A stretch of DNA of 33,767 nt from Prochlorococcaceae cyanobacterium jk18x1bzbins.87 (GTDB lineage Bacteria; Cyanobacteriota; Cyanobacteriia; PCC-6307; Cyanobiaceae). The stretch is taken from assembly GCA_022826535.1 (NCBI GenBank), contig JAJDUS010000071.1, positions 1 through 33,767 of the forward strand. The letters are read 5' to 3'. The notes below the pieces were generated by a model that was not told the DNA's origin, did no database searches, and saw only the letters and a list, made by a program, of their open reading frames with translations. Below, in pieces: positions 1 to 33,767 of the stretch (position 1 is the first letter of the stretch; each line of letters starts with the position of its first letter). A program made the position numbers and the translations under genes.

Positions 1-575
1 AAAGATCTTCCCTTGCAGAGCAGCGGTCATATCCTCAAGCGGTTTGCGGTCGTCTCTGCTTCCATCCGTCATCCTGAAGGCCATGATCCGGCCCTTGTGA
101 TTGATGCGCAGATGGAGCTTGAAGCCAAAGAACCAGCCCATGGTGGTAGGACCACGCTTGGCCATCCCTGGGAAGACCCTGTTCCGGCTGATTCGTACAT
201 TGTGGCAGAGCGCCAGCTTGGTACTGTCGGCAAAGTAGATGCCGGTCCTCTCCCCACGGAAATCATGCAACAGCAGGTAAACAGGTAAAACGGCAGCAGC
301 AGTCGAGGCTTCAGGCTCACAAACCGGCTATAGCTGGGGAGTTCTCCGCAGCAGTCCCCATACTCGTGTGAGAGGCCGTAGAGCCGGAAAGGCTTGAAAG
401 CCTTATAAGCTGAGTTGTGAAACAGCTCCATGGTGGACAGCATCTCGCCGAGGGAGAGCTTGCCAGATCGTCGGCGCTGGCGATCAGAGGGGACCAAGTG
501 GTGACGCTCCCAGTCCTCAACCAGCCTGGTACAATCATCGAGACAGCAGAACAAGGCAATGGTAGAATCCGTCAT
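1..575 (-). pseudogene. IS982-family transposase, frameshifted and cut by the window edge
   Basis: The protein begins [15 protein letters not shown] at 575 and continues with the IS982-type N-terminal region (LSLGEML, YGDCCGELPSYSRFV, PRLLLP). At about 274-289 the frame breaks. The rest is read in another minus-strand frame, with the recognisable blocks HDFRGERTGIYFADSTKLAL, MGWFFGFKLHLRINHKG and SRDDRKPLEDMTAALQGKIF, which runs to base 1. The block containing FADSTK should hold the first catalytic Asp of the DDE triad. The break coincides with an 8-bp tandem duplication, and removing one copy rejoins the two frames exactly. The C-terminal part lies outside the window. The family assignment comes from remembered IS982 motifs. 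A programmed frameshift is possible, but the exact duplication favours a mutational break. Confidence 0.85.
274..289. repeat. 8-bp tandem duplication breaking the IS982 transposase frame
   Basis: The 8-mer caggtaaa occurs at 274-281 and again at 282-289. Removing one unit joins the N-terminal frame (PRLLLPFYL) directly to the C-terminal frame (LLHDFRGERTG). This is a likely slippage mutation. Confidence 0.8.
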
Positions 576-801
576 GAGGGGGCCTTCCGTTTGTGTGGTA
601 CAGATGGATACTGAATCAGGTCATGCCTGATTGGGAACCTCCCCCTCCCCCCCACCCAAGAGCTGGACAGCCTGAAAGCAGGTCGCAACAGGGTCGCCTC
701 TTCCCCCTCTTCCCTCTTCCCATCAGGCTTCCCACAGCACTCAACCAAGGCAAGAGGATCTTCCCTGCAATCCCCTTATACAGAACTCGGGTTTCAATAG
801 G
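576..801 (-). mobile_element. Upstream end of the IS982 element (inferred from the second copy)
   Basis: The stretch upstream of the transposase start resembles the stretch upstream of the decayed copy at 5623-5853. Shared blocks are near 577-600 (ccttccgtttgtgtg against tcttccgcttgtgtg), near 635-655 (a C-rich run) and near 761-801 (ttccctg, cccctnat, gaact). The last block ends about 226 bp from the start codon in this copy and about 233 bp in the other, which suggests the element's outer end is near 801. No terminal inverted repeat could be confirmed because the opposite end lies outside the window. No other gene is seen here. Confidence 0.45.
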
Positions 802-1069
802 GACCAAAATCCTGATTGCCAACGGTAAAGAGTGGACTATTTTTCTTAAACCAGAGCCAATCCCGCAATGGAGGGGTTTCAGTCAGCTCCTGCCGACTCA
901 GACCCAGACCAATTTTGTCCGACGCCTGTTGAAGCAAATCAAGCATGGTCTCCCGGTCTGGCGCCTTGGCGAGGGCTTCGTTCCAGCGCCGATGGCCCTG
1001 GATGCCCTTCACCAGGGCCCTCACCTTCTGGGCGGAGGAGTACTGGCTGTAGGGATTGGGCTGCGCCAT
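794..1069 (-). CDS. Small Nif11-like domain protein (hypothetical)
   Basis: This 91-residue protein begins MAQPNPYSQYSS. A helical segment (roughly residues 15-60) follows the Nif11-type pattern: a short charged helix, APDRETMLDLLQQA, then GLGLSRQEL. A Trp-rich tail follows (PPLRDWLWFKK). Nif11-like domains are found in cyanobacterial proteins of unclear function and in leader peptides of ribosomally made natural products. No double-Gly cleavage site or core peptide is visible, so a leader role is not supported. The stop codon (794-796) lies inside the inferred end of the IS982 element, so the last few residues may come from the insertion. The upstream sequence has only a weak ribosome binding site. 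The Nif11 assignment is tentative. Confidence 0.55.
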   Translation of the reverse strand: MAQPNPYSQYSSAQKVRALVKGIQGHRRWNEALAKAPDRETMLDLLQQASDKIGLGLSRQELTETPPLRDWLWFKKNSPLFTVGNQDFGPY

Positions 1070-1342
1070 GGTAAACTTTCAAAGGTCCTAAACCTTAACA
1101 GGTGCGCCGCCGTAGCCAGGGAAAAGTGCCCATGTTCATCCTTTGATCATCAATCAGTATAAACATCAACCAATACAAAATTGATCAGGGAAACAATTCT
1201 CCATGTCAATCAGTGATGGCCTGCCAGGATCTGAACGCAAAGGAGGGACCCCCGCGGGACTGGACCACAACGGCAAGGGCGGCCCATGGAACACTGGGCT
1301 GGAACGGGGGAACACTGGGCCAAACGCTTGATGCTGAATCCC

Positions 1343-2863
1343 ATGCTTGCCCATTGTACCAGTGCCGCCATTGTTGGGGTGGAGGCTTGTCCCGTGGTGG
1401 TGGAGGCGGACTTGGGGCCTGGCTTGCCAGCATTTCAGATTGTGGGCTTGCCCGATGCAGCGGTTCAGGAGTCTCGGGAACGGATCCGCTCCGCCTTGCG
1501 CAACAGCGGCCAGCGGCCCCTGGTGTCTCGCCTGACGGTCAACCTGGCGCCAGCCGCCCTGCGCAAACAAGGTCCCAGCTTTGACTTGCCCATGGCTCTT
1601 GCCCTGCAAGCAGCCGCTGGACGCATTCCCGTCACCTGGCTGGAGGGCCTCTGGGCCACAGGGGAGCTGGGCCTGGATGGCAGCTTGCGGCCGGTTCGCG
1701 GGGTGCTGGCCATGGCTGAGGCGGCCCAGGCCGAAGGGGCCCGACATCTGCTGGTGCCCAGGGCCAATGCGGATGAGGCGGCCCAGATTGATGGACTCTC
1801 CGTGCTGGCGGCGACAGACCTGAACGAAGCCCAGGAACAACTGGGCAATCCCCAGCCTCACCCTGCCCCGGATCACGGGTGTCTGGTTCTGGTGGAAAAT
1901 GAGTGCAGGTTTGATCTCATGGATCTGCAGGGTCAAAGTCATGGGCGGCGCGCCTTGGAGATTGCCGCTGCCGGTGGGCACCATATGCTCCTGGTGGGAC
2001 CACCCGGTTGTGGCAAAAGTGTGCTGGCCCGGTGCCTGCCCGATTTGTTGCCACCCCTCTCCATGGAAGAAGCCCTGGCGGTGCGACGGATCCATTCGGT
2101 GGCTTTTGCCCAGCCGGAAGCGGGCTTGTGCAGCCAGCGTCCCTTTCGGGCCCCTCACCACAGTTGCACGCCGGCCGCCTTGGTGGGGGGCGGCTCACCC
2201 CATCTCTTGCCCGGTGAAGTGAGCTTAGCGCATCACGGGGTGTTGTTCCTCGATGAACTCCCGGAATTTGGTCGCCATTGCCTGGACCATCTGCGGGAAC
2301 CCTTGGAGCAGGGGGCCATTGACATCGCCCGGGCCGGGCAGCGACTTCGGTTCCCCTGTCAGTTTCAACTGGTGGCGGCGGCCAATCCCTGCCCCTGTGG
2401 CTGGTGGGGGGATCCTGTGCATAGCTGCAGTTGTGGCGATGCCGTCCGCCGTCGCTATTGGCGCCAGGTGTCAGGCCCCCTCCTGGACCGCATTGATCTC
2501 CATGTGCCGGTGCGACGGCTCTCCCCCACGGAGGTGAGCCGTCCCGTCGCAGCGGAAACCACCGCCCAGGTGCAGCAGCGGCTGGCCATCAGCCGTCAAA
2601 ATATCAGCCAGCGTTTTGACCGCCAACTGTTTGATAATCGTCTCCTGGATGGCCGTCAACTGCGCCTTTCCAGCCCCCTCAGCAGCGCGGCACGGGACCT
2701 GCTGGATCGCCTTGCTGATCGCCTCGGCCTCTCCATGCGCAGCCTGGATCGCCTCATGCGGGTGGCCCGTACCATTGCGGATCTGGCGGATTCCGAACGC
2801 ATCGAAGCCGAGCAGTTGGCAGAAGCCGCCACCTATCGAAGTTGTGATCTGGATGTCTTCTAA
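1343..2863 (+). CDS. comM: ComM/YifB family Mg-chelatase-like AAA+ ATPase
   Basis: The product is a 506-residue protein of the ComM/YifB family. In gamma-proteobacteria ComM is a hexameric helicase that promotes branch migration during natural transformation. The N-terminal domain has the typical ADLGPGLPAFQIVGLPDAAV block (about residues 22-41) and a conserved FDLPMALA block near 80. The AAA+ core has a Walker A GPPGCGKS (about 219-226), a Walker B VLFLDELPEF (about 300-309), the ANPCPCG block (about 347-353) and DRIDLHVPV (about 382-390). Length and domain order are normal for the family. The open frame extends upstream to 1286. I chose ATG 1343, where similarity to the family starts (MLAHC), with ATG 1331 as an alternative. 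Neither has a clear ribosome binding site. The gene is divergent from the Nif11-like ORF. Confidence 0.9.
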   Translation: MLAHCTSAAIVGVEACPVVVEADLGPGLPAFQIVGLPDAAVQESRERIRSALRNSGQRPLVSRLTVNLAPAALRKQGPSFDLPMALALQAAAGRIPVTWLEGLWATGELGLDGSLRPVRGVLAMAEAAQAEGARHLLVPRANADEAAQIDGLSVLAATDLNEAQEQLGNPQPHPAPDHGCLVLVENECRFDLMDLQGQSHGRRALEIAAAGGHHMLLVGPPGCGKSVLARCLPDLLPPLSMEEALAVRRIHSVAFAQPEAGLCSQRPFRAPHHSCTPAALVGGGSPHLLPGEVSLAHHGVLFLDELPEFGRHCLDHLREPLEQGAIDIARAGQRLRFPCQFQLVAAANPCPCGWWGDPVHSCSCGDAVRRRYWRQVSGPLLDRIDLHVPVRRLSPTEVSRPVAAETTAQVQQRLAISRQNISQRFDRQLFDNRLLDGRQLRLSSPLSSAARDLLDRLADRLGLSMRSLDRLMRVARTIADLADSERIEAEQLAEAATYRSCDLDVF

Positions 2864-2870
2864 CCGGGGG

Positions 2871-3146
2871 CTAGAGGGGGCAAAAGGCAGGGTCTTCCCC
2901 CTCCCCTATGGCCTCCAACGGTTGCTTGGGCCCGCCGTCCAGGGTTTTCCGGGAAAGCTGGCGCCCATTGGGAGAGAGGAGGGCACTGGAGAACTGGTCC
3001 TGCAGCCCCAGGAACATCCAGGACTGGACCCGCGGGACAGAACTCTCCGGAGCGGGTAGCGTGGGGGCGCAGTCCCTGGCCATGGCCAGGGCTGATGGGG
3101 TCATGGCGCCCAGCAGCAGGGGCAGTAGTGGAACAAAGGAAGCCAT
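2871..3146 (-). CDS. Putative small secreted protein (hypothetical)
   Basis: Starting at ATG 3146, this would encode 91 residues beginning [20 protein letters not shown]. That is a short n-region, a hydrophobic core and an Ala-rich cleavage-like site, resembling a signal peptide. The mature part is about 70 residues and contains a [11 protein letters not shown] segment and a [10 protein letters not shown] segment near the C-terminus. It lies between comM and pyrE on the opposite strand and fills an otherwise empty 358-bp gap. I do not recognise a family with certainty. The ribosome binding site is weak. An upstream in-frame start at 3233 would overlap pyrE and seems unlikely. Confidence 0.45.
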
Positions 3147-3221
3147 CACATCAGCCCAAGACCGGGAGGGGACACGCCCATCACCATCAACCTCCACTAT
3201 AGAGGTTCCTCCGTCGGCGCC

Positions 3222-3830
3222 ATGGATAGCCAACCCCCTGCTGCGCTGCTGAACCCCCCATCAGCCCAGCGCCGTGAAGCCTTGCAGCAGATGCTGGCCC
3301 GCCAAGCCTACAGGCGTGGCAATTTCCTCCTGGCCAGTGGTCAGCGGAGTCAACACTACGTCAACTGCAAACCCGTCAGCCTCAGTGGCGCCGGTGCCAC
3401 GCTACTGGCGCCACTCCTGCTGGAGCAGGTGGACCCCAAGGCCCAGGCCGTGGCTGGCCTCACCATGGGCGCTGACCCCCTGGTGAGTTGCGTGGCCATG
3501 GCCGCTGGCCTGGTGGGTCGACCACTGGATGCCCTCATCGTGCGCAAGGAGCCCAAGGGCCATGGCACAGGCGCATGGATTGAAGGTCCACTGCCGATGC
3601 CTGGCGCCCAGGTGACGGTGTTGGAAGATGTGGTGACCACGGGGGGCTCCTGCCTCAAAGCGGTGGAGCGGTTGCGGGATGCGGGCTACCACATTCAGGA
3701 GGTGGTGACCGTTGTGGACCGCCAGGAGGGGGGATCAGCCGCCCTGGCCACTGCAGGGTTGCGTCTCAAGGCCCTCTTCCTGCTGGAGCACATCAGCACC
3801 CATCCCGCCCCATTGGAGCACCAGCCATGA
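3222..3830 (+). CDS. pyrE: Orotate phosphoribosyltransferase
   Basis: PyrE (202 residues) condenses orotate with PRPP to form orotidine 5'-phosphate in cytosolic pyrimidine synthesis. The sequence shows the substrate-binding [12 protein letters not shown] segment (about residues 39-50) and the flexible catalytic loop [10 protein letters not shown] (107-116). The PRPP-binding motif is [13 protein letters not shown] (131-143). The length is typical. The N-terminal 15 or so residues ([13 protein letters not shown]) look non-conserved, so a later start is possible. The stop codon overlaps the start of the next gene (ATGA at 3827-3830), so the two are probably co-transcribed. Confidence 0.95.
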
Positions 3831-4807
3831 CCCCCTTCCCCCACTGGCTGAGCCAGGCGCTGCCAGAGTCCGATGCATGGCCCGTGTGGACTGTCCGCTC
3901 CGTCCACCTGCTGCAACTCACCGGCGCCGACCATCTGCGATTTCTCCATGACCAGACCAGCCAGGACCTGAACAGCGCCCCACCCGGTCATTTGGCGCGT
4001 AGCTGCGCGGTGACCGCCACAGGGCGGCTCATGGCCCTCCTGGAGGTGTTGGTGGATCCCCATGGAGCCCGGTTGGTGGTGGTGGCTGGTGATGGGCCAG
4101 CTTTACGTCAGCGCTTTGATCGCCATCTGTTTCCCGCGGATCAGGTCACCCTGCTTCCCATGGTTCAAGCCCGACAGGTGAGCCTACTGGGGGATGGCGC
4201 GGCGTCCCTATTGGCTGCCGAGGACATGGCCATGGACTTCACCAGCGCTGGCTGGCGACCGGTTTCTTTGGGCAAGGGCCAGGCTTTGCTGTTGCGGGGC
4301 ACAGATTTTGGTGACGGTGTGCCGGGAGTGCGGCTGCTGCTGCCGGATCCCCTGCCTTTGCCCCCATGGCTCCAAGACCAACCCCAACTCACTTCGGCAC
4401 AGACGGAATTGCTGCGGCTCCAGCAGGGTCTGCCCATGGGGCCCAATGAGATTAATGGCACCTTCAATCCTTTTGAATTGGGCCTTGCCGGGGCCGTGGC
4501 CCTCAACAAGGGGTGCTACTTGGGGCAAGAGGTCCTGGCCAGATTGGTGACCTATGACGGCGTCAAACAACAACTGCGCCTTTGGCGGAGCTCCACCACC
4601 CTTGAAGCCTTGCCCCAGGATAACTTGGTGCAAAGCGAAGACGGCGCACGGGCCGGGGTGGTCACCTCTCGGGCGGCCCTGAACACAGGCAGTGTGGGTC
4701 TTGCTGTCGTGCGTCGAGCCTGGCTGGGAGCATCCACCCTCAATCTTGGCAACACGACCATCAGCCTCAGCCTCCCTGCAGCGGCACAGTTTCCTCCAAG
4801 GGCTTAA
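3827..4807 (+). CDS. ygfZ: YgfZ/GcvT-like folate-binding protein
   Basis: This 326-residue protein belongs to the folate-binding YgfZ family, relatives of the aminomethyltransferase GcvT. In bacteria YgfZ supports synthesis or repair of some Fe-S enzymes using tetrahydrofolate. The signature KGCYLGQE, with its conserved Cys, is at about residues 228-235. An upstream block [20 protein letters not shown] (about 192-211) is also typical. The start overlaps the pyrE stop by 4 bp, and a GGAG lies 9 nt upstream, so translational coupling is likely. No link between the two functions is evident beyond the shared transcript. Confidence 0.85.
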
Positions 4808-5116
4808 AGCGTCCCCATCACCGGCACAGGACGATGGCAGCCAATGGATCCCATCGCCAAGTCCATGAAGCCATTCCAGACCACAGCGTATCATTCTGTA
4901 AATCCGTGGTTGTGTCTTACAGACATTGCGAGTTGGTGAAAGTATTTTATTTACTCTAGGTGAAGCTGTTAACCTTGGAATATTCAATACCATAGTCTCT
5001 CACCTGATCGCAGGCTAAGGAACTTTTGAACAAGCCAGAGTTGTCCGTCATCAGGCTCCTGCTTCCCCTGTCTCTGCTGGACCTCCCAAATTCTCAGAGC
5101 CTCAAGGGGACTTAAT
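4808..5116. other. Intergenic stretch with no supported gene
   Basis: This roughly 310-bp stretch follows the ygfZ stop. It contains a relatively AT-rich block around 4895-5000 (including attttatttactc). No reading frame shows recognisable motifs. The right part may contain the worn-down 3' end of the IS982 remnant, but I could not identify a terminal repeat. Confidence 0.5.
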
Positions 5117-5622
5117 TCAGAGGTTCCTTCCTGTCCCTGACTTCAGCTTGGGAAAGAGGGGTTCGATTCTGGACCATTTTCTCAGCAGCAGCTTGTTCAC
5201 CAGGGGGAGGAGATGGTTCTTCATGGTGTGGAGGATGCCAGTGAGCCGGTGGAGACCCCGCTGCCGCAGGCGCTGCATCAGTGCCTTGGGAATGTATCCC
5301 CTATCGCCCCCGTAGGGCAGCGGTCATGGGCTCCAACGGTTGGCGGTCATCCATAGGGCCACAAACCTGCTGGTGCTGGGAAGCTCAGCAAAGCAGTGGC
5401 GAAACTCCTGCTCCACTCCATAGCCGCAGAAATGCTTGTTGAAGTCCTTGTCGAGGAAGAGAGGAAAGAGCACCATGATTGAAGCATCTGACCAAGGGAG
5501 AGCCTGCCCGGTCGCTGGCGCTGACGGTCTAAGGGGATCAGGTGGTGCTGCTGCCAGTCCTTGAAGAGCTGGGCAAAGTCATCAAGACAGCAGAACAGCG
5601 CCACGGTAGAGTCCTTAGATGA
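5117..5622 (-). pseudogene. Decayed IS982-family transposase with internal deletion
   Basis: Reading leftwards from 5622, a [14 protein letters not shown] block matches the start of the transposase at 575, but the initiator Met is gone (Ser-Lys). After LSLGQML the frame shifts to one encoding [20 protein letters not shown] and then [14 protein letters not shown]. The next recognisable piece, [16 protein letters not shown], is in yet another frame, followed by GYIPKALMQRLRQRGLH, MKNHLLPLVNKLLLRKW and a stop near 5117. Compared with the first copy about 80 residues are missing between SRFVAL and DDRQPLE, including the FADSTK segment expected to carry the first catalytic Asp. This is a non-functional remnant. 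Confidence 0.8.
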
Positions 5623-5853
5623 GGGGTCTTCCGCTTGTGTGAGCGACACGAATCCTGAATTGGATGATGCACGACTTGGGAAGATCCCCCTCTCCCCGAT
5701 GGGGGCACCTGGAGACGTTGCCTTGTCCCAGGCTGAGGAGCCTGCTGACCCACAACAGCACTCTCCCACAGAGGCTTTCCCCTCATGGAGGGACTCACGC
5801 CGCAGCAGTAACACCTTCCCTGGTGACCCCTGATCCGGAACTGGGGTCTATTG
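5623..5853 (-). mobile_element. Upstream end of the decayed IS982 copy
   Basis: This stretch aligns with 576-801 upstream of the other transposase copy, including the block near 5816-5853 that matches 761-801. It ends within a few bases of the queC fragment that starts at about 5855, so the element boundary and the fragment junction coincide. Confidence 0.45.
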
Positions 5854-5854
5854 G

Positions 5855-6088
5855 CCTCCATGGCGGACCATGGACCAGCGGCTGGCCAGGCGGAGGCCCA
5901 TGGAGCGCCTGGTCCCGGATCCGGCAGCGATGGCAATGGCCACAGGCTTCTTCCCCATTGCCATGGGAACTCCAGGCGGTGGCCAATGGGCTATCCAGCG
6001 CCAAAGCTTGCTCAACACTCTCCCGCTTGTTGAGCTGCGGGAGAGGAGGCCGGAGTTTGGGGTGCTGGGCTACATCTTGCAATTGATC
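5855..6088 (-). pseudogene. queC: queC 3' fragment (decayed, C-terminal zinc region only)
   Basis: The minus-strand translation contains [40 protein letters not shown] and further weak similarity to the end of the intact QueC encoded at 8031-8756 ([36 protein letters not shown]). The first zinc-ligand Cys of the intact protein (TWSCYG) is Ser here (AWSSHG). The N-terminal ATP-binding half is absent. DNA similarity to the real queC 3' end is obvious but imperfect, so this is an old duplication or a piece from a related strain. Both copies have the same orientation and they flank the P450 gene. Confidence 0.8.
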
Positions 6089-6213
6089 GACGGGCACCAC
6101 GAAAATTGCCCCTTCCTCCCCTGGAAGAGCCTGCTGGCCTAGGCAATTCCTCTCCAGGACTGGCTTTCTCATGGTGAGATGACATCCCGCAGAGGGAAGT
6201 TGCCTAATTTTTC

Positions 6214-6335
6214 GTGGTGGCCCTAGAACGGGCCACGATCATGGCCGAGCAGATGGTGAGTCCCTATGGGATGAGAAGTGTTTTGGGTCCCCTGACCTAC
6301 GACCGTCAGACCGGTAACCACCTGTACCCCTGTCA
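6214..6335 (+). pseudogene. ftsH: ftsH 3' fragment (FtsH protease)
   Basis: About 40 codons read LERATIMAEQMVSPYGMRS, then VLGPLTYDRQTGN. This resembles the region of cyanobacterial FtsH downstream of the zinc-binding site (typically AxxMVxxYGMSxxLGPLxYD). There is no AAA domain and no HEXXH protease site. Similarity stops at about 6335, where an argF-like fragment begins. The open frame continues to 6510 but the later residues have no FtsH character. Identified from remembered family motifs. Confidence 0.7.
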
Positions 6336-6519
6336 GTTACGGTGGCCAGTGACCGACTTGGGGGGCAGACGCTGGATTGACTGCCCAGCAGCACCCAGGT
6401 GGGCCGGGGCGAGACCATTGTTGCCGAGACGGCCCGTGTTCTCAGCCGTCATGGGGACGCCCTGGCCATTTGTACCTTTACCCACCATGCTTTTGAAGCT
6501 AAGCTGCTGATCTTCCCAG
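6333..6519 (+). pseudogene. argF: argF internal fragment (ornithine carbamoyltransferase)
   Basis: In the frame starting at 6333 the translation reads VTVASDRLGGQTLD, an in-frame TGA, LPSSTQVGRGETI, then AETARVLSRHGDALAI and CTFTHHAFE. This matches the ornithine carbamoyltransferase stretch around the LGG, (S/T)QVGRGE and DTARVLSRYxDxxxIRTF motifs. The upstream carbamoyl-phosphate site and the ornithine-binding C-terminal half are missing, and a stop codon interrupts the piece. It is directly joined to the ftsH fragment. Confidence 0.7.
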
Positions 6520-6550
6520 GGCTTGCTCAAAGCAGCTAAAAAGTTCCACA

Positions 6551-6556
6551 AAGGAG
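6551..6556 (+). promoter_or_regulatory. Ribosome binding site fixing the P450 start
   Basis: AAGGAG lies 8 nt upstream of GTG 6565. It favours this GTG over the TTG at 6523 that opens the longest reading frame. Confidence 0.7.
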
Positions 6557-6564
6557 TTCACCCA

Positions 6565-8034
6565 GTGGCAGACGTGAAACCTTTAACCCGACTCCGTGAC
6601 CTGCCTGGACCCCATGGTCTGCCGCTGATCGGACATTCGTACCAACTCAATAACGAGCAATTTCACCTGACCATGGAGCGTTGGGCAGAGCGCTACGGTC
6701 CCTTATTCCAGATCCGCCTGGGATTGTCCCGAGTGGCGGTGGTCTCGGATAACGAGATGATCCAGCACATCCTGGAACAGCGGCCCCAATCGTTCCGGCG
6801 CAACCATGTGATTGAGGACAGATTTACCGAGGTTGGGATCAATGGTCTTTTCAGTGCGGAGGGGGAGAACTGGCGTCAGCAGCGGCGGACCGTCGTTGCT
6901 GCACTGAGTCGTACACGACTCGCCAATTTTTTTCCCAAGCTCAAAGTCACCACTGCCCGTTTGCAGCGGCGGTGGGAGGCGCTTGCAGATGGGGGTTCAT
7001 CTGTTGACATCTGCAATGACCTGACGCGCTTCACCGTTGATGTCACCATGCAGTTGGCATTTGGCGTTGACCCCAACACATTGGAGACGCCGGGTCCCGT
7101 GATCCAGCAGCACCTTGAAAAAATCGGCCCAGGGTTACAGCGGCGATTCTTCACGCTTTTCCCCTATTGGCGCTGGGTCCGCCTACCCCCAGACCGGGCC
7201 CTTGATCGTGCTGTGAAGGTACTTGAGCAGGAGGTGGAAGCCATTGTCCACGCCACGCGGGAGTCCATGGCGGCCCACCCTGACCACGGGCCCGCCAATT
7301 TCCTGGAGGCCCTGCTGACCATGGCAGAGGACAACAGCTCCAAACTCACCAGTGCAGACCTATTGGCTTATACAAGCCAACTGTTGCTTGCCGGAGAAGA
7401 TACAACATCCTACACCATCAGTTGGATTATTTACTATTGCATCAAGTTTCCAGAGGCATTTACCCGGATTCGCCGTGAGGTGGATGGTGTTATTGCACCG
7501 GAAGCAGCCCTGAGCAAGCTGGAACAAGCACATCAGTTCCCTTTCCTTGATGCTTTCTGCAATGAGGTCATGCGACTGAAGCCTGTGGCCCCCAACATGG
7601 CACTGGAGACACTGGAGGATACGGAAATCCTGGGCTGTCTGATTCCGAAGCGGACAAGATTATTTGTGCTTCTACGGCATGTGGCCACCAGGGAAGAGCA
7701 TTTTGCAGGTGGTGACTGCTTTGACCCCGAACGCTGGCTTTCCTCCCCAACTGGCGGCAATAAACAGCCCCATCACCCCCAGGCTTTTGTCCCGTTCGGC
7801 GCTGGGCCCCGCATCTGCCCAGGCCGCAATCTCGCCATGCTGGAAATACGGGCAGTTCTCGCCATGCTCTGCCGGAACTTTGATTTGGAGCCCGTCAAGC
7901 CTGACACGGAGGTGAAGGAAATGATGGCTGTGGTGATGCGACCAGACCAGCTTCACCTGCGCTTAAAGCGGCGGTCTGTCACCAGCAATGTCTCCCCTAG
8001 GGCCTCCACTGCCATGGCGGAACGTGAGTTCTAG
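6565..8034 (+). CDS. Cytochrome P450
   Basis: This 489-residue heme-thiolate monooxygenase carries all the expected motifs. They are a Pro-rich hinge [11 protein letters not shown] (about residues 13-23), the C-helix WRQQR (103-107), the I-helix oxygen-activation motif AGEDTTS (276-282) and the ExxR pair EVMR (334-337). DPERW (about 387-391) and the heme loop [10 protein letters not shown] with Cys418 follow. No N-terminal membrane anchor or fused reductase is present, so separate ferredoxin-type partners are expected. No redox partner or biosynthetic cluster lies nearby, so the substrate cannot be inferred. The gene stands alone between gene debris and queC. Its stop overlaps the queC stop (CTAG at 8031-8034). 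The last dozen or so residues after LRLKRR look unrelated to the family. Confidence 0.93.
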
Positions 8035-8756
8035 CCACGGTTGGCGGCAAACCAGCGGCTGGCCAGGTGGGGGACTCCAGCGTCATGGAGTGCCTGGTCC
8101 CGGATCCGGCAGCTATCACAACGGCCACAGGGCTCCTCCCCATTGCCATAGCAACTCCAGGTGGCGGCAATGGGCACATCCAGTGCCAAGGCTTGCTCAA
8201 CGATCTGCCGCTTGTTGAGCCGGAGGAGGGGGGCCCAGAGTTTGGGGCCCTGTCCCCTGCGGCCGGCTTTGGTGGCCAGGTCCGCCAAGGCCTGGTACTG
8301 GGCCAGGTAATCACCGCGACAGTCCGGATAGCCGGAGTAATCCACCGCATTGACCCCAAGTATCAACCGATGGGCGCCCCTGGCCTCAGCCAGGCTCAGC
8401 CCCAGGGCAATAAACACCGTATTGCGCCCCGGCACGTAGGTGGTGGGAATGACGTGGGGCTGCACCCCATCCTGGGGCAGAGGCTGCTGAGGGTCCGTGA
8501 GGGCTGAGCCCCCCCAGGCTGCCAGGTTCACCCTCAACTGGTGGTGCTCCACCAGCCCCAAAGTGGTGGCCAGGTGGGCGGCTGCTTGCAGTTCGCGGCG
8601 GTGGCGCTGGCCATAATCCATGGAGAGGCCAATGACCTGGTCCCCGTCCGCCAGGGCCATGGCAGCCGCGGTGGCAGAATCCAAGCCGCCTGAGAGCAGC
8701 GCAACGGCGACGGGGGGGCAGGGGTCCATGGGGCGGGACCCACTCAGCATGGCCAT
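8031..8756 (-). CDS. queC: 7-cyano-7-deazaguanine synthase
   Basis: QueC (241 residues) converts 7-carboxy-7-deazaguanine to preQ0 with ATP and ammonia, in queuosine and deazapurine synthesis. The PP-loop SGGLDS is at residues 22-27. The C-terminal zinc site is intact, with Cys202, Cys210, Cys213 and Cys216 (TWSCYG and PCGRCDSC). The [14 protein letters not shown] segment is typical. The start follows the cysC stop by a single base (TGAGATG), so the two are probably co-transcribed. A later start at 8729 (MDPCPP) is also possible. The 3' end is convergent with, and overlaps, the P450 gene. Confidence 0.95.
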
Positions 8757-8757
8757 C

Positions 8758-9384
8758 TCAAGCGGGGAGAGGGGGAATCAGTTGACGCTCCTCAAGGGTG
8801 CCCAGCACCTGGTCAATCCCCTCCTGCAAGGAGCAGTCACCGGTCCGGATCACCAGTTCCGGGCTATGGGGGGTCTCATAGGGGGAATCCAGCCCCGTGA
8901 AGTCCTTGATCTGTCCAGCGCGGGCTTTGGCATAGAGGCCCTTGGGGTCCCGCTGCTCGCATGTGGCTAGGTCGGCGGCGCAGTAGATCTCCAGGAAATC
9001 ACCGGGGGGGGCCAGGGACCTTGCCCGATCCCGATCTGCTTGAAAGGGGGAGACAAACGCCGTCAAGGTGATGATCCCCGCGTCCAGAAACAACTTGGCC
9101 ACCTCGCCAATGCGGCGGATATTCTCCATGCGGTCGGTATCTGTAAAGCCCAGATCACGGCAGAGGCCATGGCGCATATTGTCCCCATCCAACACATAAC
9201 CCGCAACGCCACGGCGGTGCAGCTCGCCATTGACCCCATTGGCCATGGTGCTCTTCCCGGAGCCGGAGAGACCTGTAAACCAGAGAATGGCGCTGCCGTG
9301 CCCCCGCAAAGCCGCCCGATCCTGGCGGGATATGGTGGCTTGATGCCAGACGATGTTGCTGGCGGTGGGTGGGGGCGTGGTCAC
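8758..9384 (-). CDS. cysC: Adenylylsulfate (APS) kinase
   Basis: CysC (208 residues) phosphorylates adenosine 5'-phosphosulfate to PAPS in assimilatory sulfate activation. The P-loop GLSGSGKST is at 38-46. The DGDN motif, the [14 protein letters not shown] segment and the FVSPFQADR block follow in the usual order. [21 protein letters not shown] near the C-terminus is also characteristic. The length is normal. The gene is upstream of queC with only one base between them. No sulfurylase or PAPS reductase gene is present in the window. Confidence 0.95.
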
Positions 9385-9454
9385 AGAACAGAAGAGATGC
9401 TGGTCTGGCTTCCATTGTCTACAGCAGCCACAGGCTGGGGACAGGGGGTGTACT

Positions 9455-9781
9455 TCAGCCCCCGGAACGCTTGGGCTGATACCCTTGCATGGCCAGTTGC
9501 TCCAGCGCTGCCGTTACCTGGTCACCTTGCAGGACAATGGTATCCCCCTGCACGGTTCCTCCTGTGCCTGTGGCCGCTTTCAAGGCTTTGGCCAGGGCAT
9601 TCAACTGATGGGTGGGCAGTGCCAACCCTGTGATGATGGTGACAGTCTTACCGCTGCGCCCCCGACTGCTGCGCTGCACCCTGACTTGCTGCCGGCCTGG
9701 CGGCCGCGGCGCAGGGGAGGGCTGCTGGATCCGAGGCGTCCGATCCGGCGTGAATTCTTGCCAACCTCCCTTGCGGGCCAT
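9455..9781 (-). CDS. SUI1/eIF1-like translation factor (YciH type)
   Basis: This 108-residue protein has a disordered, basic, Pro-rich N-terminus (about residues 1-35). A SUI1 domain follows with the motifs RGRSGKTVTIITGL, LAKALKAATGTGG and IVLQGDQ near the C-terminus. The family includes eukaryotic eIF1 and bacterial YciH. Its bacterial role in translation-initiation fidelity is only partly understood. A strong ribosome binding site (AGGAGGT at 9788-9794) lies 6 nt upstream and overlaps the stop codon of the zinc-ribbon gene, suggesting coupled translation. Confidence 0.88.
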   Translation of the reverse strand: MARKGGWQEFTPDRTPRIQQPSPAPRPPGRQQVRVQRSSRGRSGKTVTIITGLALPTHQLNALAKALKAATGTGGTVQGDTIVLQGDQVTAALEQLAMQGYQPKRSGG

Positions 9782-9787
9782 GGGTTC

Positions 9788-9794
9788 ACCTCCT
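9788..9794 (-). promoter_or_regulatory. Strong ribosome binding site of the SUI1-like gene
   Basis: AGGAGGT on the minus strand, 6 nt from ATG 9781, overlapping the TAG of the preceding gene (9793-9795). The overlap suggests that ribosomes finishing the upstream gene help to load the next. Confidence 0.75.
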
Positions 9795-10122
9795 AGTCGT
9801 CCAGGGTTTCAGCCTGCACATCAATGGGGGCATTCTTACCCCCATTGCCTTGGGAGGACCCCGCAAAGCTGTAGCCACAGGCGGGACAGGTGGTGGCGTT
9901 CATGGTGGCAATGCCGCAACTGGGGCATTGCTTCACCTGTGCTTGCAGACGACGCCACCACAGCCAGCCCGCCACCCCTGCTACGCCTGCCAGCAGAACA
10001 GGTAACAGGAGCAGGAGGGACAATCCTCGGGCCAGGCCGAGGAGCAGACGCAGGGTGGGACCCGGCAGCAGGATGAGTGCAGCCAGGGCGCCAATGAGAA
10101 GCCAAGGCGGTCGGCGTTGCAT
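9793..10122 (-). CDS. Small membrane protein with C-terminal zinc ribbon
   Basis: From ATG 10122 the product has 109 residues. Two hydrophobic segments (about residues 8-30 and 33-56) are followed by a basic WWRRLQ stretch. A zinc-ribbon pair follows, CPSCG (Cys66, Cys69) and CPACGY (Cys79, Cys82), then a polar tail. The layout suggests an inner- or thylakoid-membrane protein with a zinc ribbon on one face. No specific function can be assigned. The longer frame to 10350 has no membrane or zinc features in its extra part, so I chose the later start. It probably shares a transcript with the SUI1-like gene. Confidence 0.65.
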   Translation of the reverse strand: MQRRPPWLLIGALAALILLPGPTLRLLLGLARGLSLLLLLPVLLAGVAGVAGWLWWRRLQAQVKQCPSCGIATMNATTCPACGYSFAGSSQGNGGKNAPIDVQAETLDD

Positions 10123-10198
10123 GGGAAAGGCTGGGATAGCTGGTGACCTGGTTGATCCTGTTGATCCAGGGGGCGTCCTTGGCGACAACTGATGAGAA

Positions 10199-10498
10199 TT
10201 ATGGACCTGTCTGACTCGTTTGGATGGGGACAGACAATGGGAGTTGCCCCTTGAGAAACTGCACCTCGCTGGTGAGAGCATCAACCTTGTCATCAACGGC
10301 TTGACTACGGGCATCCAGGTGTTCTTCAGGGTGGGCAGGATCCCGGGCAAAGTCCTCGCTCAGAGCGCTTGTCTCTCCATCGATATGGTCGTTCAGCGCA
10401 TTAAACGTGTAGGACTGGAATCCAACAAGGGGAACCGTACTGCTGGCAAAAACAGTCAAAGCCGAGGGAAGGAGGGATTGAAGGGTGGCGGGATTCAT
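10199..10498 (-). CDS. Small N-terminally hydrophobic, coiled-coil protein (hypothetical)
   Basis: A 99-residue protein begins MNPATLQSLLPSALTVFASS, a moderately hydrophobic segment that could be a signal anchor. A polar helical stretch (about residues 30-85) has repeating hydrophobic positions (ALNDHID, ALSEDFA, AVDDKVDALTSEV). This layout, a short membrane segment then a coiled coil, resembles in miniature the protein encoded at 13450-14343, on the other side of leuS. No family is recognised, and the ribosome binding site is weak. Confidence 0.5.
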   Translation of the reverse strand: MNPATLQSLLPSALTVFASSTVPLVGFQSYTFNALNDHIDGETSALSEDFARDPAHPEEHLDARSQAVDDKVDALTSEVQFLKGQLPLSVPIQTSQTGP

Positions 10499-10637
10499 GG
10501 CTTTCCCGTCTGGCTTGTCTGGGTTCCTTCAAAGTCTAGGCCAGCCTCCTGGCCCCTGTGAAGCAGGGGAACCGGAAGCGCTTCTCCAGGAGCCGTGGTC
10601 CTGTTTCAAGTGGTCTGGCCGTCTTTTTATCAAGGGC

Positions 10638-13277
10638 CTAAGGAACCAGGTTCACCAGACGACCTGGCACCACGATCACCCGCCGTGGGGCGGTCCCCTT
10701 CAGCCACCGCCGGGCAATCTCGCTGCCACAGGCCAGGCGCTCCAGTTCCTCCTGGGAGGCGGCGCTGGGTACGGTCATGGTGCCCCGGGTTTTGCCCTGG
10801 ATCTGGATGACCACATCCCGCAACTCCTGTTTGAGGGCCTCCGGATCCCACTGGGGCCAGCGCTGGTTGTGAACACTGCCCGGCCCATCCAGTTGTCGCC
10901 AAAGCTCTTCCGCCAGGTGGGGGGCAAAGGGGGCCAGCAGCCGCAACAGGGCATCCATGGCCTCAACTTGCACAACAGGGGAGGCTTTGTCCATGTCCCC
11001 CAATCCGTTGGCCAGCTTCATGAGTTCAGACACGGCGGTGTTGAACTGATAGGCCCCATCCAGATCCTCGTCAATGGCCTGGATGGCGGTGTGGACACAG
11101 CGACGCATCCGGTGGTCAGTGGCGGTGAGCTCCGTTATGGGGCCGGGTTGGGTGTTGTTGAGCCCTCCTCCCCGCTGGCGGAAGCCTGCCACCAGGCGCC
11201 AGAGCCGCTGCAAAAAGCGGAACTGTCCCTCCACGTCCGCATCGCTCCATTCCAGATCCTTCTCCGGCGGTGCCTTGAAGAGAATGAACATCCGGGCCGT
11301 ATCGGCCCCATACCGGGCCACCACTGAGGCCGGGTCCACGCCGTTGAGCTTGGACTTGGACATCTTCTCAAAGAAGGCCTCCAGGGGCTGCCCATCCTCG
11401 GGATCTAATGGTTCTTCGGGGTCTTGAACCCGCTCCGGGGCCACATATTTCCCTGTGCGGGGATTGCGGTAGGTGATGGATTGCACCATGCCCTGGGTGA
11501 GCAGCCGTCGAAAGGGCTCACGGAACCCCAGGAGGCCCCGATCTGCCAAGGCCTTGGTGAGGAATCGGGAGTAGAGCAGGTGCAGGATGGCGTGTTCCAC
11601 CCCCCCCACGTATTGATCCACGGGCAGCCACCGGTCCACCTCCTTGCGCTGGAAGGCCTCCTGGGCATTGGTGGCGTCTGCATAGCGCAGGAAGTACCAA
11701 CTGGAGCACATGAACGTGTCCATGGTGTCGGTCTCCCGCTGGGCCGGGGTCCCACAGGAGGGACAGTTCACCTCCAGCCACCCCTTGGCCTTGGCCAGGG
11801 GGCTGCCCCCCTTGCCGGCCAAGGGCAGGTCCCGGGGCAATTCCACGGGAAGCTGGTCCTGGGGGACGGGCACAGCCCCACACTTGGGGCAGTGGATGAT
11901 GGGAATGGGGCATCCCCAGTAGCGCTGGCGTGACACCAGCCAATCCCGCAGGCGATAGATGGTTTTTTCCTCCCCAAGCTGCTGTTGGGCCAGTGCTGCT
12001 GTGATGCTGGCCTTGGCCTCCTGGCTGGACAGACCGTTGAAGTCCCCGGAATTCACCAGGATGCCTGCATCACAGAACGCCTCGTCCAATGCCGGGGGAT
12101 CCTGGCCATCGGGGGTGATGACCACCTTGATGGGCAGGCCATGGCGTTGGGCGAAGTGGAAATCACGGCCGTCATGGGCGGGAACCCCCATCACGGCGCC
12201 GGAGCCGTAGTCCAGCAGGACGTAGTCCGCAATCCAGACGGGAATCGGGTGTCCACTGAGGGGATGCCGCACGTGGGAACCAAGGGGAACACCCCGCTTG
12301 GGACGATCTTCCGCCGTGCGCTCCATGGTGCTGGTGCGTCCCATCTCGGTACGGAAAGCTGCCACTGTGGCCTGTTGTTCCGGCCGGGTCAGGCTGTCCA
12401 CAAGGGGATGCTCCGGCGCCAACACCATGTAAGTGACGCCAAAGAGGGTATCCGGCCGGGTGGTGAACACCTCCACCGCCCCTGTGTCCCTCCCATCGCC
12501 GGGGGCCATGGGAGGGAACAACACCTGCGTTCCGGTGGATCGACCAATCCAGTTGGCCTGCATGGTGCATACCCGCTCCGGCCAACCCGCCAACAGCGTC
12601 AAGTCATCCAGCAGATCCTTGACATAATGGGTAATCCCGAGGAACCACTGGCGCAGCAGGCGGCGCTCCACCAGGGCGCCGGAGCGCCAGGAGCGCCCTT
12701 GGCTGTCCACCTGCTCATTGGCCAACACGGTCTGATCCACCGGATCCCAGTTCACGGCGGCTTCCTTCTGGTAGGCCAGCCCCGCCGCGAAGAGTTCCAG
12801 GAAGATCCATTGGGTCCAGCGGTAATAATCCGGCTGGCAGGTGGTGACTTCCCGTTCCCAGTCAAGGGATAGCCCCAGGGCGTCCAGTTGGCCCCGCATC
12901 TGGGCAATATTTTGTTCTGTCCAGCGTCCTGGTTCCACGGAGCGCTCAATGGCGGCATTTTCTGCAGGCAGGCCAAAGGCGTCCCAACCCATGGGGTGGA
13001 GCACCGCCTTGCCTTTCATCCGCTGCACGCGGGCCACCACATCGGTAATGACGTAGTTGCGCACATGGCCCATGTGCAGGCTCCCCGAGGGGTAGGGAAA
13101 CATGGACAGGGCATAAAACGTGTCCTGTCCGGGTTGGGGCCTTGGTGTTTGATGCTGCCCACTGGCCCGCCAGTGCTGCTGCCAATGGGCCTCAATCCGG
13201 GTGGGAGCATAGGGCTCCTGCAACGACTGGGCCGGACCATGGTCCAGCAGGGAAGCTTTTGAGTCAGAGACGGCCAT
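10638..13277 (-). CDS. leuS: Leucyl-tRNA synthetase
   Basis: LeuS (879 residues, normal bacterial length) charges tRNA-Leu with leucine. The class I signatures are present: a HIGH-type HMGH at residues 68-71 within [15 protein letters not shown], and KMSKS at 638-642. The connecting and editing regions include [20 protein letters not shown] and [11 protein letters not shown] zinc-like Cys pair ([18 protein letters not shown]) and the C-terminal tRNA-binding domain also follow. It is flanked on both sides by small membrane/coiled-coil protein genes. No T-box or leader structure was noticed upstream. Confidence 0.97.
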
Positions 13278-13449
13278 GGCAGCTTACAGGGCCAGCATTG
13301 ACTGCCATGGTCCCATAGGGTGGGCGCCGGGGGCACGGTTTGGCAACCCCTGACGTGTGAAGACAAGGCGCCAGGCGGGATCTAGTCGAGACGCCGCCTC
13401 CACCGCCCGCCACTCCGCTGGCACGCCACGGAAGGGGGAAAGGCAATGT

Positions 13450-14343
13450 TCATTGTCCAGCCCTGGCTGCCAGAAGGGTCTCCAACACCCGATCCAGCCG
13501 TTCCCCCAGCGCCTGGCTATCCACTTTGAGTTCTGCCCTCAACGCCTGGTTATCGGCCTTGAGTTCTGCCCTCAGCGCCTGGTTATCAGCTTTGAGTTCC
13601 GCTTTGGTCTCATCCAGCCGTTCCGCCAACGCCTGGTTATCGGCTTTGAGTTCTGTCCTCAGCGCCTGGCTATCCGCTTTGAGTTCCGCTTTGGTCTCAT
13701 CCAGCCGTTCCGCCAACGCCTGGCTATCCGCTTTGAGTTCCGCCCTCAGCGCCTGGTTATCGGCTTTGAGTTCCGCTTTGGTCTCATCCAGCCGTTCCGC
13801 CAACGCCTGGTTATCCGCTTTGAGTTCCGCCCTCAGCGCCTGGTTATCGGCCTTGAGTTCCGTTTTGGTCTCATCCAGCCGTTCCGCCAACGCCTGGCTA
13901 TCCGCTTTGAGTTCCGCCCTCAGCGCCTGGTTATCGGCTTTGAGTTCCGTTTTGGTCTCATCCAGCCGTTTCGCCAACGCCTGGTTATCGGCCTTGAGTT
14001 CCGTTTTGGTCTCATCCAGCCGTTTCGCCAACGCCTGGTTATCGGCTTTGAGTTCTGCTTTGGTCTCCCTCAGCGCTTCTCTTTGGCGGGTTTCACTGGC
14101 CCTGATTTCTTCGGTGAGATGGGCGTTGCCATCTCTGATATCAGCCCTCAGGGACTGGAAGGACCCCATCCAGAGATTGGCCACCAGGGTGGCCACCCCC
14201 ACCAGGACGCTGATCACCGCCACCACCACCACAGGCTTCAACCATTCCCACCACCAGGACTTCGGCAGGGGAGAGCCAGGGGTTGTCTGGTCCTGCTGCT
14301 CAAGTGTTGGCGTTGGTGTTGGTGTTGGCGTGCTGGAGGTCAT
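13450..14343 (-). CDS. Membrane-anchored modular coiled-coil protein (hypothetical)
   Basis: From ATG 14343 the product has 297 residues. A Thr/Pro tail (TPTPTPTPT) is followed by a Trp-rich flank (WWWEWLK) and one hydrophobic helix (about 37-59). A polar linker (60-92) follows, then a repeat rod at 93-284 and a short end (DRVLETLLAARAGQ). The rod is a run of units of 18, 18, 29, 29, 29, 29 and 40 residues. Each is an 18-residue ETK(A/T)ELKADNQALAxRLD type unit, extended in the longer ones by 11-residue ELKADNQALRA inserts. Heptad and hendecad spacing predicts a nearly straight rod about 28 nm long. The short N-terminus is probably cytoplasmic and the rod on the other side, but this is inference. 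No function is known. The TTG at 14355 is an alternative start. Confidence 0.75.
   Translation of the reverse strand: MTSSTPTPTPTPTLEQQDQTTPGSPLPKSWWWEWLKPVVVVAVISVLVGVATLVANLWMGSFQSLRADIRDGNAHLTEEIRASETRQREALRETKAELKADNQALAKRLDETKTELKADNQALAKRLDETKTELKADNQALRAELKADSQALAERLDETKTELKADNQALRAELKADNQALAERLDETKAELKADNQALRAELKADSQALAERLDETKAELKADSQALRTELKADNQALAERLDETKAELKADNQALRAELKADNQALRAELKVDSQALGERLDRVLETLLAARAGQ
13492..14067 (-). repeat. Coding tandem repeats of 33/54/87 bp in the coiled-coil gene
   Basis: The repeats encode seven units of 18, 18, 29, 29, 29, 29 and 40 residues. The size rule is 18 plus a multiple of 11 residues (54 plus n times 33 bp). Units are nearly identical at DNA level, so copy number should vary between strains and may be collapsed in assemblies. 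Confidence 0.85.
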
Positions 14344-14403
14344 GGGCAGAAGCAACCCGAAATCATCCTAAGGTCAGCCCCACCCCCCCTGCCGCCGCCC
14401 GGA

Positions 14404-14430
14404 TTCTCCCCGCCATTACTGCGAAAGCAG
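14404..14430. repeat. Small palindromic intergenic repeat
   Basis: The sequence attactgc-gaaa-gcaggaat forms a hairpin with a GAAA tetraloop and one mismatch. It resembles the common attcccgc-gaaa-gcgggaat type of dispersed intergenic palindrome. A more diverged relative (attcctgc-tgcc-gcgggagt) lies near 14755-14775. Confidence 0.5.
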
Positions 14431-14435
14431 GAATC

Positions 14436-14700
14436 TGTTCTTCAGAAGCCGCCAGAAGGTTGTTCAACATCCGATCCGGGTTCCCCCAACCCCTGGCCAT
14501 CGGCCTTGTGTTCTGCTTTGATCTTCCTTAGCGCTTCTTTTTGGCGGGTGTCATGGTCCTGATCTCTTCGGTGGGATGGGTGCTGATCATGACCACCACC
14601 ACGGACTTCAACCATTCCCACCACCAGGCCCCCTGCAGGGAGGAGCCAGGGGTTGTCTGGTCCTGCTGCTCAAGTGTTGGCGTTGGCGTGTGGGGGTTAT
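14436..14700 (-). pseudogene. Decayed paralogue of the modular coiled-coil protein
   Basis: The minus-strand translation recovers pieces of the neighbouring gene in shifted frames: TPTPTLEQQDQTTPGSSL, then WWWEWLKSVVVV, then HPTEEIRT, then TRQKEALRKIKAEHKADGQGLGE. A frame change ends in DRMLNNLLAAS, which matches DRVLETLLAAR. Most of the membrane helix is deleted and the frame is broken. Only one repeat-like unit (KAEHKADGQGLGE) is present, against seven units in the intact gene. It lies immediately upstream of the intact gene in the same orientation. Confidence 0.7.
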
Positions 14701-15010
14701 GGGGGAAGCAACCCGGAAGAATCCTGGGCCAGCCCCCTCTTTCCTGCCCCCGTCATTCCTGCTGCCGCGGGAGTCCGCGATTTTTTCAGAGCGGGGAACC
14801 TTGCCAACGGGTTGCCACGGGGTTAGGATGCTGAGAAGCCCTTGTCTGCCTCTGCCACCCATGCATAGCTCAACAGCGAATGCTACCCCACTCCCAGCGC
14901 TTGCCTGCTTTGATGGAGCCGTAACAGGCATGAAGCCTGACCCTGAGACAGGCATGGTGAAGGGGGATGGCCAATTCGCGGCGGCGCACCGGACCACGGG
15001 GGCGCTCCCA

Positions 15011-18000
15011 ATGGCTGGACAATCTCCATCATCCGGCCTCCTTGTCTCCCGGCCTGCATCGTCCCGGTGCTTTGGCAGCCTTGCCCCTTCCTTTGTTGCT
15101 GCGGGTCTCCGTCTGGGGCGGGGTCTTGTGCCGGCGCTACTGTCCCTGCCGCCACTGGCTGTGGCGCTCCTTCTGTTGCCGGCCCCCGAGGCTGCTGCCC
15201 AGAGCCGTGGGGTAACGATTGTCGAAACAGGCGGCTCCACTGAGGTAAGCGAGGTGGCGGGGGAGGATACCTACACGGTGGTGCTGAACACCGATCCGTC
15301 AGCCAGTGTTGAGATTGCGGTCAGCTCCAGTAATGAGGCGGCAACGGTCAGCCCCGCCACATTGACCTTTACAGCCGGTGGGGACGGTTCCGGTTCGGTG
15401 GGTAACGGCAACTGGGCTGTGGCCCAGACGGTGACGGTCACCGGGGTGGATGACCTCCGCGACAACTTGGGGGCTCGCAGGCCCTCCATCCGCCACACCG
15501 CCACCTCAAGCCATAGCAGCTACGATAATATCACCATCCCGGATCTGAGAATCACGGTGCTGGACAATGAGACGTCGTCCGTCATCATCCACGAGTCCAA
15601 CGGTTTCACTAGCGTGACCGAAGCGGCAGGGAATATGCACACCGATACCTATAAGGTGTCGATCACCAGCGAACCATTCGTAGAGAGTGACCCTGTCAAG
15701 ATCATTATGACGAGAGACCCACTTGTGACAAACTTCGATTTCAACCCGAAGACATTGACCTTCAACGCCACCAACTGGAGCACGCCCCAGACGGTCACCG
15801 TCACCGGCGTGGATGATAGCGTGGACCAAACCAGTCTATCCGAGTCCATTGCCGTCAAGGGCGAGTCAGAGTACAGTGTCAATTACAAGACAACCTTCGA
15901 CTCGGTGGCAGTCAGGGTATTGGATGATGACAGCGTCGGTGTGGCCATTGTCGAGCCCAGCTACGCCGAGGGCGACGCCGTAGAGGTGACCGAGGCTCCT
16001 GGTCGGGACAACACCAATATTTATAGGGTGGTGCTGGAGAGCGCGCCATTAGGTACTGTCAGGATCGCCCCCGAATCCTCGGATACGACAGCCGCCACGG
16101 TTAGCCCGGCAACGTTGACCTTCACCCCATCCAACTGGAGCAGGCCCCAGATAGTGACCGTGACAGGTGTGAATGACCGGCAGCCCAATGCGGGCGGTAA
16201 GCGCTCCGCCCCTATCAACCACACCGTCACATCAACAGAGGATGAACGTTATAATGGTGTGACACATGAGGAAGGGGGGGATATCAGCGTCCCCCAGGTT
16301 AACGTCGATGTGATCGGTGTGGAGTCCGCCATCGTCCTCACCCACTCCAACGGCTCCACCACGGTGACCGAGGCCGATGGTGCAGGCCAGATCGATACCT
16401 ACACGGTGGCGCTGAACAACGCGATATCAACCAACGTCATCATCGAAATCCCCGAATTGTTTGCTGACCCATATAATAAACTTAATCTCATCAGAGTCAC
16501 TACCCCCGGCGGCACTCAGGACAGGGATAATAATGACGTAGCAGTAATGACCTTCACCAGTGCCAACTGGGACACGCCCCAGACAGTGACTGTTACCGGC
16601 CGCGATAACGAAATCGATCATCCGGAGAATAAATTTGACTTCACCATCACTCACACCGCCGTTTCATCACCCCCGAACTCCTACAATGGCCTCACCGCCG
16701 ATCTCGCTCTCACCTTCGTGAATGATGATGCTGACGTCGCCGGGGTGACCTTACGAGAGTCCAACGGTTCTACACGGGTGACCGAGGCGCCTGGTTTGCT
16801 CCAGAGCGATACCTACACGATCAGCCTCGACTCCGACGTATTGGTAAACGCAGTAAGGGTCATAGTCACATCCAGCGATGAGGATCGGTTACTGGTCGCT
16901 AGTGGCGTCGACTTCGAGATCCCAGGTGTAGAGATCATATTCTCAGATCCGGGACCCACGGCGTTTTGTAGCCTAAGTGGTGGACCAGGCGCGGTGGACA
17001 ATGAGTGTATAGTAAGGGTAACGGCTGTAGACGACACCGTGGACCAGGTTGGTAACAGCAGCGTGAGCATCAGCCACTCGATCTCCCTGCCTCTCCAAAT
17101 TAATGGGGTAGACTTCCCACTCAGCCCGTACGCAGACGTCGTCATCCCTGATGTCATCGCCACAGTGGTGGACGACGACAGGGTGGGCCTGATCACCAAC
17201 GAGACCAACGGCTTCACCTCCGTGACCGAAGCAGATGGCGTGACCCGCACGGATCAGTACACGTTGGCTTTGGCCGCCCTGCCAACAGCGGATGTTGAGA
17301 TCGCGATGGTCTCCGGCAATCCGGCAGCGGCCACAGTCAGCCCCGCCAGATTGACCTTCACCCCATCCAACTGGAACACGGCCCAGGCGGTGACGGTCAC
17401 CGCCGTGGACGATGCCACCCAGCAGATCAACAATCGCACCATCGCCATTACCAACATCGCCACGTCAACGGATACCCGCTACGACGCCCTCTCCTCCCGT
17501 ATCGTCGTCACGGTGGTGGATAATGACCATGGTCCCGGCTTAACCATCAGCCAGTCCGACGGTTCCACCGCAGTGACCGAGGCGGCTGCCGGCCGTACCG
17601 ATACCTACACGATGGTGCTGAATACCCAGCCAGCATCCAATGTGGTCATCGGCCCGGTCTCCAGCAAGACGAGTCCGTCGGGGGCCACAGTCAGCCCGGC
17701 ATCACTCACCTTCACCCCCACCAACTGGGATACGGCCCAGACGGTGACCGTCACCGCCGTGGACGACAACCTGGTCCAGGGCACCAGCCAAGCTGTCCTC
17801 ATTACCCATACGTTTATCTCAGGTGATCCTCAGTACAGCACCCTCGCCAACTATTTCCCCAGACTCGTCGTCTCGGTAGAGGACAATGAGAATTCTAGGT
17901 GGAGGATTGTGGAAAGTGACGGCAACACCCTGTTGACGGAAGCCCCTGGGGGCCGCACCGATACCTATACGGTGGCGATGATCAGTCAGGATTCGCAGAC

Positions 18001-21000
18001 AAGGACTCTGGAACCTGTCTCCAGTGATCCGGCAGTCGTCACGGTCAGTCCCGCCACCTTGACCTTCACCACCAGCGACTACTTCACCCCCCAGACGGTG
18101 ACCGTTACCGCCGTGGACGACAACCTGGACCAGAGTTCCCTCCGCACCGTGACCATCACCCACAATCTCACCGTCAATAATCCGCCCTACAGAATCGCCC
18201 TTGACGTCCTTGTGTTGGACGATGACACCGTGGGAGTCACCGTCACCGAATCCTTCGGCCCAACTGTTTACCAAGAAACCTTGGTGAGGGAGGGGGGCGA
18301 CACCGATACCTATGCGGTGGTGCTGGACACCCAGCCGTCACAGCGTGTGACCATCGTGCCCACCTCCAGCAATACGGGAACAGCCACAGTCCGCCCCGCC
18401 ACCTTGAGCTTCAGCACTGCCAACTGGAATCGTCCCCAGACGGTTACCGTCACCGCCGTGAATGATATCAGCAGCGGTAACCGCAGGGTCGTAATCCGCC
18501 ACACCGCCACCTCAAATGATGGCGACTACAATGGCATCGACATCCCCTCAGTCAACGTCAGGGTGTTGGATAATGATGGGCTGGTGATCACCTCCACCTC
18601 CGGGAGCCGCATTGGCAGCTTCTCATGCCCTCCTGGGGTAAGGTATGAGTATCCTAGTGGTACGCTCGTGTGCCCTTCTAGCGGCGTTCTCACCTTCAAT
18701 AGAGTCACTCTGGCTGAAAACGATGGCGATGTCACCAGCGAGACCTACAGGGTGGAGCTGGCCACAGAACCAAGCACTGACGTGCTCGTCGAGGTTACCT
18801 CCAGTGAGATGGAAGTCGCCATGGCGAGCCCCGCCACCCTGACCTTCACCCAATCCGACTGGAGCACACCCCAGACAGTAACCGTCACCGCTGTGGACGA
18901 CATCGTAGACCAGAAGACCAACCGCCGCAGCGCCGTCATCACCCACACCGTCAACTCAACCGATGAGACCTACAACGCCATCACCTCTGACATTAACGTC
19001 ACCGTGATAGATGATGGGGACACTGTGAACCATTTCGGTCCACAACTGAATTTCGTCTCAACCGCCTACACAGGTGGCGAGGCTGCGGACCTTCGCACGG
19101 TCAACGTGGCCCTGAGCGTTACCCCAACCTACGATGTAGATGGAGTCGACGTCGAAGTCATGTACACTGTGACCGGCACGGCCAGCTTCAATGAAGACTT
19201 CCTGATTCCTTCAGTGGCACCGTTCAATCCACCAGACCCCGTTAGTGAAAACTTAGGAAGAAGATTGGTGGGCGATACTCCGCCAGCTAACACTCTGGTG
19301 GGCACGGTGACCCTGTCGGCTTCTGCAGAGACCATTTCCATTCCCGTCACCATCCTGGATGACTCTATGGAAGAGTCCGATGAGACCATCGTCCTCACTT
19401 TGCTTTCCGATATTCCTGGCCCCTCCACGGTGGGCCCACAGGATAGCACCACCATCACCATCCTGGATAATGACAGCCCGCCACCACCACCCATCACCAC
19501 CCCGCCTCCCTCGGCCCCTGTGGTGAGCATTACGGGCGGCCCTGACATCATGGAGGGCGGTGACGCCGTCTTTACCATGACCGCAGCACCCGCGCCCGCA
19601 ACAGGGGAGACCATCAACGTCAATGTGACCATCAGCGACAGCGGCACCTTTGCCAGAAGTGGCCAGACCGGTAACCGCATGATCACCATCGACGACACCG
19701 GCATGGCCCAATTCACGGTGTTCACTGACAACGACAGCACCCAGGAGCAGGACGGCACCATCACCGCCACCGTGCAAAGGGGAAGCGGCTACAGACTCCA
19801 TCCCAGCGACGCCTTGGCATTGGTCATGGTGAGTGACAATGAACTGGCGCTGGTGTTTGGCGATGCCACCAGCCTGATGGTCCATGGAGGGGGCAAAGAC
19901 TCCTACACCATCGCACTGGATAACCAGCCCATGTCGGGTGATCTGACCGTGACCATCATCGGCCATGAAAACACGCACCTGACTGCTGATCCCACCACCC
20001 TCACCTTTACCAGCTCCAACTGGAACACTCCCCAGACCGTCACCCTCACCGCAGCAAAGAATGCCGATGACGCCCGGATCATCCTGACACATCGGGCCAG
20101 GGGCACCAACTATCAAGGCCTGACCGCCACTGTGGATGTGACAGTGGTGGCCGTGGATCCGGTGCCCACAAAGGCGTTGCACCTGCGCTTTGGCCGCACC
20201 CTCTCCCAACAGGTGGTGGATGCCCTGCAAGACCGCTTTGCCACCCTTCCCACAGAAGGCGGCCTGCAAGTCGCCGTTGCCGGGGAGACCATCACCGACG
20301 CCACGCCGTTGGCGGAACATGAAGGGGTCCTCTCCAAAGCCCTGGGCTTTGAGAACGTCACCACCCGCCAGTTGGTGCAAGGCTCCTCCTTCAGCTTTGC
20401 CCCGGAACAGGAGGGGGTAGCCCCCCGCCTGGCCTTCTGGGGCGAGGGGGCCTTCTCCTCCTTCAATGGAGAACAGGACGACTTCTCCCTTGACGGGGAC
20501 GTGACCACCCTCCTGGTGGGGGCAGATTGGGGAACCGAACGGTGGCGGGCCGGGGCCGCCCTCACCCGGTCCTGGAGCAACGGCTCCTATGAGGGGGACA
20601 ACGACGCCGATGGGGACGCCAGCAACACCTTGACAGGGCTGTTCCCCTATGGCCACTATGCCCTCTCCCCGCGGCTGGGGATCTGGGGCACCGTCGGCTA
20701 CGGCTGGGGTGAACTCTCCCTCGAACCCGATGACGGGGAGGACTACACCCCCAGCACCACCATGACCATGGCCGCCTTGGGTATTGATGGGGTGGTCCTG
20801 GATGGGGGCAGCGAAGGCTTCAGCGTCAACACCACCGCCGATGTGCTGACCCTGAAAACCTCCTCGGAAGACGTGGACGGGTTGGACTCTTCAGAAGGCA
20901 ACCTCTCCCGCATTCGGGTGGGGCTGGAAGCCACCAGACCCCTCCCCCTGGACCAGGGCGCCTCCCTCCTCCCCTCCATGGAGGTGGGCATCCGACAGGA

Positions 21001-21544
21001 CAGTGGAGATGCAGAATTCGGCTTTGGCATGGATCTGGGGGCCGGTATCCTCTGGATGGATCCGGAGCGGGGCATCAGTGGCGAGCTGAAGGGACGCACC
21101 CTTCTCCTCCATACGGAAGAGGACTTCCAGGAGCAAAGCCTGGCCTTCTCCTTCTCCTGGGAACCCTCCCCACACAATCGCGGCCCCTCCCTCTCCATGG
21201 GCCACACCATGGGCGCCGTCCCATCGGATGGCATGGATGCCCTGCTGAACTCCACCACCATCAAAGGGCTGGACATTGCCTCCGGCAACGGGCAGCAGTT
21301 TGAAGCAGAGTTGGCCTATGGCTTCTCCGCCTACAACGACCGCCTCTCCTTCATCCCGGCCCTGGGGCTGGCCCTCTCCCCCGCCAGCAGGAACTACAGC
21401 CTGCTCTGGTCCTTGGCGCCCTACTCCGACCAGGCCCAGGCTGATCCTTGGGAAGTTTCCCTGGAGGGTGAGCGGCAGGAGAAGAACGCTCCCGCCTCAC
21501 CGGTGGACCATTCCCTGAAGCTGCGCTTCTCCACCCTCTTCTGA
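15011..21544 (+). CDS. Giant autotransporter adhesin with Calx-beta-like repeats and beta-barrel
   Basis: From ATG 15011 the protein has about 2,177 residues. A hydrophobic signal segment (about residues 40-63) ends in EAAAQ. The passenger carries about ten modules of 110-150 residues, each with SxGxTxVTEA, DTYTVxLxxxP, VSPATLTFTxxNWxTPQTVTVT and a VxDxD end. A clear Calx-beta module (about 1337-1490), a Pro-rich linker, a second Calx-beta-like module and one more repeat follow. The last roughly 455 residues form a type V beta-barrel domain with alternating strands, ending in KLRFSTLF with a terminal Phe. It is probably a surface-displayed adhesin or calcium-binding stalk. The start is uncertain: the frame is open from 14576, and ATGs at 14828 and 14930 are possible. 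The only Cys residues in the mature part are two close pairs. Confidence 0.88.
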   Translation: MAGQSPSSGLLVSRPASSRCFGSLAPSFVAAGLRLGRGLVPALLSLPPLAVALLLLPAPEAAAQSRGVTIVETGGSTEVSEVAGEDTYTVVLNTDPSASVEIAVSSSNEAATVSPATLTFTAGGDGSGSVGNGNWAVAQTVTVTGVDDLRDNLGARRPSIRHTATSSHSSYDNITIPDLRITVLDNETSSVIIHESNGFTSVTEAAGNMHTDTYKVSITSEPFVESDPVKIIMTRDPLVTNFDFNPKTLTFNATNWSTPQTVTVTGVDDSVDQTSLSESIAVKGESEYSVNYKTTFDSVAVRVLDDDSVGVAIVEPSYAEGDAVEVTEAPGRDNTNIYRVVLESAPLGTVRIAPESSDTTAATVSPATLTFTPSNWSRPQIVTVTGVNDRQPNAGGKRSAPINHTVTSTEDERYNGVTHEEGGDISVPQVNVDVIGVESAIVLTHSNGSTTVTEADGAGQIDTYTVALNNAISTNVIIEIPELFADPYNKLNLIRVTTPGGTQDRDNNDVAVMTFTSANWDTPQTVTVTGRDNEIDHPENKFDFTITHTAVSSPPNSYNGLTADLALTFVNDDADVAGVTLRESNGSTRVTEAPGLLQSDTYTISLDSDVLVNAVRVIVTSSDEDRLLVASGVDFEIPGVEIIFSDPGPTAFCSLSGGPGAVDNECIVRVTAVDDTVDQVGNSSVSISHSISLPLQINGVDFPLSPYADVVIPDVIATVVDDDRVGLITNETNGFTSVTEADGVTRTDQYTLALAALPTADVEIAMVSGNPAAATVSPARLTFTPSNWNTAQAVTVTAVDDATQQINNRTIAITNIATSTDTRYDALSSRIVVTVVDNDHGPGLTISQSDGSTAVTEAAAGRTDTYTMVLNTQPASNVVIGPVSSKTSPSGATVSPASLTFTPTNWDTAQTVTVTAVDDNLVQGTSQAVLITHTFISGDPQYSTLANYFPRLVVSVEDNENSRWRIVESDGNTLLTEAPGGRTDTYTVAMISQDSQTRTLEPVSSDPAVVTVSPATLTFTTSDYFTPQTVTVTAVDDNLDQSSLRTVTITHNLTVNNPPYRIALDVLVLDDDTVGVTVTESFGPTVYQETLVREGGDTDTYAVVLDTQPSQRVTIVPTSSNTGTATVRPATLSFSTANWNRPQTVTVTAVNDISSGNRRVVIRHTATSNDGDYNGIDIPSVNVRVLDNDGLVITSTSGSRIGSFSCPPGVRYEYPSGTLVCPSSGVLTFNRVTLAENDGDVTSETYRVELATEPSTDVLVEVTSSEMEVAMASPATLTFTQSDWSTPQTVTVTAVDDIVDQKTNRRSAVITHTVNSTDETYNAITSDINVTVIDDGDTVNHFGPQLNFVSTAYTGGEAADLRTVNVALSVTPTYDVDGVDVEVMYTVTGTASFNEDFLIPSVAPFNPPDPVSENLGRRLVGDTPPANTLVGTVTLSASAETISIPVTILDDSMEESDETIVLTLLSDIPGPSTVGPQDSTTITILDNDSPPPPPITTPPPSAPVVSITGGPDIMEGGDAVFTMTAAPAPATGETINVNVTISDSGTFARSGQTGNRMITIDDTGMAQFTVFTDNDSTQEQDGTITATVQRGSGYRLHPSDALALVMVSDNELALVFGDATSLMVHGGGKDSYTIALDNQPMSGDLTVTIIGHENTHLTADPTTLTFTSSNWNTPQTVTLTAAKNADDARIILTHRARGTNYQGLTATVDVTVVAVDPVPTKALHLRFGRTLSQQVVDALQDRFATLPTEGGLQVAVAGETITDATPLAEHEGVLSKALGFENVTTRQLVQGSSFSFAPEQEGVAPRLAFWGEGAFSSFNGEQDDFSLDGDVTTLLVGADWGTERWRAGAALTRSWSNGSYEGDNDADGDASNTLTGLFPYGHYALSPRLGIWGTVGYGWGELSLEPDDGEDYTPSTTMTMAALGIDGVVLDGGSEGFSVNTTADVLTLKTSSEDVDGLDSSEGNLSRIRVGLEATRPLPLDQGASLLPSMEVGIRQDSGDAEFGFGMDLGAGILWMDPERGISGELKGRTLLLHTEEDFQEQSLAFSFSWEPSPHNRGPSLSMGHTMGAVPSDGMDALLNSTTIKGLDIASGNGQQFEAELAYGFSAYNDRLSFIPALGLALSPASRNYSLLWSLAPYSDQAQADPWEVSLEGERQEKNAPASPVDHSLKLRFSTLF
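15207..19018 (+). repeat. Ten diverged passenger repeats of the autotransporter
   Basis: Repeat boundaries are marked by VxDxD/VLDNE-type ends near 15570, 15930, 16320, 16730, 17180, 17525, 17885, 18225, 18575 and 19018. The most conserved DNA block encodes NWxTPQTVTVT. The units differ enough to resist simple homologous collapse, unlike the coiled-coil repeats. An eleventh unit lies after the Calx-beta modules at about 19850-20155. Confidence 0.8.
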
Positions 21545-21568
21545 AGAGCAGCACATCTCTATGGCGCA

Positions 21569-21606
21569 ACAGTCCCCATTGGGTCATGGTGGCCCATGGG
21601 GACTGT
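21569..21606. terminator. Bidirectional hairpin between the adhesin and uvrB
   Basis: The arms acagtccccat(t)ggg and cccatggggactgt pair over 14 bp with one bulged base and a 9-nt loop. The hairpin lies 25 bp past the adhesin stop and 27 bp past the uvrB stop on the opposite strand. A short pyrimidine run (cttctccc) follows on the plus side, and there is no long T-tract. It probably serves both convergent genes. Confidence 0.65.
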
Positions 21607-21632
21607 CTTCTCCCGGGCAGTGTATGCAGCCT

Positions 21633-23648
21633 TCAAGACGAGCCCACCAGCTTTTGTCTTAAGATTCGAATGCGATCCCTCAACTTGGCTGCTTCCTCAA
21701 ATTTCAAGTCCTGGGCACAGGCTTTCATCTGATCTTCCAGTTGACCAATGCGTTCGGGAAGGGCAGAAAGTGGTATGGCCTCCTTCTCCGCCTCTACTGT
21801 TGCGGTTTCCAATTGGTTCTGGCTCAGTTGCCTGGATAACTCCAAATCTGCTAAAATGGGGTTGCCCTTGGTTTTGGTGGCCACTGCCTGGGGGGTGATA
21901 TTGTGGTTGGCGTTGTACTCCTGTTGCACTTGACGGCGCCGCTCCGTTTCCTCAATGGCCTTGGCCATGGAATCCGTTAACTGATCCCCATACAGGATGG
22001 CCATCCCCTGCACATGCCGTGCTGCACGGCCAATGGTTTGAATCAGGGAGCGGTCCGACCGGAGAAAACCCTCCTTATCCGCATCAAAAATTGCCACCAG
22101 AGACACTTCCGGCAGATCCAACCCCTCCCGCAGAAGATTGACGCCCACCAGCACGTCATAGGCCCCATGGCGAAGATCCTGAATCAGCTCAATCCGCTCA
22201 ATGGAGTGGATTTCCGAATGGAGGTACTGCACCTTGACGCCATGGTTGGCCAGGTAGTCGCACAGGTCCTCGGCCATGCGCTTGGTGAGGGTGGTCACCA
22301 ATGTGCGCTCATCACGCCCACTGCGGTCCCGAATCTCCCCCAGCAGGTCATCCACCTGCCCCCCACTGGGTCGCACACTGATCTCAGGATCCACAACGCC
22401 AGTGGGGCGGATCACCTGGCGCCTGACGGCATCCCCAGAGCGCCCCAGTTCCCAATCCCCAGGCGTGGCGGACACAAAGATGGCCTGCTTCACCTTCCTC
22501 CAGAACTCCTCCGCCTTCAGGGGCCGGTTATCCGCCGCACTGGGCAGGCGGAAGCCGTGGTCAATGAGCACCTGCTTGCGGGAACGATCACCATTATACA
22601 TGCCTTGCAGTTGAGGACAGGTGACATGACTCTCATCCACCACCAGCAGCCAATCATCAGTGAAATAGTCCACCAAGCATTCTGGCGGGGTGCCCGCTGG
22701 TCGGCCCGTGAGATGGCGGGCGTAGTTTTCCACCCCGTTGCAATAGCCCATCTCCTGAAGCATTTCCAGGTCATACCTGGTGCGCTGTTCCAGACGTTGC
22801 GCCTCAACCAATTGCTGGCGCTGGTGTAGAACATCCAGTCGGTCCGCCAGTTCCTCACGAATGGCCACCAACGCAGCCGCAAGGCGCTCCTTGGGTGTCA
22901 CAAAATGTTTTGCAGGATAGATGCTGATCCTTTCCAGGCTTTTCAAAAGCTCACCTGTGATGGGGTTAACGTAGCGGATGGCCTCAATCTCATCACCAAA
23001 AAACTCGATTCTGATGAGACGGTCTTCATAGGCAGGCCCAATCTCCAGCACATCTCCCCGTAACCGGAAACGCCCCCGGCTGATTTCCAGATCGTTACGG
23101 TTGTATTGGTTATTCACCAAAGCCCGCAGGGTCTGACGCAGATTAATTGTCTCACCCACACAAAAGGGCACCGCCGCCTTAAGATATTCAGCCGGTATCC
23201 CTAAACCATAAATACAGCTAATCGAGGCCACAACAATCACATCCCTGCGCTCAAATAACGATCGGGTTGCCGAGTGGCGTAGCATGTCTATTTCTTCATT
23301 GATGGATGCTGTTTTGGCGATATAGGTATCTGTGGAGGGTACATAGGCCTCCGGCTGATAGTAGTCATAGTAAGAGATAAAGTATTCTACGGCATTATTG
23401 GGGAAAAATTCCCGCAGCTCATTGCAAAGCTGGGCGGCAAGCGTCTTGTTGTGGGCCAGAACAAGGGTGGGCTTGCCCGTTTGGGCAATCACATTGGCAA
23501 TGGTGAAGGTTTTGCCCGTGCCCGTGGCGCCCAGAAGGGTCTGATAGGGACACTGACCCTGAACCCCATGGACCAGCTCCACAATGGCCCGAGGCTGGTC
23601 CCCCATGGGCTGATAGGGGGCCGTAAGGGCAAACTGGCCCATCTCCAA
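21633..23648 (-). CDS. uvrB: UvrABC excision nuclease subunit B
   Basis: UvrB (669-671 residues) is the DNA-damage verifying helicase-like subunit of nucleotide excision repair. It shows Walker A GATGTGKT (about 40-47) and the beta-hairpin region with [19 protein letters not shown]. The Walker B box appears as VVDESH. Helicase motifs such as TRRMAEDL-like [10 protein letters not shown] and [15 protein letters not shown] are present. The C-terminal UVR motif for UvrC contact is [24 protein letters not shown]. The frame opens at TTG 23648, one codon before the ycf23 stop ends, and ATG 23642 is two codons later. Either start could be used. It is convergent with the adhesin and directly follows ycf23. 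Confidence 0.96.
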
Positions 23649-24410
23649 CTAGCAGGGGATGGCCGAGTCTAGGGCGGGTGCAACGCCAGCGGTCAAGGCC
23701 TGCCGCAGACTGCGCACCACGGCCACCATGGCCAGGGGATCCTCCAGGCGGTTCACGGCGCGACCCACTCCAATGGCCGCGGCGCCAGCGGCGATGGCCA
23801 TGGGCGCTGTCACTGCACTGAGGCCAGAGGCGCACACCACAGGCGCCCGCACCGTACGGCTGATGGCATGGGCGGCAGCCAGGGTGGGCACTGCCTTTTC
23901 AATGAGTCCCTGGATGCCGGCGCTCCGGGGTCGGCTGCTGGTTCCCCCCTCCGTCTGGATCAGGTCGGCGCCAGCGGCCACCAGTTGCTCCGCCAACCGC
24001 TGTTGCTCCCACAGGGGCAGGCGGTGGGGAACAGTCACGGACAGTGGCACATCAGCAAGCAGGGCACGGCTGCGCTGGGTCAGTTCCAGCACATCAGCCC
24101 CTGTAAAGTCCTGCCCCTGGTTGTAGAAGCAGTCGAAGTTACCGATTTCCACCAGATCGGCCCCGGCAGCCACCACGGCGGGGAAGCGTTCAGGCTCCAC
24201 AGCAGAGACACAGACCATGGCCACACCACAGGATCGGGCCAGGCGCACCAGTTGGGGATCGGCGGCAATGTCCACCAGATCGGCCCCACCCGCGACGGCA
24301 GCGTTGCACACGTGGCGCACCCGTTCGGTGGCAAAGGTTTGCAGGCCAGCAATGATCTTGAGTCCCTGGCGGGCAGTCAGGCAGGCCGCAAGAGGGGCGG
24401 GAAGGGTCAT
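23649..24410 (-). CDS. ycf23: Ycf23/DUF561 TIM-barrel protein
   Basis: This 253-residue protein matches the Ycf23 (DUF561) family, conserved in cyanobacteria and red-algal plastids, with a TIM-barrel-like alternation. Visible blocks are LKIIAGLQTF (near residue 17), AAVAGGADLVDIAADP, EIGNFDCFYNQG, LSVTVPHRLPL, GADLIQTEGGTS and APVVCASGLSAVTAPMAIAAG. The late GAAAIGVGRAVN block resembles a phosphate-binding loop. The reaction is not established. The start at 24410 (MTLPAP) was chosen over 24440 because the extra ten residues look non-conserved. The gene is divergent from tilS and ends directly at uvrB. Confidence 0.85.
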   Translation of the reverse strand: MTLPAPLAACLTARQGLKIIAGLQTFATERVRHVCNAAVAGGADLVDIAADPQLVRLARSCGVAMVCVSAVEPERFPAVVAAGADLVEIGNFDCFYNQGQDFTGADVLELTQRSRALLADVPLSVTVPHRLPLWEQQRLAEQLVAAGADLIQTEGGTSSRPRSAGIQGLIEKAVPTLAAAHAISRTVRAPVVCASGLSAVTAPMAIAAGAAAIGVGRAVNRLEDPLAMVAVVRSLRQALTAGVAPALDSAIPC

Positions 24411-24477
24411 AGAGGAAGAACCAGAACAGGCAGACTTCATGCTAGGCGTTCAGTCTGTAGAGACTGGCCATTCATCC

Positions 24478-25542
24478 ATGGGCCACTCTTTTCCCACCGG
24501 GCAACGGGCTCGATCCACCCCATCCTGGAGCCGTTGGCATCACCGCCTCCACAGATCCCTCCTGGCTTCTCCCCATCTGCTGCCGTCCGGAGCGGCCCTG
24601 CTGGTGGCCGTATCCGGGGGACAGGACTCCCTCTGCCTGCTGCGCCTGCTGAAGGATCTCCAGCGGCTCCACCACTGGTCATTGCAGGTGTTCCATGGGG
24701 ACCACCGTTGGCGGCCCGATAGCGCCCTCAACGCTGAGCATGTGCAGTCCCTCTGCGCCACATGGGGGCTCACCTGCCACCTGAAGGTGGCCACCCATCT
24801 TCCCAGCGAAGCAGCGGCCCGCCAGTGGCGCTACGCCAGCGCCAGCGCCCTGTGCCGCCACCTGGGCTGCCATCACCTGGTGACGGGTCACACCGCCACG
24901 GACCGGGCCGAGACCCTCCTGTTCCACCTTTGCCGTGGCAGTGGCAGCCGCGGTCTCAGTAGCCTCCGCCCCCACCGCCAACTGGCGCCAGGTCTCCGAC
25001 TTATCCGCCCCCTGCTTCATTTTTCCCGACAAGACACCCTCCAGTGCTGCCAGGCCCTGCAACTTCCCATCTGGCCTGATGCCAGCAATGAAGACCTGCG
25101 TTTGACCCGCAACCGCATTCGAAATCGCGTCCTACCTGAGCTGGAGCAGGTGAATGGCGCCGCCGTGGCCCACATGGCGGCCTGTGCCCAACACCTGGCG
25201 GAGGAAAGTGACCTGCTGGATCGGTTGGCGCAGGAGGCCTTGGCCGCCATGGGGGGCCACCAATCCACAAGCCTCAGCCCGCAAGCATTGGCGGCCTTGC
25301 CCCAGACCCTGGCCAGCCGCTGTCTGGCCCACTGGATTCGGAATCACACCGGCCGTTACCCTGACCGACAGCAACGCCATCAAATTCTCCACAGCCTGAG
25401 CCACCCCAGGATCATGGCGGCCCTGGGCCGTGGCTGGCGTCTCCATTGGCGGGATGGGCGCATCCATTTGGAAAGGGGGGAACCCTGGGGGGGCAGTCCC
25501 CCATCCCCCCATGGATCCCCAAACCCAGCCGCCCAACGATGA
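24478..25542 (+). CDS. tilS: tRNA(Ile)-lysidine synthase
   Basis: TilS (354 residues) converts C34 of the CAU anticodon of a minor tRNA-Ile to lysidine, which lets it read AUA. The PP-loop SGGQDS is at residues 46-51. The typical FHGDHRWRPDS, VTGHTATDRAETLLFHL and SNEDLRLTRNRIRNRVLP blocks follow. The C-terminal part is short, as in other cyanobacterial forms. The frame is open from 24217, but only the part from 24478 (MGHSFP) avoids overlapping the divergent ycf23 gene. No clear ribosome binding site is seen. Confidence 0.9.
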   Translation: MGHSFPTGQRARSTPSWSRWHHRLHRSLLASPHLLPSGAALLVAVSGGQDSLCLLRLLKDLQRLHHWSLQVFHGDHRWRPDSALNAEHVQSLCATWGLTCHLKVATHLPSEAAARQWRYASASALCRHLGCHHLVTGHTATDRAETLLFHLCRGSGSRGLSSLRPHRQLAPGLRLIRPLLHFSRQDTLQCCQALQLPIWPDASNEDLRLTRNRIRNRVLPELEQVNGAAVAHMAACAQHLAEESDLLDRLAQEALAAMGGHQSTSLSPQALAALPQTLASRCLAHWIRNHTGRYPDRQQRHQILHSLSHPRIMAALGRGWRLHWRDGRIHLERGEPWGGSPPSPHGSPNPAAQR

Positions 25543-25762
25543 CGCACACCTGACTGCTGGGGACGGATTCCCGGCCGGAGATGGGGGCCTGCTGGAACTC
25601 CGCCTGCAAGAGCACCACCACCGGATCATCTCCGCCTTTATGGCGGAGAACCAGCAGGACTCTTCCCAAAACAGGTTTTGGAAGAGCAGCTTCGGCAAGG
25701 GCAGCCGGCTGCCAGGTTTCCGTGTTCTCCGGAAACTTGCCGGCTGGCTGGGAAAACGGTAA
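25511..25762 (+). CDS. Possible small basic protein overlapping the tilS end (hypothetical)
   Basis: A possible 83-residue product begins MDPQTQPPNDD and ends in a basic stretch (FRVLRKLAGWLGKR). It overlaps the last codons of tilS in another frame. The middle (LLELRLQEHHHRIISAFMAE) reads like a helix. No ribosome binding site is visible. Several strong hairpins lie inside this stretch and could be terminators instead, so the coding call is weak. Confidence 0.3.
   Translation: MDPQTQPPNDDAHLTAGDGFPAGDGGLLELRLQEHHHRIISAFMAENQQDSSQNRFWKSSFGKGSRLPGFRVLRKLAGWLGKR
25629..25649. terminator. Perfect 8-bp hairpin after tilS
   Basis: Arms tctccgcc and ggcggaga with loop tttat. It lies 87 bp past the tilS stop, with no T-tract following on either strand. 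A terminator or processing hairpin is plausible. Confidence 0.45.
25661..25685. repeat. Inverted repeat with a single bulge
   Basis: The left arm tcttcccaaaac pairs with gttttggaaga except for one extra C, and the loop is very short. It is the second of three consecutive hairpins between tilS and dxs. Confidence 0.5.
25702..25746 (-). terminator. Long two-part hairpin downstream of dxs
   Basis: The outer arms cagccggc (25702-25709) and gccggctg (25739-25746) pair perfectly. An inner stem of about 10 bp (caggtttccg with cggaaacttg, including one G-T pair) closes a 7-nt loop. The structure begins about 44 bp past the dxs stop, in the right place for its transcription end. No T-tract follows. 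Confidence 0.55.
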
Positions 25763-25789
25763 GCTCCATCCCTCCCCGGACCCCAAGCC

Positions 25790-27727
25790 TCACATCGAGG
25801 CCATGGCCTGTTGACGCCTGGCCTTGATGGCTGGAGCAACCCTCCGCAACGCCAGCCTGGCCAGGATGGCGGCGGTCATCTGGGGCGCAGTCAGCCCCAG
25901 GTCCCGGAGGCTCTCCTGGGGTTTGGCGTGATCCACCAAGCGGTCCGGGATGCCAAAGCGCTGCACCGGCACCAGGCAGTCATTGTCCTGAAGCAATTCC
26001 AGGACAGCCGAGCCAAAGCCCCCCAGAAGCGTACCCTCCTCCATGGTGACCACCTGGCCACACCGTTGAGCCAAAGGCAACAGCAGGACCTGATCCATGG
26101 GGCGCAGGAAGCGGGCATTGACCACTGCGGCATGGATGCCGTGCTCCTGTAGCAGACCAGCGGTGTCCATGGCGGGCTTCACCATGGTCCCGTAGGCCAC
26201 GATCAGCAGATCATCCCCTGCCGCCAGTTGTTCGCCGCGGCCCATCTCCAGGGGCTGCCACCCATCCTCCAGGAGGGGAACACCCACGCCATTACCCCGA
26301 GGAATCCGCATGGCCACAGGGCCGTCATGGGCCAAGGCCGTCACCAACATGCGTTGCAGTTCCCCCTCATCCTTGGGGGCCATCACCGTGAAATTGGGCA
26401 CTGCCCGCAGATAGCTGATGTCGTACTGACCTTGATGGGTGGGGCCATCGGCCCCCACCACACCAGCACGATCCAGCACAAATACCACCGGCAGCTTCTG
26501 GATCCCCACATCGTGAATCACTTGGTCATAGGCCCGCTGCAGGAAGGTGCTGTAAATGGCCACCACGGGCCTTAGCCCCTCGGCGGCCATGCCGGCCGAC
26601 AAGGTCACTGCATGTTGTTCGGCAATGCCCACATCAACGTATTGATCCGGTAAGGCCTTCTGCAGCAGGTCCAGCCCTGTCCCGGTGGCCATGGCGGCCG
26701 TGATGCCCACCACCCGGGGGTCATGCTCGGCGATGCGCACCAGGGTGGAGCCGAACACCTTGGAATAGCTGGGGGGTTTGGGTTTGGTGCTGGGCTTTGC
26801 CTTGCCGCTGGCCAGATCAAAGCTGGACTGGGCATGATAACCCACCCTGTCGGCCTCGGCGTAGCCATAGCCCTTCCCCTTGGTGGTGGCCACATGGACC
26901 ATCACAGGGCCCTCACAGTTGTGGGCCGCCGTGAAGGTCTGGATCATGGCGGAGATGTCATGGCCATCAATGGGACCCATGTAGGTGAGTCCCAACTCTT
27001 CAAAGACGGCGCCCACCTTGGGCACGGCCAGACGCTTCATGCCCTCCTTGATGCGACTCAACTCCGTGGGAAGCTCCCCCCCCAGGAAGGGAAGGTGGCG
27101 CACACTTTCCTCCATGGAGTCACTGAGGAACTGAATGGGCGGGCTCAGGCGCAACTTGTTCAAATAGCCCGACAGGGCCCCCACCGGTGGCGAGATGGAC
27201 ATGTCGTTGTCATTCAGCACCACCAGCAGCCTGGTTTTGGGCAAATGACCAGCGTGGTTGATGGCCTCCAGCGCCATGCCGCCAGTCAAGGCCCCATCAC
27301 CAATGACCGCAACGCACTTGTGGTCCTCCCCCTTGCGATCCCGGGCCAGGGCCATGCCCAGGGCTGCGGAGATGGAGGTGGAGGCATGGCCCGCCCCAAA
27401 ATGATCAAAGAGACTTTCACTACGTTTCAAGTAGCCGGCAACGCCCCCCTTCTGCCGCAGGGTATGGAAGCGGTGATAGCGGCCAGTGATCAACTTGTGG
27501 GGATAGGCCTGGTGGCCCACATCCCAGCACACACGGTCCCGATCCAGATCCAGGGTTTGATAGAGGGCCAGGGTCAACTCCACCACCCCCAAACCTGGAC
27601 CCAGGTGGCCACCGCTGGTGGACACGGTCTGCAGATGCTTTTCGCGAATCTGCCGGGCAATCTGCTCCAGTTCCGGGACGGTCAGCCCATGGAGTTGGTT
27701 GGGGTGTTGCAACTGGCTGAGGTGCAT
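25790..27727 (-). CDS. dxs: 1-deoxy-D-xylulose-5-phosphate synthase
   Basis: DXS (645 residues, normal length) makes 1-deoxyxylulose 5-phosphate from pyruvate and glyceraldehyde 3-phosphate with thiamine diphosphate, the first step of the MEP isoprenoid pathway. Recognisable blocks are [50 protein letters not shown] and the thiamine-binding [18 protein letters not shown]. The transketolase-type [12 protein letters not shown] and [18 protein letters not shown] blocks follow. The gene is divergent from the nuclease gene, with about 110 bp between the likely starts. Its 3' end faces tilS across a hairpin-rich gap. Confidence 0.96.
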
Positions 27728-27837
27728 CCCAATAGTGTCTCTTGGGGCAATCTAAGGTGGCTGGGAAGAAGTTGCCCGGTTGGTCGGCATGGAACGATGA
27801 ATTTAACTTGCACAGCAACAGACATGGCGGATGGCTT

Positions 27838-29394
27838 TTGAAGCGTGATGGCCTGGTGATCAGTGATCGGCTGCTGCGCAGTTGGCTGCGCTGCCCCCGC
27901 AAGGCCTGGCAAGATCTCCATGGGGACCCCACCCAGCGGGCCTGGCATCCCCAACGGGCCATGCAACTGGGTCATGAGCAGTGGTGTCTCAGCCGTTATG
28001 GCGTACGCCATGGTCTGGCCATGGGGCGGGGCGCTGCCGCCGCCATCCGGGGCGCTGCCGCCATCCAGGGCCTACGGCTCCTGGTCCAGGACAAGGGCTT
28101 CCAACTGAGGGGGCGGCTCCCCCTCCTGTTGCGCCACCCCCTCAAGACCCGCCTCGGACCATGGGGCTATGGGCCCCTGCTGGTGCGCACAGGCCGTTTC
28201 ATCAACCGGGAACAACGGCTGTGCCTGGCCCTTTGGGGGCGCCTGCTGGAGGATTTTCAAGGACGGCACCCCCCCTATGGCGTTGTACTGGGCGCCGATG
28301 GGGGCTGCCAACAGGTGCCATTGCCTCCCCTGCAGGGCCAGTTGGATGAGCTGCTGGAGGAGATGGCCATGGGGCTAAGCCAACCCCATCCCCCGGAGTT
28401 GATTGCAGAGCGCAAACGCTGCGCCACCTGTTGCTGGCGGCGGCCCTGCAATGCCCACGCTGGTGCCACTGGCCATCTGGGGGATGTGAGCGGCGTGGGG
28501 GCAGGCCGCCGCCGCCAGTTGATCCAGTTGCAAATCCACACCATTGGGGAGTTGGCCCAAAGCGACCCGTCCTGGCTGGGGCAGGCGCTGGTTCGCCAAG
28601 GACACCCCAGCCAGGCGGACCATCACCATGCCCTGGCCACCGCCCTGGTGCTCCAGGCCCGGAGCCAGCAGAGCCAACAGGCCCAGCGTCGCCCCACCCC
28701 TGTCACCCCATCTGTCCCGAGCAGCTTGACGGCCCGGCTGCATCAGTCTCCAGGGGTGCTCTTCTACGACATTGAGGCGGACCCCGACGCCAGGGAAAAC
28801 TACCTCCACGGCTTTCTGAGCCTGACCCCACAAGATCCAGGCTCACCCTGGGGCTCCACTGGGGACTTGACAGGCGCTTCTGCACAACACCATCCCATCC
28901 TCTGTTTGCCCCGGCATGGCGATGGCCGCTGCTGGCAGCGCATCCACCGTTTCCTGAACCGCTTTCCAGGCTGGCCCCTGCTGCACTATGGGGAAACAGA
29001 GCGGATTGAACTGCTCCGCCTGGCCCACCGGGTGGGGGCCAGCACAGCATCACGGGAGGATTTGCAGCAGCGCTTTGTTGATGTGCATCAGTTGGTGCGG
29101 CAGCAGTGGGTGCTGCCCCTCAGCAGCTATGGCCTCAAGAGTGTGGCCACATGGCTGGGGTTTCGCTGGCGGGATCCCAAGGGGGAGGGGGCTCGTGCCG
29201 TGTTGTGGTGGCGTCATTGGCGGCGCCATGGGCATCGCCACGACCTGCGCCGCATCCTGGAGTACAACCGGGACGACTGCCAAGCCACCCGTGTGGTGGC
29301 GGCCTGGCTTCTGGCCCAGGAGCAGGCCCCATCATCTAAAGTGAAGGGGGCACCATGGGGGCCTAGCAATCTGGTGAATGCAGCGGACTCATAA
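27838..29394 (+). CDS. TM0106-family RecB-like putative nuclease
   Basis: From TTG 27838 the protein has 518 residues. The N-terminal part, with ISDRLLRSWLRCPRKAW, and the Cys cluster CATCCWRRPC (about 195-204) are typical of RecB-like PD-(D/E)XK nucleases with an Fe-S cluster. The C-terminal part is an RNase H-like exonuclease domain with YDIEADPD (about 309-316) and YNRDDCQAT (about 475-483). The cellular role is not established; DNA repair or processing is a reasonable inference. The frame is open from TTG 27742, but that would leave only 14 bp to the divergent dxs start, so a later start (TTG 27838 or GTG 27856) is preferred. The final 13 codons run into the tRNA gene. Confidence 0.85.
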   Translation: MKRDGLVISDRLLRSWLRCPRKAWQDLHGDPTQRAWHPQRAMQLGHEQWCLSRYGVRHGLAMGRGAAAAIRGAAAIQGLRLLVQDKGFQLRGRLPLLLRHPLKTRLGPWGYGPLLVRTGRFINREQRLCLALWGRLLEDFQGRHPPYGVVLGADGGCQQVPLPPLQGQLDELLEEMAMGLSQPHPPELIAERKRCATCCWRRPCNAHAGATGHLGDVSGVGAGRRRQLIQLQIHTIGELAQSDPSWLGQALVRQGHPSQADHHHALATALVLQARSQQSQQAQRRPTPVTPSVPSSLTARLHQSPGVLFYDIEADPDARENYLHGFLSLTPQDPGSPWGSTGDLTGASAQHHPILCLPRHGDGRCWQRIHRFLNRFPGWPLLHYGETERIELLRLAHRVGASTASREDLQQRFVDVHQLVRQQWVLPLSSYGLKSVATWLGFRWRDPKGEGARAVLWWRHWRRHGHRHDLRRILEYNRDDCQATRVVAAWLLAQEQAPSSKVKGAPWGPSNLVNAADS

Positions 29395-29429
29395 TCCGCC
29401 TTAGGCGAGTTCGATCCTCGCGGCCCCCA
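29357..29429 (+). tRNA. tRNA with CAU anticodon (tRNA-Met, possibly tRNA-Ile2)
   Basis: The 73-nt sequence folds into a cloverleaf. The acceptor arm is GGGGGCC with GGCCCCC, followed by A73. The D-arm is closed by GCA and TGC around TCTGGTG. The anticodon stem GCGGA/TCCGC holds the loop CTCATAA (anticodon CAT). The T-arm is GCGAG-TTCGATC-CTCGC. CCA is not encoded. A CAU anticodon fits elongator tRNA-Met or the tRNA-Ile that TilS modifies; it lacks initiator features. The stop codon of the upstream nuclease gene lies in its anticodon loop. Confidence 0.9.
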
Positions 29430-29439
29430 TCCCCACTCC

Positions 29440-30738
29440 TCAGAGGGCCAGGGATTCGGGACCCCTGTCCAGAAGCTGGGCAAGGTCCTTGAGGAACGCC
29501 GCGCCATGGGCGCCATAGATGACCCGGTGGTCGGCGGTGAGATTCACCTGCATTTGCCGCTGAATGGCCATGGCGTTGCCGCCGGTGACAGCCACCACGG
29601 GGCGAGAGGCCCCCACCGCCAGGATGGCACCGGTGCCAGGGGGCAGGATGGCGGAGAAGCGATCCACACCGAACATGCCCAGATTGGAAAGGGTGAAGGT
29701 GCCGCCAGTGTAGTCCTCCGGCTGCAGTTGTTTGCCACGGGCCCGTTTCACCAGCTCAGCCCAGTTGCGGGACAGGGAATACAGATCTGTGCGCTCCGCA
29801 TCCCGTAGCACAGGGGTGATCAATCCGCCATCCTCCATGGCCACCGCCACTGCCACATGGATACCGGCCCCCAAGCGGATGCCATCCGGGGCGTAGGCGC
29901 TGTTCAACTGGGGATGGCCTGCCAGGGTGAGGGCCACGGCCTTCACCAACAGGGCCGTCATGGTGACCCCCCTGGGCTTCACCTGCCTGTAGAACGCTTC
30001 CAGCCGGTCGGTGGTGATGGTGTAGCCCACCTGGAAGCAGGGGGCGCCGAGACTGGCGACCATATTGCGGTTGACGGCCTGCTGGGCTGTGGTGAACGCC
30101 ACCGCCTGCCCTGGGGCCACCTGGGCCGGCCCGGGCGCCGGGGTTGACGTGAGGGCCTCCCGGGGTCGTTCCCCCTGAACCACCGGACCCAATGGGGCCG
30201 TGGAGAGGGGTTGCCCGGCTGCCTGTTCCACGTCATTGGCAACGATGCGGCCATGGGGACCGCTCCCCTCCAAGCGCTCCAGCGCCACCCCCAGCCGCTT
30301 GGCCAAGGCCCGGGCCCGGGGGCTGGCGATGATGCGACCTCCGGATGTTGGTGGGGCTGGCGCAGGTGCAGGCGCCTCTGCCGGCCCCCCATCGGCTGGG
30401 GTCACCGGCGCTTCCGCCTCTGCCGGTCCAGGGCTCTCAGCCGGAGCCTGGGTTGGGGCAATGTTGCTCCGGGCCTTGGCCTCCTCCACCTCAGCGGCAG
30501 TTTCCGCCACCAACGCCAGGGTTTCCCCCACCGGGGCGGTGCCACCGGCGGGCAGCAACACGGCGGCCAGCGTGCCACTGTGGAAACATTCCACATCCAT
30601 ATCGGCCTTATCCGATTCCACCACCAGCACCGCTTCCCCCTTCTTCACCTCATCTCCAGGCTGTTTAAGCCAGGACACGATCTTCCCCTCGCTCATGGTT
30701 GAGCTCAGGGCCGGCATGAAGATCTCATGAATGGCCAT
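29440..30738 (-). CDS. pdhC: Pyruvate dehydrogenase E2, dihydrolipoamide acetyltransferase
   Basis: E2 (432 residues) transfers the acetyl group from lipoamide to CoA at the core of the pyruvate dehydrogenase complex. One lipoyl domain (about 1-80) carries the lipoylated Lys44 in ESDKADM. A Pro/Ala-rich flexible linker (about 90-132) follows. The E3-binding domain is at about 136-172 (ASPRARALAKRLGV, GSGPHGRIVANDV). The catalytic domain ends with DHRVIYG, where His404 is the acid-base residue. The position that is Asp in the canonical DHRxxDG motif is Tyr, as I recall for plastid-type E2. The gene ends 10 bp from the tRNA on the opposite strand. No E1 or E3 gene is in the window. Confidence 0.94.
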   Translation of the reverse strand: MAIHEIFMPALSSTMSEGKIVSWLKQPGDEVKKGEAVLVVESDKADMDVECFHSGTLAAVLLPAGGTAPVGETLALVAETAAEVEEAKARSNIAPTQAPAESPGPAEAEAPVTPADGGPAEAPAPAPAPPTSGGRIIASPRARALAKRLGVALERLEGSGPHGRIVANDVEQAAGQPLSTAPLGPVVQGERPREALTSTPAPGPAQVAPGQAVAFTTAQQAVNRNMVASLGAPCFQVGYTITTDRLEAFYRQVKPRGVTMTALLVKAVALTLAGHPQLNSAYAPDGIRLGAGIHVAVAVAMEDGGLITPVLRDAERTDLYSLSRNWAELVKRARGKQLQPEDYTGGTFTLSNLGMFGVDRFSAILPPGTGAILAVGASRPVVAVTGGNAMAIQRQMQVNLTADHRVIYGAHGAAFLKDLAQLLDRGPESLAL

Positions 30739-31319
30739 TCACTGCCTGATTTGCGCAGTGGTCTATCCTATCCCGCCCCAGGCCCGGGGAAACGGATGGA
30801 CCAACAGCGTTGGAATGGAGAGGATCTGGCAGCTTTCGTTCTTGACCATAGCGAAGGCCTCCAATCAACGGTCCATTGTCTCCCCATGGACTCTGTTATC
30901 AGCTCTGAGATCAGACATCATGTCTGTTCCCGTCAACGCTGAGCTCATCGGTCCGTTGGGCCTTCCCGGCCTGGCCTCGCTGGCTTTGGTTTCCATCCGG
31001 ACCATGGCCAGGACAACGCTGATGGCTCCCCATGTGGTGGTGGGCAAGCACTCCGCAACGGCTGACGGCAGCACCGGCAACAAGGAAGTGGGCAGTTTTC
31101 CTTAGCTCACCCACGGAAACGCCATTCATGCACTGCACCACCCTTCCCTGGAGAGAGTTGCGAGCAGGCCGCCAACAGTCTTCACTGCCGCTAGGATTGT
31201 AGTGATTGCTTCCAAGACTCATGTCACGGCTCGCCTTAACGACAGGCACCAGCCCTTTGTGGGGTGCGGTTCCGAGGTGGGAAGTGGGAGTTGGTGACTT
31301 ATTTAGAGATGTGTCAAAA

Positions 31320-31342
31320 AGAGCGCTCTGTAGCCTTATAAT
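31320..31342 (+). promoter_or_regulatory. Possible promoter with a palindrome before a TATAAT box
   Basis: A consensus -10 hexamer TATAAT at 31337-31342 is preceded by the perfect 10-bp palindrome agagcgctct (31320-31329). The -35 region (tcaaaa at 31314) is poor. The palindrome lies between the two elements, where a repressor could bind. It is about 560 bp upstream of the adhesin start, so its target is uncertain. Confidence 0.35.
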
Positions 31343-31887
31343 TTGGCCGGATGGTCCCACCTCCCTGGGGCACTCCTCATCCCATCCGTGCCGTAGTGGG
31401 CGCTCTCCATGGCCTGCGCCTGGAGGTAGGTTTGTGCGGGATCACCGCCCTTGGGAGCAGGCTGACATACTGGGCCAAGCCAGGGGACCATGTGCGCCCC
31501 TCGCGAATGGGGACTGGCTGGGGCGCGGTCCTCTGGCCTTGGGGTCCACAGGGCAGCCCGGCGGGAAATCCGGGCGGGATGATGGGGCCACCCAGGTGGA
31601 TTCCGACGCCGGCGCGGAGAGCTCAGGATTCCGGGGGAAGGGGGCGGCCAGGGGATGCGGGGGTCCTGCCGGGGACCGCTGTTTGTTACCAATGGACTCC
31701 CCTCCCCTGGGACAATGGAGGCGCCGGGGGACCCCGGGGGCGGCCTTCTCGGCCCGGAGAAGGGCTCCACACGGTTTCCGGTGGGGGGAGCTCTTGGCGA
31801 AGGAAGGTGGCTCCCCCCCATGCCTGGCGGCTGATATTGACGGCTGCAGGGGGTTCCAACGACGCTAACCATTCTGCAACAGTGCCC

Positions 31888-31894
31888 AGGGAGG
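31888..31894 (+). promoter_or_regulatory. Ribosome binding site of the second adhesin
   Basis: AGGGAGG lies 6 nt upstream of ATG 31901, which fixes this start. The first adhesin has no comparable site. Confidence 0.7.
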
Positions 31895-31900
31895 AACATC

Positions 31901-33767
31901 ATGACCACCATAACCCATCAGAACCGAGGATTGCCCCAAGGCTGGCAGTGGCTCCGCTTCTGGATGGGCCTGACAGCAACACCACCGGTTTTGCTTGCCC
32001 TGCTGCTGGCGGGCCTGTCCTCCGGGGCGGAGGCGCAGACATACCCGACAATCTCCCCAATGGAAATCTACGAGGGCGAGACGCTCAAGTTCACGATACT
32101 GACAGACGATACGGATAACGATAGTTCCTTGTGGTTAACACTTTTCAGCAACGACGCCGCTGGCGCTTCCTTGGGCTTTGCTGCTAGTAGCACTGCTGAC
32201 GGGGGAACCGCTGAAACTGACGATTTCAATCTGCGGGATATCGACAACGGTGGCAGCAAACTTCAACTCAATGCTGATGATACAACTTTCCAAATTATCA
32301 ACGAGCCTTACGAGTTGGACTTTCTTATCCGTGCGAACACAGACAACACTACGGAGGGAGATGAGACGATTGTCATAGAACTTACTAGTTTTCTACACAG
32401 CATACAATTGACGGCTATCACCCTCAAGGATGGCGCCCGTCCCGCCGCCAGCGACGGCGTTACACTCTCCGAAACATCCCTGGCCCTGACCGAGCTGGGA
32501 ACGTCCAGCATGATGGAAAAAACCTACACGGTGGTGCTGAACACGGACCCCACAGCGGATGTGACCATCACGGTGACCAACGGGGACGCCACCGCCGTTG
32601 CAGTGGACACTGATTCCGGTACCAGTGGCAATCAGAACACCCTGACCTTCACGGCGGGCGGGAACGGCTCTGGTTCAGGAACGGGGAACGGCAACTGGGC
32701 CGTGGCCCAGACGGTGACGGTGCGGGCGCTGAACGACGCTGACGTCGCTGCCGAAACCTTTAACCTCACCCATACGGCCACCGCTGCGAGCGGTGCCTAC
32801 AACGGCATTTCCATCAATAACATCGCAGTGAGCACCACCGATGCGGGCCATGGGGTGGTGAGATCCAAAGCCAAGGTATCCGTAGCGGAGAACAACGAGA
32901 CCGACACCTACACGGTGGTGCTGAAGAGCCAGCCCAGCGGCGCCGTGGAGATCCGAAACAGCATTACGGGGACGAGCGCCACGATCTCCCCCGCCACCCT
33001 CACCTTCACCGACTCGGACTGGAACACACCCCAGACGGTGACAGTGACCGGCAAGAAGGCGGGCTCCGGACGCGTCGCCCTTTTCATCAGCACCACTGCC
33101 GATACCACCAACTACCCCACCACCACCACCATTTATCCGGTGGACGTCACGGTGACGGCAGACCCGCGCCCGACAGTCAATCTGCAGGACCCTGGCAATA
33201 CCGGAATATACGGGTTTTACACCGTCAACGAAGGGGAGACTGGCCAAATTCACGTGATCCTGTCAGGGGCGCTTGGCGCCGATGTGGAGATCCCGGTGAC
33301 CCTGACTGGTTTTGCGCGCGGCACAGCGGACGACTACACGGAGCCCAACCCCAGCAGCGTGACCATCCCCGCAGGACAGACCAGAGCCACGCTCAGCATC
33401 GTCACGACGGACGATAACCTTGTGGAGGGTCATGAGGGCGTCGGCGTGACGATTGACACCGATAATCTGCCGGGAACGGTGCGGGCCGGGACAACTGCGG
33501 CGAGTTTCTACATCATTGACAACGATGGGTTGCTACCTTCCATCGAGACCATGGCCCTGACGGAATTGGGCGGTCCCAGTGAGGTGGAAAAAACCTACTC
33601 CATCGTGCTGAAGACCGACCCCGCCGATGCGAATATCACCGTCACGGTCCGCGGCAGCGAAGCCGCACGGGTAAAGATTGGCAGCGGCCCGTTCGGCAGG
33701 CAAGCAACATTCACCTTCACCCCTGGCAACTCCGGCAACTGGAACACGGACCAGACGGTGACGGTGC
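31901..33767 (+). CDS. Second giant repeat adhesin, partial at the window end
   Basis: The open frame has 622 codons and continues past the window. A signal peptide spans about residues 1-45, with a long polar n-region, a hydrophobic core LLALLLAGLSS and cleavage near AEA|Q. The first module (about 50-175) is Calx-beta-like with a TTEGDETIVIEL segment. Two modules like those of the first adhesin follow, with EKTYTVVLNTDP, NWAVAQTVTV and NWNTPQTVTVTG. A clear Calx-beta module (about 425-545, ending ASFYIIDNDG) comes next, then the start of another repeat. No Cys was seen in the visible mature part. A C-terminal beta-barrel is expected by analogy but is outside the window. Confidence 0.85.
   Translation, partial: MTTITHQNRGLPQGWQWLRFWMGLTATPPVLLALLLAGLSSGAEAQTYPTISPMEIYEGETLKFTILTDDTDNDSSLWLTLFSNDAAGASLGFAASSTADGGTAETDDFNLRDIDNGGSKLQLNADDTTFQIINEPYELDFLIRANTDNTTEGDETIVIELTSFLHSIQLTAITLKDGARPAASDGVTLSETSLALTELGTSSMMEKTYTVVLNTDPTADVTITVTNGDATAVAVDTDSGTSGNQNTLTFTAGGNGSGSGTGNGNWAVAQTVTVRALNDADVAAETFNLTHTATAASGAYNGISINNIAVSTTDAGHGVVRSKAKVSVAENNETDTYTVVLKSQPSGAVEIRNSITGTSATISPATLTFTDSDWNTPQTVTVTGKKAGSGRVALFISTTADTTNYPTTTTIYPVDVTVTADPRPTVNLQDPGNTGIYGFYTVNEGETGQIHVILSGALGADVEIPVTLTGFARGTADDYTEPNPSSVTIPAGQTRATLSIVTTDDNLVEGHEGVGVTIDTDNLPGTVRAGTTAASFYIIDNDGLLPSIETMALTELGGPSEVEKTYSIVLKTDPADANITVTVRGSEAARVKIGSGPFGRQATFTFTPGNSGNWNTDQTVTV

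Follow-up and report, generated by a model that had tools for sequence, protein, structure and literature searches.

Classical type Va autotransporters, such as NalP, Hbp, AIDA-I, EstA, EspP and BrkA (Pfam family PF03797), are composed of a signal peptide, an N-terminal passenger, an α-helix and a C-terminal barrel of 12 strands ending in an aromatic residue, and most of the characterised passengers are β-helical. Intimin and invasin, the inverse autotransporters of type Ve, also expose a barrel-anchored rod of Ig-like domains, with the barrel at its N-terminal side. Autotransporters may form large lineage-specific families in host-associated bacteria, the chlamydial type Va proteins reaching 21 in one genome (PMC4793230). 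In sponge-symbiont Synechococcus, modular eukaryotic-like passengers joined to an autotransporter domain were described for three FN3/cadherin/autotransporter proteins of 'Ca. S. feldmannii' 277cV and for SP3_1976 of 'Ca. S. spongiarum' (PMC6506613); in the part of that account considered here, neither Calx-beta repeats nor a family of ~50 copies is described.

Between leuS and uvrB, and thus in a chromosomal setting, as the preliminary description of this DNA had concluded from the housekeeping genes on both sides, the window analysed here (the whole stretch of 33,767 nucleotides) contains an open reading frame from an ATG at 15011 to a stop codon at 21542–21544, whose predicted product shares with the classical type Va proteins the order of signal peptide, passenger, helix and aromatic-ended barrel (Table 1). 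An in-frame ATG is also present upstream, at 14576; since the segment 14522–15010 resembles part of the ORF 13357–14562, we consider 15011, or a slightly later position, a better start. That ORF, on the + strand, was set aside as a partner gene, the minus strand of the same region reading as a membrane-anchored coiled-coil protein. The surroundings of the start codon show no long run of a single nucleotide such as those that serve phase variation. A family locus adjoining uvrB was observed only in this genome, which makes the window locus lineage-specific.

Table 1. Features of the autotransporter-like gene and of a second family member in the window (residues numbered from the ATG at 15011).
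Feature	Position	Strand	Evidence
Autotransporter-like surface protein, 2,177 aa	15011..21544	+	open frame; family profile and paralogues
Signal peptide, long n-region (~46 aa ahead of the hydrophobic core), putative cleavage after AAA	15011..15199	+	sequence, by eye
Ig/Calx-beta-like module 1, residues 67-187	15209..15571	+	repeat HMM
Module 2, residues 190-307	15578..15931	+	repeat HMM
Module 3, residues 313-436	15947..16318	+	repeat HMM
Module 4, residues 441-573	16331..16729	+	repeat HMM
Module 5, residues 578-692, weak/diverged	16742..17086	+	repeat HMM, i-E 1e-14
Module 6, residues 726-839	17186..17527	+	repeat HMM; AF2 beta-sandwich
Module 7, residues 843-960	17537..17890	+	repeat HMM; AF2 beta-sandwich
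Module 8, residues 964-1072	17900..18226	+	repeat HMM
Module 9, residues 1075-1189	18233..18577	+	repeat HMM
Module 10, residues 1192-1335	18584..19015	+	repeat HMM
Calx-beta domain (PF03160), C-terminal half, below cut-off	19298..19474	+	Pfam E 0.012
Pro-rich linker, residues ~1489-1503	19475..19519	+	sequence
Calx-like module ahead of the last repeat; similar segment before the barrel of paralogue C95	19523..19840	+	sequence comparison
Module 11, residues 1612-1715	19844..20155	+	repeat HMM
Candidate pore helix, α-helix ahead of the barrel	20162..20242	+	AF2 model
Outer-membrane beta-barrel, 18 predicted strands, beta-signal-like end ...LKLRFSTLF	20426..21535	+	AF2, PDB comparison, PF03797 on paralogues
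Second family member: signal peptide and 3 modules, cut by contig end	31901..33766	+	

The hydrophobic signal sequence ends in AAA-Q, with the probable cleavage after residue ~63, and is followed by modules of ~115 residues with an Ig/Calx-beta-like character. The preliminary description had counted about ten of these beta-sandwich-like modules; this observation is confirmed, and an HMM built from the modules themselves raises the number to 11. It had also considered part of them true Calx-beta modules, which applies in a loose sense only. The two-module AF2 model (pLDDT 85) adopts an Ig-like fold and aligns with the NCX1 CBD1 domain (Z 9.9–10.0), tied with PapD-like and MSP folds, and Intimin D0-D1 was also among the fold matches, whereas in the Pfam comparison only residues 1430–1488 match Calx-beta, with 16 bits against a cut-off of 27. 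The cut-off is exceeded by far in paralogue C120 (2.8e-25), and it is also passed in copies of the genomes G005 and G006. The window repeats appear Calx-beta-like by modelled fold, and are below the Pfam cut-off by sequence. As in intimin and invasin, an Ig-like rod would be anchored by a barrel; unlike in those proteins, the barrel is C-terminal to the rod. The Ig/Calx-beta-like passenger also separates this protein from classical type Va. A Calx-like element was also observed in RpoC1, which carries a genus-specific insert of ~300 aa with Calx-like repeats and a SAP domain.

A structure prediction with no closed C-terminal barrel would, according to the preliminary description, have spoken against the autotransporter; AF2 predicts a barrel at the C-terminus (pLDDT 81), preceded by a helix (residues 9–35 of the model), the protein ending in ...SLKLRFSTLF. 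The best structural matches of the model are all type Va autotransporters (NalP, Z 18.1, followed by Hbp, AIDA-I, EstA and EspP; Z 16.6–18.1); the last five strands (386–466) lie outside these alignments and the Foldseek TM-scores are low (~0.3). With ~370 residues and 18 predicted strands, compared with the classical 12, and in a cyanobacterial host, the barrel looks like an enlarged autotransporter-like variant and not like a standard type Va member, at least as modelled. The autotransporter assignment is supported in so far as this picocyanobacterium encodes a protein of type V-like character. Profile comparisons, suggested beforehand as a check, gave a divided answer: the window copy has no PF03797 match and reaches no cut-off of the curated families, its only barrel-family match being a weak one to OMP_b-brl below the cut-off (E 0.0003), whereas four places elsewhere in the genome pass the PF03797 cut-off, among them paralogues C29 and C145 (E 1.1e-10), whose barrels are 67–68% identical to that of the window protein; the matches in the paralogues span profile positions 1–208 of 255. 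NCBIfam yielded no family for the window protein, and sequence searches of the PDB with the whole protein, the barrel profile and the repeat profile gave no significant match.

The strand number and the single weak match to OMP_b-brl would also be expected if the enlarged barrel were only an anchor, the passenger being exported by another route. We regard this as unlikely, since the paralogues exceed the Autotransporter cut-off and autotransporters lead the structural ranking with the pre-barrel helix included. One chain combines a Sec-type signal, identified by eye, with a rod made of Ig/Calx-beta-like beta-sandwiches and, at the C-terminus, a predicted barrel homologous to autotransporter translocators, and the genome encodes one Omp85 protein (PF01103, E 4.8e-54, at C90). 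The predicted secretion is, in our view, well supported.

The preliminary description, which dealt with a single gene, did not anticipate the size of the family. Searches and fetched stretches of the draft genome revealed 51 distinct barrel 3' ends, the window gene being one of ~51 family loci; 34 of the 51 ends are in a single frame with a proper stop codon. About 25 copies have an open frame throughout their visible part, and decay is seen in at least 15. Few whole genes could be read, because contig ends cut most paralogues, and the termination of many contigs inside the family explains in part why these genomes are assembled in hundreds of contigs. The passengers vary, with TLR/VLR-like leucine-rich repeats in some copies, canonical Calx-beta in others, and FN3/Ig passengers in copies of relatives. 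The chlamydial families resemble this one in being large and lineage-specific in host-associated bacteria, and differ in passengers, in phylum and in number, here 51 barrel 3' ends, many of them decayed.

More than 40 IS5-like remnants are dispersed over the genome, which is also rich in pseudogenes; part of the family copies may accordingly be non-functional. The remnants were rejected as specific carriers of the family, as they are spread genome-wide. Together with the many frameshifted or truncated copies, they could indicate a mostly selfish or neutral expansion, in which IS-driven duplication in a degrading genome left few functional copies; we find this very unlikely, given that several copies (window gene, C15 and C120) have kept a long open frame with both signal peptide and barrel and that the protein sequence of the barrel is conserved across the genus.

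Paralogues at different loci share DNA tracts of 400–1,850 bp with 93–98% identity, while full-length pairs within the genome average 76%. A patchy pattern, at p<0.05, is more frequent among pairs from one genome (31%) than among pairs from different genomes (10%), and the orthologue-like pair formed by C26 and L033 of genome G004 is uniform. Recombination between copies is suggested, not proven, by these patches; gene conversion is not claimed, because for this genome the strict global GENECONV-like run test reached only p 0.034 (G4, 0.077; pooled, 0.21). These observations, and the decayed fragments, could point to a multigene system of antigenic or recognition variation, in which homologous recombination, acting on the conserved barrels and repeats and drawing on pseudogene fragments too, would exchange passengers, and symbiont populations would thereby vary in what is seen by sponge phagocytes. 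We consider such a system rather unlikely, as the run test is weak, recent duplication could produce the same patches, the window copy has no strong tract, and we found no expression site or switching signal. It is likewise improbable, though conceivable, that sponge-symbiont Synechococcus keep tens of recombining autotransporters with an enlarged 18-strand barrel, and that their LRR, Calx-beta and FN3 passengers serve as a variable code which the sponge reads, marking symbiont identity or countering phagocytosis.

The family is present in all ten genomes of the genus (the 'Ca. Synechococcus spongiarum' clade, with strain SH4 and related Synechococcus/Prochlorococcaceae MAGs as named relatives) and in one sister genome, G057, which matches 'Ca. 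S. feldmannii'. It was found in none of 190 other Cyanobiaceae and none of 385 other Cyanobacteriota, in two partly overlapping searches, nor were barrel relatives found on plasmids or in viral contigs. Among the cyanobacteria searched, the family is restricted to sponge-symbiont lineages; this agrees with the expectation that such a protein would be uncommon in free-living strains, and the common free-living orthologues that would have spoken against it were absent from the genomes searched. Most of the genus shares the barrel, with 57–72% identity in near-full-length alignments and a lower value in G006, which is far beyond chance. Outside the cyanobacteria, relatives may exist in proteobacteria, which we take as a lead only. 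The homologous barrels in G057 indicate that the proteins of 277cV and SP3_1976, as far as they are described in the part of PMC6506613 considered, probably belong to the same family.

We hypothesize that these proteins are cell-anchored, BAM-dependent type V adhesins or recognition proteins for life in sponges, the best explanation of the data, to which we assign a probability of about 0.75. The protein would cross the inner membrane via Sec, the barrel would be inserted by the Omp85/BAM machinery, the helix would thread the barrel pore, and the passenger would be displayed on the cell surface and stay attached. There, it may act as an adhesin or recognition rod towards sponge cells or matrix; attachment and escape from phagocytosis, the roles suggested in the preliminary description, are plausible candidates. 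The lineage-specific repertoire, with passengers built from LRR, Calx-beta, FN3 and Ig-like modules, may grow by duplication and decay by pseudogenisation, probably with a degree of recombination between copies, and would represent a trait of sponge symbiosis that the 'Ca. Synechococcus spongiarum' and 'feldmannii' lineages acquired or amplified.

If the barrel is truly 18-stranded, the range of architectures in type V secretion becomes wider. For the question of how sponges distinguish the cyanobacteria that they harbour from those that they eat, this family, modular, expanded, predicted to lie at the surface and lineage-restricted among the cyanobacteria searched, offers a strong candidate, as it may form the molecular interface with the animal host.

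The C-terminal barrel of the autotransporter-like protein comprises approximately 370 residues, ends in ...SLKLRFSTLF and gives only a weak OMP_b-brl match against Pfam. Four places in the own genome (contigs C29, C145, C37 and C108), all of them members of the family that shares this barrel, score above the cut-off of the Autotransporter profile PF03797. An AlphaFold2 model of the barrel, obtained with 30 family sequences (pLDDT 81, pTM 0.72), contains an N-terminal helix and 18 strands, and its structural ranking is led by autotransporter translocators (NalP 18.1, Hbp 17.4, AIDA-I 17.1, EstA 17.1 and EspP 16.6). The translocator alignments reach only residues 1–379 of the model, strands 14–18 being extra, and Foldseek TM-scores are low. 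We read this barrel as homologous to type Va translocators, with an enlargement, its predicted 18 strands forming a putatively closed barrel.

The protein is organized as a signal peptide, modules, a Calx-beta segment scoring below the Pfam threshold, a Pro-rich linker, a Calx-like module, a last module, a helix and the barrel; a profile built from the protein itself recognized eleven modules of around 115 residues each. In an AlphaFold2 model of two modules (pLDDT 85) these fold as tandem beta-sandwiches, whose nearest structural neighbours are Ig-like folds, including CBD1 of NCX1, a founding Calx-beta domain (Z 9.9–10.0). Since NCX1 CBD1 ranks level with PapD-like chaperones and MSP domains, 'Ig/Calx-beta-like' is the fitting description of these modules. 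A canonical Calx-beta domain is present in the paralogue on contig C120 (E 2.8e-25).

Passengers vary among family copies. Leucine-rich repeats of the type LSSLPAGVFDKLTSL open several of them (C89, C133, C127, C28 and C124). TLR/VLR-like leucine-rich repeats (SLPAGVFDKLTSL) stand at the passenger start, after a common signal-peptide module, in the stretches L047, L078, L095, L096 and L097. Leucine-rich repeats, Calx-beta-like repeats and barrel occur in a single chain in genome G005 of the genus (L115, 1,826 aa) and in the sister-lineage genome G057 (L112, 2,192 aa), and in G006 FN3, Ig-like and Calx-beta domains are joined to the barrel (L101).

Searches of the own draft genome (2.49 Mb, 145 contigs, 95% complete) returned more than 150 matches with the whole protein and 89 with the barrel. 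Placed on fetched DNA, these correspond to 51 distinct barrel 3' ends, 34 of which have a single frame and a proper stop. In five copies (window, C15, C26, C95 and C120) the barrel is complete and uninterrupted and lies wholly within a contig; approximately 20 copies are open as far as the contig end, and frameshifts or stops are present in at least 15. The 5' part is kept in about fourteen copies, and three copies retain an entire reading frame with both start and stop (window, 2,177 aa; C15, up to 2,480; C120, up to 1,599). A 2016 survey counted no more than 21 type Va systems in any one genome, the highest number being in Chlamydiae, but that count refers to predicted functional genes, whereas the 51 barrel 3' ends include many decayed ones (PMC4793230). 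A related sequence of ~100 bp (TGATCCTTACCCTTCTGCAGGCAAG...CACTGTCCCATGGGTAGGGTCTCC) lies at or near the stop codon of many copies (C108, C25, C142, C32, C60, C107, C24, C22, C51, C9 and C135), possibly a duplication-unit boundary or a common 3' UTR.

The window is the entire contig C136 (33,767 bp), and the gene lies between leuS and uvrB in an otherwise housekeeping neighbourhood. Its named relatives ('Candidatus Synechococcus spongiarum' SH4, Synechococcus sp. SB0662/SB0668 and one Prochlorococcaceae MAG) place the genome in the sponge-symbiont picocyanobacterial clade. The left contig end matches another contig and is therefore repeat-limited too. A diverged, partial copy of the coiled-coil region directly precedes the autotransporter start.

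Features of the window around the autotransporter-like gene
Feature	Coordinates	Strand	Remark
Left contig end	1–281		96.8% identical to C141:43–323
leuS	10638–13277	-	Neighbour
Membrane-anchored coiled-coil protein	13450–14355	-	~29-aa repeats (ELKADNQAL...RLDETK), 87-bp DNA period
Autotransporter-like ORF	15011–21544	+	Studied gene
uvrB	21633–23648	-	Neighbour
Second family member	31901–33766		Signal peptide and three modules; runs off right contig end
pyrE, queC, apsK, dxs, pyruvate dehydrogenase E2 acetyltransferase subunit, tRNA-Met			Further housekeeping neighbours

The uvrB and leuS loci were found in all ten genus genomes. A barrel adjoins uvrB in the own genome only, some of the other genomes' stretches ending near uvrB, and in G005 small barrel remnants adjoin leuS. 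The barrel tree contains lineage-specific clusters together with clear cross-genome orthologues (e.g., C26/L033), so duplication continues on an older base. Recombination between family copies is likely: copies at different loci have long DNA tracts in common (93–98% identical) and identity is patchier in within-genome than in between-genome pairs, but a strict permutation test is marginal. The own genome also harbours ~870-bp IS5-family-like transposase remnants (DUF4096, DDE_Tnp; L084:747–1617 and over 40 other places), dispersed genome-wide and mostly 80–89% identical to the query.

Barrel matches occur in 10/10 genus genomes, being weak or few in two (G001 and G007). Outside the genus, G057, which we infer to be 'Ca. 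S. feldmannii' 277cV, is the sole positive among 201 Cyanobiaceae genomes searched, and the barrel profile found none in 385 other Cyanobacteriota. The preliminary description, which considered such a protein uncommon among free-living picocyanobacteria, thus passes the presence/absence check that it proposed across free-living and host-associated relatives. In a separate gene, encoding RpoC1, the RNA polymerase gamma subunit (C87:27872–30718; L094:2873–5719, L121), we observed an in-frame insert of ~300 aa (residues ~157–457) with two Calx-beta-like repeats and a SAP domain (E 4.5e-8). It is aligned across in all nine genus genomes with an RpoC1 match, one of them with internal stop codons and one split over two contigs, and is absent from all ten genomes tested outside the genus, the sister symbiont G057 among them; it merits separate study.

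Autotransporter domains in sponge-symbiont Synechococcus were reported earlier, in published work that associates these symbionts with both eukaryotic-like proteins and such domains (PMC6506613). In the literature consulted, mostly papers available without subscription, we found no earlier report of the very large paralogous family, its sponge-symbiont restriction or the enlarged barrel. The protein would leave the cytosol by Sec export, its barrel would be inserted by Omp85/BAM (one Omp85 is encoded in the own genome), and the passenger would move past the pore helix and be displayed on the cell surface as a long rod. As the window copy sequence has no sign of passenger release, we favour a cell-attached adhesin or recognition protein over a secreted one. 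In view of the sponge-only distribution and the eukaryotic-like modules, the most economical role would be to attach the symbiont to sponge cells or matrix, or to modulate phagocytosis.
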